Shown piece by piece: positions 1 to 64,000 of a stretch of 64,000 nucleotides of DNA. The notes under the pieces were generated by a model. That model made no database searches and was not told where the DNA came from. It saw only the letters and a program-made list of their open reading frames with translations. Origin of the DNA: Chryseobacterium gallinarum (GTDB lineage Bacteria > Bacteroidota > Bacteroidia > Flavobacteriales > Weeksellaceae). Each line of letters starts with the position of its first letter. Position 1 is the stretch's first letter. The position numbers and the translations under genes were made by a program. Location of the stretch: NCBI RefSeq assembly GCF_001021975.1, contig NZ_CP009928.1:1-64000 (forward strand). Direction: 5' to 3'.

Positions 1-24
1 TGCTGAGGAGCAGAGTGTTACCAT

Positions 25-1194
25 TTAGTAGTGAATAGATAGGTAACGATTAAGAAATGAGCGGAGTGCTTTGAGGTACACTGTTTTGAATAGCCAAAGA
101 ACGCTCACTATTATCACTTGCAAAGATATTGATTTGTGAGCAAAAGTGAGCGTTCTTTCGTGATTTTCTTCTTTGAGAAGAGAGAATTTGTTCCCTACAT
201 CCTTCGTCCCCGTTTCTTTCTCTTGTTGGCTTCGGCGCAGTCTCCGCTGAAAGGCGGTTTCGGCATAATTCTCTCCATGGACTTGGAAGTCCAGTACACC
301 GCCAACACCCGATGCAATCCCTTCGGCAACAACATCCACTACGCTCTCAACAAGGCTTGGTTCAGGACTTGGTGTTGGCTGTCGCTTTTCTTGTAAAGGG
401 CTTTTCGGCTGATAAATTGGAACAGAAGAGTGATAGGGAGCAGCATAGGACAGCCCGAATTGTTTCAGCAGCGAGTTATATCCAAACTCTCGTCCTATTT
501 CCGAAGCCTTGAAAGTCTGCCCCTCAAAATGAAACTTCAGTCCATAGATGCTACCTTTCTTGTTCGTCATCTGTTCCACGATTACACCTTGTCGTCTCAA
601 ATCATATCGAAAGGATGCGTAGCCATTCAGTCCCCATTCGCATACTTTCCCAACAGTCCATAAGCCATTGTGCGCAGTTTCTCCCTGCTCGCCTCCCGTG
701 TCTGATTGGCTCTCGCTTTTGATAGCGTTTTTCTGCCCGTATCTCATGGCAATCGTCAGACCGTGTTTGCGACTCAGCTCTTCTGCCACTCGTGCTGCCT
801 TGTTACTTACAAAGGTCGTATCATAAACCGCCCCGTTCATACTCATCCGATTGGCAATGATATGAATGTGCAGATTGTCGGTATCCTTATGCGTAACGGC
901 TACCACCTGATGCTCCTGCAATTTCATCGCTTGGATAAATTCACAGGCTATCCCTTGGAGCTTCTTCCAATTCATCCCTGCTTCATCTTTCGGAGCGATA
1001 CCGATTTCCATCCGCAGGAACTTGTTGCGACAACGACTGTTGAACCGACTGACAAGGTTCATCTCTTCGTATATTCTCTTTGCCGTATCTCCACAAAGGT
1101 TCTGGATTAAGAGCTTATTCTTGAGTTTCGTTTCTCGGAAGATATACTCCAACGCCGTCTTACCGTGCGCTATGGCTTTGCACTTAGCTATCAT
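25..1194 (-). CDS. Relaxase / mobilization nuclease
   Basis: Nicks one strand at oriT and pilots the DNA during conjugative mobilization. The 389-residue product has the Relaxase-family metal-binding motif HIHIIANR at residues 109-116, with a further His at 102, and the expected MobB-like N-terminal half. The catalytic Tyr would be in the N-terminal part; Y17 is a candidate, which is inference. The last 45 or so residues become hydrophobic and unlike the basic tail usual in the family. The gene's 3' end contains a 14-bp perfect inverted repeat (96-109 / 145-158), so the C-terminus may have been altered by an indel or insertion. The start overlaps the end of the MobC-like gene by 11 bases, the usual translational coupling in these elements. 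It is the only mobilization gene here still fully open. Confidence 0.85.
   Translation of the reverse strand: MIAKCKAIAHGKTALEYIFRETKLKNKLLIQNLCGDTAKRIYEEMNLVSRFNSRCRNKFLRMEIGIAPKDEAGMNWKKLQGIACEFIQAMKLQEHQVVAVTHKDTDNLHIHIIANRMSMNGAVYDTTFVSNKAARVAEELSRKHGLTIAMRYGQKNAIKSESQSDTGGEQGETAHNGLWTVGKVCEWGLNGYASFRYDLRRQGVIVEQMTNKKGSIYGLKFHFEGQTFKASEIGREFGYNSLLKQFGLSYAAPYHSSVPIYQPKSPLQEKRQPTPSPEPSLVESVVDVVAEGIASGVGGVLDFQVHGENYAETAFQRRLRRSQQEKETGTKDVGNKFSLLKEENHERTLTFAHKSISLQVIIVSVLWLFKTVYLKALRSFLNRYLSIHY
96..158. repeat. 14-bp perfect inverted repeat in the 3' end of the relaxase
   Basis: AAAGAACGCTCACT at 96-109 is repeated as its exact reverse complement at 145-158, with a 35-base spacer. It lies inside the reading frame of the relaxase C-terminus. 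It could be a transcription terminator for the mobilization operon that has been read into by a frameshifted tail, or the end of a small inserted unit. No T-tract immediately follows on the minus strand, so a terminator is only one option. Confidence 0.6.
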
Positions 1195-1583
1195 TGCGCT
1201 TGATATTTAGAACATCATATACCTCGTCCGTAATCCGATACCGAGGGCTGTAAAATCGCTCGAAAGCGTGTAGCGAGATGCAAGAAAGGTTCTTGGCAAT
1301 AGTAACCCAAGAGGGGTCTTTCGTCTTAATCAAGTTGGAAATATGACTGAAGAAGTAGCTGACCCGTTGCAAGACCGAATAGCTTCCCGTTCGTGTTCTC
1401 CCAATTGAGGAACGGCAACAATCTCCCCCGTAAGCAACGCCTCCCGACAGAACTCGAGATTCTTGCCCGTCCGTTCCGCTCGCTTTTGTATCCTCGTTTT
1501 CTCCTCTTCGGAGCAACGTATCCGAAGAAAGCAGGTCTTATTCGACTTCTTATCCCGTTTCTTTTATCTGTTTTTGGTTTCAT
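1184..1583 (-). pseudogene. MobC-like mobilization accessory protein, two frameshifts
   Basis: Accessory protein that helps the relaxase at oriT. Joining three frames gives a Bacteroidota MobC-type protein. The start reads MKPKTDK, then the frame slips near a four-A run (plus-strand T's 1562-1565). The next part includes RIRCSEEEKTRIQKRAERTG, the ribbon-helix-helix-like segment. A second slip near 1373 leads into LQRVSYFFSHISNLIKTKDP and ends at 1184. Both slips look like one missing base (A in the first, C in the second). The 3' end overlaps the relaxase start. Either the gene is dead or the assembly has small indels; many such slips in neighbours make sequencing error a real alternative. 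Confidence 0.75.
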
Positions 1584-1638
1584 ATTAGTTTGTTCACTAA
1601 GGCATTCCAGCCGATGAGAACGAAGTGATTACGGCTCT

Positions 1639-1690
1639 CCCCCCGAGCGCAGCGGTAAAGGGGGCAAGTGCAGTTTGTGGCTACAAACTG
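1639..1690. other. Probable oriT region
   Basis: Between the DUF3408 gene and the MobC-like gene is a non-coding stretch. It has a C5/G5 complementary pair (about 1639-1663) followed by a perfect hairpin, CAGTTTGT-ggct-ACAAACTG at 1671-1690. A palindrome beside a G-rich strand just upstream of mobC-relaxase genes is the usual placement of oriT in Bacteroides mobilizable elements. No nic site can be assigned from sequence alone. Confidence 0.5.
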
Positions 1691-1815
1691 ACGTCTTGCA
1701 ATGTTACCGATGAAATACATTCGCATATACTATGATTTGCTTCCATTACTTGTTCTTCTTGCCTTTTGAGAATGCCGATTATTCATTTCATCACTGATGG
1801 CTCGGAATGCCGGGA

Positions 1816-2273
1816 TTAAAGTTTGCGCCAGCGTTCTATATCCTCGCTGTATTCTTCCAAATGTCGGAGGGCTATGCTCTCCAAGAAACTCGAAACATTC
1901 GCCCCCGTAATCGCCCAAGCGACGGACAAACGAACTCCAAGCGTTCCCACGTGGAGCGACTGAGATAGGTTGCCTTTCTGTCGATGATTTTATGTGGGGT
2001 GTGAGAAAGCTTCCCGATAGCTCTCCAAGCTTTCTTGTCGTTGCTTGTGGCTGATTGCGTTTCGGAGTGCTTGATACCTCTTGTTGCTTTTCCTGTTTTG
2101 GAATGCTCTGCTTTCACGGCTTCCTTTACTTCACTCAAAGACTCGGAAGGCAACGTTTGCTCGGAGACGGAGGAATGCGGAGAGCTTTCAGATTGCCCGA
2201 TTGCTCTATCTGCTTTGCTCTTGTTTGGTAGAGATGGCTTTACTGACAATTTTGGAAAGTATCTGTGAGCCAT
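1816..2273 (-). pseudogene. DUF3408 protein (MobA/transfer-associated), two frameshifts
   Basis: DUF3408 proteins sit beside mobilization genes of Bacteroidota elements and have a C-terminal ribbon-helix-helix-like segment; their exact job is not established. The N-terminal 100 residues are low-complexity and charged. The conserved part runs from TYLSRSTWERLEFVC, then LGDYGANVSSFLESIA, to a HLEEYSEDIERWRKL end with TAA at 1816-1818. Reading it needs removal of one G at the GGG run (plus-strand C's 1914-1916) and one G at the GGGGG run (1902-1906). As written, the product ends early at 1872 with an unrelated tail. Both slips are +1 in G-runs. Confidence 0.75.
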
Positions 2274-2408
2274 CGGAGTCTTTGGGATGGTTCAAGTAAT
2301 GAGATAAATCAAATTCTCTTTCATGGCTTATTTGAGTTTACGTTTGACAATAACAGGGCGTACCGTTCGCCCTCTCTCGATTTCTAATGGCTTTCTCCCG
2401 ATTGGTAA

Positions 2409-3381
2409 TTAGTAATCTTTGGATTGCCAATTAGCTTTTTCTGCTGTTGAGAGTGATTGAGCAACGTGGTACTCATTGAGGTCTTTGTATCGGGAATAGT
2501 GTCGGCTCATATCCTCCACGTTGATACCTGCCGATTGTAAAGAATGTAGGGCTTGTCGTCCAGCTTGGTCGTTATCGAAGGAAAGCTTGAACGGAATCGA
2601 TACCTTTCTCGTGGAGATAGGCAATGGCTCGTGGGAGATTGCTGACAGAGTTCAGTACAAGGCAGGAGCAGTTTCTTTTCCTTTCATCGTGAGAAGGGAA
2701 AGGAAAATCCATAAAGCCCTCAAAGATGCAGTGAGGAGCATTGTTCGCTTCTCCTGCAATCAGAGAAATATCCTTTGGAGCTATCGTTCCCTTGAATGTC
2801 TTGTCGTCTCGGAGTTCATATCCTCCTGCACGATTGGGCAAAGCCGATGGCAGAATACTCTCTTCCTCCTACTTCGTAGCGAATATGACGGAGATAAGGA
2901 CTTGCCACGGCAAGGTCTATCCTGCGTACCTCTCGAAGATAGTTTTGCAGATACAGGGGCAACTCTTCGTTGATGAAGAGAATACGCCTTACATTACTTG
3001 GTCGCTGTTCACCTCTTATCTGTCCTGTGTGAGTTTCACGATGAAAGGAAGAGGAAGCGAAGGTTATCGCTTTCCCTTCGGCAAGATGCGCCATTGCTTC
3101 GTAGGCACTGCCATCCTTGCATCTTCATCACAAGGTCTATGATGCTTCCACCTTGGCTTGTCCCATAGTCGTGCCACAAGTTTTGCCGAAAGTCCACTTT
3201 CAGGCTGGCATTGGGGTCTTCTCTGTAGAGTGCGTGATAAAGGGCATAGCCGTTGTAACGCTTGGCAGGCTGATACCGCAGGCGTGCAGATAGTCTGCTA
3301 TCGGTATCGCCTTGATGTATTGTAGTCGTAATATTCGTTGTTCATTGCTGTTATCGTTGGATTGGAATTGTTCGTATTCAT
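2409..3381 (-). pseudogene. CHC2 zinc-finger / Toprim primase, at least four frameshifts
   Basis: DnaG-like primase of mobile elements that primes replication after transfer. Joining frames gives an N-terminal CHC2-like domain (RLQYIKAIPIADYLHACGI, then PAKRYNGYALYHALYREDP, then LWHDYGTSQGGSIIDLVMKM) followed by a Toprim region (LSLIAGE-like strand, IFEGFMDF, then FDNDQAGRQAL with the DxD metal site, then YKDLNEYHVA). Frames change near 3272 (one C missing), 3115 (extra G), 2836-2838 (extra C in CCC) and about 2575-2585 (extra base). The start near 3381 also needs a shift. As written it makes no full product. Composition matches the rest of the element. Confidence 0.75.
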
Positions 3382-3696
3382 AGTTCGCTCTGTTTTCTCT
3401 TTTGGAATTTTCCTCTTTTTATCTTACTACTCTTCTACATTCAGATAAGAGATTGACAGTGAAAGAGAAAAGTGTAACACTTCATTCTGTTTTATCCTTC
3501 TACACCTCCTGTCTACACCTTTTCTCATTCATTCTTCCGTAGAAGCGTAGAAAGATGGTAGTAAGCCGTGTTGCAAGATGAATCCCTCCTGCAATCCTTT
3601 CTCTTTCACTGTATTATCCTTAGTTGTAGTAACGTAGTAAGGAGAATAGGAAAGAAAAGAGAAAGAAGTATTGCAAGGAGGGGTAACAACAAGGTG
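3382..3696. repeat. Non-coding gap with nested imperfect inverted repeats
   Basis: The gap between the VapE-like gene and the primase has no convincing ORF. CTTACTAC near 3424 and its complement GTAGTAAG near 3560 flank several TTCTAC/GTAGAA words. Further left-to-right, CCTCCTGCAATCC with TTTCTCTTT (about 3587-3608) is matched by an imperfect complement (about 3655-3680). The repeats could be a replication origin, a terminator or a promoter region for the primase. No assignment is made. Confidence 0.4.
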
Positions 3697-4888
3697 CTAT
3701 GGCGGTTGCTCGGGGTAAATCTTACGGACGGCATAGACATATACGGGATTGCCGTTTATCCTGCGACACTCCTTTGTATAGCCAGCCTTTCGTAAGGCTT
3801 CCCCCATCCGTTTGGTGGAGAGGGATTGTCGGGTATAGCAGGAGAGGTAACCCACTATCTCCGAATTGGTCATATAGAAGCGTTTTGTTGCCGTCTCTGC
3901 CTCCGTGGGAAAGGTGAAATAGCGGAGCAACAGTTCCATCTCTGTCGTATAGACTTGGAAGGCTTCGCTGTTTCTATGCAATTCAATAATCTCTTCATCA
4001 TTGAACCAATAGCGAAACCCTTCATTCAACCGTGTCTTGGCTTCGCTGTAAACGGCATCCATCGGAATGCTCTTGGCTCGGTCTATTCTCTATCGCCAGC
4101 ACCTCAAAAGGGAGGAAGCGTCTGCTCCCTGTCGGGTCGGTGAGGAAGTCGTTGCCATTGACCGAAGCCACGAAACTTGCCAAGTGGGGTCGCTCCTCGA
4201 TATGCTTCTCGTAAGGCATACGGTACTTCACCTGCGGACAGGTAATGAGATTCTTCAGTTCGTTCTCGTCCCGTTTATTGAGGGCTTTGAGTTGGTCGTC
4301 AATATTGATGATAAGGTTTTGCCCGATAAGACTCAGCACGTCCTTCTCCTGTGGATATATCTTCCCCGTATAGCGGTAATCGGAGAGAGACGGAGGGCAG
4401 AGCAGGTCAAGGAACGTGGTTTTGAATTTTCCCTGCTCACCTGTCAGCACAAGGCAGGTATGGTTACGACATTGCTTGTCGTCCATTGCGTTGGCGACCA
4501 CCGCAACCAGCCACTTGGTGAGGTATTCTTTCCACTTCTCGGGATTGGTTACACTCACGCAGTCGGCAAGGGCGGTGATAGCTTCCGCATTTCCTTTCGT
4601 CAGTGGTAAGGCTTGGAAATAGGTTTGTACAGGATTAACACGTGGGGAGAAATCGCTTTCGATGATGCTGTACAGGTTCTCGGGCGAGGTCTGTACATCG
4701 GCTTCCTTATCTAAAGCTCGTTTGAGGGTATTGATACGGTAGCGGTCTACGGCTGTATAATCGTCCGTTCCTCGTGGACGGTACTCCGCTCGGTGCAATA
4801 CGGTATTGTACCGAAACTCGTAACGAGCCGAAAGGAACTCTTCTATTTGCGTGTTCTTGGAGAGGTTGTCCTTCTCTTCTTTTTTCAT
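3697..4888 (-). pseudogene. VirE/VapE-type P-loop replication protein, one frameshift
   Basis: VapE-like proteins (virulence-associated E family) are primase-helicase-like NTPases common on Bacteroidota elements. The first 270 residues are open and include Walker A-like GEQGKFKTTF, Walker B-like LIINIDD, and the conserved SVNGNDFLTDPTGSRRFLPF. Near 4086-4087 one extra A moves the frame, and the C-terminal 121 residues (AKSIPMDAVYSEAKTRL onward, ending with a winged-helix-like NSEIVGYL region) lie in another frame ending at 3697. As written the protein stops early at 4022. The indel is in a two-base A run. Confidence 0.8.
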
Positions 4889-5204
4889 TGTTCGTATCTC
4901 TTTTATTTGCTTGATTTTGAACTTTCATCCGAAAACGGATGCTGAAACCAAGTTACAGAGGCGAACATAGAGTCCCAAGGCTGGTGTGTCTGTTGCTTCG
5001 AGGTACAGAGAAATGCTCTGAAAATGGATGGGATAAACAGGGAAAATCGGGACAAAAACACTCAAAAGGAGAGAACAGAGAAGAGAACGGCTCTGCAAAC
5101 GACTTCATCGGATTGCCAACGTCTGCACCCTTTTTCTTCGAGGGATAGGCAAGCGAGAATTATCATTGGTGAGAGAGCATCCAAAAGATGCCGAGTAATC
5201 AAAG

Positions 5205-5245
5205 AAAAGATACCGAGCAATCTCACGGTCGCTCGGTATCTTTTT
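5205..5245 (+). terminator. Terminator-like hairpin, first copy of a repeated unit
   Basis: Arms AAAGATACCGAGC (5206-5218) and GCTCGGTATCTTTTT (5231-5245) form a strong stem with a T-tract. Nearly the same sequence recurs at 6092-6132, on the other side of the two helix-turn-helix genes. No plus-strand gene ends just before it, so it may act as an attenuator or insulate the downstream promoters. Confidence 0.6.
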
Positions 5246-5404
5246 CCCGTTGTGTCGTGTGGACATTTCACATCATATCGAAGCCACAAGTACGCACTTA
5301 GAGAAAAGGGGGTGAAACAGGCGGTTTGTGCTTGTACATTTGCCTGCGATTTCCTGCTGTTTCCCTTGATTTCATCGGTTCTTGGGACAAGGATTTCGCT
5401 TGCA

Positions 5405-5412
5405 TACATTTG
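5405..5412 (+). promoter_or_regulatory. Promoter -7 box TACATTTG before the HTH pair
   Basis: Matches the Bacteroidota -7 consensus TAnnTTTG, 40 bases before the first HTH start. A second identical box lies at 5336-5343, with TTTG spaced upstream of it, so transcription could start at either. Confidence 0.5.
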
Positions 5413-5452
5413 CACCGAAAAGAGAAAAACGACAATTAAAAACGATATTGAT

Positions 5453-5731
5453 ATGAGATTTACCGCCATCGACACCTCCGCGTGGGAGGAACTGAAAAAG
5501 AGCATCGAAGAGCTGGCTCTTTGTATGCGAGAACAATTCGGAACGAAGCCCGAAGTCCCCGACCTGTTGCACAACGGGGACGTGTGCCGAATACTGAACA
5601 TCAGCAAGCGAACGCTCCAACACTATCGGGACACGTCCGTGCTGCCCTTTATCCAAATCGGGCATAAATGCTATTACAAACGTGAGGATGTGGAAGCACT
5701 CCTCGAAAAGTCGAACCGAAAGATACAATGA
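5453..5731 (+). CDS. Small helix-turn-helix protein (excisionase/MerR-like fold)
   Basis: A 92-residue product with an N-terminal helical segment and a C-terminal helix-turn-helix-17 type domain (DVCRILNISKRTLQHYRDTS then YYKREDVEALLE). Such proteins occur in pairs in Bacteroidota integrative elements and act as excision factors or regulators of mobilization; that role is inferred. The ATG at 5453 is chosen because it follows a promoter box and matches the family's length; the open frame extends further upstream without similarity. Its stop overlaps the next start (ATGA). Confidence 0.75.
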   Translation: MRFTAIDTSAWEELKKSIEELALCMREQFGTKPEVPDLLHNGDVCRILNISKRTLQHYRDTSVLPFIQIGHKCYYKREDVEALLEKSNRKIQ

Positions 5732-6021
5732 CTATGGAACACGAAATCGTAAACAAAGAAACACCCGAGATGAAAGAACTCATCTCAGGCATTAGGGAAG
5801 TAAGTAAACGTATTCGGGAAATTGCCCAAACGCACCGTCCGCTCTTCGGGGGAGAAATCTACCTCACGGGGCGAGAGGTCTGCGAACGCCTTTTCGTCAG
5901 TCCTCGCACCTTGCAAGACTATCGGGACAAGGGCATTATTCCCTACACGCAGATTGCAGGGAAAATACTCTACAAACTTTCCGACATCAACCGACTGCTG
6001 CAAGAGAATTATAGGAGATAG
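5728..6021 (+). CDS. Second helix-turn-helix protein, paralogue of the preceding gene
   Basis: A 97-residue product with the same layout as its upstream neighbour: helical N-terminus, then an HTH (EVCERLFVSPRTLQDYRDKG followed by ILYKLSDINRLL). The two are translationally coupled by a 4-base overlap and may form a heteromer. Excisionase-like or regulatory function is inferred from this fold and the element context. A terminator-like multi-arm hairpin lies 70 bases downstream. Confidence 0.75.
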   Translation: MTMEHEIVNKETPEMKELISGIREVSKRIREIAQTHRPLFGGEIYLTGREVCERLFVSPRTLQDYRDKGIIPYTQIAGKILYKLSDINRLLQENYRR

Positions 6022-6091
6022 AGCCTCTTGTAAGGAATGTTCCCCTGCCGTTTGGCAACCACATAGAAAGAACATTCCGAATGGTCACCTC

Positions 6092-6150
6092 AAAGATACC
6101 GAGCAATCTCGCAATCGCTCGGTATTTTTTTTGGATTGCTCGGTATCTTT
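6092..6150 (+). terminator. Three-arm terminator hairpin with mutually exclusive pairings
   Basis: Arm 1 AGATACCGAGCAATC (6094-6108) can pair with arm 2 GCTCGGTAT (6117-6125, followed by a T-run), or over 15 bases with arm 3 GATTGCTCGGTATCT (6134-6148, also followed by T's). It ends the HTH pair and sits just before the cargo promoter. It shares its first two arms with the hairpin at 5205-5245. Confidence 0.65.
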
Positions 6151-6166
6151 TTCGCAATAAGTCGAG

Positions 6167-6174
6167 TATATTTG
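6167..6174 (+). promoter_or_regulatory. Promoter -7 box TATATTTG of the cargo operon
   Basis: TAnnTTTG match between the multi-arm terminator and the first cargo gene, about 85 bases before its ATG. This suggests that the four cargo genes have their own promoter. Confidence 0.5.
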
Positions 6175-6258
6175 CGTTATCAGGACAAAGCAACATCTTC
6201 CGCAAGCGAAATCCTCCGACTTCGGAAGAGGGAGCAAAGGGGGAAACACTACTGAATT

Positions 6259-6792
6259 ATGGCAAATAAACCAATGAAGCTTATGAATGATTTTATCAAT
6301 GCTCTATGTAGCAATGCAAGGAATGAACGAATTCCCGAAGAACACGACTTCTTTGGCTGCTTGATAGGTGAATGGAACATCGTGTGGAACGACCATTTGG
6401 AAGATGCCGAACCACGAAAAGTAAAGGGCGAATGGATATTTTCCCGAGTATTGGACGGTACGGCAGTTCAAGACCTCTTTATCGTTCCCTCTCGCAAGGA
6501 ACGCCTGATAGATAAACAACTTGATGCCGAATACGGAACGACACTCCGTATTTTCAATCCCAAGACAATGGCGTGGGATATATTCTACGGTTGTATGGGC
6601 GAGGCTATCCGACTGACAGCCCGAAAGGTCGGCGAAGAAATTATCCTGACCGAAAACACGACGGAAAAAATGAGGTATGTATTCTCTGATATTGCGACTT
6701 CTTCTTTTCTGTGGAGAAAAGAGCGAATAAACGAAAACGGCGAGTGGCAAACCGTGGCGAAAGTAACGGCAGAGAGAAAACAAAATAAATGA
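6259..6792 (+). CDS. DUF1579-like cargo protein
   Basis: A 177-residue soluble protein without signal peptide. The pattern of a short N-terminus followed by FFGCLIGEWNIVWNDH, WIFSRVLDGTAVQD and TLRIFNPKTMAWDIFYGC resembles the DUF1579 / lipocalin-like 'heat- or stress-associated' proteins whose biochemical role is unknown. It is the first gene of a plus-strand cargo operon and lies 4 bases before the DJ-1/PfpI gene, so the two are probably co-expressed. Family assignment is by pattern only. Confidence 0.55.
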   Translation: MANKPMKLMNDFINALCSNARNERIPEEHDFFGCLIGEWNIVWNDHLEDAEPRKVKGEWIFSRVLDGTAVQDLFIVPSRKERLIDKQLDAEYGTTLRIFNPKTMAWDIFYGCMGEAIRLTARKVGEEIILTENTTEKMRYVFSDIATSSFLWRKERINENGEWQTVAKVTAERKQNK

Positions 6793-6796
6793 ACTG

Positions 6797-7393
6797 ATGA
6801 TGAAACAGAAAGTCTTATTTATCTTATTGAATGAATATACCGATTGGGAGGGAGCTTTTCTCTCCACGGCTCTTCACGTGGGTGTGATACCGGGCGGTGA
6901 AATAAAATACGAAGTGCATACCGTTGCACCGACATCGGACGCTGTCCGTTCAATTGGAGGTTTCAGAACTTTACCCGATTATTCTTTCGAGAATATGCCG
7001 AAAGATTATGCCGCCTTAGTGCTTATCGGTGGCAACCGTTGGACCTCGCCCGAAGCGAAACTTGTCATACCTTTGGTACAGAAGACTTTGGATAAAGGTA
7101 AAATTGTCGGGGCAATATGCAATGGTGCTTCATTCCTATGTTCACATGGTTTCTTGAACAACGTAAAACACACAGGCAACGGTCTCGACCAACTCAAAAA
7201 ATGGGGCGGTTCCGGTTACACTAATGCGGAGAATTATGTGGAAGCACAAGCCGTTAGTGACAAGAATATTGTTACGGCAAATGGTGTAGGGCATTTGGAA
7301 TTCACTCGTGAGATGCTTCTATTGCTGAAAGCCAACAATCCCGAGCAGATAGAGGCTTGGTACGATTTCTATAAAAATGGTTTCGTGAGATAA
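6797..7393 (+). CDS. DJ-1/PfpI-family (type 1 glutamine amidotransferase-like) protein
   Basis: A 198-residue DJ-1/PfpI superfamily protein. It shows the acidic residue in YTDWEGAF (about residue 18), the strand ALVLIGG, and the nucleophile elbow GAICNGASFL with Cys108. Members act as deglycases, chaperones or amidases against damaged proteins or metabolites; the substrate here is unknown. In-operon with a DUF1579-like and an SRPBCC protein, both of which have small-molecule-binding folds, it could be part of a detoxification or stress cargo (inference). Confidence 0.85.
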   Translation: MMKQKVLFILLNEYTDWEGAFLSTALHVGVIPGGEIKYEVHTVAPTSDAVRSIGGFRTLPDYSFENMPKDYAALVLIGGNRWTSPEAKLVIPLVQKTLDKGKIVGAICNGASFLCSHGFLNNVKHTGNGLDQLKKWGGSGYTNAENYVEAQAVSDKNIVTANGVGHLEFTREMLLLLKANNPEQIEAWYDFYKNGFVR

Positions 7394-7420
7394 AGTTATT
7401 TTTCTGAGATACTAAACTTT

Positions 7421-7822
7421 ATGTTCGTAACGTCAAACATAAGAGCCACGTTTCCATGCAATTTACAGAGCGTTTGGCAAGTTGTAACATCGCTAACAGA
7501 CTATTCGTGGAGAAGTGATGTTGAAAAGATAGAGATCATATCAGACACGCAATTTGTAGAAATAACGAAGAGTGGATATAAGACAACTTTCACGATAACA
7601 AGACAAGAACCTTGTTGTCGATGGGAATTTGATTTGGAGAATGACAATATGAGAGGGCATTGGGTTGGTGTTTTCAGTGGAAATGAAAAGACAGCCTCGA
7701 TTGATTTCACGGAGTACATAGAACCAAAGAAATGGTTTCCCAAACCGCTTGTAAAGATATATTTGAAGTACATGCAAGTCAGATATGTCAGGGATTTAAG
7801 GCAGACTTTGAAAAGAATATGA
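7421..7822 (+). CDS. SRPBCC-family protein
   Basis: A 133-residue START/Bet v1-like (SRPBCC) protein: N-terminal strand TSNIRATFPCNLQSVWQVV, a helix, then repeated strands typical of the ligand-binding cavity. Members bind hydrophobic ligands or act as cyclases/hydrolases. It begins 27 bases after the DJ-1/PfpI gene. Base composition from here to the end of the next gene is visibly more AT-rich than in the first two cargo genes, hinting at a separate origin. Confidence 0.65.
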   Translation: MFVTSNIRATFPCNLQSVWQVVTSLTDYSWRSDVEKIEIISDTQFVEITKSGYKTTFTITRQEPCCRWEFDLENDNMRGHWVGVFSGNEKTASIDFTEYIEPKKWFPKPLVKIYLKYMQVRYVRDLRQTLKRI

Positions 7823-7852
7823 CCATAGATTTTATCTGAAAATAAAAAAGCT

Positions 7853-8320
7853 ATGCCACAAATAACCAAAGGAGGAAAGTTTATCTTCGGAATCTCTCAT
7901 ATTCGGGAAGATTTGACAATTCAGATACCAAAACAAGCTATCCATGAATATGCTCTTGCTGATATTGAAAACATCATTCTGATTACAGGAAGTAAAGCGA
8001 CGGGAGGCTTCTGTATAACGACTTATCCACTTCTTTCTTCTTCAAAACTGTGTCATATATTGACAAATTGTCCTCAACTAAGGGAACAGACGCTACCAAT
8101 GGGCAAACTGATAACCTATAAAGGAAGGGGTTATACTTGGGTGCCAATAGGAGAAGGAGGAATGATCAGCCTAACCCCTGAATTGATGAAGGCATTAAGA
8201 TTGCAAGTCCATTCTGAATTATTGGCTATCAGAAGTAGCAATATCGCTTTCACAATGGGAGCAAAAGGGCCGTTGTGGGAAAAAGCGCAGGCTTTCAATG
8301 GTGAAATTACACGATATTAG
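7853..8320 (+). CDS. Uncharacterized cargo protein, possibly two AbrB-like units
   Basis: A 155-residue protein I do not recognise by name. Two segments look alike: an N-terminal one (FGISHIREDLTIQIPKQAI with a following LADIENIILITGS) and a C-terminal one (GYTWVPIGEGGMISLTPELM with LQVHSELLAIRSS). Both resemble the swapped-hairpin pattern of AbrB/MazE proteins ('strand-turn-strand IP helix L strand G'). If correct it would be a doubled DNA-binding or scaffold fold. That is inference; no experimental role is implied. It is the last gene of the cargo operon, 30 bases after the SRPBCC gene, and is followed by a strong terminator. Confidence 0.5.
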   Translation: MPQITKGGKFIFGISHIREDLTIQIPKQAIHEYALADIENIILITGSKATGGFCITTYPLLSSSKLCHILTNCPQLREQTLPMGKLITYKGRGYTWVPIGEGGMISLTPELMKALRLQVHSELLAIRSSNIAFTMGAKGPLWEKAQAFNGEITRY

Positions 8321-8324
8321 TCGT

Positions 8325-8368
8325 AGAAAGGACTTGCTCCATAAAACGAAGCAAGTCCTTTCTGTTTA
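8325..8368. terminator. Bidirectional terminator between cargo and integrase
   Basis: A 14-bp perfect stem, AGAAAGGACTTGCT (8325-8338) with AGCAAGTCCTTTCT (8350-8363), followed by TGTTT. It separates the convergent cargo operon and the integrase gene. Confidence 0.8.
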
Positions 8369-8371
8369 GTC

Positions 8372-9550
8372 TTAACCTCTCCTTTTTTGTGTGAGTTTCT
8401 CCATATCCTTTGAAATCTTGCTGTCCGTGATTTGAGCGTAGATTTGCGTGCTGGCAATAGAGGAATGCCCCATCATTTTGGCAATGCTCTCCATCGGAAT
8501 ACCTGCCTCTAAAGTCAGTGTGCCGAAGCTATGTCGTGCCATGTGCCAAGTTAGCGGAGTGCGAATACCACAAGCCAAACCAATCGTTTTGAGGTAAGTG
8601 GATAATTTGCCTTTACTTATCGTATCGGGAAATACCTTGTAATCCCCCTTGCTCTTCTCTTTCGTGTAAAGGGCGAGTATCTGCTCCGCTATCGGATGCA
8701 GGGGTATCAAACTCTCTACCTCCGTTTTCTGTCTTGCCTTGCGGATATATCGCTTCCCCTCGCTGTTCGTTTCGATTTGCGAAGCTCGGAGGCTCTGCAA
8801 GTCGGCGAATGCCAACCCCGTAAAGACAGAGAAAAGAAACATTCTTCGGCTCAGTTCCGCCCCTTCCTCCTGCAACGGGAATGCCAAGAGCTTTGCCACC
8901 TCGCCCTTGCTCAGGAAACGAGGTTTGCGCTCCACGGCTTCATACTTCACCTCTTCAAACGGATTGAAGCGTATTGTCCCTTGGCTGACAGCTCGGTACA
9001 TCAACCGACTCAACCAACAGAGATGCTTGTTTATCGTTGCAGGAGCGTAGCCCTTCTTCTTCAAATGGAAGCGGTAATCATCAAAGAAGTCTATCGTAAG
9101 AGCCGTTAGGAGAATATCCTCCTCGCTACGACTTCGCACAAAGGCATTGAGTTGTCTGTCGGAATACCGATTGTTGCTATACGTCCCCTCACTCTTGCTT
9201 TCTCTTTGGGCATTGAGTTCCTCTGTACTAAGGGCAAGAAGTGTCGTTGGATTCCGTCCGATGCCTTGTAAGTAGTTCTTCAGAAGCTCGGCACTCACTG
9301 CTCCATATTTGTAGAGCAAAGTATTGTAACCCTGTTCGATTTCCTCCCGAAAGGTTTGTAGGCGTTGGTTGGTCTTCTTGTCCATTGTTTCCCCTCGCTT
9401 CACGCTCCAATCGTGGGGGTTGATGCTTTCGCCTGTGGTTATCACTACGTTCGCTCCGTCAATGGTGATACGACAAAGGATTGCCGTTGTGCCGTCTGCT
9501 TTGGTCTTGTTTTTATTGATATAGAATAGGATTTTGAATGTACTGCGCAT
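8372..9550 (-). CDS. Tyrosine recombinase / integrase (IntDOT-type)
   Basis: A 392-residue site-specific recombinase with an N-terminal arm-binding domain, a SAM-like core-binding domain and a catalytic domain. The HxxR box (WHMARHSFGT), the second His box (MMGHSSIASTQIYAQI, with Tyr as the nucleophile) and the beta-hairpin Lys region (RKARQKTEVESLIPL) are present. The first catalytic Arg position reads FTGLAFADLQ, without Arg, as in the CTnDOT integrase group. It is probably the downstream partner of the adjacent recombinase, 5 bases away, and may be needed with it for integration or excision. Confidence 0.9.
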   Translation of the reverse strand: MRSTFKILFYINKNKTKADGTTAILCRITIDGANVVITTGESINPHDWSVKRGETMDKKTNQRLQTFREEIEQGYNTLLYKYGAVSAELLKNYLQGIGRNPTTLLALSTEELNAQRESKSEGTYSNNRYSDRQLNAFVRSRSEEDILLTALTIDFFDDYRFHLKKKGYAPATINKHLCWLSRLMYRAVSQGTIRFNPFEEVKYEAVERKPRFLSKGEVAKLLAFPLQEEGAELSRRMFLFSVFTGLAFADLQSLRASQIETNSEGKRYIRKARQKTEVESLIPLHPIAEQILALYTKEKSKGDYKVFPDTISKGKLSTYLKTIGLACGIRTPLTWHMARHSFGTLTLEAGIPMESIAKMMGHSSIASTQIYAQITDSKISKDMEKLTQKRRG

Positions 9551-9555
9551 AACTC

Positions 9556-10785
9556 CTACAAGGTTAAGGTTAAGTCTTCAGTGAAAGAGAGAAATCGATC
9601 AAACTCATCGAAGAGCTTTTTCGGGGTAACATGGGCGTATCGCTCAGTCGTTTGTATGTTGCTGTGCCCCAGCATTCGGCTCACCGTTTCAATGGGAACG
9701 CCACGTTCCAAAGTAATCAAGGTCGCAAAAGTATGGCGACCAACGTGTGCCGAAAGAGGAATAGATATACCTGCTCGAAGTTGCAGAGCTTTGAGTTGGA
9801 CGAGATAAGCCGAATAAGCAATGGGTGCAAAGAGCGTAGTTCGTTCGTCAGATTGATACCGCCCTATCAAATGCACCGCTTCAGGCAAGAGCTTCACACG
9901 ACAAAGGGTATTGGTCTTTTGTCTGCGGAACTTCAACCACAACGCCCCCTCATCATCCGTAAAGAGATGTTCCCGACTAAGGATGACCATATCGCAGTAA
10001 GGAACACCCGTAAAGCAAGAAAAGAGAAAGAGATTGCGAGCGGTTTCCAACTCCACTTCATATGGCTCAAAAGTCAGGTTCTGCAACTTATCCAATGAAG
10101 CTCTGTCCAATGCACGAGGTTGTTTATTCTCTCCTCGTTCTATCTCCACGTGGGCGAATAGTTGTCGTTCGGTTAGTCCTTCACGATACGCCAAACGGCA
10201 GACTTTCTTCACCGCTAAAGCCATCTTACGATAATAACCTTGCGAATGCCCCAGCTTTCCGACAGAATAGTGTTGCAAGCATTCCAAAAAGTCTTCCTCT
10301 ATCTGTCCGAAAGAAATATCTGTCGTGTGATACTTCTCTCGGATAAAGGCTTGCAGATGCTTACGAGTAGTGTAGTAACTGTTTAAAGTCGTCGCCTTTA
10401 TTTCTATACCCACCTTTTGCTCCATCTCCTTGACCATTCGGTCGTATCGCTCCAAAAAGGTTATTTGAGTTTGCATGCTCCCTTGGAACTGCTCCTTGAT
10501 GTCTGTCGCTGTAAAGACAGCACCTCGCTCACAAAGCACTCGATAAGCCGACTGTACCGAGAGAAGCAAGCGTTCCAACTTGCCGTTCGTTGCCACCGCT
10601 TCACGGCTCTTGCCGTTCAGTCTGCTCTCACGAGCATTCCACAAATCGGGGTCGCACGATAGCTTACAACTGAACTGCGCCATGGTTCGCCCGTACGTTA
10701 TCCGCCCCATGATTGGAGCTTGCCCCGACTTGTCCAATCCGCTCTTTTTCAGGTAGAGCAACACCTTGAATTTTTCTCTTTGCAT
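9556..10785 (-). CDS. Tyrosine recombinase / integrase (second copy, upstream gene)
   Basis: A 409-residue tyrosine recombinase with the same three-domain layout. Its boxes are FTGVPYCDMV (Arg I position without Arg), RRQKTNTLCRVKLLP, SAHVGRHTFATLI (HxxR) and MLGHSNIQTTERYAHV (His, with Tyr nucleophile). It is the first gene of a two-gene minus-strand operon. The pair is divergent enough to suggest different binding specificities, as in Tn4555-like and other Bacteroidota elements carrying tandem integrases. A TAACTTTG box lies 20 bases before its ATG. Confidence 0.9.
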   Translation of the reverse strand: MQREKFKVLLYLKKSGLDKSGQAPIMGRITYGRTMAQFSCKLSCDPDLWNARESRLNGKSREAVATNGKLERLLLSVQSAYRVLCERGAVFTATDIKEQFQGSMQTQITFLERYDRMVKEMEQKVGIEIKATTLNSYYTTRKHLQAFIREKYHTTDISFGQIEEDFLECLQHYSVGKLGHSQGYYRKMALAVKKVCRLAYREGLTERQLFAHVEIERGENKQPRALDRASLDKLQNLTFEPYEVELETARNLFLFSCFTGVPYCDMVILSREHLFTDDEGALWLKFRRQKTNTLCRVKLLPEAVHLIGRYQSDERTTLFAPIAYSAYLVQLKALQLRAGISIPLSAHVGRHTFATLITLERGVPIETVSRMLGHSNIQTTERYAHVTPKKLFDEFDRFLSFTEDLTLTL

Positions 10786-10804
10786 ACGCTTCTGTTTTTA
10801 TGGG

Positions 10805-10812
10805 CAAAGTTA
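10805..10812 (-). promoter_or_regulatory. Promoter -7 box TAACTTTG of the integrase operon
   Basis: On the minus strand the sequence GTAACTTTGC lies 20 bases before the integrase ATG. It fits the Bacteroidota -7 box. It also fits the GTAnnTTTGC core motif known for CTnDOT-type attachment sites; the promoter reading is preferred because of its distance to the ATG. Confidence 0.5.
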
Positions 10813-10887
10813 CCCGTTGTCGAAGCGTTTTCAGCTACGCAAAACATTGTAATACAAAGCATAAGCACCGTGATAGAGAAAAGATGA

Positions 10888-10966
10888 GTTACCGAACACT
10901 CTTCTGTCAGTTACCTTCTCTTTCTTCTTCGTTACCATTCTGAAGACAGACTAATGATTTGGTAAC
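10888..10966. repeat. GTTACC repeats with two-helical-turn spacing
   Basis: GTTACC occurs at 10888, 10910 and 10931 (spacing 22 and 21 bases) and inverted (GGTAAC) at 10961-10966. A further copy is inside the promoter at 10809. Direct spacing of about two helix turns suggests bound protein on one DNA face, such as integrase arm sites or an excisionase/regulator. Confidence 0.55.
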
Positions 10967-11136
10967 GGAACTTCTGCATAAATCCACGCTTTCTGCACTT
11001 TATCCCTCAATGCAAACCACCGAGATATGGCGCAAATTATCCTCATTTCCATTTACTTACCTCTCATTCTCTCTCTAATGCCCTTTCCTCTGATAGTTCC
11101 CTACTGAAAAGATTATTTTTTTCATTGTGATTAATT

Positions 11137-11166
11137 AAAAAAGCTCAGAAAACTGAGCTTTTGTTT
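11137..11166. terminator. Terminator of lpdA
   Basis: AAAAAAGCTCAG - aaaa - CTGAGCTTTTG stem-loop directly 3' of lpdA on the minus strand. A/T-tracts on both sides make it work in either direction and shield the chromosome from the element. Confidence 0.8.
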
Positions 11167-11186
11167 TATATAATATTGTATCAGAA

Positions 11187-12575
11187 TTAAATGTGAATTA
11201 CCTCACCGTAAGCAGCGGCAGCAGCTTCCATAATAGCTTCAGAAACGGTTGGGTGCGGGTGGATAGACTTAATGATCTCGTGGCCTGTAGTTTCCAGCTT
11301 TCTTGCTACAACAGCTTCAGCCACCATATCCGTTACGCCTTCACCAATCATGTGGCATCCTAACCACTCTCCATATTTAGCATCAAAGATTACTTTGATG
11401 AATCCATCTGTATTTCCGTTTGCCGTAGCTTTTCCACTTGCAGAAAGAGGGAATTTACCAACTTTGATTTCGTATCCTTTTTCCTTAGCTTGTTTTTCGG
11501 TAAGACCTACAGATGCTACTTCAGGGTGGCAATATGTACATCCAGGGATATTACCATAGTCGATTTTTTCTACGTGCATTCCTTTGATTTTCTCAACACA
11601 AGTGATTCCTTCTGCAGAAGCAACGTGAGCCAAGGCCTGAGTCGGGATGATATCACCGATTGCATAGTAACCCGGTACAGAAGTTTCATACCACTCGTTG
11701 ACCAATACTCTTCCTTTGTCTGTCTGGATTCCTACTTCTTCCAAACCAATGTTTTCGATATTGGCAGCAATACCTACAGCAGATAACAGGATATCAGCTT
11801 CAAGCGTAATGTTTCCGTTCGTTGTTTTTACGGTAGCTTTTACGCCTTCCCCGCTTGTATCAACACTTTCTACTGAAGCATTGGTCATAATTTCGATTCC
11901 TGATTTTTTCAGGGATTTTTCTAAATGCTTAGAAATTTCTTCATCTTCTACAGGAACAATATTTGGCATAAATTCTACAATCGTTACTTTTGTTCCCATT
12001 GTATTATAGAAATCGGCAAATTCTACTCCAATCGCTCCTGAACCCACAACAATCATAGATTTCGGCTGCTCAGGAAGAGAAAGTGCCTGTCTGTATCCGA
12101 TTACTTTTTTACCATCCTGTGGTAGGTTGGGTAATTCTCTTGAACGCGCTCCTGTAGCGATGATAATATGGTTTCCTGAATATTCAGTTACTTTACCATC
12201 TTTATCAGTAACAGAAACCTTTTTACCTTTCTGTACTGTTGCAGTACCCAGAATTACGTCAATTTTATTCTTTTTCATTAAGAACTCGATCCCTTTGCTC
12301 ATTTTGCTGGCAACCCCACGGCTTCTCTGAATAACGTTCGGGAACTCAAAACTTGCTTCCACCTTATTCAAACCATAATCTTCAGCATGGTTGATATAAT
12401 GAAAAACCTGAGCAGATTTCAACAAAGCTTTTGTTGGAATACATCCCCAGTTCAGACAGATTCCTCCTAAGTTTTCTTTTTCGATAATTGCGGTTTTGAA
12501 ACCCAATTGTGCTGCTCTGATCGCAGTAACATATCCACCAGGACCACTTCCAATGACAATAATATCGTAATTCAT
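11187..12575 (-). CDS. lpdA: Dihydrolipoyl dehydrogenase (E3)
   Basis: Reoxidizes dihydrolipoamide on 2-oxoacid dehydrogenase complexes and the glycine cleavage system using FAD and NAD+. The 462-residue length is typical. FAD-binding GSGPGGY is at residues 9-15, the redox disulfide is C40-C45 in GGICLNWGCIPTK, the NAD-binding GSGAIGVEF follows at mid-protein, and the C-terminal HPHPTVSEA carries the catalytic His with its Glu partner. It stands alone in its own unit. The fused E1 at 25998-28430 is a likely partner enzyme. Confidence 0.97.
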   Translation of the reverse strand: MNYDIIVIGSGPGGYVTAIRAAQLGFKTAIIEKENLGGICLNWGCIPTKALLKSAQVFHYINHAEDYGLNKVEASFEFPNVIQRSRGVASKMSKGIEFLMKKNKIDVILGTATVQKGKKVSVTDKDGKVTEYSGNHIIIATGARSRELPNLPQDGKKVIGYRQALSLPEQPKSMIVVGSGAIGVEFADFYNTMGTKVTIVEFMPNIVPVEDEEISKHLEKSLKKSGIEIMTNASVESVDTSGEGVKATVKTTNGNITLEADILLSAVGIAANIENIGLEEVGIQTDKGRVLVNEWYETSVPGYYAIGDIIPTQALAHVASAEGITCVEKIKGMHVEKIDYGNIPGCTYCHPEVASVGLTEKQAKEKGYEIKVGKFPLSASGKATANGNTDGFIKVIFDAKYGEWLGCHMIGEGVTDMVAEAVVARKLETTGHEIIKSIHPHPTVSEAIMEAAAAAYGEVIHI

Positions 12576-12900
12576 TACTTTAAAAATTTTTATGCGAATT
12601 TAAGGAAAAATATTGGATGTTTGATGCTTCTCTGTTTTCATATTTACTGAATACCAAACCTTATTTTTTCATTGTTAATATGGCACAGGGATGTTTGTTC
12701 TGATTTTCTGTCCATGCTCACTATAAATTATTATTCAATAGAAAAACACCTGATTTCCTCTGTCTACTGCCGTATAAAATGTAGAGAAACGGCTGTTCCG
12801 ACCCAATAACTGAGAGTATATTCTTATTCAATATCATAATGAAAAGACAATGCTTACTTTAAAATAAAAAAGAGCAAATTAATCTGCTCTTTATTTTATT
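12576..12900. other. AT-rich gap with a terminator for the downstream small gene
   Basis: Contains the upstream region of lpdA and, at 12869-12892, the stem AAAGAGCA / TGCTCTTT that ends the minus-strand gene starting near 13173. No ORF with family features is seen. Confidence 0.6.
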
Positions 12901-13173
12901 CTATTTTACCTTTCTTAACAATTGTTTCTCTCTTTTATACCTTTCATTCAAAGCTTTCATCTGATCTCTCTTCATTTGTTTGGTTGCAAGCGGATGATTC
13001 AGGATCAGTTTCTTTTCCGTATTGTACTTTTTATCCAGTTCCTTCATCTTAAGGTTAATCATCTCGTTTTTTGACGGATGTGGAGGAACCGGAGGATGTT
13101 TCTGGGCAAAAATAGTGGATGATAAACCTAATAACAACAATGTTGAAATAAATAACTTTTTCATAATGTTCAT
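12901..13173 (-). CDS. Small secreted basic protein of unknown function
   Basis: A 90-residue product with a signal peptide (MKKLFISTLLLLGLSSTIFA, cleavage after the AQ motif) and a mature part of about 65 residues. The mature part is Lys-rich and helical (KMKELDKKYNTEKKLILNHP, later KRDQMKALNERYKREKQLL), recalling periplasmic Spy/CpxP-like or DUF-type coiled-coil proteins of flavobacteria. Start may be the first ATG or the MKK three codons later (13164). No operon neighbours; own terminator. Confidence 0.65.
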   Translation of the reverse strand: MNIMKKLFISTLLLLGLSSTIFAQKHPPVPPHPSKNEMINLKMKELDKKYNTEKKLILNHPLATKQMKRDQMKALNERYKREKQLLRKVK

Positions 13174-13509
13174 ATTTTAAAATGATTTCAATTAAATGAT
13201 AATGAATTAATTGAATTCATTCGGTTTAATAATTAAATGCATAGATCATACCAATAATTACATCTCTCTGCCAACTTATCTTATTTAACTCTATTTATGA
13301 TTTATATTTAAAAAGTTAAAATTATTGGTAATACCCGCTAATTTATACGAATATATTACAGAATGTTCAAAAGTTTCTATCCTTTGGAGTTTCAATTACA
13401 AATATCACTAAATTATGATTTATTCAAGTGCAATAAAAATCTTAAACAAAAGATTACAAATAACTGATTTTTCATAATTTTATATTAATAACAATTTAAA
13501 ACAAATAAT
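13174..13509. other. AT-rich upstream region
   Basis: Strongly AT-rich with no ORF. It probably holds promoters for the divergent genes at 13173 and 13510. No clear -7 consensus box could be picked with confidence. Confidence 0.5.
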
Positions 13510-14388
13510 ATGAAAAAAATCTTTTCAATTTTTTTGATTTGGGGACTGTTTTTAAATGCCCAGGTTGGTATTAATACTTTAACACCCAACAGTACTTTAG
13601 CAATTAATGGATCACTGGGAGCCGGCTACAAAGAAGTTACAGCAACCACCTACTCTATCCTGGCAACAGATCATTATATAACTTACAACGGAACCGGAAA
13701 TACTACATTTACGCTTCCTGTTATCGGAACCGGAACAACAAGTTATACCGGAAGAATTTACAAAATCAAAAATATTTCTGCGTCCGGCATTACTCTTCAG
13801 GCTTCAAGTGGTAATACTTTAAGAATCGATAATACTCCCGTTGCCAGCTTTGTAATTCCTACGGGGGCCTATGCTGAAGTGGTGAACAACAGTAACACTG
13901 CTGGCGGAACCTGGGATATGTCTTTCACGGTTCTTCCTAAGCCAAGTAATGTGGAAATCTATGGGGCACAGCTTTCCATACCGCCTCATGCCAATGCTTC
14001 CTCACCGGTTGCAGACTGGACCAATCATACCAATACCGCTTATGATACCGGAACAGGAACAGATATATGGTGGGTAGTGAGCAAATCTTCTACAACATAT
14101 GCCCATACCGCCAATTATGCGAATGCCAGCAGAATGATGATTGTGTATGAATATCAAGGTGCTCCTTTCAATGTCAATAATATGTATCCGATTCTCACAG
14201 CAGGAAATAATTCCAGCTTTCCTGATGTATTTACAGCATCGTTTGTAAGCCTTGCCAACAACGGAACCGGGGGAAAAACCAGGCTTACGGTATCTGTTGC
14301 CCGTATTGATTTTATCGGAATTAATGGAAATAACAGTAACTGGGCCGGAACTTTCCTTCTCAACCTGTTATTAGCCCGAAAGTATTAA
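13510..14388 (+). CDS. Secreted protein with tail-fibre-like N-terminus
   Basis: A 292-residue protein with a signal peptide ending in NAQ and a mature start of VGINTLTPNSTLAINGSLGA, a pattern common at the start of flavobacterial surface proteins. The middle part is Gly/Thr/Asn-rich beta structure (NGTGNTTFTLP and similar), and the C-terminal half (PPHANASSPVADWTNHTNTA onward) looks like a compact beta domain. No catalytic motif and no T9SS sorting domain are seen. Function unknown; an adhesin or surface role is possible. Single gene with its own terminator. Confidence 0.65.
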   Translation: MKKIFSIFLIWGLFLNAQVGINTLTPNSTLAINGSLGAGYKEVTATTYSILATDHYITYNGTGNTTFTLPVIGTGTTSYTGRIYKIKNISASGITLQASSGNTLRIDNTPVASFVIPTGAYAEVVNNSNTAGGTWDMSFTVLPKPSNVEIYGAQLSIPPHANASSPVADWTNHTNTAYDTGTGTDIWWVVSKSSTTYAHTANYANASRMMIVYEYQGAPFNVNNMYPILTAGNNSSFPDVFTASFVSLANNGTGGKTRLTVSVARIDFIGINGNNSNWAGTFLLNLLLARKY

Positions 14389-14409
14389 ATTAATCAGCTT
14401 CTTTTTCAT

Positions 14410-14437
14410 AAGAGCAGGTGTATTCCTGCTCTTTTTT
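14410..14437. terminator. Bidirectional terminator
   Basis: AAGAGCAGG (14410-14418) with CCTGCTCTT (14425-14433) followed by T's, lying between the convergent secreted-protein gene and the fucosidase. Confidence 0.8.
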
Positions 14438-14446
14438 ACTTTCCGG

Positions 14447-15937
14447 TTACCGTCTGATCCGGATCACTGTGGCATATTTTAGTGCTGCTCTCTCTTCCGG
14501 AAGCTTCACATAGATCCTGTTTCCTTTTCTTTCCCATTGAACTTTGGATGAAACTCCCAGAATTGTTAATGACTTTGGTGTCCATTTTTCGGGGAGTAAA
14601 AAGGAAAGATCCGCCGGTGCCTGATATTCCGCTTTTTCATCCAGATGGAATATATTGAGTGTATTACCGTCTTTACTTTGGGTATAATAAAAATCACCTT
14701 CATGATAAGGAGGCAAAGTCCTTGTTGCAAAAACAGCAGATTGATTAATCTCCATCCAACCGGAGATTTCTTTCAACCGGTTATAGACAATGGCATCAAA
14801 ATCCCCGCCGGGTCCGGGAGCTATATTCATCAGATAATTTCCCCCTCTTGAAATAATTTTAATAAGGGTTTCTATAATTTTCTGAGACGATTTATAATGG
14901 TCATTGGGAACATAAGAAAAGGAATCTCCCATCGTAATACAGCTTTCCCATGGGATAGAAAGTGCATGTTCGGGAACGGCCTGCTCAGGTGTGACATAAT
15001 TTTCCCATTTCCCGGGAACGGTACGGTCCACAATAATAATTCCCGGCTGATTCTTACGGGCCATATTCCCGATTTTGTCCATATCAATATCCTGTTCTAC
15101 CTTGATGGTGCGCTGCCATTCTACTTTCGGATCAATGGTACGGAAAGGACGGACCCATCCTCCGTCCAGCCAGAGAATATCTATTTTACCATAATTGGAT
15201 GTAATTTCATTCAGCTGATTGAACGTAAACTTTTTAAAGCGTTCCCATTTTTCAGGATACTTTGTGGGATCGTAATTCACGTTTCTGTCTTTGGGAGGAA
15301 AATAAGACCACCAGTATTCATCGGAATGCCAATCGGGTTTTGAAAAATATGCTCCAATTTTAAAACCTTCTTTCCTGAAAGTATTGAAAATCTCTTTGGT
15401 GACATCCGCTTTAGGATTTTTTGAGAACGGTGTTTTGGATGAGGTTATTTTATAATCCGACTCCCTGGTATTAAACATCGCAAAACCATCATGATGCTTT
15501 GTTGTAAAAACCACATATTTCATTCCGGCCTTCTTTACGGCGTCTGCCCATTTCTGGGGATCAAACTGAGTCGGATTGAAAGTGCTCTGAAGATTTTCAT
15601 AATTTTTCACATATTCATAATACGACTTTCCGTGTTCAGGATTTCTCCGGGTCCACGATTCATCTTCCGGGCAGAGGCTCCAGCTTTCAACAATCCCCCA
15701 TTGGCTATAGGTTCCCCAATGCATAAACAGTCCGAACTTCAGGTCCTGCCATTCTTCCAGATTTCTGATAACAAGAGGATCTTCCGGTTTCTGATATCCG
15801 TCCGATACATTATGTGCCTGAGAAAACAGAGCAGAGCTTATCAAAAGCGGTAAAAAGAACAGTTTTTTGGAGTTTTGTCTTACAGGCATTGCGGGAATAG
15901 TTTCCGCTAATTTAATTATCCTTTTACAGATCCGCAA
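14447..15937 (-). CDS. GH29 alpha-L-fucosidase
   Basis: Exo-acting enzyme releasing terminal L-fucose from host or algal glycans; secreted. The 496-residue product begins with a short extension; a start at MPVRQNSKK (15889) would give a normal signal peptide. Family landmarks are KFGLFMHWGTYSQ, FTTKHHDGFAMF, IGAYFSKPDWH and the nucleophile region ILWLDGGW. The C-terminal part forms the beta-sandwich. Its 3' neighbour is convergent; upstream on the same strand is the TIGR01777 gene, 3 bases away, so it may be read with that cluster. Confidence 0.93.
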   Translation of the reverse strand: MRICKRIIKLAETIPAMPVRQNSKKLFFLPLLISSALFSQAHNVSDGYQKPEDPLVIRNLEEWQDLKFGLFMHWGTYSQWGIVESWSLCPEDESWTRRNPEHGKSYYEYVKNYENLQSTFNPTQFDPQKWADAVKKAGMKYVVFTTKHHDGFAMFNTRESDYKITSSKTPFSKNPKADVTKEIFNTFRKEGFKIGAYFSKPDWHSDEYWWSYFPPKDRNVNYDPTKYPEKWERFKKFTFNQLNEITSNYGKIDILWLDGGWVRPFRTIDPKVEWQRTIKVEQDIDMDKIGNMARKNQPGIIIVDRTVPGKWENYVTPEQAVPEHALSIPWESCITMGDSFSYVPNDHYKSSQKIIETLIKIISRGGNYLMNIAPGPGGDFDAIVYNRLKEISGWMEINQSAVFATRTLPPYHEGDFYYTQSKDGNTLNIFHLDEKAEYQAPADLSFLLPEKWTPKSLTILGVSSKVQWERKGNRIYVKLPEERAALKYATVIRIRR

Positions 15938-15940
15938 GTA

Positions 15941-16841
15941 TTATGATTTCAGCAGGTTTTCCATCGCAGATTCCAGATCGGGATAAGAAAACAGGAATCC
16001 GCTTTGCAGAAGTTTTTCAGGATAAACGTGACGGCTTTTCAGTAATAATTCGGTTTCCGTGTTCAAAAACAGAGAAGCTATTTCCAGCTGCCATACCCGA
16101 GCATTCAGTCCAAACGGAATTTGTAACTTTTTCCTGAGTGTCATCATCAATGTTTCATTGGTTACAGGACCGGGAGCTGTGATATTGATTGCTCCTGAAA
16201 TGTGATCATTATTGATTATCCATTCTACGGCTTTACAAAAATCATCAATATGGAATCCAGCTTACCATCTGATTTCCCCGTCCCTGCTTTCCTCCCAGAC
16301 CGATTTTAGTAATCATTTTCAGCTTGGGAAGGGCTCCACCGTTATTACCGAACACAATGGAAGTTCTTAATGCCACTTTTCTTACTTCGCTGTGTTTTGT
16401 TGTAAAAAAAGCTTCTTCCCAACTCTTACAGATATTCATTGAAAAATCATCTCCTATAATGCCGTTTGCTTCTGTATTCAAATGTTTTTCGGAATGCACA
16501 TAAATTGTTGCCGAACTGGCATTCAGCCAGATTCTTGGTTTATGCAGACAACGGTTAACAGCTTCCTGCAATATCTGGGTACTGTCTATTCTTGAAGAAT
16601 AGATTTCCTGTTTGTTTTTCTCATGATACCTGCAATCGACAGATTTCCCGGTAAGGTTGATCAAAACATCTGCATTTTCAAGAATATCTACCCACTTTCC
16701 TGTTGTTTTTGCATTCCAACAGATTTCGTTATGACGTTTAGGGTTCCGGCTGAGGATATATACCTGATTTCCTTTTTCTGTAAAATATTTTTCCAGATTT
16801 TCACCAAGGAAGCCTGTACCGCCTGCTATGATTATTTTCAT
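15941..16841 (-). pseudogene. TIGR01777-family NAD(P)-dependent epimerase, one frameshift
   Basis: SDR-superfamily protein related to SulA / YfcH, with the nucleotide-binding IIIAGGTGFLGENLEKYF start and NLTGKSVDCRY. As written it ends at 16245 after NQMVSWIPY. Removing one C of the CC at 16252-16253 restores SWIHIDDFCKAVEWIINN and reads on in frame to TLRKKLQIPFGLNARVW and the stop at 15941, giving a normal length of about 300. The single-base insertion is either a recent loss of function or an assembly error. It lies 37 bases after the SRPBCC-DUF2071 gene. Confidence 0.85.
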
Positions 16842-16878
16842 CTTTCAGGGGTTTTAAAATTTAAGTTTTCTTTTAATT

Positions 16879-18030
16879 TTATAAAGTACTTTTCTTTGTT
16901 TTCACTTCAATTTCAGAACCTTCTGCAAGCATTACAGAAATGGGTTCCTGATAGTTCAGACATTCAAAGTCTTTTCCGTACATTGTAGCAAAATCAAGTG
17001 TCAATTGATAATCTTTCACCGGATAACTTTTCCATTTCGGGTGGCAGACTTCATAAGTGGAAGTCTGGTTTTCTTTCTTCGTAAATCCCCAGTAATGTTC
17101 TGTAATAAATTCGAATTCTGAACCGGCTTCCATAGTTTTTGCTTCATTTTCTGCAGTGATCTGAATGGACTGCCAGGTTTTATCCTTCCATGAATATCTG
17201 ATCAGCAGTTCATTTTCTTTTTCATGAATGAGGTTCTTCATCGGCATGGTATGATAATTTTCTTTATAGACAGCGTTAGCTACAAAACTTAAAGCTGGTT
17301 TGGGAACAACTTCTTTGATAAAAACCACTCCTCTTTTCCAGGTCCCGTTTTCTTTTTTCTTTACATAAAACCTGAGGTTTACCTCTTCAAAATTCCGGTG
17401 AAAAGGAATAGGAATTCCTAACAGCTATGTATTTAAGAACATAAAACCAACCACACTGAGGTAGCATTTTCCTTTATAAAAATCCGGTTCTGTTCCTGCA
17501 GGAAGATATTTCATCAGGATTTCTGGGTTAATCTCGTAATTGATAATGGCTAATTTGCGCCATTCTGCTTTTAAAAAATTCATTTGTCGTGTTTTAGTTA
17601 TTAGTAATTCATTCCGTTCTAACAGAAATTTCTTCAGATAACCGGTAAGAAAAACTGCATTGAAACAACTTCCTATGATACCCAATGGAGATTCAAAATC
17701 AAAAATGTCAATCATTATGGTTTTGTCCTCCTTTTTTCTAAAGATATGCTGATGATGCATTGATTTAAAAGCTCCTTTCAGCATTTCATCGGTGAATTGT
17801 TCCGGTTTTTTCATGCTGGTAATCTTAGTAGTCAGTTGCTGATATACTCCCAGATGTCTGGCTCTCCAGGTTACGGTCTCATTCTCTTCAATCAGTCCTG
17901 AGGTACGTCCTGCAATTGCCTTTTCATTGGTTCTTGCTGTTGATTTCTGATGTAACTCCATATTCCGGGCAAGATCAAAAACGATGTTTATATCGGCATT
18001 AATCAGGGTTTCTAAATAAATCCGAGGCAT
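16879..18030 (-). pseudogene. SRPBCC - DUF2071 two-domain protein with an in-frame TAG
   Basis: The first half (to about residue 150) is an SRPBCC/START-like domain (LINADINIVFDLARNMELHQ, HIFRKKEDKTIMIDIFDFES). The second half is DUF2071 (YqjF-like; EWRKLAIINYEINPEILMKY, KCYLSVVGFMF). A TAG at 17425-17427 follows FLNT and is followed in the same frame by LLGIPIPFHRNFEEVNLRF, so the two ORFs are one gene with a nonsense codon. It may be AAG or CAG in relatives, a real stop, or a sequencing error. Members are thought to act in lipid or small-molecule handling; function is not established. It lies in the GbsR cluster. Confidence 0.8.
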
Positions 18031-18172
18031 ATTTTAACATTTATTTTGCTTAAACAGATAATCATTAACCTAAAAAATTACTTAAGGTTCCCACTGTGTT
18101 TCATTTTATAAATTCAGGAAATCACCTTTTGTTCTTTTGTGCTGCAATCTGAAAGTAACATACATCCAGATT

Positions 18173-18580
18173 TTAAATATCAGGGTTTTCATATTTTATA
18201 TTGATTTGTTTTTCTTTGTTTAAAGTATGTTTACGGCCTTTCAGAAACAATAACAAATTCAAAATCATCATCAGTCCGAGATAAATGGAAAAACCTCCGA
18301 TCTTTTTACTTAAAGCCACTACCAGCCTTTCTACGGTTTCGATCTGAAAAAACTCAATAATACATAAAGCAAAACCGATGTTTAAAAGGTAAAAGCCAAT
18401 TTTAAAAAGTGAATTTGTAGCCATGGCAATATCTTTCTTCTGGTGAAAAATATCGATCATAAATGCTTTGGAATTTTTAAACAAAAACTGTGATACCAGA
18501 ATCGTAAGGGTAATGACAATGGGTAAATAAATCATGTACGCTGAAAAGTTGTACGTGGCGGTTAAAACTGTAGCTGTCAT
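18173..18580 (-). CDS. Four-helix membrane protein, paralogue A
   Basis: A 135-residue integral membrane protein with about four transmembrane segments: MIYLPIVITLTILVS, then KIGFYLLNIGFALCIIEF, and GFSIYLGLMMILNLLLF near the C-terminus, which is basic. It is clearly related to its upstream neighbour (same YLLN(L/I)G motif in helix 2) and lies 7 bases behind it. No known domain. Presumably it works with the neighbour in one membrane assembly. Confidence 0.7.
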   Translation of the reverse strand: MTATVLTATYNFSAYMIYLPIVITLTILVSQFLFKNSKAFMIDIFHQKKDIAMATNSLFKIGFYLLNIGFALCIIEFFQIETVERLVVALSKKIGGFSIYLGLMMILNLLLFLKGRKHTLNKEKQINIKYENPDI

Positions 18581-18587
18581 AATTATA

Positions 18588-18932
18588 TTATTTTAAGGTT
18601 ATTTTTTTTCTCAAAAAATAGAGTGCCAGTAGGTTCAGATAATGCAGAATACAAAGAATAAGGATTATATTTCCGGTCCGGACTGCAGTTATTGTCACCA
18701 CTTCTTCCATACTGCTGATCTTTTCCCAGAAGGCGAGGCTTATTGCGATATAACCAAGATTCAATAGATAATAACTCCCAAGAAGGATCCTGTTAATAGT
18801 GAGACAAAGGCTTTCATCGTGGAGCAGGTATTTCAGATAAGCTTTTCCTTCACAGTAGCATCTCTTTCCCACATGGATGGTGATGTAGGAAGTGATCCCC
18901 AGAAAAATGATATATGAAAGAATATTGAACAT
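18588..18932 (-). CDS. Four-helix membrane protein, paralogue B
   Basis: A 114-residue membrane protein with segments ILSYIIFLGITSYITIHVG, LLGSYYLLNLGYIAISLAF and GNIILILCILHYLNLLALYF. The GSYYLLNLGYIAI segment matches GFYLLNIGFALCI of the downstream gene, marking a tandem duplication. Cysteines in RCYCEG follow the first helix. It follows the GbsR gene by 70 bases and is likely controlled by it. Confidence 0.7.
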   Translation of the reverse strand: MFNILSYIIFLGITSYITIHVGKRCYCEGKAYLKYLLHDESLCLTINRILLGSYYLLNLGYIAISLAFWEKISSMEEVVTITAVRTGNIILILCILHYLNLLALYFLRKKITLK

Positions 18933-19002
18933 TTTAAATATTTTGTATTTTCAATAATTTTTGAAAATTTATTTGAAATAAAAAAGGATTTACATCCCCT
19001 TT

Positions 19003-19506
19003 CTATTTTAATAAATTGGTAATTTTCCCTACCAGCCAGTGATCATCACTTTTGATTGCAAGATCCATAATATTATTGATCTTTCCGGTTACAGAACTAA
19101 AATCGTTCATCAATTTGATAAACTCTTTTGCTTCCTCTGAATCTTTGTCTTCAATATCTTTTAATTCTTCCAAGAAGGAAATTACCGGTTCTATCTCTCT
19201 CTTTCTTCGTTCTTTGGTAATCTGTTTAAAGAGGTACCACACATCTTTTTCAGCTACAAAATATTCTTTCCGGTCCCCTTTTATAAATTCTTTTCTTACA
19301 ATACCCCAATCGATTAAAGCACGAAGATTCATATTGGCATTTCCTCTTGAAATTTCCAGCTCATCCATTACTTCGTCAGTAGATAAAGGCTTACCGCTTG
19401 CCAAAAGCAATGCATGTACCTGTGCCATTGTACGGTTGATTCCCCAATTGGTCGCAAAAGTACCCCAGGTCTGAATGTATTTTTCTTTTGCCTCTGAAAG
19501 CTGCAT
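19003..19506 (-). CDS. GbsR/MarR-family transcriptional regulator
   Basis: A winged-helix regulator of the GbsR branch: MQLSEAKEKYIQTWGTFATN start, then the HTH (GKPLSTDEVMDELEISRGN with NMNLRALIDWGIVRKEFIKG) and a C-terminal helical dimerization part. The ATG at 19506 is preferred over the upstream TTG because TACATTTG (19531-19538) is a -7 promoter box just upstream of it. It heads a minus-strand cluster of two membrane proteins, SRPBCC-DUF2071 and TIGR01777, suggesting local control. Confidence 0.88.
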   Translation of the reverse strand: MQLSEAKEKYIQTWGTFATNWGINRTMAQVHALLLASGKPLSTDEVMDELEISRGNANMNLRALIDWGIVRKEFIKGDRKEYFVAEKDVWYLFKQITKERRKREIEPVISFLEELKDIEDKDSEEAKEFIKLMNDFSSVTGKINNIMDLAIKSDDHWLVGKITNLLK

Positions 19507-19530
19507 CTGTATATAATTTAATTTCTGATA

Positions 19531-19538
19531 CAAATGTA
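19531..19538 (-). promoter_or_regulatory. Promoter -7 box TACATTTG of the GbsR gene
   Basis: TAnnTTTG match on the minus strand, 25 bases before the chosen ATG. It overlaps a possible TTG start of a longer frame, which argues against that longer form. Confidence 0.55.
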
Positions 19539-19620
19539 ATTATATTTTTTGAATTTTCAATAATTTTTGAAAATAAATTTTAAAATAAAACAGACATCCT
19601 GTAAATGCCTGCTTTATATC

Positions 19621-21936
19621 CTAATTTTTAATGATCTTAAACGTTTCCCATTCTGCATTGGTTTTCACCCGGATCAGGTAAGTCCCCTGCGGATAAGAGG
19701 TCAGATCAATGGTGTTCTTATCTGCTTCAAGGTTTTCTCTTCTCATGATAATTTTACCCGCCACATCATAGACGAAAAGTTCTTCAATCCTGTTTTTTGT
19801 CTTTATTTGTAGAGGCCCTTTTGTCGGATTAGGGAACACTACAGTTTGGGTATTCTTCTGATTATGTATTTCAGTTTCCATTTTCTTATTGATGTTTTCA
19901 TTGGAAATTCCTGGTCCACATTTCGGTAAAGTGGCTCTCTGGAGAATCAGCCTCAATAATAAATCATTCAGTTTTTCCACTTCATAAGAATCTGCTGAGG
20001 GCTTTATATGATGATTTCCAATTCCGCTGTCATTGGTAAGGAAAGTATAGGTTCCGTTGGTCAGCAAAGCAAAAGTCCTCATCAGGTATTCTGTTTCTTT
20101 ATCTGTATCACTGGCAGCCAGCGGGATAATAGTAATTCCTTTTTGAGCTGCCATTTTTATTTTATCATACAGCTTTTTTGTATTTTCTTCCGATTGATGA
20201 GGTGGTGCATCCAGAATTAAAAACATGATTTTAGTTGAATTTTCACTGCTCCATTTCAATTCATCAATAGAAACCTGAAGTGCTTCTGTCACAGCTTCAG
20301 GAGTATCTCCCCCACCTGCTGCTTTTTGTTTTTTAATAAAGCTCACCAGTTCTTCAGCGTTATCTGAAAAATCAAATTTACGTGTTACATACTCATCACC
20401 CTGGTCTCTGTAAAAAACTGAACCATATCTTACTTTTGTCCCTTTAAGCTTGCTTTCCACTTTCTTCAGAACATCCAAAAGCTCAGACTGAAGATAAGAA
20501 ATCTCATCCCCCATAGAGCCTGTGGCATCTACTACAAAAGCAAGATCCAATGTACGTTTTTCCAAACAAGGTCTGTTTAGTACAATCAGATTCTGGCCGT
20601 TTTTAAATTCCTTAACATTCGTGCTTATAATTTGTCCTGTTTCATCAGCTATATGATACTTCCTGGGCTTCATTTTCAAAAGGTTTTCATTCATCATGGC
20701 CCCAATCCATAGTTCCGCATTTCCAAGATTATCCGAAACAGACTCCCAGATCACGTTTTTCCTGTCATCCAGTAATGTAAGGCTTTCTCCTGCTACCGGT
20801 TTACCGTCTTTATTCACCAGTTGAACAGACACCCTCCTGTCCGGAAAGAACCCCCATCTCTGTTTATACATTTCAAGAGAAGGGGCTGCAATATCCTTCC
20901 AATAATCCCATTTAGAAAAATCATTGACTTCTCCGGCAGTCAGCTGACCTGCTTCCGGAAGTTCTTTTTCCGGTTCTTCAGGTTCTTTTATAATTTCCCC
21001 ACTGCTTTCTGAAGCCATTTTCTTCAATACTTCCACTTCTGATTGAGACAACCCTGTTGTGGTAATGATTACCACTCCATTATGAGCCCGGCTTCCATAC
21101 AAAGCTGCAGCTTCTGTCCCTTTGATTACTTTTACCTCTTTAATTTTTTCAGATTCCAGCATGGAAAGAACTCCTCCTTTTTGCCCTACAGGAATTCCAT
21201 CGATAACATATAAGGGACCTGTAAACCTGCCATCAATACCCGCCGCTCCCCGGATGCGTATTTCTTCTTTTCCCCTGATAGCGGAAGAGGTTTCTATTCC
21301 GGCTATACTTCCTCTCAAAGTGGCTACTGATGTTGAAGGTCTCATTACCCCCTTATCTGTAGAAGCAATCAGCATTGTTGATGCATTGGTGACAACTGTT
21401 TCTTTCCGAATTGACATTCGGGGAGCAACCATGGCAACTTCCTCAATGTTTTGCCTTTTTAAAGTATCTTCATGCAACATCTTTTCATCTCCGGAACTAT
21501 TTTCCTGAACTTCCTGTAAAACGGGTTTTGAAGAAAAAGAAAGAGGTTCTTTTATTGTAACAGAAGCAGGTTCATAAGCAATGACCGGTACTGAAGGGGA
21601 AATAGTTTTATCCTGAAGATGATATTTTATTGTGCTATCAATCTTTTTAACTTGTTCTGCAGGCATGGAGTTCTTATCGTTCCCAGTTATTGCCGGCTGT
21701 ACAGGTTCTGTCTTATCATTTTTATCCAGAAAATAAAACGTTCCTAACCCTATCAGCAAACTTGCAGCTATTCCATAGGGAAGCCAGAAAGGAATACTCT
21801 TCTTTTTTTCTTCTTTTTTATCGAGCTTTTCTTCAACTGCAGTCCAAACTTTTTCAAAACCGGGAAATACTGTCGGCTCTTCTGAAAGCTTCGAAGCTTC
21901 ATTGAATTGTTGATCTATATTATGATTATTTTCCAT
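19621..21936 (-). CDS. Anti-sigma-like / TonB-plug / VWA protein with T9SS sorting domain
   Basis: A 771-residue multi-domain protein. Residues 1-49 are charged, as in anti-sigma partners (FPGFEKVWTAVEEKLDKK), and 50-70 form a single membrane helix (PFWLPYGIAASLLIGLG). Residues about 200-295 match a TonB-dependent-receptor plug (PLYVIDGIPV, EIRIRGAAG, AALYGSRAHNGVVIITT). About 368-440 look like an Ig/CNA-like domain, 463-655 are a von Willebrand A domain with MIDAS DATGSMG at 470, and the last 75 residues are a T9SS type A sorting domain (FPNPTKGPLQI, YDVAGKIIMRRE, YPQGTYLIRVK). It lies 12 bases after an ECF sigma gene. An inner-membrane anchor together with an outer-surface sorting signal is paradoxical; possible cleavage or unusual topology is inference. 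Confidence 0.85.
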   Translation of the reverse strand: MENNHNIDQQFNEASKLSEEPTVFPGFEKVWTAVEEKLDKKEEKKKSIPFWLPYGIAASLLIGLGTFYFLDKNDKTEPVQPAITGNDKNSMPAEQVKKIDSTIKYHLQDKTISPSVPVIAYEPASVTIKEPLSFSSKPVLQEVQENSSGDEKMLHEDTLKRQNIEEVAMVAPRMSIRKETVVTNASTMLIASTDKGVMRPSTSVATLRGSIAGIETSSAIRGKEEIRIRGAAGIDGRFTGPLYVIDGIPVGQKGGVLSMLESEKIKEVKVIKGTEAAALYGSRAHNGVVIITTTGLSQSEVEVLKKMASESSGEIIKEPEEPEKELPEAGQLTAGEVNDFSKWDYWKDIAAPSLEMYKQRWGFFPDRRVSVQLVNKDGKPVAGESLTLLDDRKNVIWESVSDNLGNAELWIGAMMNENLLKMKPRKYHIADETGQIISTNVKEFKNGQNLIVLNRPCLEKRTLDLAFVVDATGSMGDEISYLQSELLDVLKKVESKLKGTKVRYGSVFYRDQGDEYVTRKFDFSDNAEELVSFIKKQKAAGGGDTPEAVTEALQVSIDELKWSSENSTKIMFLILDAPPHQSEENTKKLYDKIKMAAQKGITIIPLAASDTDKETEYLMRTFALLTNGTYTFLTNDSGIGNHHIKPSADSYEVEKLNDLLLRLILQRATLPKCGPGISNENINKKMETEIHNQKNTQTVVFPNPTKGPLQIKTKNRIEELFVYDVAGKIIMRRENLEADKNTIDLTSYPQGTYLIRVKTNAEWETFKIIKN

Positions 21937-21948
21937 TGTTGTAAAAGT

Positions 21949-22467
21949 TTAAACGTTCTGGTTGATCAAAAGTTCCTGTAATTTTTTCCTTGCAAAATTG
22001 AGTTGGGATTTCGATGTTCCTTCACTAATGGAAAGCATCGCTGCAATTTCTTTATGAGGGTATCCTTCTATGGCAAAAAGGTTAAAAATAGCGCGGCAGC
22101 CTTCAGGTAGGAAATTGAGAAGATTCAGTATGTCTTTTTCAAAAGAAATATGCTCTGTACTCCCTTCCGGAGCATTCACAAGGCTTTCTTCCAAAGGAAT
22201 AAATAATGCTTTATCTGTTCTCAGTTTCTGCAGGCATTCATTGACGGCAATCTTCCTTGCCCATGCATCAAATGTATCAAGATTCCGGAGCTGGCCGATT
22301 TTCATAAAGATTTTATAGAAGGTATCAGCCAATACCTCTTCAATATCCTCATCTCTTTTTAAATAGCGTCTACAGACAGAGTACAGTCTGCCCGCCATTT
22401 TTTCGTAAACTTTCCGCTGCGCATTGCGGTTGTTACGTTGACATTCTAATAGTAATTCTCTTTCCAT
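21949..22467 (-). CDS. ECF-type RNA polymerase sigma factor
   Basis: A 172-residue sigma-70 family protein with regions 2 and 4 only: region 2 around VYEKMAGRLYSVCRRYLKRD and EEVLADTFYKIFMKI, WARKIAVNECLQKLR, and region 4 HTH (GYPHKEIAAMLSISEGTSKS). Directs transcription of a specific regulon. It is the first gene of a two-gene unit with the anti-sigma-like TonB-plug/VWA protein, which probably holds it inactive until a signal. The target genes are not identifiable here. Confidence 0.93.
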   Translation of the reverse strand: MERELLLECQRNNRNAQRKVYEKMAGRLYSVCRRYLKRDEDIEEVLADTFYKIFMKIGQLRNLDTFDAWARKIAVNECLQKLRTDKALFIPLEESLVNAPEGSTEHISFEKDILNLLNFLPEGCRAIFNLFAIEGYPHKEIAAMLSISEGTSKSQLNFARKKLQELLINQNV

Positions 22468-22765
22468 AGTGAGGCGTTATACTTGTATAGATGCAAAAAC
22501 GTTCAGATGGGTTGGAAACATGGTTAACTTTTTCAATAAAAGACAAAGAAAGATAATAAGGCTGAGAAAACCCAAAATGAAGATGAAAATAATATGTCAC
22601 TTTCCAGAACCATTACCAATTTCAATTATTCACTTTTTAAATTTTATTTGAAGGTTTATCTTTCCTGCATTTTTTACAAAAAATTTCAATTTCAGATTTA
22701 ACTTTTCCTTTTGTAACAAATCTCTATACATAACGACTATTAATACAAATAATCTTTTTATAGTA

Positions 22766-23968
22766 ATGAAAAATGTAAAAATTGCGTCATTACTTTTTGT
22801 TTTGTCTGCAGGAAGTATGATGTTTGCCCAGGATGATCTCATCAACAAATTAAAAAACAATCACTCTCAAAATGCTAATTTCCAATTCACTACGCTAAAG
22901 GACGTTGGAGCGACTTCAGTAAAGAACCAGGGTTCATCAGGAACCTGCTGGAGCTATTCAGGAAACTCTTTCCTTGAATCTGAAATGCAGAGAATGGGCA
23001 AAAAACCTGTAGATCTTGCTGAAATTTTCACTGCAAGAAATTCATACCATGATAAAGCCAAGCTTTATGTTTTAAATAACGGCGCTATCAGCTGGGGTGA
23101 CGGTGGTGAACTTCATGATGTCATCAACATGTATAAAAAATACGGAGCGGTTCCGCAGGATGTATATTCAGGGTTAAAACCTGGCCAGACTACGAATAAC
23201 TTCAAAGAAATGCAGGGTAAATTGAAACCGGTTCTTGACAGCCTTGTTCAGGCTTCATCGAAAGGAAAACTAACCGACAACTGGATGGATTCCGTAGATG
23301 CTATTCTTGATGAGTATTTAGGAAAAGTGCCTTCCAACTTTACGTATGAAGGAAAAAATTATACTCCGAAAACATTTGCCAAAGAAGTTGTAGGTATTAA
23401 TCCTGAAGATTATGTAGAAATCTCTTCTTACAAGGATTATCCGTATTATCAAAAATTTGTAGTTCCGATTCCTGATAACTGGAGCCATGATTCTGACTGG
23501 AACGTTCCGATGAAAGACCTTACGGCTATTATTGATAATGCAGTAACCAAAGGCTATTCTGTAGGTTGGGCTACTGATGTTTCTGAACCCTACTTCTCTT
23601 ACAAAAACGGGGTTGCTTATGTTCCTGATATGGATTTGGACCAGATCACAGCTGAAAACAAGCAAACTTTATTCACAGAGCCCAAAAAAGATAAAACCAT
23701 CACTGAAGATATGCGCCAGAAGGCACTTAACAACCTTTCTACAACTGATGATCACGGCATGCATATCGTAGGATTGGCAAAAGACCAGACCGGTAAAGAA
23801 TATTATATGGTGAAAAATTCATGGGGAGTTACCAATGATTTTGCAGGATATCTTTATGTAACCAGACCATATGTGGAATATAAATCAACAGCGATTCTGG
23901 TTCACAAAAATGCAATTCCAAAAAGCATTCTGAAGCAATTGAAACCTACTAAAAATATTGGTTTATAA
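22766..23968 (+). CDS. Secreted C1-family cysteine peptidase (bleomycin hydrolase / PepC-like)
   Basis: Cysteine aminopeptidase-type enzyme. It has a signal peptide ending in MMFAQDD, unlike cytosolic bleomycin hydrolase, so it acts in the periplasm or outside. Catalytic Cys61 is in SSGTCWSYSG (with the Gln of VKNQGS for the oxyanion hole), His is in TDDHGMHIVG, and Asn is in MVKNSWG. The 400-residue length is close to the family. Single gene with a strong terminator. Confidence 0.92.
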   Translation: MKNVKIASLLFVLSAGSMMFAQDDLINKLKNNHSQNANFQFTTLKDVGATSVKNQGSSGTCWSYSGNSFLESEMQRMGKKPVDLAEIFTARNSYHDKAKLYVLNNGAISWGDGGELHDVINMYKKYGAVPQDVYSGLKPGQTTNNFKEMQGKLKPVLDSLVQASSKGKLTDNWMDSVDAILDEYLGKVPSNFTYEGKNYTPKTFAKEVVGINPEDYVEISSYKDYPYYQKFVVPIPDNWSHDSDWNVPMKDLTAIIDNAVTKGYSVGWATDVSEPYFSYKNGVAYVPDMDLDQITAENKQTLFTEPKKDKTITEDMRQKALNNLSTTDDHGMHIVGLAKDQTGKEYYMVKNSWGVTNDFAGYLYVTRPYVEYKSTAILVHKNAIPKSILKQLKPTKNIGL

Positions 23969-24023
23969 GAAATCACTTCTGCCATTTCTGAGATGGTAGT
24001 TTTAGATATTTAAATCTGTTAAG

Positions 24024-24062
24024 AACGCGCTCCCGGAAAATCCGGGAGCGCGTTTGTTTTTT
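24024..24062 (+). terminator. Terminator of the C1 peptidase
   Basis: Perfect 14-bp stem AACGCGCTCCCGGA / TCCGGGAGCGCGTT, three-base loop, then TTGTTTTTT. Confidence 0.85.
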
Positions 24063-24177
24063 GTATTCTTACAGATTACTATTTTCTAAGGACTCTGCAA
24101 AGCTCTTTAGCGTTTTTTGCTTACTTACACTGTGAAAATGCAGTTAGGAGCCGCATACAATGCAGGGACTAAAAATA

Positions 24178-24214
24178 AAACCCGGTTTCAGGATTCTGAA
24201 ACCGGGTTTCTTAA
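24178..24214. terminator. Terminator of the OYE reductase
   Basis: Perfect 14-bp stem AAACCCGGTTTCAG (24178-24191) / CTGAAACCGGGTTT (24196-24209). The minus-strand reading, which follows the reductase, has a T-rich tail. Confidence 0.8.
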
Positions 24215-24283
24215 TAAATAGGTGAAAATTAAATATAAAATAAAGTGAATTATGCTAATAAATGGAAATAATAAATATTTACC

Positions 24284-25345
24284 TTAAAATAATACCCCCA
24301 TACTTTCCGCTGAAAAATCGAGTAAGGCTTCAGTATTCCCATCTTTGATCTTCTTTACCCATTCGTAATCCTGCAAGATGGCTCTTCCTACCGCAACAAG
24401 ATCAAACTCTTCATTGTCCAGCCTTCTAATCAGCTCAGATAAGTCCTTTTTTTCAGTTCCCTGGCCCGCAAAGGCATTCAGGAAATCACCGTTCAAGCCA
24501 ACAGATCCTACAGTAATTGTCGGCTGGCCGGTAACTTTTTTGGCCCATCCTGCAAAGTTTAAATCAGAGCCTTCAAATTCCGGTTCCCAGAAACGACGCT
24601 GTGAGCAGTGGAAAATATCTACTCCTGCTTCTTTCAGTGGCAGTAGCCAGTCTTCCATTTCGTTTGGAGTAAGCGCTAATTTAGTTGTATAATCCTGTTG
24701 TTTCCATTGTGAAAGACGGATGATAATAGTAAAGTCTTCTCCTACTGCAGCCCTGATTGCTTTCACTACATCTACGGCAAATCTGCTTCTTTCTTTCAGG
24801 GTTTTACCTCCGTATTCATCCGTTCTGGTATTGGTTACTTCCCAGAAAAACTGGTCAATCAGGTATCCATGTGCTCCATGAATTTCAAGGCAGTCAAAAC
24901 CAAGGTCTTTTGCAGATTTTGCAGAAGCTGCAAACTGTGCTATGGTATCCTGGATATCTTCGATCGTCATGGTAGAAGCCTTTTCCATTGCCACAAGAGG
25001 ATATTCTTCAGACATTCTGGTATCTCCCACGTGCCAGATTTGTGGTCCCATTTTCCCACCATTCCGGTGAACGGTATCAATTACATTTTTCCAGCCGTTT
25101 AAAGCTTCCTGCCCGTAGAAATCAGGAATATTCCGGAGGTTTTTTGACCCTGGCCTGTTGATTACGGTACCTTCTGAAAGAATTAAACCTACTTCTGAAG
25201 CAGCTCTTCTACCATAGTAATCTGCAATTTTCTGAGTAGGGACTCCGTTATCAGATTGTGCTCTGGTCATCGGAGCCATTACGATTCTATTTTTAAGTTG
25301 TAAATTTTTATATTGAAACGGTTTAAATAATGATGATGTGCTCAT
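24284..25345 (-). CDS. Old-yellow-enzyme-family alkene reductase (NADH:flavin oxidoreductase)
   Basis: FMN-dependent reductase of activated C=C bonds, quinones or nitro-compounds. The 353-residue sequence shows LKNRIVMAPMTRAQS, GLILSEGTVI, IWHVGDTRM, LEIHGAHGYLIDQFFWEVTN with the HGAHGY active-site region, and VAVGRAILQDYEWV. Divergently transcribed from an HxlR regulator 165 bases away, a common arrangement for reductases induced by electrophiles. Confidence 0.95.
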   Translation of the reverse strand: MSTSSLFKPFQYKNLQLKNRIVMAPMTRAQSDNGVPTQKIADYYGRRAASEVGLILSEGTVINRPGSKNLRNIPDFYGQEALNGWKNVIDTVHRNGGKMGPQIWHVGDTRMSEEYPLVAMEKASTMTIEDIQDTIAQFAASAKSAKDLGFDCLEIHGAHGYLIDQFFWEVTNTRTDEYGGKTLKERSRFAVDVVKAIRAAVGEDFTIIIRLSQWKQQDYTTKLALTPNEMEDWLLPLKEAGVDIFHCSQRRFWEPEFEGSDLNFAGWAKKVTGQPTITVGSVGLNGDFLNAFAGQGTEKKDLSELIRRLDNEEFDLVAVGRAILQDYEWVKKIKDGNTEALLDFSAESMGVLF

Positions 25346-25377
25346 ATTTAAATGTATGTTTTATAATTGTTACACAA

Positions 25378-25465
25378 AGTAACTAATAATAGTTCGTTTT
25401 TGTATCTCTTAATAAAAAAATAGTGGTAACTTTGCAGTAACTTACATTAGTAACATCAAAGTAAC
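25378..25465. promoter_or_regulatory. Divergent promoter/operator region with AGTAAC repeats
   Basis: TAACTTTG at 25427-25434 is a -7 box for the HxlR gene. AGTAAC occurs at 25378, 25436, 25449 and 25460, with GTAACTTAC (25437-25445) a dyad around one of them. The cluster between the two divergent genes is a likely HxlR operator. The operator reading is inference. Confidence 0.5.
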
Positions 25466-25509
25466 GGATGAAATCCCGTTTGGTATAAGCTAAAAATGAA
25501 CATCTTCCT

Positions 25510-25893
25510 ATGAAAAAGAATGAATTAATGCAATACAGCTGTCCTTTAGGCAAGGCAATGGCCGCATTGGGAAGCAAATGGAAACCTATTATTGTACTGG
25601 TGATCAAGGATCGGAAGCTGCGCTTCGGAGAATTAGCAGTACGTATTAATGTCATTTCCAGAAAGGTACTGACCGATCAGCTTAGGGAAATGGAAACGGA
25701 CGGACTTGTTATCCGTGAAGAATTTAAAGAACTCCCTCCACGAGTGGAATATTCTCTTACAGAAAAAGGATTGGCTTTATTGCCTATTTTATATTTACTG
25801 GAAGAATGGGAAGCAAAATATCAGGTGAAAGGAGTACATTCGAGAGATTGTGCTATATTAAAAAAAGAAATGAATAAGGCTGTCAATATTTGA
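25510..25893 (+). CDS. HxlR-family (DUF24) redox-sensing regulator
   Basis: A 127-residue winged-helix regulator with the conserved N-terminal Cys11 (MQYSCPLGKAM) that senses electrophiles or oxidants in this family, followed by LGSKWKPIIVLVI, RFGELAVRINVISRKVLTDQ and EMETDGLVIREEF. Likely represses the divergent OYE reductase and itself until Cys11 is modified. That wiring is inferred from gene arrangement. Confidence 0.92.
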   Translation: MKKNELMQYSCPLGKAMAALGSKWKPIIVLVIKDRKLRFGELAVRINVISRKVLTDQLREMETDGLVIREEFKELPPRVEYSLTEKGLALLPILYLLEEWEAKYQVKGVHSRDCAILKKEMNKAVNI

Positions 25894-25945
25894 TAGTCTT
25901 ATTTTTTTAACCTGATCATTAGATTATTTTATAGGAACTCCTTAA

Positions 25946-25990
25946 AACATCCCGGGCTTTCAGAAATCTGAAAGCCCGGGTGTTTGTTTT
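25946..25990. terminator. Strong bidirectional terminator
   Basis: Perfect 14-bp stem CCCGGGCTTTCAGA / TCTGAAAGCCCGGG (25951-25980), flanked by A and T runs, between the convergent HxlR gene and the E1 gene. Confidence 0.85.
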
Positions 25991-25997
25991 ATTTCAA

Positions 25998-28430
25998 TTA
26001 GAATATCGCAGGATATTTCTGAGGATTAGCTTCGTTAAACATCGCGTAAATCTTTTCTACCATATCATCTGCAGATGGTTTACTGAAGTAATCACCATCA
26101 CTTGCATACGCCGGTCTGTGATCATTAGCAGAAATGGTTAATGGATCTGAATCAAGATATCTGAATGCTTTTTGCTTTTCTAAGATTTGTTGTAAAATAA
26201 ATCCTGTAGTTCCTCCTTCCACATCTTCATCAATTACTACCAGTCTGTTTGTTTTCTTCACACTTTCAGCAATTTCATGAGATAAATCGAAAGGAATCAA
26301 TGACTGAATATCAATGACCTCTGCGGAAATACCTAATTTCTCCAGTTCGTTGGCTGCTTCCGTTACAATTCTCCATGTAGAGCCATAAGTTACCAAAGTA
26401 ACATCTGTACCTTCTTTGGTCACTTCTATTTTTCCTACAGGAACTGTAAATTCACCTAGGTTATCAGGTTGTTTCTCCTTCAATCTGTATCCGTTCAGAC
26501 ATTCCACGATAATGGCCGGCTCATCCGCCTGAAGCATTGTATTATAGAAACCTGCTGCTTTCGTAAGGTTTCTTGGAACCAATACTAAAATACCTTTTGA
26601 AAGGTTCAGGATTCCTGCCATCGGAGAACCTGAATGCCAGATCCCTTCTAATCTGTGTCCTCTTGTTCTGATGATCAGAGGAGCTTTCTGACCTCCTTTA
26701 GTCCTATATTGTACAGTGGCCAGGTCATCACTCATTCCCTGTAAACAGTAAAGAACATAATCCAGGTACTGGATTTCAGCAATCGGTCTCAGACCTCTCA
26801 TCGCCATACCAATACCCTGGCCTAAAATAGTAGCTTCACGAATCCCTGTATCAGCGACGCGCAATGCACCGTATTTCTCCTGCATTCCTTCCAATCCCTG
26901 GTTTACATCACCGATGTTTCCGGTATCTTCACCAAAGATTAAGGTTTCAGGATATTTTGAGAAAATTTTGTCGAAGTTGTTTCTGATCACTACTCTTCCG
27001 TCTACCTCTTCAGAACTGTCAGAATATACCGGCTTGATTTCTTTGATATTTTCAGCTTTCCATTGAGATTCTGAATACAGGTGAGAAGAATAGTTATCTT
27101 TTTCAATTTCAGCTACCTCATTGTATTTCTGCATCAGCTGGTTTCTTTCCGCAGAATTAGTTCCCCTTGTAGCCAATAACACTTTTCTTGCCAAATGGAA
27201 GACATCTTTTTTAGCTTTGGAAACCAATTTATTAAACTGGTTAATATAAGTTTCTACTTCAGCATTCTGACCTTTAAGGTTTTCCACTAAAGGTAAAATG
27301 GATTGAATTAAGTCTGTAATAGTTTTCTGATAGTTGTCCCAGGCAGCTTTTTGTCCTGCTTTTGCTGTTTTTTTCGCTTCTTCATCTATTGCATCCAGTT
27401 CTTCAGCTGTAGCGATAACTTCTTCTTTTCCGTCAATTTCAATAGAATAATTCAGAATCCATTCCTTGAATTTTGCCAATCCGTCGAATTCTGCTTCCCA
27501 GGCAAGACGTTCTTCATTTTTGTATCTTTCGTGAGACCCTGATGTAGAGTGGCCTTGAGGCTGGGTAACATCCACCACGTGAACCACTACAGGAATGCTT
27601 TCTGTTCTTGCAAAATGTTCTGCTTTAGCATAAGCATCCAATAATGCGGGATAATCCCAGGCTTTTACCTGGATAATCTCACAACCCTGTTTTTCCCCTT
27701 CTTTTCTCTGGAAACCGCTTAGCATTTCGCTTATATCTGCCTTTGCTCTTTGATTTTTGGTAGGAACCGAAATCCCATATCCGTCATCCCATATAGAAAC
27801 AATCATAGGTACCTGAAGTGCACAGGCTGCATTTAATGTTTCCCAGAAATGACCTTCTGCTGTAGAAGCATCTCCAATGGTACCAAAAGCAACCTCATTT
27901 CCTCCTTTCGAAAACTTTTCAGATCCTTCAAATGTTACACTTTTATAAATGGTAGAAGCCTGTGCCAATCCCAACAATCTCGGCATTTGTCCTGCCGTAG
28001 GGGATATATCGGAAGAAATATTCTTCTGTGCCGTAAGATCCTTCCAGCTTCCATCTTCATTCAAACTTCTTGTTGCAAAGTGACCGTTCATCTGTCTTCC
28101 AGCTGAAGCGGGCTCTCTTTCCACATTTGTATCTGCATACATCTGTGCAAAGAAGCTTTCCACCGTTAAAGCACCTACTGCCAATGCAAAAGTCTGATCC
28201 CTGTAATACCCTGAACGGAAATCTCCATTTCTGAAAACCTTCGCCATTGCCAACTGAGGCAGCTCCTTACCATCGCCAAAAATTCCAAATTTAGCTTTTC
28301 CTGTAAGTACTTCTCTTCTTCCAAGATACGACATTTCACGAGAAACCCTTCCCAACTTGTAATCCTCAAGTATCTGATTTTTAAAATCTTGAAAGGAAAT
28401 TTGCTGTGTTTCAATATAAGTTGTTTGCAT
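25998..28430 (-). CDS. Fused E1 alpha/beta 2-oxoacid dehydrogenase (branched-chain type)
   Basis: Thiamine-diphosphate E1 that decarboxylates branched-chain 2-oxoacids in the BCKDH complex. An 810-residue fusion: the alpha half holds the TPP/Mg motif (GDASTAEGHFWETLNAACAL to DDGYGIS), a helical linker occupies about 370-470, and the beta half has EDTGNIGDVNQGLEG, YDGV-like PIAEIQYLDYV and a C-terminal domain (EDVEGGTTGFILQQI). One polypeptide for both subunits is usual in flavobacteria. E2 is not in this window; lpdA could supply E3. Confidence 0.93.
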   Translation of the reverse strand: MQTTYIETQQISFQDFKNQILEDYKLGRVSREMSYLGRREVLTGKAKFGIFGDGKELPQLAMAKVFRNGDFRSGYYRDQTFALAVGALTVESFFAQMYADTNVEREPASAGRQMNGHFATRSLNEDGSWKDLTAQKNISSDISPTAGQMPRLLGLAQASTIYKSVTFEGSEKFSKGGNEVAFGTIGDASTAEGHFWETLNAACALQVPMIVSIWDDGYGISVPTKNQRAKADISEMLSGFQRKEGEKQGCEIIQVKAWDYPALLDAYAKAEHFARTESIPVVVHVVDVTQPQGHSTSGSHERYKNEERLAWEAEFDGLAKFKEWILNYSIEIDGKEEVIATAEELDAIDEEAKKTAKAGQKAAWDNYQKTITDLIQSILPLVENLKGQNAEVETYINQFNKLVSKAKKDVFHLARKVLLATRGTNSAERNQLMQKYNEVAEIEKDNYSSHLYSESQWKAENIKEIKPVYSDSSEEVDGRVVIRNNFDKIFSKYPETLIFGEDTGNIGDVNQGLEGMQEKYGALRVADTGIREATILGQGIGMAMRGLRPIAEIQYLDYVLYCLQGMSDDLATVQYRTKGGQKAPLIIRTRGHRLEGIWHSGSPMAGILNLSKGILVLVPRNLTKAAGFYNTMLQADEPAIIVECLNGYRLKEKQPDNLGEFTVPVGKIEVTKEGTDVTLVTYGSTWRIVTEAANELEKLGISAEVIDIQSLIPFDLSHEIAESVKKTNRLVVIDEDVEGGTTGFILQQILEKQKAFRYLDSDPLTISANDHRPAYASDGDYFSKPSADDMVEKIYAMFNEANPQKYPAIF

Positions 28431-28566
28431 AGCTAAGTATAAAAGTTTTTATTCTTCAAGTATTTTGCTAATATACACTTTTTAAATTAATTTTAATTTT
28501 TAATAATCTTTTTTAAAAATTTGATAATAAAAAAAATTGTACTTTATTTTGAAAAAAATTGTAAAG

Positions 28567-28860
28567 ATGGAAAAAAAGTCGCCTCATATTCTGAACGCAT
28601 CCAGCAATCTTTTGGGCTTTTCCCTGATTATCATCACCTCCCTGAAGATCACTAAAATCAGTCAGGGTACATATTTAGACGAATTTGCCGGTTTTGCCAG
28701 CATCCTTTTTGCCTTCAGCTGTTTTTTTTCATTTCTGGCCATTAGAACAAAAAGTGAAAAGCGGGAATATACGTTTGAGTCTATTGCAGATTATTTATTT
28801 TTAATCGCCTTATTTTGTATAGTTTTAGCTGTTATTATTGTAACGCTGAAAATACTCTAA
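28567..28860 (+). CDS. Small membrane protein, three helices
   Basis: A 97-residue product from the ATG at 28567 (the frame is open further up to a TTG). It has three hydrophobic segments: NASSNLLGFSLIIITSL, FASILFAFSCFFSFLAI and YLFLIALFCIVLAVIIV. No known motif. The upstream gene is divergent and the next is convergent, so it is transcribed on its own. Confidence 0.6.
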   Translation: MEKKSPHILNASSNLLGFSLIIITSLKITKISQGTYLDEFAGFASILFAFSCFFSFLAIRTKSEKREYTFESIADYLFLIALFCIVLAVIIVTLKIL

Positions 28861-29010
28861 TTAATTTTATTCTGTTTTTGCAATATATAATAGTATAAAA
28901 TCATTATTTATCTCACTTGTAATTGAAATTAATAACTTTTGAAATTCTAAATACTTCTCTATAAAAGAAAATCGGAATATGATCTATTCCGATTTATATA
29001 ATGATTGTAT

Positions 29011-29991
29011 TTAAAATTTTCGTTCTATTACATAATCAAGCATACTGTGGAGCGATTTTCTTGCTTGAGAATCCGGAAATTCATTCAGAATATTTTTCGC
29101 TTTTTGTTGAAAATCTTTCATGACTGTAATTGCATATTCCAATCCTCCGGAACTTTTTACAAACTCTATCAGCTCTTTAACTCTTTTGGGATTGTTATTA
29201 TATCGCTTTATTGTATTAAAATAATATTTCCTGTCCTTTTCATCGGCTTTTTTTAAAGTATAGATCAGAGGCAGTGTCATTTTTTGTTCTTTGATATCAA
29301 TCCCCACCGGCTTACCAATCACGTTAGAGCTCAGATAATCAAAGAGGTCATCCTTGATCTGAAAAGCCATTCCGGTATAGGTTCCGAAGTCCATCATCTT
29401 TTTGGCAAGATTTTCATCGGTACTGTTAGAAAGTACCCCGATTTCACAACAAGCCGCAATTAAAGTAGCAGTTTTCTGGCGGATGATTTCATAATAAACA
29501 TCCTCCGTAATATCCAGTTTCCTTGCTTTTTCCAACTGAAGCAGCTCTCCTTCCGACATTTCACGGATGGTTCTCGAAATCACTCCAAGCAAATCGTAAT
29601 CTTTGTGATCTGTAGATAACAATACTGATTTTGACAAAAGATAATCTCCCACCAATACGGCAATCTTATTCTTCCATAACGCGTTGATAGAAAAAAAATT
29701 TCTTCTTTTAAAGCTTTCATCCACCACATCATCATGTACTAAAGTAGCGGTATGAATCAGCTCAATCATTGAAGCACCGCGATAGGTTTTTTCCGTAACA
29801 TCTCCTACCAGTTTGGCACAAAGGAAGACAAACATAGGACGCATTTGCTTTCCCTTGGTTGTAACAATAAAACGGGTTACTTTGTCTAGTAAAGGCACTT
29901 TACTCTGCATCGATTCATAAAACTTCTGCTCGAAAAGTTTCATTTCTTCGTTAATCGGTTGCTTGATTTCTTCTACAATGTTTTTTGCCAC
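29011..29991 (-). CDS. Polyprenyl (octaprenyl/heptaprenyl) diphosphate synthase
   Basis: Trans-prenyltransferase that elongates farnesyl diphosphate to the side chain of menaquinone. 326 residues with the first Asp-rich motif D87-D88-V-V-D91 (LVHDDVVDESF), KQMRPMFVFL, EGELLQL, and the second Asp-rich motif in QIKDDLFDY. Chain length cannot be fixed by eye. A TATCTTTG -7 box (30028-30035) lies upstream on the minus strand. Confidence 0.92.
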   Translation of the reverse strand: MAKNIVEEIKQPINEEMKLFEQKFYESMQSKVPLLDKVTRFIVTTKGKQMRPMFVFLCAKLVGDVTEKTYRGASMIELIHTATLVHDDVVDESFKRRNFFSINALWKNKIAVLVGDYLLSKSVLLSTDHKDYDLLGVISRTIREMSEGELLQLEKARKLDITEDVYYEIIRQKTATLIAACCEIGVLSNSTDENLAKKMMDFGTYTGMAFQIKDDLFDYLSSNVIGKPVGIDIKEQKMTLPLIYTLKKADEKDRKYYFNTIKRYNNNPKRVKELIEFVKSSGGLEYAITVMKDFQQKAKNILNEFPDSQARKSLHSMLDYVIERKF

Positions 29992-30027
29992 AATCTGCGA
30001 ATGCTGGATGAATAATTATTAATATCA

Positions 30028-30035
30028 CAAAGATA
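30028..30035 (-). promoter_or_regulatory. Promoter -7 box TATCTTTG
   Basis: TAnnTTTG on the minus strand, about 37 bases before the polyprenyl synthase start. Confidence 0.5.
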
Positions 30036-30063
30036 ATTTTTTTCGGCCAATTTTAAGGGAAAA

Positions 30064-30942
30064 TTAATCTCCTAGTTTTTCTTTAGGAACAAAATAGAAA
30101 GATGGTTTTACCCGGATCATTGAATATTTAAACTTTTCTCCTGAAAAATACACTCCTTTTTCATCCACAGCTATTCCTTCAATCTGACCGATTGCCGTAG
30201 CACTTCCCAGATAATACTTTCTGGGGCTTTCTTTAAAAAATACACCCGGCTCAGTCTCTGTAAAAATATATAAAAACACTTCTGTTTTCTTTGTATATCC
30301 TACCAGATAAAGCTTTTTGTCAAAATAGGCCGCATCCGTTACCATATATTGGGTTCTATAGGATTCTGTTTTTACAGCTTCCTGCTTTTCATAAATTTCA
30401 GGATCTAACACATAGTGTACTGTTCCTTTTGATGCCCATTCTTTGGTAAAGAGATGAAGTTTTCCGTGGGCAAAAATCATTGCCTCAGCATCAAAGTCCG
30501 TATTAAAGTAATTGGAAATATAATCGGTTTGCTCCGGATAATGGAACAAGATCTCCTTAATCTGATCATTTCGCAGGCTGTCATTTTGAACAGGAACTTT
30601 AAAGATCTTAAGGTGTCTCCTGCTTCCGTCATTGTTTCCAAAGTCTCCGATATAGAAATTCGCTCCGTCATTGGCTAATGCTTCCCAATCTGTATTTTTG
30701 CCTTTTACAGGTAAAGTTTTTACCACTTCTCCTGATGTTTTACTGATTTCAAAAAGTTCCGGAGCATTCCCACTGTCATTAAAGGTGTAGATTTTTCCGT
30801 TAAAAATAGTCAGGCCGGAAGTTTCCCGGACTTTATCATCCAGATAACCGAGCCTGTACTTTCCTATTTTCAGGAAGTCAAGTTGTTGTGAAAATACAGT
30901 TTGGAAAACAATACAGCTAAAAAGCAGAAGAGTTTTTTTCAT
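30064..30942 (-). CDS. Secreted beta-propeller-like protein, function unknown
   Basis: A 292-residue protein from the ATG at 30942 (a TTG-started longer frame is less likely). Signal peptide MKKTLLLFSCIVFQTVFSQ, then repeating beta-strand units such as GLTIFNGKIYTFNDSGN, DWEALANDGANFYIGDFGN and TEKDAAYFDKKLYLVGY-like blades. This resembles SdiA-regulated / six-bladed propeller domains without a catalytic motif. It lies on the same strand as the sterol desaturase-family gene, about 240 bases from it. Confidence 0.6.
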   Translation of the reverse strand: MKKTLLLFSCIVFQTVFSQQLDFLKIGKYRLGYLDDKVRETSGLTIFNGKIYTFNDSGNAPELFEISKTSGEVVKTLPVKGKNTDWEALANDGANFYIGDFGNNDGSRRHLKIFKVPVQNDSLRNDQIKEILFHYPEQTDYISNYFNTDFDAEAMIFAHGKLHLFTKEWASKGTVHYVLDPEIYEKQEAVKTESYRTQYMVTDAAYFDKKLYLVGYTKKTEVFLYIFTETEPGVFFKESPRKYYLGSATAIGQIEGIAVDEKGVYFSGEKFKYSMIRVKPSFYFVPKEKLGD

Positions 30943-31125
30943 AAGGCAAAAATAAGCATTCTGTTTAAATGGAAGTATGAGGAGACGGTGTTCAGATTCA
31001 ACGGACAAAAATGCTCAGCCGCAAACTACGTTCTTTATTTAGTGACTGTAAATAATCTATAAAATTTTATTAGCAGGAACCATTTGTACGTTTACCTGTT
31101 TGCCTTTGCAGTCTCTTCTTTCCAC

Positions 31126-31156
31126 AAAAAAACGGGCTAAAGCCCGTCCTATAGAT
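31126..31156 (-). terminator. Terminator/REP-like hairpin, first copy (CGGGCT-AA-AGCCCG)
   Basis: ACGGGCT (31132-31138) AA AGCCCGT (31141-31147), preceded by an A-run that is a T-run on the minus strand, followed by CCTATAGAT. It ends the sterol desaturase-family gene. A near copy, including the CTATnGAT flank, ends the S9 peptidase gene at 41096-41125. Confidence 0.75.
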
Positions 31157-31178
31157 TTCTATTGATATAAATATTGAA

Positions 31179-32132
31179 TTAGGCAGATACCTGCTTTTCA
31201 AGATTTTCCTTTTGTTCTTTCTTTTTTGCCTGTCTTGCAAAATATTCTTTCTGATATTGTCTGACCGTTTTCCCGGTTCCATCATGTCTCCATCCCGGAG
31301 AATTAAAAATGTAATTAATGCGGTCACTGAATGTCAATCCCGGCTGTTTAAGGTCTTTCCAGATCTTCCTCCATTCATAAAAAAGCACGGTATCCGGCCT
31401 GTTATCCGGCATTTTAGGATAGATTCCATATTTTACGGGAACATTAGGGTCTTCTTTTTCAAAGGTTCCGAATATCTTGTCCCAGATGATGAGACACATG
31501 CCCATGTTTTTATCAAGATATTTAACATTACATGCATGATGCACACGGTGGTGAGAAGGTGTGACTAAAATATGTTCCAGGAAACCCATACTTTTCACAG
31601 TTTGTGTATGTACCCATGTTCCATATACCTGTCCGATCGCATAGGCTACCATAATATGCCAAGGATTGAACCCCAGGAATGCCAGCGGTGAAAAGTATAA
31701 ATACCGGTAAAGCGGCTGCAGCACAGGGCTTCTGAAGCCTGTTGTAAGATTAAAAAATTCTGAACTGTGGTGGGTAATATGAACCGCCCAGAATGCCCGG
31801 GAACGGTGATCTACATAATGCAACACATAATAGGCGAAGTCTGTAATAACAAAACAAGCCAGCAGATACCAGATGCTAAGATCCCATGAGAAAATCCTAT
31901 GGTGATAAAAGAAAAACATTACCCCCATGGCGAAAGCCTTCATGATAAGGTCCAGGCCGAAATTCATCAAAGCCAGATAAATGTTTGTTGCAAGATCTTT
32001 ACCACTATACAATTTGGCTTCGGAAACATGGCTATAAATCATTTCAGCTAAAATAACCGTTGCATGTAGCGGAATGGCCCACGCATACACATTTTCCAGC
32101 CCATCCTCGCTCATAAGAAAATCCATCATCAT
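31179..32132 (-). CDS. Sterol desaturase / fatty acid hydroxylase-family membrane protein
   Basis: Di-iron membrane oxygenase family (FA_hydroxylase). 317 residues with several membrane helices and three His clusters: LHYVDHRSRAFWAVH, VHITHHSSEFFN and SHHRVHHACN. Substrate unknown; relatives act on sterols, carotenoids or lipids. A TACCTTTG -7 box (32147-32154) lies 15 bases before the start. The C-terminal tail is Lys/Glu-rich. Confidence 0.88.
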   Translation of the reverse strand: MMMDFLMSEDGLENVYAWAIPLHATVILAEMIYSHVSEAKLYSGKDLATNIYLALMNFGLDLIMKAFAMGVMFFFYHHRIFSWDLSIWYLLACFVITDFAYYVLHYVDHRSRAFWAVHITHHSSEFFNLTTGFRSPVLQPLYRYLYFSPLAFLGFNPWHIMVAYAIGQVYGTWVHTQTVKSMGFLEHILVTPSHHRVHHACNVKYLDKNMGMCLIIWDKIFGTFEKEDPNVPVKYGIYPKMPDNRPDTVLFYEWRKIWKDLKQPGLTFSDRINYIFNSPGWRHDGTGKTVRQYQKEYFARQAKKKEQKENLEKQVSA

Positions 32133-32146
32133 ACATAATTTTTATG

Positions 32147-32154
32147 CAAAGGTA
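32147..32154 (-). promoter_or_regulatory. Promoter -7 box TACCTTTG
   Basis: TAnnTTTG on the minus strand just upstream of the sterol desaturase-family gene. Confidence 0.5.
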
Positions 32155-32204
32155 GGATTTTAAGGAATGTTTTAAGAGAGTTTTAAGTTTTTTTTAAGGA
32201 AATT

Positions 32205-33239
32205 TTAATCCGCTGTTTTGTTGGCTAACTGCCCGCAGGCAGCGTCAATATCTCCTCCACGGCTTCTTCTGACCATCACTGTTATCCCTGCGCTTTCAAG
32301 CTGTCTGATATAATTTTCTTCAGCCTGTTTGTTGCACTGGTCATATTTCCCGTCACCGATAGGGTTATACTGAATAAGATTCACTTTAGACGGAACCTGT
32401 TTGCAATATCTGATAAGAGCTTTGATATCTTCATCTCCATCATTGATGCCCTTCCATACACAATATTCAAAAGTAATTACGGAACCAGTTTTCTGATACC
32501 AGTATTGAAGAGCTTCCATAATATCCGTCAACGGAAACTTATCCGAAAAAGGCATGATCTCATTACGCTTGGATTCGATAGCAGAATGAAGTGACAAGGC
32601 CAGCTTCACGCGCAATTCTTCATCAGCAAGCATTTTCATCATCTTCGGAATCCCTGATGTGGAAACGGTAATTCTTCTTGGAGACATCCCCAACCCCTCC
32701 GGCTGGGTAATTTTCCTGATCGCTTCCACTACATTTTTGTAATTCATCATCGGCTCTCCCATTCCCATAAATACGATATTGGAAAGTGGCCTGTCAAAAT
32801 ACATTTTACTCTGGCTGTCAATCAGGGCAACCTGGTCTACAATTTCAGCCACTTCAAGGTTTCTCATCCTTTTCAGTCTTGCTGTAGCGCAGAATTCGCA
32901 GTTTAATGAGCAGCCAACCTGAGAGGAAACACAAGCTGTAGTTCTTGTTTCTGTAGGAATAAGAACAGATTCTACCAGTAATCCGTCGTGAAGTTTCACT
33001 CCGTTTTTGATGGTTCCGTCTGAGCTTTTCTGAAGAAGATCGACAGAAACAGGATTAATGGTGTATTCTTCGGAAATTCTTTCACGAAGATTTTTCGAAA
33101 GATTCGTCATTTCATCAATCGAATGGAGGTTTTTACTCCATAGCCAGTCATAGACCTGTTTCGCACGAAACGGCTTTTCTCCTAAAGACACAAAATAGTC
33201 TTTAAGCTGGTCTAGTGATAATGTACGGATATCTTTCAT
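32205..33239 (-). CDS. rlmN: 23S rRNA (adenine2503-C2)-methyltransferase
   Basis: Radical-SAM enzyme methylating A2503 of 23S rRNA and A37 of some tRNAs. The radical-SAM cluster is C110-S-L-N-C114-E-F-C117, and GEPMMNY is the GGEPL-like SAM motif; the C-terminal Cys of DAACGQL is the second methyl-transfer residue. 344 residues is normal. It follows queA on the same strand with an inverted repeat in the 86-base gap. Confidence 0.96.
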   Translation of the reverse strand: MKDIRTLSLDQLKDYFVSLGEKPFRAKQVYDWLWSKNLHSIDEMTNLSKNLRERISEEYTINPVSVDLLQKSSDGTIKNGVKLHDGLLVESVLIPTETRTTACVSSQVGCSLNCEFCATARLKRMRNLEVAEIVDQVALIDSQSKMYFDRPLSNIVFMGMGEPMMNYKNVVEAIRKITQPEGLGMSPRRITVSTSGIPKMMKMLADEELRVKLALSLHSAIESKRNEIMPFSDKFPLTDIMEALQYWYQKTGSVITFEYCVWKGINDGDEDIKALIRYCKQVPSKVNLIQYNPIGDGKYDQCNKQAEENYIRQLESAGITVMVRRSRGGDIDAACGQLANKTAD

Positions 33240-33246
33240 AATATTG

Positions 33247-33316
33247 AAGAGCCAGGTTAAAGTGAAAAGTTTTTAAGTCTGATATTTCGACGTGTACTAC
33301 TTTTAACCTGGCTCTT
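33247..33316. repeat. 15-bp inverted repeat between queA and rlmN
   Basis: AAGAGCCAGGTTAAA (33247-33261) and its exact complement (33302-33316), spacer 40 bases. T-rich tail lies on the plus-strand side, where no plus-strand gene ends, so a simple terminator for queA does not fit well. Confidence 0.6.
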
Positions 33317-33325
33317 TTTACTTTT

Positions 33326-34375
33326 TTATAGGATTAACATTGCGTCACCGTAAGAATAGAATTTATATTTTTCTTTTACGGCTTCTTCATAAGCATGCAT
33401 GACGAAGTCTCTTCCTGCAAATGCAGCAATCATCATGATCAGAGTTGACTTCGGTGTGTGGAAGTTCGTGATCATTGAATTCGCAACTCCGAATTCGTGA
33501 GGAGGATAAATGAACTTGTTAGTCCATCCGTTGAAAGCTGATATTTTTTTATTTGAAGAAACTGAAGTTTCCAAGGCTCTCATGGTCGTAGTACCTACTG
33601 CACAGACTCTTCTGTGAGCATCCACCGCTTTATTGATGATTTCAGCGTTTTTCTCATCGATGATGATCTCTTCAGACTCCATTTTGTGCTTAGAAAGGTC
33701 TTCTACCTCGATCGGGTTAAAAGTTCCCAATCCCACGTGAAGGGTAACTTCTGCAAAATTGATTCCTTTGATTTCCAATCTTTTCATCAGATGCTTAGAG
33801 AAATGCAACCCCGCTGTAGGGGCAGCTACCGCTCCTTCTACTTTGGCATAAATGGTTTGGTATCTTTCTGCATCTTCAGGCTCTACTGCTCTTTTGATAT
33901 ATTTTGGAAGTGGGGTTTCTCCTAATTCTTTAAGTTTTGCTCTGAATTCTTCGTAAGAACCATCGAATAAGAATCTTAATGTTCTCCCTCTTGAAGTAGT
34001 GTTATCAATTACTTCAGCTACCAAAGATTCATCTTCAGTGAAGAATAATTTGTTACCAATTCTGATTTTTCTTGCAGGATCTACCAATACGTCCCATACT
34101 CTGGTTTCTTTATCAAGCTCCCTTAAAAGGAAAACTTCAATTTTAGCACCTGTCTTTTCTTTATTTCCATATAGACGAGCAGGGAAAACTTTCGTATTAT
34201 TGAAAATAAACAAATCATCCTCATCAAAATAGTCCACTACATCCTTGAATAATTTATGCTCAATAGTCTGTGTTTTTCTATCAAGTACCATTAATCTGGC
34301 TTCGTCTCTGTGTTCTGATGGGTGTTCTGCCAATAATTCTGCAGGAAGATCAAAATTAAAATCTGATGTTTTCAT
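33326..34375 (-). CDS. queA: S-adenosylmethionine:tRNA ribosyltransferase-isomerase
   Basis: Penultimate step of queuosine biosynthesis. 349 residues with the family blocks [43 protein letters not shown] and [14 protein letters not shown], and the C-terminal [27 protein letters not shown] box (34431-34438) lies upstream. Confidence 0.96.
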
Positions 34376-34430
34376 TTTTTAAATTACGGTTTAAAAATTA
34401 TTGAAATTACATGGTGTAATTTTCGGAGTG

Positions 34431-34438
34431 CAAATATA
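34431..34438 (-). promoter_or_regulatory. Promoter -7 box TATATTTG of queA
   Basis: TAnnTTTG on the minus strand, 56 bases before the queA ATG. Confidence 0.45.
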
Positions 34439-34590
34439 CGACATTCATACCCCCTTTGTCAAGTATTATTTACAATGAAACATAAAACCGTATTTTTACG
34501 GGGCTCCGGGGTAAGAAAAAAGGCTTATTTTAGCTTTCTGCAAACCAGATCATCAATCGTTATTAAAGCAACACATCAAAAAATATAATT

Positions 34591-35283
34591 ATGAGCAAGT
34601 ATTCAATAGAAGCATTTATCAATGAGACAAAAGAGAATCCACAGCAGAGAGATTATTTTGAACTGGAAACCAAGCATCTTTTAGAAATTAACCTGAACAA
34701 CCAGGCCGTATGGACCAAAAGAGGAAGTATGGTAAGTTATGTAGGTAATATCAATTTTGAAAGACAGGGCATGCTGGCAGGCGGTATAGGGAATCTTTTG
34801 AAAAAAGCAATCAGCGGAGAAGGTGCCAAACTGATGAAGGCCGAGGGAACAGGAAAACTGTATGTGGCAGATTCAGGGAAGAAAGTACGTATTCTTTATC
34901 TGAATAATGAGTCTGTATGTGTAAACGGGAATGATGTTCTGGCTCATGAACAGAGTGTGAAAAGCGACATTACTATGCTGAAAAGTATTGCAGGAATGAT
35001 GTCAGGAGGACTCTTCCAGGTAAAACTTTCAGGAACCGGACATATTGCAATTACCACTCACGGGGATCCCCTGACATTGCTTGTAACTCCTGACACCCCT
35101 GTATTTACAGATCCCAATGCTACGGTGGCATGGTCCGGAAACCTCAGCCCTGAACTTAAAACCAATGTATCTTTTAAAAGCCTTATCGGAAGAGGAAGCG
35201 GAGAAGAGTTCCAGATGAAATTCTCAGGAAACGGATGGGTACTCATCCAACCTTATGAAGAAGTTTATTTTACAGAAAAATAA
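34591..35283 (+). CDS. AIM24-family protein
   Basis: A 230-residue AIM24 (DUF124) beta-structure protein without signal peptide: VWTKRGSMVSYVGNI, GTGKLYVADSGKKVRILYL, GDPLTLLVTPDTPVFTDPNA and KFSGNGWVLIQPYEE. Related to mitochondrial AIM24; the biochemical function is not established. Followed after 53 bases by the M61 peptidase gene. Confidence 0.88.
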   Translation: MSKYSIEAFINETKENPQQRDYFELETKHLLEINLNNQAVWTKRGSMVSYVGNINFERQGMLAGGIGNLLKKAISGEGAKLMKAEGTGKLYVADSGKKVRILYLNNESVCVNGNDVLAHEQSVKSDITMLKSIAGMMSGGLFQVKLSGTGHIAITTHGDPLTLLVTPDTPVFTDPNATVAWSGNLSPELKTNVSFKSLIGRGSGEEFQMKFSGNGWVLIQPYEEVYFTEK

Positions 35284-35336
35284 GGCAACTTCACTATGGG
35301 CAATTTTGTATTTTCGTAATAACTAAATAACAACCA

Positions 35337-36872
35337 ATGAATAACTTTATAAAGTTACTTTTTGTACTCGTTATATTCCCTAATACAATGATTGCCCAAT
35401 CTTCGGGAAAAAATTATGAGTATACCATAGACCTTCTTCATATGACCGATGATAAAGTTACAGTTTCTCTTACTCCACCTAAAAACAATCTTAAACAAGG
35501 TAAGTTTATCATCCCTAAGCTGATTCCCGGATTTTATCAGGCGATGAATTTCGGACAATACATTTCCCAGTTTGTCGCCACGGATAAAAATGGCAAGAAA
35601 GTACAGACAGAACGCCTGGATACAAACAGCTGGATGGTGCATGATCTGAAAAACGTCAACAAAATATCTTACCAGGTGGCGGACGGCTGGGACTCTCTGG
35701 AAAAAGATACGCACGAAGCCAGATCTGCCGGCAGTATGTTTATAAAAGATAGTGTCTTCGTCATCAATTATAATTCTCTGATAGGCTATTTTGAAGAAAT
35801 AAAGGAAAACCCCTACCATCTCAACATCATCAAAAATAAGGATCTCTACGCCTCTTCTGCATTGGATTATCAAAAGATAAATGAAATTACAGACAGAGTC
35901 TGGGCCAAGGATTATCGGCAATTGGTAGACTCTCCTGTTCTCTATTGTATCCCTGATACCACCTGGCTCAAAGTAGGCAATACCGAAGTACTGGTGTCTT
36001 TCTATAATAAAAAGGAAAGGCATTATTCAAAAAAGATAGCTGATGAAATCCAGAATATCTTAAAAAATCAGCAGGCTTATCTGGGGGGAAAATTGCCGGT
36101 AGACAAATATGCATTTCTGATCTACTATGAAGCTTCCCGGGAAGAGGGTTATTTGGGAGACGGGCTGGAACATTCCAAATCCACCGTCTGCCTGTACCGT
36201 TCCGGAAGCATGAATTTCCTTTCCGATGCCCTGCGCAGGGTTGCATCACATGAATTTTTCCATATCATTACTCCTCTCAACATCCATTCGGGAGAAATCC
36301 AGCATTATGATTTTCTGAACCCTACCCTGTCCAGACATTTGTGGCTCTATGAAGGAATGACTGAATATGCCACGGTTCATATGCCCATAAAACAAAAAAT
36401 GATCAGCCTGGATGATTTTGAAAGAAGTATTGAAGAAAAGATCCGTAATATGAAAGAATTTGATAACACATTATCTTTTACAGAGCTCAGTAAAAATGCA
36501 ATGGAAAAACAGGATCAATATATGAATTTTTACCAGAAAGGAGCATTACTGGGTTTGTGCCTGGATATCAGATTACGGGAACTTTCCCGGGGAAAAACAG
36601 GTACCCAGGACCTGATGCTGAAACTGATGCAAAAATATGGCGAAGGCAAGTATTTTAACGATGATGAACTTTTTGACGAAATTACAAAAATGACCTTCCC
36701 TGAAATCCGGGCGTTTTTCAAAGACTTCATAGAAGGTTCTCAGCCTGTTCCTCTAAAGGAATATCTGGCCAAAGTGGGTTTTACCTATGACGAAAACCAG
36801 GAAAAAATAAGTCTGTCACCGAATCCCAACCCGAAACAGCTGGCTCTGAGAAGAGCATGGATTAATCAGTAA
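35337..36872 (+). CDS. M61-family metallopeptidase (glycyl aminopeptidase type)
   Basis: Secreted zinc aminopeptidase. Signal peptide (MNNFIKLLFVLVIFPNTMIA), an N-terminal beta domain, and the zinc site SHEFFHIITPLNIHS with the third ligand Glu in LYEGMTEYAT. M61 proteins usually end in a PDZ domain; this 511-residue copy stops shortly after the peptidase domain (ending LALRRAWINQ) and seems to lack it. Transcribed after AIM24 and before the GH109 operon. Confidence 0.9.
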   Translation: MNNFIKLLFVLVIFPNTMIAQSSGKNYEYTIDLLHMTDDKVTVSLTPPKNNLKQGKFIIPKLIPGFYQAMNFGQYISQFVATDKNGKKVQTERLDTNSWMVHDLKNVNKISYQVADGWDSLEKDTHEARSAGSMFIKDSVFVINYNSLIGYFEEIKENPYHLNIIKNKDLYASSALDYQKINEITDRVWAKDYRQLVDSPVLYCIPDTTWLKVGNTEVLVSFYNKKERHYSKKIADEIQNILKNQQAYLGGKLPVDKYAFLIYYEASREEGYLGDGLEHSKSTVCLYRSGSMNFLSDALRRVASHEFFHIITPLNIHSGEIQHYDFLNPTLSRHLWLYEGMTEYATVHMPIKQKMISLDDFERSIEEKIRNMKEFDNTLSFTELSKNAMEKQDQYMNFYQKGALLGLCLDIRLRELSRGKTGTQDLMLKLMQKYGEGKYFNDDELFDEITKMTFPEIRAFFKDFIEGSQPVPLKEYLAKVGFTYDENQEKISLSPNPNPKQLALRRAWINQ

Positions 36873-37020
36873 TCAAGGGGCATGCCTGTTTGGCAATACG
36901 ATACGGTAATCATCAGCAACCGGAAAGTGGGATCACTCATTTACTCTCCTTACATTGAACTCTCAGCGCCCATTACATCACAGTTTGCAAAAGTTTTAAT
37001 ATATTTAGAAAAAAAATTAG

Positions 37021-39306
<2,286 letters not shown>

Positions 39307-39316
<10 letters not shown>

Positions 39317-40338
39317 AAGATATTGTCGCTGAATTTATCGGTACAGAAAATTACAGTCTTTCTCCTATTACAGATGGACTGATCAATACAACTTACCTTT
39401 TGGAAGATAAGGACCGGAGAAGAAAATTTATCCTGCAAAAAATTAATCATAATGTTTTTAAACAGCCGGAAGTTGTGATCAACAATCATTTAATAATTAA
39501 TGAACTTCTCAGGTCAAATAATTATCAATTTCAGATTATAGAACCAATTCCCTCTCTTTCCCATAAATTTCTGGTAAAAGATGCCAATGATCAGTCATGG
39601 CGCATGCTGAATTTTGTAGAAAACAGCATTACCTTTCTTACCGCTCCCTCTTTACAGACTGCTTTTGAGGCGGCTAAAACCTTCAGTTACTTCCTTACCA
39701 CTGTAAATACTGAAAAGCTGCCTGCTATAGAAGCTCCCCTTCCTGATTTTCTCAATTTTGAAAAAAGAATTGCGGATTATAAAAGCTCACTGGAAAGTGC
39801 GGCTCCTCATTTAAAAGAAAGTGCAAAGGCTGAAATAGAGATTACCAATCAGCTTCTTTCCTTACCTGATCAATGGATAGAAATGGAGAAAAGCAATCAG
39901 ATTCCCAAAAGAATCATTCATGCAGATGTAAAAATCAGCAATATCCTCTTCGATCAGAACCATAATCCGTTAGCTGTCATTGATCTGGATACGATGATGA
40001 TTTCTACGATTTTATATGATTTTGGAACGATGATCCAGTCCTATACCAATACTACCCATGAAGATGACGGAAGCGCCAAAAACAATTTTAATCCTGAAAT
40101 GTATGAGGCTGTAAAAGAAGGATTCCTATTTTATCTGAAAGAAAAATTAGCCCCGGAAGAATCTGCCCATCTTGATTATGCTGCGCAGGTGGCCATTTAT
40201 ATCCAGGAAGTTCGTTTTTTAACCGATTACCTGAATGGAAGCACCTACTATTCTATCACCCATCCGGAACATAATCTGGACAGAACAAAAAATCAATTGG
40301 AGCTATTAAAAGGATTAAGGGAGTATTTGGGTACTTAA
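39307..40338 (+). CDS. N-acetylhexosamine kinase-like phosphotransferase (NahK/APH fold)
   Basis: APH-family kinase with SPITDGLINTTYLL (nucleotide loop), RRKFILQKINHN (the Lys), the catalytic IIHADVKISNILF (HxD), and VIDLDTMM. The relation to NahK, which phosphorylates GlcNAc/GalNAc at C1 in the bifidobacterial lacto-N-biose pathway, rests on these segments and on its operon. 343 residues. It is the last gene of the three-gene operon. Confidence 0.82.
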
Positions 40339-40433
40339 TAAAACTACAAAAGATTTTTGAAGCGCCCAGTTTTTGAAGTTAAAAGCATTGCGCAGAAAGG
40401 CACTAAAGGTTTAAAGTCAAAAGTTTTTATAAA

Positions 40434-40514
40434 ATCTGCAATATCTGCTTAATCTGCGCGCGGCTAAAATTATACACAAACATCTGTGTTAATCTGGTAC
40501 ATCTGTGGTTAAAA
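40434..40514 (+). repeat. Dispersed intergenic repeat, copy 1
   Basis: The last 40 bases (40475-40514, ending TCTGTGGTTAAAA) match 44515-44554 on the opposite strand at 37 of 40 positions by my alignment. The stretch before them (about 40434-40468, ATCTGCAATATCTGC and following) resembles 53530-53568 more loosely. It lies between convergent genes. Confidence 0.6.
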
Positions 40515-40557
40515 TTTAATCATAAAAAAGCTTTGACACTATGCAATCTGGAGAGTT

Positions 40558-41055
40558 TTATTTTAGAAAACCAAGAATCTTTTTCCATTCCTCTAATTTC
40601 TTTTCAAATGGAATGGTATAAGCCGGACTGGTTGACGGCAGTAAAAAAACAGGTAAATCATTATCCTTTCCCAACAATTTGACCAGGTTTTTATAAGACT
40701 TTCCGCCGTTACAAAAAATCGCTTTGATATTCGGATGTGCTTCCAGCAGGCCGGCAATCTGATTGGCCTCTTCATTTTTAATTTCAGAATCCAGGCTTCC
40801 TTTTCTTTCGCAGGAATCTATGACATCCCAGAGGGCAATATGATGCTTTTTTAATGTTTCAATTCTTTGGGCATAGTCTTCCGTAAATTCTTCGTTTACC
40901 AATGTCAATATAATCCTCCAGAATTTGTTCTGGGGATGGGCATAATATTGCTGTTTTTCCAGTGATTTGCCTCCCGGAATGGAACCCAGGATCAGAATTT
41001 GAGATTGAGAGTCGATAATGGGAGGAAATGAAAAAATACGGTTTTGCATATTCAA
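40558..41055 (-). CDS. DNA-deoxyinosine (hypoxanthine) glycosylase
   Basis: UDG-superfamily family 6 enzyme that removes deaminated adenine. 165 residues with the start block ILILGSIPGGKSLEKQ, QYYAHPQNKFWRII, the catalytic-region ALWDVIDSCERKGS, and LLPSTSPAY near the end. No operon partner. Confidence 0.88.
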   Translation of the reverse strand: MNMQNRIFSFPPIIDSQSQILILGSIPGGKSLEKQQYYAHPQNKFWRIILTLVNEEFTEDYAQRIETLKKHHIALWDVIDSCERKGSLDSEIKNEEANQIAGLLEAHPNIKAIFCNGGKSYKNLVKLLGKDNDLPVFLLPSTSPAYTIPFEKKLEEWKKILGFLK

Positions 41056-41095
41056 ATATATGTATTTTGGCTAAGGCCAATGGAATTTCTACCAT

Positions 41096-41125
41096 AAAAA
41101 AGCGGGCTAAAGCCCGCTCTATTGA
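41096..41125 (-). terminator. Terminator/REP-like hairpin, second copy
   Basis: AGCGGGCT (41101-41108) AA AGCCCGCT (41111-41118) with an A-run to its left (T-run on minus) and CTATTGAT after it. It ends the S9 peptidase gene and matches 31126-31156. Confidence 0.75.
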
Positions 41126-41131
41126 TGTTTT

Positions 41132-43126
41132 TTATAATGTTTCTTTCAGCCAATCGAAGAATTCTCTCTGCCATACCAACCCGTTCTGCGGATGAAGTAC
41201 CCAGTGGTTTTCGTTCGGGAAATAGACCAGTTTAGATTTCAATCCTCTTAATTTGGCAGCCTGGAATGCCTCCTGCCCTTGTTCATAAGGAACACGGAAA
41301 TCAATTCCTCCCTGAACAATCATAATCGGTTTGTTCCATTTTTCTACAAAATTGCTCGGATTGAATTCTGTATAGGCTTTTGGTTGAGGCTTTTCCCACG
41401 GAGAACCGATATCCCAGTTTGCAAACCAAAGTTCTTCAGTGGTCAGATACCATGATTTCATATCAAACAATCCATCGTGTGCGATAAACGTTTTGAATCT
41501 GTTTTCGTGGATCCCTGCTAACATAAACACACTGTACCCACCATAGCTTGCTCCTACAGCTGCTACCCTGTCTCCGTCTACGTAAGGAAGGGTCTTGGCG
41601 TAATCTGTAGCGGCAAGATAATCTCTCATCGGCTGTCCTCCCCAATCTCTGGAAATATCTTCATTCCATTTTGTCCCCCAGCCTGGCATTCCTCTTCTGT
41701 TAGGTGCTACTACGATATATCCGTTTGCCGTCATTAAAGCAAAATTCCATCTGGTACTGAAATACTGTGTCAATGCAGATTGCGGGCCTCCCTGGCAGTA
41801 AACTAAAGTCGGGTACTTTTTATTCGGATCAAAGTTAGGTGGATAATGGAACCATACTCCCATTTCTTTACCGTCCGAAGTTTTTACCATTTTAAGTTCA
41901 GATTTTCCCTGCGCCAGCTTGGCATAGGTCTCTTTATTCACTTCGGTAACCTGTTTCATTTCCCCATTTTTAAGATTCACAGAAAATAATTCCGTAGCAT
42001 GGTTTACATCTGTTCTTCCTACTAAGAGTGAGGTTTTATTATCGGTGAAAATTTCGTTAACATCGAAATCCCCTTTTGTAATCTGTTGTACTTTTGCTGA
42101 TTTTGAATCCAGGGAGAAAAGCTGCTTTGTTCCTCTGTAGGCTGCCGTAAAATAAATTGTTTTTGAATCGGCTCCCCAAAGAACATCCCCGGAAACACTA
42201 TCATCCCAGCCGGCTGTAAGGTTAGTGGTCTTTCCGCTCTTCCAATCCATGATTTTTATATCATTTTTATCCGCTTCATAACCATCTCTGGCCATACTTT
42301 GCCAAACCAAAGACTTTCCATCCGGGCTGAATTTAGGGTTTACATCGTAACCTTTATTTGATTCTGTAAGGTTTTTTGTAGTTCCTGAAGCCATGTCGTA
42401 AGCAAAAATATCCGTGTTGGTACTTATTGCATACTCTTTTCCGCTTTTAGGTTTTGTAACATATAAAAGCTGTGAAGAATCCGGGCTCCAGATAAAATCT
42501 TCCGTTCCACCAAAAGGTCTCTGAGGAGAATCCCAAGTTTTACCTTCGAGAAGATCTTTTGCAGCCTCTACTTTATCTGCTGTATTCACAACAAATATAT
42601 GGTTGTATTTTCCTTCATTAAAGTAATCCCAGTGTCTGTGATTCAGATCAGTATAGACTTGGGCCGTAGTTTTGGGAGTATCTGCATATTTATCTTTTCC
42701 CATTAGTTTTTCTACCAGCACCTGCTTGCTGAAAGCAATTCTTTTTCCATCCGGAGAAATCACGATATTATCAGCTTCCCCGATGGTATAAAAATCGTTC
42801 CAGGTTTTTCCTGTATCTCTGGAAAGATAAATTTTATCTCCTTCCTGAGCATAAATCCCATTTTTATCCCATTGGATGAGAGATTTTTTACCAAAATCAA
42901 TTTTCGTGGATTGATGATTAAGAACATTCAGGAAATAGTTCTCGTTTTTTGTTTTTTCTGTTTTCAGATCCACCTGTCCTACTTTATAGATAAGAGAAGC
43001 CTGATCCGGTGAAACTGCCTGTACTCCTACTTTTTTCAAAGTCCAAAGAATTTCAGGCGTCATTACTTGTTGTGCATTCATTAAAAGCGGAGCTGCCAGA
43101 GCCAGCAGACTGTACTTAAGTTTCAT
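41132..43126 (-). CDS. Secreted S9-family prolyl oligopeptidase-like peptidase
   Basis: Serine peptidase of the dipeptidyl-peptidase IV / acylaminoacyl-peptidase class. Signal peptide (SLLALAAPLLMNAQQ), an N-terminal beta-propeller with WSPDSSQLLYV-type blades, and a C-terminal hydrolase domain with the nucleophile Ser in GASYGGYSVF, Asp in QGGIDFRVP and His in NENHWVLHP. 664 residues. Likely periplasmic di- or oligopeptide degradation. Confidence 0.93.
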   Translation of the reverse strand: MKLKYSLLALAAPLLMNAQQVMTPEILWTLKKVGVQAVSPDQASLIYKVGQVDLKTEKTKNENYFLNVLNHQSTKIDFGKKSLIQWDKNGIYAQEGDKIYLSRDTGKTWNDFYTIGEADNIVISPDGKRIAFSKQVLVEKLMGKDKYADTPKTTAQVYTDLNHRHWDYFNEGKYNHIFVVNTADKVEAAKDLLEGKTWDSPQRPFGGTEDFIWSPDSSQLLYVTKPKSGKEYAISTNTDIFAYDMASGTTKNLTESNKGYDVNPKFSPDGKSLVWQSMARDGYEADKNDIKIMDWKSGKTTNLTAGWDDSVSGDVLWGADSKTIYFTAAYRGTKQLFSLDSKSAKVQQITKGDFDVNEIFTDNKTSLLVGRTDVNHATELFSVNLKNGEMKQVTEVNKETYAKLAQGKSELKMVKTSDGKEMGVWFHYPPNFDPNKKYPTLVYCQGGPQSALTQYFSTRWNFALMTANGYIVVAPNRRGMPGWGTKWNEDISRDWGGQPMRDYLAATDYAKTLPYVDGDRVAAVGASYGGYSVFMLAGIHENRFKTFIAHDGLFDMKSWYLTTEELWFANWDIGSPWEKPQPKAYTEFNPSNFVEKWNKPIMIVQGGIDFRVPYEQGQEAFQAAKLRGLKSKLVYFPNENHWVLHPQNGLVWQREFFDWLKETL

Positions 43127-43360
43127 ATGTTACTATTCATTTTTAGCGGAATTATAAATCATTCCGGATTCATAATTCCTTTATTAAATTCAAAGATTGC
43201 CAAAGTTAGTGTTTAAAATAAAAATTACCGAAAGAATTAACATTAAAGTTGAAAGAAAGGTGAAGAAATCGGATAAAGAAGGTGAAGTTAATTCATAAAC
43301 GTACAAACTTTCTTATTGTACTCTCCGAATCCGGGTTTCATCTAAAAATTATCAACAAAA

Positions 43361-43389
43361 AAGCCCGCTGGTATATTACCAACGGGCTT
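43361..43389 (-). terminator. Terminator of the holin-like gene
   Basis: AAGCCCG-ct-GGTA / TACC-aa-CGGGCTT stem, with an A-run to its left that reads as a T-run on the minus strand. Confidence 0.75.
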
Positions 43390-43410
43390 CTGTAAGTGTA
43401 TGTGAGTTAA

Positions 43411-43755
43411 TTAATCTCCGTCTGAAAACATTGAATTGGCCAAAGAAGTTACAATTGACAAAAGTATACTAAAAATAAGTGCCCACCAGAAACCATTTAC
43501 CACCATGCTGTCTATAAAATAATCTGCAATCAGGATAATGGCTGCATTAATCACCAGGGCAAAAAGGCCCAATGTAATAATAGTAAGCGGAAGGCCAAAC
43601 AGACTTAAAATCGGTTTTACAAAGATATTCAGGATTCCCAGTACAATCGCAAAAATAATAGCTGAAGAAAAGCTTTCAAATTGGACTCCCGGTAAAATTT
43701 TAGTTAAAAGGTACGCAACTATTGCCGTAATAAACAATCGGATAAGTAAGTTCAT
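43411..43755 (-). CDS. Phage-holin-family-4-like membrane protein
   Basis: A 114-residue integral membrane protein with about four helices: LIRLFITAIVAYLLTKI, AIIFAIVLGILNIFVKP, ILTLGLFALVINAAIIL-like and WWALIFSILLSIVTSL. It is the common bacterial Phage_holin_4_2 / YvlD type, which is chromosomal and whose function is unclear. No phage genes are near it. Confidence 0.88.
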   Translation of the reverse strand: MNLLIRLFITAIVAYLLTKILPGVQFESFSSAIIFAIVLGILNIFVKPILSLFGLPLTIITLGLFALVINAAIILIADYFIDSMVVNGFWWALIFSILLSIVTSLANSMFSDGD

Positions 43756-43864
43756 TTTTTTAATTTTTTAATAGTGATGGGGTATATGGAGCAAAAGCCA
43801 TTCCATTTTCAAGAAATTATTTTTAACTAATTTATCTGTTCAGTTAATATTTACAGCTCTTTCA

Positions 43865-44287
43865 TTATTTTATTTTCATCATCGTCACCAAAGAAGTAGC
43901 ACAATGACTTTCCGACCCGGATTTTTCATCCAAAACATAAATTTCTGTTCTGACCACACTAATTTTTGCTCCTCCTTTAACCACATAAGATTTTGAAACC
44001 AGTGCATCTCCCATCGCGGGACGAAGATAATTAACCTTTAATTCTACCGTCACTACATAACAATCTTCTTCATAGTGACTTACTGCGGCATATCCTGAGG
44101 AAACATCCACCAGGGAGGCAATCATAGCTCCATTAAACATTCCGGCTTTTCTGGTCATCAATTCCATTTTAGGAATTTTCATGGAAATGAAATCGGTTTC
44201 CACTTCCAGTAATTCTGCCCTGTAAAATTTTAATGTTTCGGACCGATGGAAGCTGTCTGTAATGAGTTTCTTTTTTTCTGGGGTCAT
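43865..44287 (-). CDS. Hotdog-fold thioesterase (PaaI/DUF4442-type)
   Basis: A 140-residue acyl-CoA thioesterase-like protein: GMFNGAMIASLVDVSSGYAA (hotdog helix) with VTVELKVNYLRPAMGDALV strand. Hydrolyses a CoA thioester in this family; the substrate is unknown. Lies alone upstream of the holin-like gene. Confidence 0.8.
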   Translation of the reverse strand: MTPEKKKLITDSFHRSETLKFYRAELLEVETDFISMKIPKMELMTRKAGMFNGAMIASLVDVSSGYAAVSHYEEDCYVVTVELKVNYLRPAMGDALVSKSYVVKGGAKISVVRTEIYVLDEKSGSESHCATSLVTMMKIK

Positions 44288-44609
44288 TTTTCTTCAATTT
44301 GAAGGTAAAGGTAAAGATTGATTTAACAAGGAAAAAATGAAAGATTAAGAAAGTCAGTTAATGCAGGAAAGTTTCCTGGTATTGGGTTCGGATGACGATA
44401 CAGCAGATTTTATAAAAACCTTTGATTTTTAAAACTTATGTGTACTTCTCAGCGTTATCATTTTAACTTTAAAAACTAAAGTGTTTAAAACTTTTGTGAC
44501 TTTTGTGGTTTTAATTTTAACCACAGATGTCCCAGATTAACAAAGATGTTTATGCTTTTATTAACCACAAAAAACGTAAATGTTTAAGCTTTAAAATTGT
44601 CTGATTAAA
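44288..44609. other. Gap with repeat copy 2
   Basis: Contains the minus-strand copy of the dispersed repeat (44515-44554) and short AT-rich repeats such as CTTTTGTGACTTTTGTGG (about 44491-44508). No gene seen. Confidence 0.6.
44515..44554 (-). repeat. Dispersed intergenic repeat, copy 2
   Basis: Reverse complement of 40475-40514 with three mismatches by my alignment. Both copies are intergenic. Confidence 0.6.
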
Positions 44610-46736
44610 CTAAGAAAGTGATATCAGGAAATCATCACTCAGAACCAGAACTCCTTCTGTCAATGTGTCGGGATGTGCATTAAAGCCTTTCAGTTTTGAA
44701 GTTTTTCCTTTTAAAATGAGATCCATCAACTGTTTATCAGAAAGTTTCTTTCCAAAGATTTCAAAACTGATTTTAAAACCACAATTCTTAAAATCGGAGC
44801 ATCCGACAGCTGTTTTTCCTTTGAGTAGATTGTGTGTTTTACATTTCGGACATTGAGTTTCTTCCCAGGGTTGAAGTTCTTTTTTCTGGGCAGGTTCTCT
44901 TTTTTTCTTTTCCTTTACCTGTTCTTTCTCTTCTTCCTGTAATGTAATAACTTTTCCTTTTCCATACACCACTTTTTCAGTAAGTTCTGTTACCATCTGA
45001 ATAAGTTCTTCTTTAAAAAGATTGGCTTCATATTCGCCCTTTTCAATCTTACGAAGTTTTAATTCCCATTCACCGGTCAGTTCCGGGCTTTTTAAAAGCT
45101 CGTCTTCGATGGTATCGATCAGCTGGATTCCGGTTTGGGTGGCAAACAGGTTTTTCCTTTTCTTTTCGATGTATTTTCTTTTGAAAAGGGTTTCAATAAT
45201 ATTGGCACGGGTGGATGGTCTTCCGATCCCATTGTTTTTCAGTAATTCGCGCAGTTCTTCATCTTCTACCTGCTTTCCCGCCGTTTCCATAGCCCTCAGT
45301 AAGGTTGCTTCAGTGTAAGGTTTCGGAGGTGATGTTTTTCCCTGGTGGATCATAGGGTCGTGTGGACCGGTTTCTCCCACTACAAATTCAGGAATGGTTT
45401 GTTCTTCTTCTTTTTCCTTTTCCTTATCTGCAGACTCTTCTTTGGGTTCCTTTGCATAAACAGCTCTCCATCCCGGCTCCAGGACCTGCCTTCCGCTGGT
45501 TTTAAAAGGAATAGTCCCTACCTTTCCTTCTACCAGGGTATTTGAGATTTTACATTCCGGATAGAAAACAGCAATAAAACGTTTGGCAATCAGATCATAA
45601 ATCAGTTTTTCTTCTCTGCTCAGGTTTTGAGACGGCGGAACTTCTGTAGGGATGATGGCATGGTGATCGGTTACTTTTGTATCGTCAAAAACAGCTTTAG
45701 ACTTTGGAATAGGAGCTTCCAGCAATGGAGCAATCAGATCCTGGTAAGGGTACATTTTTTGTAGAATTCCTTCTATTTTCGGATATAAGCTCTCGGATAG
45801 ATAGGTGGTGTCTACACGTGGATAGGTTACATGTTTCTTTTCGTAGAGACTCTGAATATAATTAAGTGTATTCTCCGCCGAATATCCGTATTTTTTGTTA
45901 GCTTCCACCTGGAGCCCGGTTAGGTCAAAAAGCCGCGGATTTTTTTCTTTTCCTTCTTTAATTTCAAAAGAAACGATCTCAAAAGGATTTACTTTAAGAT
46001 ATTCCAGTCCTTTTTCTGCACGTTCCAGGGTCTTTAACCGATCAATAGCGGCATTAAAAATAACATCCCGGTATTTGGTTTTCAGTTCCCAGTATTCTTC
46101 TACGGTAAAGGCATCTATTTCTTTCTGACGCTGAACCAGCATGGCTAAAGTGGGAGTCTGCACTCTCCCGATGGAAAGCACCGCCTTATTCCCTCCGAAT
46201 TTTTTGGTGAAAAGCCTGGTTGCGTTAATTCCCAGCAGCCAGTCTCCTATGGCTCTGGCATTTCCGGCCAGATAAAGATTTTTATAATCTTCAGCAGGCT
46301 TCAGATTGGCAAAACCTTCTTTGATAGCTTCTTCCGTCAGGGAAGAAATCCATAAACGCTGTATTGGTTTGTTACACTTTGCCTTTTGCAATACCCAACG
46401 CTGAATCAATTCTCCCTCTTGCCCGGCATCCCCACAATTGATAACCTCGTCACAGTTTTCAACTAATTTTTCAATCACCTTAAACTGGTTTTCAACGCCT
46501 TTATTGGGAATCAGCTTTATTCCGAAACTGCTGGGAATAATCGGCAGTGAAAACAAATTCCATGATTTGAACTGTGGTCCGTAATCATGAGGCTCTTTGA
46601 GGGTACAAAGATGTCCGAAGGTCCATGTCACACAATAGCCGTTTCCTTCCATATAGCCTTGTTTAGGTGTAGTAGCACCTAATACTTTGGCAATATCTCT
46701 GGCAACACTTGGTTTTTCGGCAATACATAATTTCAT
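44610..46736 (-). CDS. topB: DNA topoisomerase III
   Basis: Type IA topoisomerase that decatenates DNA. From the ATG at 46736 it reads MKLCIAEKPSVARDIAKVLG, the TOPRIM start, then NCGDAGQEGELIQRW (DxD metal site), the active-site HVTYPRVDTTYLS with Tyr, and a C-terminal zinc-ribbon-like CPKCKTHNLLKG...CSDFKNC. About 708 residues, normal for topB. The frame continues 9 codons upstream, but the conserved start is the second ATG. Confidence 0.94.
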   Translation of the reverse strand: MKLCIAEKPSVARDIAKVLGATTPKQGYMEGNGYCVTWTFGHLCTLKEPHDYGPQFKSWNLFSLPIIPSSFGIKLIPNKGVENQFKVIEKLVENCDEVINCGDAGQEGELIQRWVLQKAKCNKPIQRLWISSLTEEAIKEGFANLKPAEDYKNLYLAGNARAIGDWLLGINATRLFTKKFGGNKAVLSIGRVQTPTLAMLVQRQKEIDAFTVEEYWELKTKYRDVIFNAAIDRLKTLERAEKGLEYLKVNPFEIVSFEIKEGKEKNPRLFDLTGLQVEANKKYGYSAENTLNYIQSLYEKKHVTYPRVDTTYLSESLYPKIEGILQKMYPYQDLIAPLLEAPIPKSKAVFDDTKVTDHHAIIPTEVPPSQNLSREEKLIYDLIAKRFIAVFYPECKISNTLVEGKVGTIPFKTSGRQVLEPGWRAVYAKEPKEESADKEKEKEEEQTIPEFVVGETGPHDPMIHQGKTSPPKPYTEATLLRAMETAGKQVEDEELRELLKNNGIGRPSTRANIIETLFKRKYIEKKRKNLFATQTGIQLIDTIEDELLKSPELTGEWELKLRKIEKGEYEANLFKEELIQMVTELTEKVVYGKGKVITLQEEEKEQVKEKKKREPAQKKELQPWEETQCPKCKTHNLLKGKTAVGCSDFKNCGFKISFEIFGKKLSDKQLMDLILKGKTSKLKGFNAHPDTLTEGVLVLSDDFLISLS

Positions 46737-46763
46737 GAACTCAGGTTTATTGAAGGAGTGCAA

Positions 46764-47211
46764 AAATCGGGATTTTTTTTGACTTAAGCTAATTTAGTTA
46801 AGAGTTCACTTTCCTAAAGCCGATAGTTGAAGATTACAAAAAATTCCCCTGATTATCCTATCAAATAATACTCCCTTTATGGTAGCAAAACAATTAAGCC
46901 TCATTTTTAGATTTATTCAAAAACTGGCTCTAAAAAAACAAGCCCCACCACATTAAATAATTCTTAAAAATTTAAATTAATTTTATCTTTTTCACAATGC
47001 TCATTTATTTAAAAACGAATCATTACCACACTACAATTTTTAATTTACTATTTGAAACATATAATGCTTTAAATAAAAATAAAATTTAAAACATTAAAAA
47101 TCAGTACAAAACAATATTAACGGTAATTTAATATACAAAAAGCCTACTTTTTTAGTGGACTAATAAAAATTAAATTATATATTTGCAAACATATTCCGGA
47201 AAAAAAATAAA
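46764..47211. other. Very AT-rich gap before the leader ORF
   Basis: No ORF or hairpin of note before the TATATTTG box at 47178. No SAM-riboswitch-like structure was recognised. Confidence 0.55.
47178..47185 (+). promoter_or_regulatory. Promoter -7 box TATATTTG of the metNIQ unit
   Basis: TAnnTTTG match 26 bases before the leader ORF start. Transcription from here would give a short 5' region, the leader ORF, and the terminator at 47335-47366 before the first transporter gene. Confidence 0.55.
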
Positions 47212-47310
47212 ATGGCATTAGAATTTAAAAATAATTCAAAACATAAACACAGCATCAAAAATATAATGATGTGTATCTGTATGCCTATACATCGGGAATA
47301 TTGTGGATGA
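47212..47310 (+). CDS. Candidate Met/Cys-rich leader peptide
   Basis: A 32-codon ORF, too short for routine calling. Its second half reads IMMCICMPIHREYCG, with three Met and three Cys among 14 residues. It lies between a promoter box and a terminator, 86 bases before the EamA gene and upstream of metNIQ. This is the classical layout of an attenuator leader for methionine or cysteine. Coding and regulation are inferred; no homologue is known to me by name. Confidence 0.5.
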   Translation: MALEFKNNSKHKHSIKNIMMCICMPIHREYCG

Positions 47311-47334
47311 CCTTACTTTTATATGACATATTTT

Positions 47335-47366
47335 AAAAGGCTCTGCAATAACGCAGGGTCTTTTTT
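47335..47366 (+). terminator. Attenuator-type terminator before the EamA-metNIQ genes
   Basis: Stem AAAAGGCTCTGC (47335-47346) with GCAGGGTCTTTT (47353-47364), two G-T pairs, followed by T's. It is intrinsic-terminator-like and lies between leader ORF and structural genes. GACCTT at 47309-47314, across the leader stop codon, could pair with AGGGTC (47355-47360) and open the stem, giving an antiterminator of only 6 bp. Confidence 0.6.
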
Positions 47367-47396
47367 ATTGAACTGAACAACATTAAAAAAATAAAA

Positions 47397-48395
47397 ATGA
47401 GCAATTCTAAAAACAAATGGCTGGTTCCATTGGCATTTACGAACATCTATGTAATATGGGGAATTACGTTTTTAGCTATTTCATTTGGCTTGAAGGGTTT
47501 TCCACCATTCATTCTTTCAGGATTGAGATTTCTGGTCGCTGGAATCTTGATGATTGGATATCTCCTGTCGAAAGGGGAAAAAGCAAATTCTTTGATCAAC
47601 TGGAAAAAGAATGCTATTACCGGAATTCTGATTCTTACAGGCGGAACCGGGCTTGTGGCCTGGGGGGAGCAGTATGTGACAGCGTCAGAAGCTGCCATTT
47701 CTATTGCTACCGGGCCGTTCTGGTTTATTGCAATTGATAAAAAGAATTGGAAATATTATTTTTCAGATAAATTTATCCCGATCGGGTTGGTCATTGGATT
47801 TGTAGGATTGGTATTATTTCTAAAGGGAAGTGTGAACTCTAATGCAGCTCATATTGTAGCGAACGGCCAACTCCGTATTACGGCATTTGTTGTGTTGGGA
47901 TTAAGCTCCGTAGCATGGGTATTGGGTTCTTTGTATTCGAAAAAAAATCCGGCTTCACAGTCTACTTTTATGAACATCGCTCAACAGCTTATCATAGCTG
48001 GTTTAGCTTCCTTTTTGATTGCTTTTTTAAGAAAAGAATGGGTTGGTTTTACAGTTTCAGCAATTCCGTTACCGGCATGGCTAGGAGTTCTATTTTTGAT
48101 ATTCTTTGGATCTATAATCGCTTATTTGTCGTACATTTGGCTCTTGTCCGTAAAACCCGCTGCGCTGGTAAGCACCCATACCTATATTAATCCTATTGTC
48201 ACGGTGATTGCAGGCTGGATTGTAGCCCATCAAAGCATCAATGGAAGCCAGCTATATGGTTTATCAATTATATTGCTGGGAGTACTTCTGACGAATGTTA
48301 CCAAGTACTTCAAGCTTTCAAAACGGTCAAAAGTTAAACTAAGAAGATTAAGAAGATTTTTTAATAAGCCAGGCAAACGATATCAGCCTGTTTAA
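47397..48395 (+). CDS. EamA-family (DMT) transporter
   Basis: A 332-residue, roughly ten-helix drug/metabolite transporter with two EamA repeats (first around ITFLAISFGLKGFPPFILSG, second around GVLFLIFFGSIIAYLSYIWL). Members export amino acids or metabolites; some act on cysteine or its pathway products. It lies 18 bases before metN behind the Met/Cys leader, so a link to sulfur amino acids is plausible. The C-terminal tail is unusually basic. Confidence 0.85.
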   Translation: MSNSKNKWLVPLAFTNIYVIWGITFLAISFGLKGFPPFILSGLRFLVAGILMIGYLLSKGEKANSLINWKKNAITGILILTGGTGLVAWGEQYVTASEAAISIATGPFWFIAIDKKNWKYYFSDKFIPIGLVIGFVGLVLFLKGSVNSNAAHIVANGQLRITAFVVLGLSSVAWVLGSLYSKKNPASQSTFMNIAQQLIIAGLASFLIAFLRKEWVGFTVSAIPLPAWLGVLFLIFFGSIIAYLSYIWLLSVKPAALVSTHTYINPIVTVIAGWIVAHQSINGSQLYGLSIILLGVLLTNVTKYFKLSKRSKVKLRRLRRFFNKPGKRYQPV

Positions 48396-48413
48396 TATAG
48401 CATAAACAACAAA

Positions 48414-49442
48414 ATGATAGAAATCAGGAACATTTCAAAAACATTTTATCAGAAAAAGCAATCCTTCAAAGCGCTGGATCAGGTAAGCCTCAATATAGAA
48501 AAGGGTGATATTGTAGGAATCATCGGCTTTTCCGGTGCCGGAAAAAGTACGCTAATCCGTACGGTAAATCTACTGGAAAGACCTGATGAAGGTCAGATTA
48601 TCATTAATGGAAAAGACTTTACCCAATTAAGTTCAAAACAACTGGCGGAAGAACGCAAAAAAATAGGAATGATCTTCCAGCATTTCAACCTGCTTTCCTC
48701 AAGGACTGTTTTTGATAATGTAGCCCTTCCTTTGGAGCTTGACCGTCTCAGCAAGGAACAGATTCATAAAAAAGTATACGAACTGCTGAAAATTGTAGGT
48801 CTTGAAAATAAAGCCAACGATTATCCCAAAAGCCTTTCCGGAGGTCAGAAGCAGAGAGTAGCGATCGCCAGGGCATTAGCCAATGACCCTCACCTGCTTC
48901 TTTGTGACGAAGCTACCAGTGCCCTTGACCCGGTAACTACACAATCTATCCTGCAATTGTTGAGAGATATCAATCAAAGGCTGGGCATTACCATTCTTCT
49001 GATTACTCACGAAATGGAAGTCATCAAAACAGTATGCAACCATGTTGCTGTGATAGACCACGGAAAATTATTAGCTAAAGGAACTTTAAGTGAGATCATT
49101 TCCAACAGGGAAAATCCTGTGATCCGCCAATTTATAAATTCAGACATTATGATCCTGCCCCAAGAGCTTACCCGCAGAATACAAAAGGAACCCCAAGACG
49201 GACTGTTTCCTCTTGTTGAATTAGAGCTTAACGCAAACATCAGTGTTGAAGAAATCCTGTCAACATTACATCATCAATATAAAATTCCTTGTAAACTTCT
49301 AAAAGCCGAGGTAGAATATTTCGGGAATTCGAACTTTGGAAAGCTGTTGCTACAGCTCCAGGGGAAGACTGAGGAAAACCAGCAGGCTATTTATTATTTC
49401 AATCAAAATAAAATTCAAAATACAGTAAAAGGATATGCTTAG
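48414..49442 (+). CDS. metN: Methionine ABC transporter ATP-binding protein
   Basis: Energizes D/L-methionine import. Walker A GFSGAGKST, signature LSGGQKQR, Walker B LLLCDEATSALD, and a C-terminal NIL domain (VELELNANISVEEILSTLH), the regulatory domain that binds methionine in MetN. 342 residues. It overlaps metI by 8 bases. Confidence 0.93.
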   Translation: MIEIRNISKTFYQKKQSFKALDQVSLNIEKGDIVGIIGFSGAGKSTLIRTVNLLERPDEGQIIINGKDFTQLSSKQLAEERKKIGMIFQHFNLLSSRTVFDNVALPLELDRLSKEQIHKKVYELLKIVGLENKANDYPKSLSGGQKQRVAIARALANDPHLLLCDEATSALDPVTTQSILQLLRDINQRLGITILLITHEMEVIKTVCNHVAVIDHGKLLAKGTLSEIISNRENPVIRQFINSDIMILPQELTRRIQKEPQDGLFPLVELELNANISVEEILSTLHHQYKIPCKLLKAEVEYFGNSNFGKLLLQLQGKTEENQQAIYYFNQNKIQNTVKGYA

Positions 49443-50091
49443 TGATACGGTAATTGCCCTTTTGGCAAAAGGGACATGGGAAACGGTTTATATGACATTT
49501 GTTTCCGGTTTTTTTGGATTTGTTTTAGGCCTTCCGGTTGGGATTCTGTTGTTTTTAACAAGAAAAGGACAACTTCTGGAAAATGTATTGTACCACAGGA
49601 TTTTATCTGTTATCGTGAATATTTTCCGTGCCATTCCTTTTATCATTCTGATCGTTTGGATGATTCCTTTCACAAGAATTCTGGCTGGAACATCCATCGG
49701 GGTCAACGCGGCATTGGTTCCTCTCAGTATAGGTGCAGCCCCGTTTATTGCAAGGCTGGTAGAAAACAGCTTAATTGAAGTTCCACATGGTTTAATCGAA
49801 ACAGCAAGGGCAATGGGAGCTTCCCCTTTCCAGATTATCAGGAAAGTACTTCTTCCCGAAGCTCTTCCCTCATTAATCAACAATGCAACGATTACGTTAA
49901 TTACCCTGGTTGGATATTCTGCTATGGGAGGAGCTGTAGGTGCCGGTGGATTAGGCCAGGTTGGTTATCAGTATGGCTATATTGGCTATGATATTGTGAT
50001 TATGAATACGGTGTTGATATTACTTGTTCTTTTGGTTTTTATCATACAATTTGCCGGAGATAAATTTTCAAAGCGGTTTGATCACAGATGA
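49435..50091 (+). CDS. metI: Methionine ABC transporter permease
   Basis: A 218-residue permease of five helices with the EAA-like ATPase contact region (ETARAMGASPFQIIRKVLLPEA). The conserved start LAKGTWETVYMTFVSGFF is present. Pairs with metN and metQ. Confidence 0.93.
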   Translation: MLSDTVIALLAKGTWETVYMTFVSGFFGFVLGLPVGILLFLTRKGQLLENVLYHRILSVIVNIFRAIPFIILIVWMIPFTRILAGTSIGVNAALVPLSIGAAPFIARLVENSLIEVPHGLIETARAMGASPFQIIRKVLLPEALPSLINNATITLITLVGYSAMGGAVGAGGLGQVGYQYGYIGYDIVIMNTVLILLVLLVFIIQFAGDKFSKRFDHR

Positions 50092-50222
50092 CATTGATGT
50101 GGTTTGGGAATAAAGGAGTTTTCTACTAACAAATTGCCTACTATATTTTGCAATTTTGCCCTTTATCTTTCTTCCCAACTGCTTTCAGCCTTCTTTGTCT
50201 TTACAACATTAAAATAAAAAGA

Positions 50223-51029
50223 ATGAAAAAAATAAAAATCTTAGGAATATTAGCAGCAGGAGTATTGTTATTCAGTGCCTGCTCCGGAAGAAAAGATGAC
50301 CCTAACTTTATCAGGGTAGGCATCACTTACGGGCCTGAACAGGAAATTGCAGAAGTAGCCAAAAAAGTGGCTAAAGAAAAATACAATCTTGAAGTGGAAC
50401 TTATTCCTTTCAATGATTATGTGGTTCCTAATGAAGCCCTGACCAATGGGGATATTGATGCAAATGCCTTTCAGCACATTCCTTATTTAACCGAGCAGTC
50501 AAAACAGCGGGGGTACAACCTTGCACCTGTAGGAAATACCTTTGTATACCCAATTGTGGCCTATTCAAAAAAGATTAAAAATATTGGAGAACTACAGGAA
50601 GGAAACACAATCGTAATTCCCAATGACCCCACTAATGGAGGACGTTCTTTACTTTTATTGCAAAAAAGCGGATTGTTGAAACTAAAAGATGGTGTCGGTT
50701 TACTACCTAAAGTTACTGATATTATTGAAAATCCGAAACAACTAAGAATCATGGAGATTGAAGGAGCACAGATCCCAAGAGTTCTGGATGACAGGGATGT
50801 TATAGTAGGAATTATCAATAACAATTTTGCAGCCCAGGCCGGTCTGGATTCTGAAAAACAAGGAATTCTCATTGAAGATAAAGATTCACCATATGTGAAT
50901 GTGATCGTTGCAAGGCAAGACAACAAAAACAGCCAGAAAGTAAAAAATTTCGTTAAGGCCTATGAATCTGATGCCGTAGAAAAGAAAGCAAAAGAAATTT
51001 TCAAAGGAGGAGCGGTGAAAGGTTGGTAG
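50223..51029 (+). CDS. metQ: Methionine-binding lipoprotein
   Basis: NlpA/MetQ-type substrate-binding protein. The ATG at 50223 gives a lipoprotein signal (GVLLFSACSG, lipid on Cys); the open frame extends further up but would spoil the signal. The mature part has VGITYGPEQEIAEVAKKVA, NAFQHIPYLTEQSKQRGY and VNVIVARQDNKNS. It lies 131 bases behind metI, still in the same direction, and ends in a terminator at 51087. Confidence 0.93.
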   Translation: MKKIKILGILAAGVLLFSACSGRKDDPNFIRVGITYGPEQEIAEVAKKVAKEKYNLEVELIPFNDYVVPNEALTNGDIDANAFQHIPYLTEQSKQRGYNLAPVGNTFVYPIVAYSKKIKNIGELQEGNTIVIPNDPTNGGRSLLLLQKSGLLKLKDGVGLLPKVTDIIENPKQLRIMEIEGAQIPRVLDDRDVIVGIINNNFAAQAGLDSEKQGILIEDKDSPYVNVIVARQDNKNSQKVKNFVKAYESDAVEKKAKEIFKGGAVKGW

Positions 51030-51086
51030 TAGCGAAGTCCCTGCTACCTGTTCACTTTCTTTGCACTCACAACTTTAATATAAAAG

Positions 51087-51115
51087 CTGCTTCCGGATTG
51101 GAAGTAGTTTTTTTA
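51087..51115 (+). terminator. Terminator of the metNIQ unit
   Basis: CTGCTTCC (51087-51094) with GGAAGTAG (51100-51107), then seven T's. Confidence 0.8.
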
Positions 51116-51161
51116 TTGGTAATTTTTATTATCTCAAATTGAGAAAATAAAAAATTTTCTT

Positions 51162-51169
51162 TATTTTTG
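51162..51169 (+). promoter_or_regulatory. Promoter -7 box TATTTTTG before the GH3 gene
   Basis: TAnnTTTG match 25 bases before the ATG. Confidence 0.45.
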
Positions 51170-51194
51170 TTTTCAATCAAAATAAAAAGGCATT

Positions 51195-53456
51195 ATGTTA
51201 AAGAAAACCGCCATCGTAAGTATATTCACCTTTATTTCTGTTTCTTATATGGCTCAGAGCACTACCCTACCCGTTTATTTAGATGAATCAAAGCCTGTAG
51301 AACAGCGTGTCCAGGATGCTCTTTCCCGAATGACACTGGAGGAGAAAATAGCCATGCTTCATGCGCAGTCTAAATTTAGCTCCCCCGGCGTACCAAGATT
51401 AGGGATTCCGGAATTCTGGACTACAGACGGTCCTCATGGGGTACGACCTGAAGTCATGTGGGATGAATGGGATCAGGCCGGATGGACCAATGACTCTATT
51501 ATCGCCTATCCTGCCCTGACCGCCTTATCTGCCACATGGAATAAAAAAATGTCCTGGAATTACGGAAAAGCCTTGGGCGAGGAAGCCCGCTACAGAAAAA
51601 AAGATATCCTTCTGGGACCAGGGGTTAATATTTACAGAACCCCCTTGAACGGAAGGAATTTTGAATATATGGGGGAAGATCCTTACCTCACTTCCAAAAT
51701 GGTTGTTCCCTATATCAAAGGAGTGCAATCTAACGGGGTAGCAACTTCTGTAAAACATTTTGCCCTTAACAATCAGGAAATGTTCCGTCACACCAGCAAC
51801 GTCAATGTGGATGACAGAACACTGTATGAAATTTATCTTCCGCCGTTTAAAGCAGCTGTTACTGAGGGAGATTCCTGGACAATTATGGGGGCTTATGATA
51901 TGTACAAAGGTCAATATGCAAGCCAGAATCAATATCTTTTAAATGACATTTTAAAAAAGGAATGGAACTATAAAGGCGTTGTGGTATCCGACTGGGGTGC
52001 TGTAAACAATACAGAACAAGCCATTCACAATGGCCTTGACCTTGAGTTCGGATCATGGACCAACGGACTTTCTGCGGGAACTAAAAATGCCTACGACAAC
52101 TATTATCTCGCAAAACCGTATCTTGACCTGATCAAAGCAGGAAAAGTAGGAACCAAGGAACTTGATGACAAAGTAACAAGACTGCTCCACCTTGCCTATA
52201 AAACCACAATGAATCGAAACAAGCCTTTCGGAAACATTGCTTCTGAAGAGCATAGAGCTGTTGCCAGAAAAATTGGCGAAGAAGGTATTGTTTTATTAAA
52301 AAACCAGGGAAATGTTCTTCCGATCGATATCAATAAAGCAAAAACAATAGCGGTTATCGGAGAAAATGCCATTAAAATAATGACTGTAGGCGGAGGTTCG
52401 TCTTCATTAAAGGTTAAATATGAAACCCTGCCTTTAGACGGAATCAGATCCAGGTTTGGTAAGCAGGTACAGGTACAGTATGCTAGAGGCTATGTAGGGG
52501 ATATCGGAGGTGAATATAATGGTGTGAAATCCGGGCAGGATTTGAAAGACACCCGCTCTGAGGCTGAATTGCTCAATGAAGCTGTAGAATTGGCAAAAAA
52601 ATCGGATTATGTCATCTTCGTGGGAGGTCTTAATAAGGCAGATTTCCAGGACAGTGAAGGAAATGACAGGAAAAGTTACGGATTACCTTACAATCAGGAT
52701 CAGCTTATTTCAGCACTGGCCAAAGTCAATAAAAATCTGGCTGTAGTTTTAGTATCAGGAAATGCAGTAGCTATGCCCTGGATCAGGGAAGTTCCCACAG
52801 TTGTTCAGGCCTGGTATTTAGGTTCTGAAGCAGGCAATTCTATCGCTTCCGTTTTAGCAGGTGATACCAACCCGTCAGGAAAACTTCCTTTCACATTCCC
52901 TGTAAAACTTGAAGACAATTCAGCCCATCAACTTGGAGAATATCCCGGACAAAAGGATGAGTTGGCTGCAGGAAAAGGGAAAGATCAGAAAAACCCCATC
53001 AATATTACTTATAATGAAGGTATTTTTGTAGGCTACCGTTGGCATGACACTAAAAATATAAAGCCATTGTTCAGTTTCGGACATGGATTGAGCTATACCA
53101 CATTTGAATTTGGAAAAGCAAAAGCAGATAAAACAACCATTTCCCGGAATGATACCATTACCTTTACAGTGAACGTAAAAAATACCGGCAAAAAGGCAGG
53201 CGCTGAAGTTGTCCAGCTTTATATCAGTGATTTAAAATCTTCTGTTCCCCGCCCTGTAAAAGAACTGAAAGGTTTTGAAAAAGTATATTTGAACCCCGGA
53301 GAGCAGAAAGAGGTTACTTTCACAATTGATAAAACAGCTCTAAGCTTTTTTGATGCCGGCAAACATGATTGGATAGCCGAGCCTGGTGATTTTGAAGCTC
53401 ATATTGGTAATTCTTCAGATGCAATTAAAACAAAAGTGAAATTTACATTACAATAA
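51195..53456 (+). CDS. GH3-family beta-glucosidase-type enzyme
   Basis: Secreted or periplasmic exo-glycosidase. Signal peptide (MAQ), the N-terminal GH3 TIM-barrel (VQDALSRMTLEEKIAMLHAQ, GVATSVKHFALNNQE), the nucleophile region VVVSDWGAV, an alpha/beta sandwich (EEGIVLLKNQGNVLPID) and a C-terminal fibronectin-III-like domain (VNVKNTGKKAGAEVVQLYIS). 753 residues. Substrate among beta-glucosides or xylosides is not fixed by sequence. Single gene. Confidence 0.92.
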   Translation: MLKKTAIVSIFTFISVSYMAQSTTLPVYLDESKPVEQRVQDALSRMTLEEKIAMLHAQSKFSSPGVPRLGIPEFWTTDGPHGVRPEVMWDEWDQAGWTNDSIIAYPALTALSATWNKKMSWNYGKALGEEARYRKKDILLGPGVNIYRTPLNGRNFEYMGEDPYLTSKMVVPYIKGVQSNGVATSVKHFALNNQEMFRHTSNVNVDDRTLYEIYLPPFKAAVTEGDSWTIMGAYDMYKGQYASQNQYLLNDILKKEWNYKGVVVSDWGAVNNTEQAIHNGLDLEFGSWTNGLSAGTKNAYDNYYLAKPYLDLIKAGKVGTKELDDKVTRLLHLAYKTTMNRNKPFGNIASEEHRAVARKIGEEGIVLLKNQGNVLPIDINKAKTIAVIGENAIKIMTVGGGSSSLKVKYETLPLDGIRSRFGKQVQVQYARGYVGDIGGEYNGVKSGQDLKDTRSEAELLNEAVELAKKSDYVIFVGGLNKADFQDSEGNDRKSYGLPYNQDQLISALAKVNKNLAVVLVSGNAVAMPWIREVPTVVQAWYLGSEAGNSIASVLAGDTNPSGKLPFTFPVKLEDNSAHQLGEYPGQKDELAAGKGKDQKNPINITYNEGIFVGYRWHDTKNIKPLFSFGHGLSYTTFEFGKAKADKTTISRNDTITFTVNVKNTGKKAGAEVVQLYISDLKSSVPRPVKELKGFEKVYLNPGEQKEVTFTIDKTALSFFDAGKHDWIAEPGDFEAHIGNSSDAIKTKVKFTLQ

Positions 53457-53476
53457 TTTTTCATAATTGAAAATTC

Positions 53477-53510
53477 AAAAAACAGATTCCTGAATGAGAA
53501 TCTGTTTTTT
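53477..53510 (+). terminator. Terminator of the GH3 gene
   Basis: AAAAAACAGATTC / GAATCTGTTTTTT stem (53477-53489 / 53498-53510). Confidence 0.8.
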
Positions 53511-53529
53511 ATTTATTAGCCTGACATTT

Positions 53530-53568
53530 AAAAATCTGCGAAATCTTTTTAATTGCGTGGGGTTAAAG
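53530..53568. repeat. Degenerate copy of the dispersed repeat
   Basis: AATCTGCGAAATC followed by AATTGCGTGGGGTTAAA resembles 40434-40468 (AATCTGCGCG...GGCTAAAA), with several differences. Low confidence as a family member. Confidence 0.35.
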
Positions 53569-53577
53569 CTCAAAACA

Positions 53578-53605
53578 AAAGCAGATTCCAAACAGAACCT
53601 GCTTT
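53578..53605 (-). terminator. Terminator of the outer-membrane protein gene
   Basis: AAAGCAG (53578-53584) with CTGCTTT (53599-53605); A-rich left flank gives T's on the minus strand. Confidence 0.65.
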
Positions 53606-53624
53606 ATATTTTACAAAATTCTGT

Positions 53625-55787
53625 TTATTTTCCACCTCCGGAATTCTTTTCCACATCTGTTTTGGTATTCTCTTTCACTTTCTGGTTCCCGAAACGCTTT
53701 ACAAAAGTAAGGGCAACCCCATACCAATCCCATTTTGAATATTCTCTAAAAGTTCCATCCGGGCTGTACGTTGTGGTATCACCGTAAGGCCTTTTAAAGA
53801 TATTCATCAGCTGCATACTGAGCTCCATTTGTGTTTTAGGAAATATTTTAGTAACTGAAATATTATGAAAAACATTGGTATTATTGGCATATGAATTCCC
53901 ATTGTTCTGATTCGCAATTTCCATCCATGCACTTATGTTAATATTCTTATTGAAAAGATTGGTATAAGATACATTTGCGGATCCGCCCCAGTAACTGATA
54001 TAGTTTTTAGCTCCAAGTTGATTCTTTTCATTGAAGTCTTTATTATCGATATAATACCATCCAAATCCCACATTCACGTTCAGCTTATTTTTCAGGAAAT
54101 TCTGATTGGTATTGGCAAAAAGGTAATATTTCTGAACTTTCCCATCAAAATTCCCCGGAAGAGAAACCGTTCTTCCATTCTCTGTTACATAGGTTGTCCA
54201 GTAATCCTGATTCGTGTACATATACCTTGCGGAAATAAAATATTTTTTTAAAATTCCAAATTTCAGATAAAGTCTGTCATTCGGATTGGGATTAAGGTAT
54301 AAGTTTCCTCTGGAATACGTTCCGTTGATATCAGGAACAAGGAACGGATTGAATTCCGAATACCATGGTCGCCAGATACTGCGGTTATAAGTAAGACTCA
54401 CATCATATTTATCCGAAAAAGTATATTTCAGCAAGAGATTAGGAAGAAAAGTTCCATATGAATCCCTCCTCTCAGTGCCTGCCACATCCTGCCTTACTTT
54501 AAAATCAATATACTCATAGCGGAGGCCGATTCTCGTTTCCAGTTTTTCGAAAAATGTTTTACTATAATTGGCATACAGAGAACTGATATTATCCTCATAA
54601 TGGAACCTGTCGTTTCTCGCAAGATTATAATATTCTGAATTCTGGTCATTGATACTTAACCCATAAAGGTTATTAAGGATAGCGTGGTTATTAAAATCAG
54701 TTTTCCCTCCTACCTCAAGAGTTCCTCCCGATTTCCCCAATGGCTGGGTATAATCTATCTTCAGATAGTAGTTCCGCATTTCATTATTGCTGATTACCCC
54801 CAACTCCTGAACATTTGACAATCCTGTTTTATTAATCAGATTATCACCATTATTCCCCGAGTAATTTGTTCCGACATTGATATCCAAGATTTTATTCTTT
54901 TCTTTATCATAATATTTATAGAAAAGATTGGTCCCTAAATTCCGGCCAAAGCCCCATGTATTCTGAGTCTGATTAAAAGCATCTTTCAGGGTACCATTCA
55001 TCGATTCTGACCCCTCCGACTCTCCAAATGACAAGCTTCGGTTTTGATAATATTCCAGAACAAGTCCGATATTATTTTTATCATTGATTTCAAATTCAGA
55101 AGTTGAGGAAAGGGACGGACTCTCGTTTCGGGATACTGTTTCAAGACTTAACCGGGATACCCTGTCATTTTCATACCGGCTATTAAGAATCTCATTCTTA
55201 TTGACATATGCACCGTCATTATAGCTTCCTATAAAAGTCTGGGTAAAACGCTTTTTGTGATAATTCAGGTTAAAATTCGTGTATTGTGAATTTTTGGTAC
55301 TTTGCCTGTTGTTGAGGGATATACTCCCTTTCAATCCTTCATCATCCCTTTTTTTAAGAACGATATTAATTACTGATCCTGAAGTTTCATAGCGCGACGA
55401 CGGGCTCGTAATTACTTCGATTTTCAACAGGTTATCTGCCGGAATTGTCTTCAGGTATTCTTTTAATTCTTTACCGGTAAAGACTGATTTTCTATCATTA
55501 ATATATACAGTAACGTTCTGTCCTTCCGCTTTTACAGCATCATTATTATCAATGCTTATCAAAGGGGTCATCCTAAGAACATCCCATGTTGTATTCCCTG
55601 CGAGAATAGCACTGTTTGCAACATTAAAAACCGTTCTGTCTACTTTGGATTCTACGGTAGGTTTTCTGGCAACAAGGGTAACAGCTTCAATTTCCTTCTG
55701 CTTTGTTGCAGTATCTTTCTTCTCCTGAGTTTGGGCCAAAGTCAAAAAGCCGGTTAATAATGCTATGGGAAATAATATTAGTCTCAT
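53625..55787 (-). CDS. Outer-membrane beta-barrel protein (TonB-dependent receptor-like)
   Basis: A 720-residue TonB-receptor-related barrel of the outer-membrane beta-barrel 3 type. Signal peptide (LTGFLTLAQTQ), plug-like segment (NTTWDVLRMTPLISIDNND, YINDRKSVFTGKELKEYLK, SSRYETSGSVINIVLKKRD), then many aromatic-rich strands. The N-terminal carboxypeptidase-like domain common in this family is missing. No SusD-type partner. Ligand unknown. Confidence 0.88.
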   Translation of the reverse strand: MRLILFPIALLTGFLTLAQTQEKKDTATKQKEIEAVTLVARKPTVESKVDRTVFNVANSAILAGNTTWDVLRMTPLISIDNNDAVKAEGQNVTVYINDRKSVFTGKELKEYLKTIPADNLLKIEVITSPSSRYETSGSVINIVLKKRDDEGLKGSISLNNRQSTKNSQYTNFNLNYHKKRFTQTFIGSYNDGAYVNKNEILNSRYENDRVSRLSLETVSRNESPSLSSTSEFEINDKNNIGLVLEYYQNRSLSFGESEGSESMNGTLKDAFNQTQNTWGFGRNLGTNLFYKYYDKEKNKILDINVGTNYSGNNGDNLINKTGLSNVQELGVISNNEMRNYYLKIDYTQPLGKSGGTLEVGGKTDFNNHAILNNLYGLSINDQNSEYYNLARNDRFHYEDNISSLYANYSKTFFEKLETRIGLRYEYIDFKVRQDVAGTERRDSYGTFLPNLLLKYTFSDKYDVSLTYNRSIWRPWYSEFNPFLVPDINGTYSRGNLYLNPNPNDRLYLKFGILKKYFISARYMYTNQDYWTTYVTENGRTVSLPGNFDGKVQKYYLFANTNQNFLKNKLNVNVGFGWYYIDNKDFNEKNQLGAKNYISYWGGSANVSYTNLFNKNINISAWMEIANQNNGNSYANNTNVFHNISVTKIFPKTQMELSMQLMNIFKRPYGDTTTYSPDGTFREYSKWDWYGVALTFVKRFGNQKVKENTKTDVEKNSGGGK

Positions 55788-56176
55788 AAAATTATAGTTT
55801 ATTCTATAAGACCACTATCATAATGAATTTGTTACACCAAAATGTGAAAAAAAATAAAATAAACACTTAATTCCCAACAAGATACAAACACAGAACTCAA
55901 ACATAAACACAAAACAATGCAAACTATTCATTAAAGCAATCTAATATAAATTACTTTCATAATAAAAATTCTTAAAAAAAACATTTATTATGAAATTAAA
56001 ATTTATCTAAAAAATTTAAAATACTTATTACAAAATATACGAATATTTTACTGCCAGTATATAAACACTTATCAATAGATTACCAAAAGTCTTCAAAATA
56101 TGCTTAAAAAGCTCCGTAATGCACAATAAACTTCAAAGACAAATCAATTGTTATACTTAGGCTTTTGCTCAACTCC
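55788..56176. other. AT-rich gap
   Basis: Upstream region of the outer-membrane protein gene and the 3' side of the metallophosphoesterase. No ORF, hairpin or clear box was recognised. Confidence 0.55.
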
Positions 56177-56926
56177 TTAGATAACTTCAATAATAAGTTC
56201 CTTCTCATAACCATTGTATTTTTCATCAATATAGCCATGGGGATTACAAATCACCTCCGTTGTTCCAATACTATACCTGCATGGCGTATGAATATGCCCA
56301 TGAATCCAGTATAATGGCTGATATTTTATCACCAAATCTTCAAGGCAGGATGCATACGCTGCCGTTAGCGGATCCTCCTTATATTGATCCGGAACAGATT
56401 GAATACTTGGAGCATGATGGGTAATCACTATATTTTTAAATTCTTTTGAATTTTCAAGACTTTCTTCCAGCCATAATTTTGAAAGCTGATGAATTTTAAA
56501 AGTATCCAGGGTTCTCATTTTAGAATAAGATGGATCCCTCCTGATCATTTTATAATCATTCATTTTCGATTGACATAGCATACCATATTGAACCGGATTT
56601 CCAAAAATGGAAAAATCTGTCCACAATGTAGCTCCATGAAACCGTACTTTATCAATATCTACAAAGGAATTTTCAAGCACAAAAATAGATGAACCCTGGG
56701 CAGCATCTTTAATTTTATTAAGTGTTTTTGGGTAGGAGCCTTTATAGTATTCATGATTACCCAAAATATATACTACCGGTTTATTAGAGATTTTAGATTT
56801 AATCCAATCTATCCCTTTTGTCCCAAGATTTATATCTCCAGCCAATACTACAACATCTGAGTTACCGAAATATAATTCAGTATTTCCAAATTCCTGATGA
56901 AGATCACTGATGATTTGAATTTTCAT
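56177..56926 (-). CDS. Metallophosphoesterase
   Basis: Calcineurin-like phosphoesterase from the ATG at 56926 (a longer upstream frame starting at 57040 lacks family similarity). Metal-binding blocks: IISDLHQEF (DxH), VVLAGDINLG (GDxx), YILGNHEYYKGS (GNHE), VITHHAPS and IHGHIHTP. 249 residues. A TACTTTTG box lies 5 bases before this ATG. Substrate unknown. Confidence 0.92.
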   Translation of the reverse strand: MKIQIISDLHQEFGNTELYFGNSDVVVLAGDINLGTKGIDWIKSKISNKPVVYILGNHEYYKGSYPKTLNKIKDAAQGSSIFVLENSFVDIDKVRFHGATLWTDFSIFGNPVQYGMLCQSKMNDYKMIRRDPSYSKMRTLDTFKIHQLSKLWLEESLENSKEFKNIVITHHAPSIQSVPDQYKEDPLTAAYASCLEDLVIKYQPLYWIHGHIHTPCRYSIGTTEVICNPHGYIDEKYNGYEKELIIEVI

Positions 56927-56930
56927 GACA

Positions 56931-56938
56931 CAAAAGTA
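56931..56938 (-). promoter_or_regulatory. TACTTTTG box next to the ATG of the metallophosphoesterase
   Basis: TAnnTTTG on the minus strand, only 4 bases before the ATG, so transcription would begin at or inside the start codon (leaderless or nearly so). Confidence 0.4.
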
Positions 56939-57118
56939 GAAAAGGAAAGCGAAATAGTGGAAAGTAATAAGAAAAGTATACAAAGAATTCATCCTACTTA
57001 TTGACTCCTTCCGCTTTTTTTTGCGATTTTGCAGCTGCAATTACTTTTTTCTTTATAAAAAAGAACCGACACCCGTGCCGATTCTTTCCTCATATAGTTT
57101 GTGTAATTTTAAGGCCGC

Positions 57119-58510
57119 TTATGATGAAACAGCTATTTTTGCCTGTTCCATTTTTAAGCTTTTTAATATAAAATAGAATAATATTCCAAGTGCTACAACA
57201 GCGTAGCCGATCAAAATAACAATATTCAGGCTTCCTACCGAAAATTCCGATGGAAAAATCTGACTCATTAATGTCATGAAAGACAATCCTATTCCGGCAC
57301 CCAGAAAGTAGCTTGTAGAACTCAAACTTGATGCCAATCCATAATTTGCCGGTTCAACATCCTGAATTCCCAATACAGAAAGCGCCGTAAAACAAAATGT
57401 CATCCCAATTCCTGAAATACAAGCCGCACCCAGCAAGGCGACTGCCAACGGATGCCCCACATACACAGATATCAGCAATAACAAACCTCCCGTTAACATG
57501 AAAAGCCACCCCAGAACTCCCATTTGTGAAGAGTTTAATCTCTTTGAAATATGAGGTAATATAAATTTAGCCGTCAAAGCAGACAAGATACTAAACGGAA
57601 CGAGCATCAATCCTGCAGATGCAGCACTATAGCCCATATCTTTTTGCAGCATTAATGAAATCAGAAACAAAAAGCCGATAAAAAATGCCCCCAGTGTAAA
57701 AAAAGCAGCATTAGAAACCACTAAAGATCTGTGTTTAAACAGCGTCAAATCAAATAATGGCTCAGCTACGGTTTTCAATCGGTAGAAAGTCATAACCAAA
57801 AGAACCACCGCTATGATCAATGACCCCGCTATCAGAAAAGGGTGTTCTTTAATATGGATAAGCTCATGCGTTCCATAGGTAAGACTTAATAGTCCCAACA
57901 CCATTAATATACCAGAGACCACATCAGTTTTCTGGGCCTTTTCATTGCTCTCGTCTACCGGCAGATAATAGTATGATAAAATTAATGTTATCAAAAGAAT
58001 AGGAACATTAATCAGGAATACCCAATGCCAGCTTAAGTAGGTACTGATAATTCCTCCTACGGAAAGACCGCTCCCCGAGCCAATTGCTGCAAAAGAACTA
58101 AAAATACCGATTGCACGATTTCTTTCCTGCTCTTCTCTGAAAGTATTGGTTACAATGGATAAGGCTGCCGGCATTACAAATGCTGCCCCCAATCCCTGTA
58201 AGGCGCGAAATACAGCCAGCACTTCAAAATTCGCGGATAAACCGGCCCCTAATGATGTCAACATAAAGATAAAAGCTCCCAGAAGGAATATCTTTTTTCG
58301 TCCGATCTGGTCAGCTAACTTTCCACCGATAATCAGAAATCCTCCGAAAAATAATACATACAACGTCTGTAACCACTGAACTGTTCCGGCGTCAATATGA
58401 AACTGCTCCTGAATAGAAGGAATTGTTAAATTAATAATGGCAATATCCAAAGCCTCTACAAAAGTTCCTACCGATGCTAAAATTAATATTATATTCTTCC
58501 TTGTATCCAT
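57119..58510 (-). CDS. MFS transporter (DHA-type exporter)
   Basis: A 463-residue major facilitator with 12-14 helices and the motif-A-like GGKLADQIGRKKIFLLG, plus RALQGLGAAFVMPAALSIV of the EmrB/QacA-type drug exporters. Divergently transcribed from an Lrp-family gene 142 bases away, which may control it. The substrate is unknown. Confidence 0.88.
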   Translation of the reverse strand: MDTRKNIILILASVGTFVEALDIAIINLTIPSIQEQFHIDAGTVQWLQTLYVLFFGGFLIIGGKLADQIGRKKIFLLGAFIFMLTSLGAGLSANFEVLAVFRALQGLGAAFVMPAALSIVTNTFREEQERNRAIGIFSSFAAIGSGSGLSVGGIISTYLSWHWVFLINVPILLITLILSYYYLPVDESNEKAQKTDVVSGILMVLGLLSLTYGTHELIHIKEHPFLIAGSLIIAVVLLVMTFYRLKTVAEPLFDLTLFKHRSLVVSNAAFFTLGAFFIGFLFLISLMLQKDMGYSAASAGLMLVPFSILSALTAKFILPHISKRLNSSQMGVLGWLFMLTGGLLLLISVYVGHPLAVALLGAACISGIGMTFCFTALSVLGIQDVEPANYGLASSLSSTSYFLGAGIGLSFMTLMSQIFPSEFSVGSLNIVILIGYAVVALGILFYFILKSLKMEQAKIAVSS

Positions 58511-58652
58511 ATATTCAAATTTCCTGCAAAATTAATATTAACAGGACGTATGTGAAAATTTTACTTTAAATTTGGAACAAAATTAAAAATGGTATTAGTC
58601 CAAAAGAACAAATACACTTAATTATCGAATTAATTCAATAAAAACAGAACAA

Positions 58653-59123
58653 ATGGCAACAGAAAACTACCATCCGGATGAAAAAGATCTCTCTATCCTC
58701 CGTCTCCTTCAAAAAAATGCAAAAATGAGCGTCCGTGATATTTCAGCCAGAATTAATCTCAGCCCCACTCCTACCCACGAACGGATAAAACGGATGGAAA
58801 AGTCAGGCATTATTAAAGAGTACACCACTATTGTAGACCGTAAAAAGGTCAATAAAGGAATGATGGTTATCTGCATGATTGCTTTACATGTTCACAATAA
58901 AAAAACAGCCGGTCAATTTATTGAGGAAGTAGGTAAATTAAAAGAGGTTGTTGAATTCTATAATATTAGCGGAGATTTCGATTTTATGCTTAAAATCCTT
59001 TCACCTAATATGGATGAATTCCATGAGTTTTTTGTCAACAAACTTTCAGAGATTGACGGTATCGGACAGACAAAAAGTATTTTCGTTATGAACAGTATTA
59101 AAGAAAGCACTCAGATTATATAA
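58653..59123 (+). CDS. Lrp/AsnC-family transcriptional regulator
   Basis: A 156-residue regulator with an N-terminal winged helix (LSILRLLQKNAKMSVRDIS, NLSPTPTHERIKRMEKSGII) and a C-terminal RAM ligand-binding domain (FYNISGDFDFMLKILSPNMD). Responds to amino acids in this family. Divergent from the MFS gene. Effector unknown. Confidence 0.93.
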   Translation: MATENYHPDEKDLSILRLLQKNAKMSVRDISARINLSPTPTHERIKRMEKSGIIKEYTTIVDRKKVNKGMMVICMIALHVHNKKTAGQFIEEVGKLKEVVEFYNISGDFDFMLKILSPNMDEFHEFFVNKLSEIDGIGQTKSIFVMNSIKESTQII

Positions 59124-59249
59124 ATCATTTTCACGAAAATCATTTATCTGCAGTCTTAATTAATCATTTATACTATTGACTCATTATTTTTTTTACTATC
59201 TTAGTAGGACTTATTTGCCAATACCGGCAGATTTACTAACAACAAAAAG

Positions 59250-59372
59250 ATGATGAGTATTAAATTTATTACTTCAGGCAATTGGGATCAGTTGCCGGCA
59301 TTTTACATTACCCTTTGCATAAAATCCAATTTATGCCCATTTGTCCTGCCTCAAAAAACAAATCCTTACTAA
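59250..59372 (+). CDS. Possible 40-residue ORF before the TPR regulator
   Basis: ATG at 59250 to TAA at 59370-59372; stop lies 4 bases before the TPR-HTH start. The peptide (MMSIKFITSGNWDQLPAFYI and following) has no recognised motif. It might be a translated leader coupled to the regulator or a chance ORF. Confidence 0.3.
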   Translation: MMSIKFITSGNWDQLPAFYITLCIKSNLCPFVLPQKTNPY

Positions 59373-59376
59373 CAAT

Positions 59377-60789
59377 ATGAAATATGTAAGTGACCAGCGC
59401 AGCGTACTTTTATTATGCTGTATTGCAATTTTTCTTTGGAGCTGTAACAAAAAAACAGATATCAACGAAATCAACAATACACTGCTCAATAAAAATGAAA
59501 AACTAAGATTGGAAGGAAAAGATGCAGAACTTATAGCCCTGAATATTGAAGCGATTAAACAGTCAAAAGAAAGAGGGTATAAAAAAGGGGAAGCATTAGG
59601 CTATATCAACCTTGCCAATATGTATGCCACCATGGGCCAATACAAAACCAGCCACAATTACCTCAAATCTGCAAGCAACATCATCAATCACCTTAATGAT
59701 AATTTTCTTTATGCTAAACTTTACCATGAATATGGGCAGCTCAATTACGTCACCGGTCTGGAAAATACCGCTTTAAGTTACAATGCAAAGGCTATTTATT
59801 ATGGAGAAAAATTAAATGAAAGAAGCTGGTTATTAAGTAACTCATATGAACAGAGAGCTGATTTCATCTTCTCTATCAATAAAGATTCTGCATTAATCTA
59901 CTACCACAAAGGATTCAGTATAGACCCGTCTGCCCTCAACTGCTCGTTGCTTGGCCATTATCATTTACTGCAGACCAGGAATATTGATTCCGCTACATTT
60001 TACAACACTAAGGCATTATCTCTTCTTAAATCTTCAGAGTTTGGTACAGTAAGACAAGGTACTGTGTATTCTTATTATGCTGACCTTCTTTCTGAGAAAA
60101 AAGAATATGAAAAAGCAGCTGAATTTTATAAAAAAGCAGCTGAAATCCTGGTCAAAACCAAAAGAATCAATAAACTTCCTTTCATTTATCAAAAAATTGC
60201 AGCTAACTATCAAAAGCTGAACAATAAAGACATGGAGGAATTTTATTCTTCAAAGGCTGAACAGATAGACAATACCCTTAAATCATCTGGCAACGAAGCA
60301 ATAGACCTTTCTTTAAGCGAAATCATTAACAAGAAAAATAAAAACAATTTCAATATCATCTTCATTTCCATAGGTTTTATAACGGTTATTCTGGGAGTTT
60401 CCATTTTCCTATATATGAGAAATAAAAAACAAAAATCTGAAAGCAGGAACTTACAGAAGTCTGACACAGAAGCAGAAACAAAAGGAAGAATTTCCAAAGA
60501 AGATTTCACAGAGTTATTACAGCTGGCAAAGACCAATGACCCTGATTTTGTTAAAAGGGTTGAAGAAGTTAACCCTGATTTATTTCAAAGTATTTTAAAC
60601 ATCAATCCACAGCTTACAAAATCCGAATTATCTTTGTGTGCAATGATCTGGCTTGGATTTTCATCAAAGGACATTGCTGATATCACCTATATCCAGCACA
60701 GATCTGTACAAACCAAGAAAGGCAGACTTAGAAAAAAACTCAATATCCCTTCAGAAACAGACCTTTACAGTTTTTTCACCTCTCTATAA
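59377..60789 (+). CDS. TPR lipoprotein-like sensor with LuxR-type HTH
   Basis: From the ATG at 59377 it has a lipoprotein-like signal (FLWSCNKK), about six TPR-like repeats (GYKKGEALGYINLANMYATM, YEKAAEFYKKAAEIL), one membrane helix (NIIFISIGFITVILGVSIFL), and a cytoplasmic C-terminal HTH (LGFSSKDIADITYIQHRSVQ). This is the TPR-TM-HTH regulator form common in Bacteroidota. Topology suggests outside sensing and inside DNA binding. Signal and targets unknown. Confidence 0.82.
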   Translation: MKYVSDQRSVLLLCCIAIFLWSCNKKTDINEINNTLLNKNEKLRLEGKDAELIALNIEAIKQSKERGYKKGEALGYINLANMYATMGQYKTSHNYLKSASNIINHLNDNFLYAKLYHEYGQLNYVTGLENTALSYNAKAIYYGEKLNERSWLLSNSYEQRADFIFSINKDSALIYYHKGFSIDPSALNCSLLGHYHLLQTRNIDSATFYNTKALSLLKSSEFGTVRQGTVYSYYADLLSEKKEYEKAAEFYKKAAEILVKTKRINKLPFIYQKIAANYQKLNNKDMEEFYSSKAEQIDNTLKSSGNEAIDLSLSEIINKKNKNNFNIIFISIGFITVILGVSIFLYMRNKKQKSESRNLQKSDTEAETKGRISKEDFTELLQLAKTNDPDFVKRVEEVNPDLFQSILNINPQLTKSELSLCAMIWLGFSSKDIADITYIQHRSVQTKKGRLRKKLNIPSETDLYSFFTSL

Positions 60790-60820
60790 CTATTATTAAT
60801 ATACTGACCTCTCTTATATT

Positions 60821-60842
60821 CCTGCCTAACAGCAGGTTTTTT
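60821..60842 (+). terminator. Terminator of the TPR regulator
   Basis: CCTGC-ctaaca-GCAGG followed by six T's. Confidence 0.75.
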
Positions 60843-61641
60843 ATTATATCCAATATACATTGTTGTGCAGCACAATTCGTCAACAGCCAAAATAAAAAAG
60901 TTTGAAAATCCATTTCCGGTCACAACAATAAATATAAAAATATACTCCTAAACTTCAATTTCTATTTAAAAAGGAGCATTTGTTTTAGACAAAAAATAAT
61001 ATTATTTAATGGAATTTTACTTTTTCATTACACTACACTGGTTACAAGATCAGAATAAAATAAATTTTAAAACACTTTAAATCAAATAATTACATTGAAG
61101 GATGTAGATGTAGTATAGATATGTCGTATGTGTTTTTTTGGAAATTTTCAGCATTAAGAATATGTTTGCCGTATAAATATTGAAACAAAAAATAAAACTG
61201 AAAAAAAAAACAAAACCCTTAAAACTTTTAATTTTTTTAAATCTGCCCCTCTACACTTCAGATTAACAAAGAGTATTAACAACACAAATGAAAACAAAAC
61301 ACAAATGATGAAATCCAGGAGGGGCGGGATTTATTTACAAGCTAACAAATAACAATAACAAACACACAACAAAAGAGGCCTATTAACACAATTTTTACGA
61401 TGAAATATATCTTAAGCCGTATATCATAACCAGAATATTTTCATTCATTCACCACTTAAGATATAAACTTACGTTATTTGTTTTATTCTGAGAGATTACA
61501 TCCATCCCTGTGTAATCTCTCTTTTTTATCCCCTAAGCTTAAAATACTTTATCAGACAGGTCATGACACATATAAAAAAAACAGCTATACATAACTATAG
61601 CTGCTCAACAATATTATGGATTATTTACTGATATTTCTGTT
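60843..61641. other. Long non-coding gap with an inverted repeat and a terminator
   Basis: About 800 AT-rich bases without a recognised gene. It contains an inverted repeat ATATCTTAAG (61407-61416) / CTTAAGATAT (61455-61464) and a strong stem with T-tract at 61490-61527. The short ORFs here (for example nine codons from 61400) lack features. A small RNA ending at the terminator is possible. Confidence 0.55.
61490..61527 (+). terminator. Strong orphan terminator
   Basis: GAGAGATTACA (61490-61500) with TGTAATCTCTC (61511-61521) then six T's. On the plus strand no annotated gene precedes it for 700 bases; in the other direction it would follow the 61642 gene. Confidence 0.75.
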
Positions 61642-62157
61642 TTATTTCCAGTAATTCCAAACCACCCCATCAAATATAGCGAGTGTTTTACTGGAAGTAT
61701 CATAACACATCATACCCGGATAAGGGTTTTTAACATTAATGTGAGGCGCTGCCACCTTTGGAAGCACCATTGCTTTATCCGGTGATTCCAACACCAATAC
61801 TCCATCCGCACTGGCAGACGAGGCTCCAACGATCACCCCGTTTCCTGTTTCAGCTGAATTATTAATTACAACCGCACTTGAGTTTCCTGCATCAGATAAA
61901 AGCACCCATGTGTCATTTTCGTAAACTTTTACTTTATTATCGGTCACATCAAAAATAAATGTTCCATTTACCAAAGCTCCCGCAGGAAGCCCTGATGTTG
62001 CCGGAAGAATCAATCCTTTTGTGTTTCCTGGAACATTGTTAAAATCCAAAACAGTGCTGCTTCCTTCCACAACATCTTTTCCGATAGCCACCTGAGCAAA
62101 GGAAAAATTGAAAACAACCAAGGCAACCGCTATACTTATATTTTTTATATTTTTCAT
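61642..62157 (-). CDS. Secreted surface-type protein
   Basis: A 171-residue product from MKNIKNISIAVALVV with a signal peptide ending in FSFAQ. The mature part starts VAIGKDVVEG, has GLILPATSGLPAGALVNGTF, and ends in a module NPYPGMMCYDTSSKTLAIFDGVVWNYW. That end module recurs in its upstream neighbour. Function unknown; no T9SS domain seen. Confidence 0.7.
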   Translation of the reverse strand: MKNIKNISIAVALVVFNFSFAQVAIGKDVVEGSSTVLDFNNVPGNTKGLILPATSGLPAGALVNGTFIFDVTDNKVKVYENDTWVLLSDAGNSSAVVINNSAETGNGVIVGASSASADGVLVLESPDKAMVLPKVAAPHINVKNPYPGMMCYDTSSKTLAIFDGVVWNYWK

Positions 62158-62175
62158 CGTATACAAATTATGAGA

Positions 62176-63228
62176 TTAATCGTTACAGCTTCTTTGAATA
62201 CACTTCCATTCAGTTCCATTATACAACTTAATGCATTTATCCTGGATATCATAAAGAAGCATCCCTTCTTTTGGTTCAGCAATAGCATCTCCGGGTTGCG
62301 GTGTCTGGCTTACATGCTGCACCCTGGTAACAACGAACCCTTTTCCTTTAGCTTCCATAGCAAGAAAGCCATTGGGAATATTTTCCGGCCATACACTGCT
62401 CTTCTCCTGCACAGTAATTCCGAATTTAGTAAAGCTATCCGGTGTTCCTGAAGCGGCCGGCTTTGTACACACTCCATCTATATCATCAATGATAACAGGA
62501 GCATTACCACACGCGTTTTTGTCTTCTGATAAACCTTCAGGCCATAAAGCGGGACACATTAATTTTGTTGCATTCGGGCCACAGAAACTGGCATTACCGG
62601 GACCAAGATTTGTTACAGGTCCCATTGCAATAGCTATAATCTGACTGTCATTACTGAGAACGGATCCTGCGCCACCACCACTTACATCAGCTTTTGCAAT
62701 GCAATAAGCTTTTCCGGTAGGAAGTCCTACATAATTTACAAACGGATAGGTTGTAGATTGCTGACTGAAAGTACCACAAATCTCCACCACACTATTTGTT
62801 CCCATTTCCAGTGTAGAGGTTGTTCCCGGGAATGCTCCCATAAAAGACGGATCTCCCTGGTTAACAGACCCGGTAAGCGATAAAAATGATTTCGTACCCA
62901 GCTTAACTTTTGAGCTTTGCTGAGTTCCAAATGTCCCAATGGTAATAGAACCAGTGGATCTTACACTGGCACCATCACTAATATCCAATACTCCGTTCAC
63001 ACCTATATTTACAGACTGCAGTTGACCAGACTGAATTATAAGAGTTGCTCCAAAAGGAATGTCAATTGTAGTTCCTACACTAAGGTTTCCATTCAGACAA
63101 TATGTATTTCCGGTGACCATAACCTGCCCGGTATACGGAATACATTGAGCGCTTATAACATTGTAGAATGCAAGGATTAATAAAAAAATAAATTTCTTAT
63201 TAATATTAGAAAAAATTAAGTTATTCAT
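62176..63228 (-). CDS. Secreted beta-rich surface-type protein
   Basis: A 350-residue product with a signal peptide (LLILAFYNVISAQ), then Gly/Ser/Thr-rich beta repeats (NGNLSVGTTIDIPFGATLII, VNIGVNGVLDISDGASVRST) reminiscent of a beta-helix. The C-terminal module is GMLLYDIQDKCIKLYNGTEW, shared with the downstream gene 18 bases away. The two are probably one operon for surface or matrix proteins. Function unknown. Confidence 0.7.
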   Translation of the reverse strand: MNNLIFSNINKKFIFLLILAFYNVISAQCIPYTGQVMVTGNTYCLNGNLSVGTTIDIPFGATLIIQSGQLQSVNIGVNGVLDISDGASVRSTGSITIGTFGTQQSSKVKLGTKSFLSLTGSVNQGDPSFMGAFPGTTSTLEMGTNSVVEICGTFSQQSTTYPFVNYVGLPTGKAYCIAKADVSGGGAGSVLSNDSQIIAIAMGPVTNLGPGNASFCGPNATKLMCPALWPEGLSEDKNACGNAPVIIDDIDGVCTKPAASGTPDSFTKFGITVQEKSSVWPENIPNGFLAMEAKGKGFVVTRVQHVSQTPQPGDAIAEPKEGMLLYDIQDKCIKLYNGTEWKCIQRSCND

Positions 63229-63762
63229 ATTGTTTTAGACTAAATTAACAATTTATTCGTATTTTAATAATAATTACATAGCATTATTATATTTACCGAG
63301 GGCCTAATAAACAATTTATATACCAAACTGGTGTTTAATTTTTAAATATTCTTAAAATATGATAGCAATCTTTATTTTTGTGAAAAAAATAAAATTCACC
63401 AGGTTGAGATTAAAACAAACACAGTCAACACAATAATATTATAATAAAAATACATATAATTCAATCATATTGTTAAAAAAATAAACTATTATTTAAAAAA
63501 ACAATATAATATTTACTTTTCAGCATTAAAATATAACTTAATAGAAAAGAGCTATTGATTAGAAATTTTGTAATAATTCATAGAAATTAAAATATTTTCA
63601 ATGAATACACCTATTCTACACATATACTACACTATGATCCTCAACGGCTTTATTAAGTAAAATAAACTTCTATATATAATCTTTTATTATTGCTCATCGG
63701 TACAATAGATAATGTATATAATCCAAGACTGTAAATTAGGTTTAAAAACGTAAATTTGCAGC
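63229..63762. other. AT-rich divergent control region before mnmE
   Basis: Very AT-rich, no gene. Ends in the TAAATTTG box (63751-63758) of mnmE. Confidence 0.5.
63751..63758 (+). promoter_or_regulatory. TAAATTTG box directly before mnmE
   Basis: TAnnTTTG ends 5 bases before the ATG, so the transcript would have almost no 5' leader. Confidence 0.45.
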
Positions 63763-64000
63763 ATGAATAACGATACTATTTGTGCACTGGCTACAGCCAA
63801 TGGAATAGGTGCTTTAGGCATTATCAGGATTTCCGGCGATGATGCATTACCCATAGTACAGAAAAGTTTTCCGGCAAAAAAACTGGAAAAACAAAAATCC
63901 CACACCATTCATTACGGATATTTTATGGATGGGGATGAAGCTATCGATGAAATCATGTTATCAATTTTTCTGGCCCCTAAAAGTTTTACTACAGAAAATT
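63763..64000 (+). CDS. mnmE: tRNA modification GTPase MnmE, N-terminal part (cut by window end)
   Basis: Acts with MnmG to install 5-carboxymethylaminomethyl groups on wobble U34. The visible 79 residues show the conserved MnmE start NNDTICALATANGIGALGII with ISGDDAL and APKSFTTEN, the formyl-THF-binding domain. The GTPase domain lies beyond the edge. Confidence 0.93.
   Translation, partial: MNNDTICALATANGIGALGIIRISGDDALPIVQKSFPAKKLEKQKSHTIHYGYFMDGDEAIDEIMLSIFLAPKSFTTEN

Follow-up and report, generated by a model that had tools for sequence, protein, structure and literature searches.

Does a short open reading frame (ORF) in front of a methionine importer operon of Chryseobacterium gallinarum control transcription of that operon, and if so, by what signal? 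The initial annotation of the window (the whole stretch of DNA analysed, 64,000 nucleotides) had proposed a leader-peptide attenuator upstream of an EamA-metNIQ unit. The promoter box TATATTTG, the 32-codon ORF and the stem with its T-run were all present where it had placed them, and its gene calls, EamA and a methionine importer, were backed by Pfam matches for EamA, MetN, MetI and MetQ. The locus comprises the following features:

47141..47161, no strand assigned: inverted repeat AGCCTACT-TTTTT-AGTGGACT upstream of the promoter, consensus AGTCYACT-N5-AGTRGACT
47178..47185, plus strand: predicted −7 box TATATTTG of the Bacteroidota type
47212..47310, plus strand: leader ORF of 32 codons and a stop, MALEFKNNSKHKHSIKNIMMCICMPIHREYCG, with its ATG 26 bases past the TATATTTG box
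47266..47283, plus strand: putative regulatory codon cluster Met-Met-Cys-Ile-Cys-Met, codons −14 to −9 from the stop
47279..47286, plus strand: region 1, GTATGCCT, complementary in relatives to AGGC..TAC in the left arm of the terminator
47299..47314, plus strand: region 2, TATTGTGGATGACCTT, the putative antiterminator strand, overlapping the stop codon
47335..47366, plus strand: predicted intrinsic terminator (left arm 47335–47346, loop 47347–47352, right arm 47353–47364, T-run 47361–47366)
47337..47350, plus strand: region 3, AAGGCTCTGCAATA, putative antiterminator partner of region 2, mostly terminator left arm
47397..48395, plus strand: EamA/DMT transporter gene (PF00892)
48414..49442, plus strand: metN (PF00005, ABC_tran; PF09383, NIL)
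49435..50091, plus strand: metI (PF00528, BPD_transp_1)
50223..51029, plus strand: metQ (PF03180, Lipoprotein_9), its start placed at an internal ATG by choice

The organization is that of an attenuator: a short ORF lies between the box and the first gene, and its Met/Cys cluster fits the operon, metNIQ. Three Met codons (47266, 47269, 47281) and three Cys codons (47272, 47278, 47302) were confirmed shortly upstream of the stop, as had been claimed, and the stop codon TGA (47308–47310) lies within GGATGACCTT. The terminator stem, AAAAGGCTCTGC-aataac-GCAGGGTCTTTT (47335–47364), is followed by T up to 47366 and has a hairpin energy of −15.6 kcal/mol in the window sequence. A simple terminator scan of the window did not list the 47335–47366 stem; we think that the rule of the scan lets A-T pairs consume the T-run. 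In the window, the match of region 1 to the left arm is chiefly GCCT:AGGC.

The 231-base region was matched, wholly or in its leader part, in 56 of 59 genomes of the same genus (its own included), and all 56 matches were read as leaders. No match was found in two of the 59 (G044, G052) and only short stretches in a third (G040). Four leaders from genomes with weak profile matches (L093, L141–L143) completed a set of 60, in which three leaders outside the first motif filter (L019, L020, L042) were counted and from which none of the 56 was dropped. The sequence TAnnTT[TA]G was common to 59 of these 60 leaders, 20–28 nt upstream of the ATG; we take TAnnTTTG to be the consensus of the Bacteroidota-type −7 box. 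A leader-peptide profile built from 53 peptides and searched against 296 genomes of the family (cut-off E 0.01) matched 141 of 149 Chryseobacterium genomes, some of them sources of the profile (the 149 were counted from rows), and 0 of 147 genomes of other genera of the family. With the profile in 141 of 149 congeners and the box in 59 of 60 leaders, the leader goes beyond chance. The exact core motif, searched in one genome per GTDB species, occurred at 27 loci, 24 of which were titled Chryseobacterium or Weeksellaceae.

All eight leader-less congeners also lacked metN at E 1e-70. Forty congeners in the order sample had metN; one (G055), with leader and metN on separate contigs, was omitted from the adjacency count. 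The leader was upstream of metN in all 39 measured, directly in 17 and with about 1.1 kb (EamA) between in 22. The gene following the 60 leaders was EamA-like in 35 cases, metN in 24 and uncalled in one. From these adjacency counts, the leader tracks metN and not EamA. In its own genome, the leader peptide had just two weak partial matches (E 0.25 and 1.46). ATGTGYTGY occurred at 85 places there, 30 of which were inspected for short ORFs; the one with a strong hairpin (L269) was rejected as a leader, being another frame of a longer gene.

All 60 leaders start with ATG, keep the frame intact and are 31–34 codons long. Counted from the stop, Met was found at −14 in all 60, at −15 in 52 (Ile in the window) and at −13 in 44 (otherwise Lys, 16/60). 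Cys was found at −10 in 58 and at −11 in 30, followed by Met at −9 in 55 and Pro at −8 in 53, the other seven carrying Ser, His, Arg or Ala there. Past Cys-Met-Pro come seven codons, variable in sequence and constant in number. The initial annotation had named loss of the Met/Cys codons among relatives as evidence against its proposal; they were kept genus-wide. Codon −2 ended in GT in 57 of 60 leaders (TGT 29, AGT 11, CGT 10, GGT 7; the rest GTT 2, TTT 1), while the residue varied between Cys, Ser, Arg and Gly. A varying residue with a constant GT suggests an RNA constraint at this position. The Cys codon at −2 is unlikely to be regulatory, because the residue is not conserved and the position falls on the terminator side of the ribosome model described below. 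Further upstream, Lys −21 (51/60; AAA 34, AAG 17) and Ile −18 (49/60) were also conserved, for which plain codon starvation gives no explanation.

The pairings were evaluated on an alignment of 60 rows, 58 of them distinct (alignment A2). For the terminator, 98.9% of cells were paired and 18 cells were changed on both sides; none of 500 shuffles was as high on either measure. The predicted terminator is thus supported by covariation. The three candidate antiterminator pairings, all counted on the same alignment, fared differently. The initial annotation had proposed that GACCTT (47309–47314) pairs with AGGGTC in the right arm. The two are complementary in the window, but as a conserved antiterminator this pairing was rejected: it was 71.6% paired in the 58 distinct rows, against up to 60.5% for slid pairings. 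Of its six pairs, two formed in just 3 and 20 of the 58 rows. What was conserved of the arrangement proposed at the outset was the end of the ORF and the terminator stem, but not this pairing. The stop region (region 2) was 86.4% paired with the left arm (slid, 53.2% or less), and region 1 was paired with the same arm in 96.8% of cells (slid, 55.7% or less). The stop region probably keeps its nucleotides because they can pair with the terminator's left arm. Covariation beyond shuffles was absent from alignment A2 for all three antiterminator pairings.

The exposed leader of the window is predicted to fold as TATTGTGGA.G.CCTT with AAGGCTCTGCAATA (−10.2 kcal/mol). When region 2 was shuffled, the mean z was −0.80, with 9 of 60 leaders below −1.64 and the window at −0.55. 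Dinucleotide shuffles of the exposed tail gave z −1.56 and p 0.076 for the window. An energy p ≤0.05 was reached by 4 of the 13 Chryseobacterium leaders tested (13 of the 60), by 2 of 8 metN leaders of the genus g3 and by 10 of 13 metY, cysH, peroxiredoxin and rhodanese leaders (see below), and z was negative in 32 of 34 leaders overall. Native left arms averaged −8.7 versus −8.3 kcal/mol for swapped ones, with a mean rank of 14.6 of 32. Modelled folding energy alone is weak evidence for an antiterminator in this genus. A protecting 1:2 hairpin was not noticed, in an inspection that was not a systematic search.

Ribosome position was modelled by letting a ribosome hide 14 nt from the first A-site base and folding the rest as far as the terminator loop. 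Region 1 or 2 captured the left arm in 59–60 of the 60 leaders for A-site positions from codon −17 to codon −7. Capture fell to 58 at codon −6, 33 at −5 and 30 at −4, and was 0/60 from −3 to the stop. In this model, the conserved Met/Cys cluster of the 60 leaders falls entirely on the antiterminator side.

From these patterns we infer translation, stalling, termination and the amino acids read as follows. RNA polymerase would start right after the TATATTTG box, and a ribosome would read the 32 codons of the leader. A shortage of charged Met-tRNA or Cys-tRNA would stall it within the Met/Cys cluster, at codons −15 to −9, and leave region 2 free to pair with region 3 in the left arm; no terminator would form, and the operon would be transcribed. 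With Met and Cys plentiful, the ribosome would reach the stop and cover region 2, so that the terminator could form and transcription would end. A leader free of ribosomes would be expected to adopt the antiterminator. Cys may be as important as Met, since the metN leaders of another genus of the family (g35) keep Cys-Cys and few Met. We hold it to be very probable that 47178–47366 serves the EamA-metNIQ operon as a ribosome-mediated transcription attenuator. The proposal of a Met/Cys leader-peptide attenuator is strongly supported by the conserved codons, their spacing from the stop and the terminator; across the genomes compared, the frame, the complementarity and the link to metN are conserved as well.

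A stall could also have another cause. In nascent-chain arrest, the peptide would sense methionine, SAM or cysteine, or be intrinsically slow in the exit tunnel, and this stall would throw the switch instead of tRNA scarcity. The conserved Lys −21 and Ile −18, the former written as both AAA and AAG, would fit such a peptide, and so would the nearly invariant Cys-Met-Pro, whose Pro is unexplained by Met/Cys starvation. However, seven of 60 leaders do without this Pro, its codon CCT may persist through RNA pairing (region 1), and the leaders read in other genera have Met/Cys codons in common with this one, not the Lys, Ile and Pro residues. We consider arrest unlikely.

It is more improbable still that the leader is a new riboswitch or protein-binding RNA with an incidental ORF. 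Such an RNA would account for GTGGNTGACCTTACTTTT being kept as nucleotides at and past the stop, and for a codon −2 that ends in GT in 57 of 60 leaders while encoding four residues, but the left-arm pairing accounts for this conservation too, and an incidental ORF would hardly keep its frame in 60 of 60 leaders with Met/Cys codons at a fixed distance. There was no Rfam match either: neither the window nor 16 metN loci gave any, with no SAM riboswitch class above the gathering score, and the T-box riboswitch, whose model is part of Rfam, had 0 matches in the window. A functional trans product, for example a metal-binding or membrane peptide followed by an ordinary terminator, seems scarcely credible. 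The peptide is rich in Cys and Met and conserved in the genus, but its residues past the Pro vary freely at a constant number, and its conservation tracks RNA geometry. The invariable position upstream of metN (39/39 measured) and the different peptides with the same geometry in other lineages also speak against this idea.

SAM riboswitches control sulfur genes elsewhere in the same genome. Three SAM-I riboswitches (RF00162) were found, at 2308522, 1513754 and 2159847, none of them upstream of metNIQ; they precede a metX/hom-like unit and two TonB-receptor-like genes (names given by eye). The inverted repeat at 47141–47161 is possibly a transcription-factor operator of a sulfur regulon: CTAC-N4..7-G[TA]RG was found upstream of 42 of the 60 leaders. 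Near-copies of the repeat in the own genome (≤3 mismatches) numbered 20 rows, equal to the 20 of the reversed control. Some of them lie next to two SAM-I riboswitch/TonB-receptor-like genes, other TonB-receptor-like genes, a kbl-like gene and a peroxiredoxin-like gene (all named by eye).

Related leaders were found in other Bacteroidota. Outside Chryseobacterium, metN was present in 19 genomes of the order sample. In a genus of another family (g3), a Met/Cys leader with a terminator was found at 8 of 10 metN loci (L094, L126–L131, L133). The genus g35, from the family of Chryseobacterium, had short leaders with Cys-Cys and few Met at 5 of 5 loci (L095, L135–L137, L139); the fit of these Cys leaders to the position model is weak (−3 to −8 kcal/mol with the ribosome at the Cys codons). 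The one genome of the sister genus g52 (G218; L297, reverse strand, about 436–534 and 616–717) has two tandem Met/Cys leaders, each with a terminator, followed by EamA, a further ORF and metN; the genus profile misses them. Both fit the position model, in which 6 and 9 nt were captured on their clusters and 2 and 5 nt at the stop. The metN locus concerned is L124, where genes precede metN and these two leaders lie further upstream. No leader was found within 400 nt upstream of metN at five loci outside the genus (L125, L132, L134, L138, L140), of which L132 and L134 belong to g3, and none was seen for metN in g42 (one genome) or g43 (two genomes).

The core motif MMM(Y/C)CCMP also occurred in two other Bacteroidota metagenome-assembled genomes, upstream of metY (L153, near 4610; L159, near 1614). 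Both loci have two tandem Met/Cys leaders, each with a terminator; the upstream leader at L153 does not fit the position model. A further match (L165) was taken as chance. The shorter MMMCC occurred at 44 places in 42 of 395 Bacteroidota genomes, against 5 places in the reversed control (counted by eye). Forty-three were read as loci; the 44th is the L127 metN leader. Twelve of the 44 places combine a short ORF and a strong terminator, and all twelve lie upstream of sulfur-linked genes (metY 8, metN 1, cysH 1, peroxiredoxin 1, rhodanese 1). Pfam backs the gene kinds on the pieces given to it, with the cysH piece just below the cut-off; the remaining metY genes were named from the similarity of their N-termini, and the metY search found G060 and G413 a second time. 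The weak hairpins seen at L194 and L202 were judged to be chance. No strong terminator was found at the remaining MMMCC places, most of which were looked at briefly; at one of these (L177), the motif lies 178 nt upstream of a cysH-like gene, without a terminator.

The position model was also applied to 21 leaders of other Bacteroidota, where a stall on the Met/Cys codons captured 6–13 nt of the left arm. With the ribosome at the stop, capture was 0–3 nt in 20 of them and 5 nt in L128. These are not 21 independent cases, since close relatives are among them several times. The MMMCC leaders with terminators at L204 and L213 lie upstream of a peroxiredoxin gene and a rhodanese gene, and thiol-defence genes may also be controlled by MMMCC leaders.

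In 198 Bacteroidota genomes, metY was present in 154 (E 1e-110). The loci read were the 30 matches most similar to the query, a non-random choice, and metY was not located in one (L242), so 29 were evaluated. The detector found a leader with a terminator at 0 of the 29 from these best 30. A SAM-type riboswitch was found in 28 of the 30, at L222 and L245 some 700–800 nt upstream. Nine of these metY loci (L220, L221, L224–L227, L230, L231, L233) have a short ORF rich in Cys and Met between metY and a SAM-I riboswitch; these ORFs end, for example, in MCCCCR or MCMCCCC, and no terminator was found just after them. A tandem of riboswitch and leader is possible there. The detector also flagged a TTG-start ORF at L236. 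A SAM-II riboswitch match (L179:1036–1142, minus strand) lies on the opposite strand near a metY leader of the g3 type. By these surveys, leader attenuation appears as one solution among others in Bacteroidota.

All these loci could belong together. Sulfur attenuators would then occur phylum-wide, with a Met-Met-Met-x-Cys-Cys core that reads the charging of Met-tRNA and Cys-tRNA together and switches metNIQ, metY-metX, cysH and thiol-defence genes, beside or instead of SAM riboswitches. In Chryseobacterium, there would be two alternative antiterminator strands, region 1 (freed when the ribosome stalls at the first Met codons) and region 2 (freed when it stalls at Met or Cys), so that the response to a shortage of Met and Cys would be graded. 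We put this joint reading forward tentatively and think it somewhat more likely to be wrong than right.

Given the leaders upstream of metY and cysH, Bacteroidota seem to gauge their sulfur supply through translation as well as using SAM riboswitches. Tiny leader ORFs easily escape annotation, and the Met/Cys core offers a handle for searching them. A comparative study of 2004 is said to have predicted some classical attenuators in Bacteroidetes/Chlorobi, and Canestrari et al. reportedly described the cysteine leader peptides of actinobacterial cys operons in 2020. In the open-licence literature, we found no Met/Cys leader attenuator in Bacteroidota.

A similar case is metL in Streptomyces lividans, a Met/Cys-rich leader (MSTTSDRTPATEATTTPGARCMCRRMCAF) upstream of metNIQ (PMC8079986). 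According to the authors' account in the available part of that paper, metL has a leaderless start and no typical Rho-independent terminator, unlike the leader described here; it comes from a single actinobacterium and is likened to ours by description (PMC8079986). In the excerpted report on actinobacterial cys operons, Cys leader peptides have runs of Cys codons upstream of sulfur genes, as here, whereas the Mycobacterium cases are without conserved terminator hairpins and the terminator here is conserved (PMC1262725). A paper of 2010 states, in the portion at hand, that its own Firmicutes case was the first to be shown beyond Proteobacteria and Actinobacteria (PMC2965389). Leader genes in several phyla including Bacteroidetes are covered by another account, Met and Cys being absent from the part available (PMC4833913), and short ORFs resembling leader peptides are mentioned for Bacteroides in an excerpt (PMC7366714). 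For Flavobacterium psychrophilum, of the same phylum, transcript mapping gave strong clues for leader-peptide attenuation of amino-acid biosynthesis operons, in an account that, as excerpted, names neither Met/Cys, sulfur genes nor metN (PMC9723704). The initial annotation knew of no description of ribosome-mediated attenuation of metNIQ in Bacteroidota, and as far as we found this holds for Met/Cys cases; leader-peptide attenuation in flavobacteria has been described in a general way, going by the same excerpt (PMC9723704).

With such general cases in the literature, a Met/Cys leader is a known kind of attenuator, here with unusual codons and in a phylum that has been little explored. SAM-I riboswitches (RF00162), too, control sulfur amino-acid genes, although none lies upstream of metNIQ here. 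They bind SAM directly. Ribosome-mediated attenuators are best known from biosynthetic operons of Proteobacteria, and the classical ones are the trp, his, thr and ilv leaders. The present locus seems to show an importer in Bacteroidota attenuated with Met and Cys as regulatory codons. Like the classical leaders, it has a short ORF, clustered regulatory codons, a putative antiterminator over the stop and a terminator upstream of the first gene. It differs from them in its Met/Cys codons, its target, a methionine importer, and its Bacteroidota host. Further differences are that a 1:2 protector was not noticed here and that region 3 is complementary to region 1 as well as to region 2.
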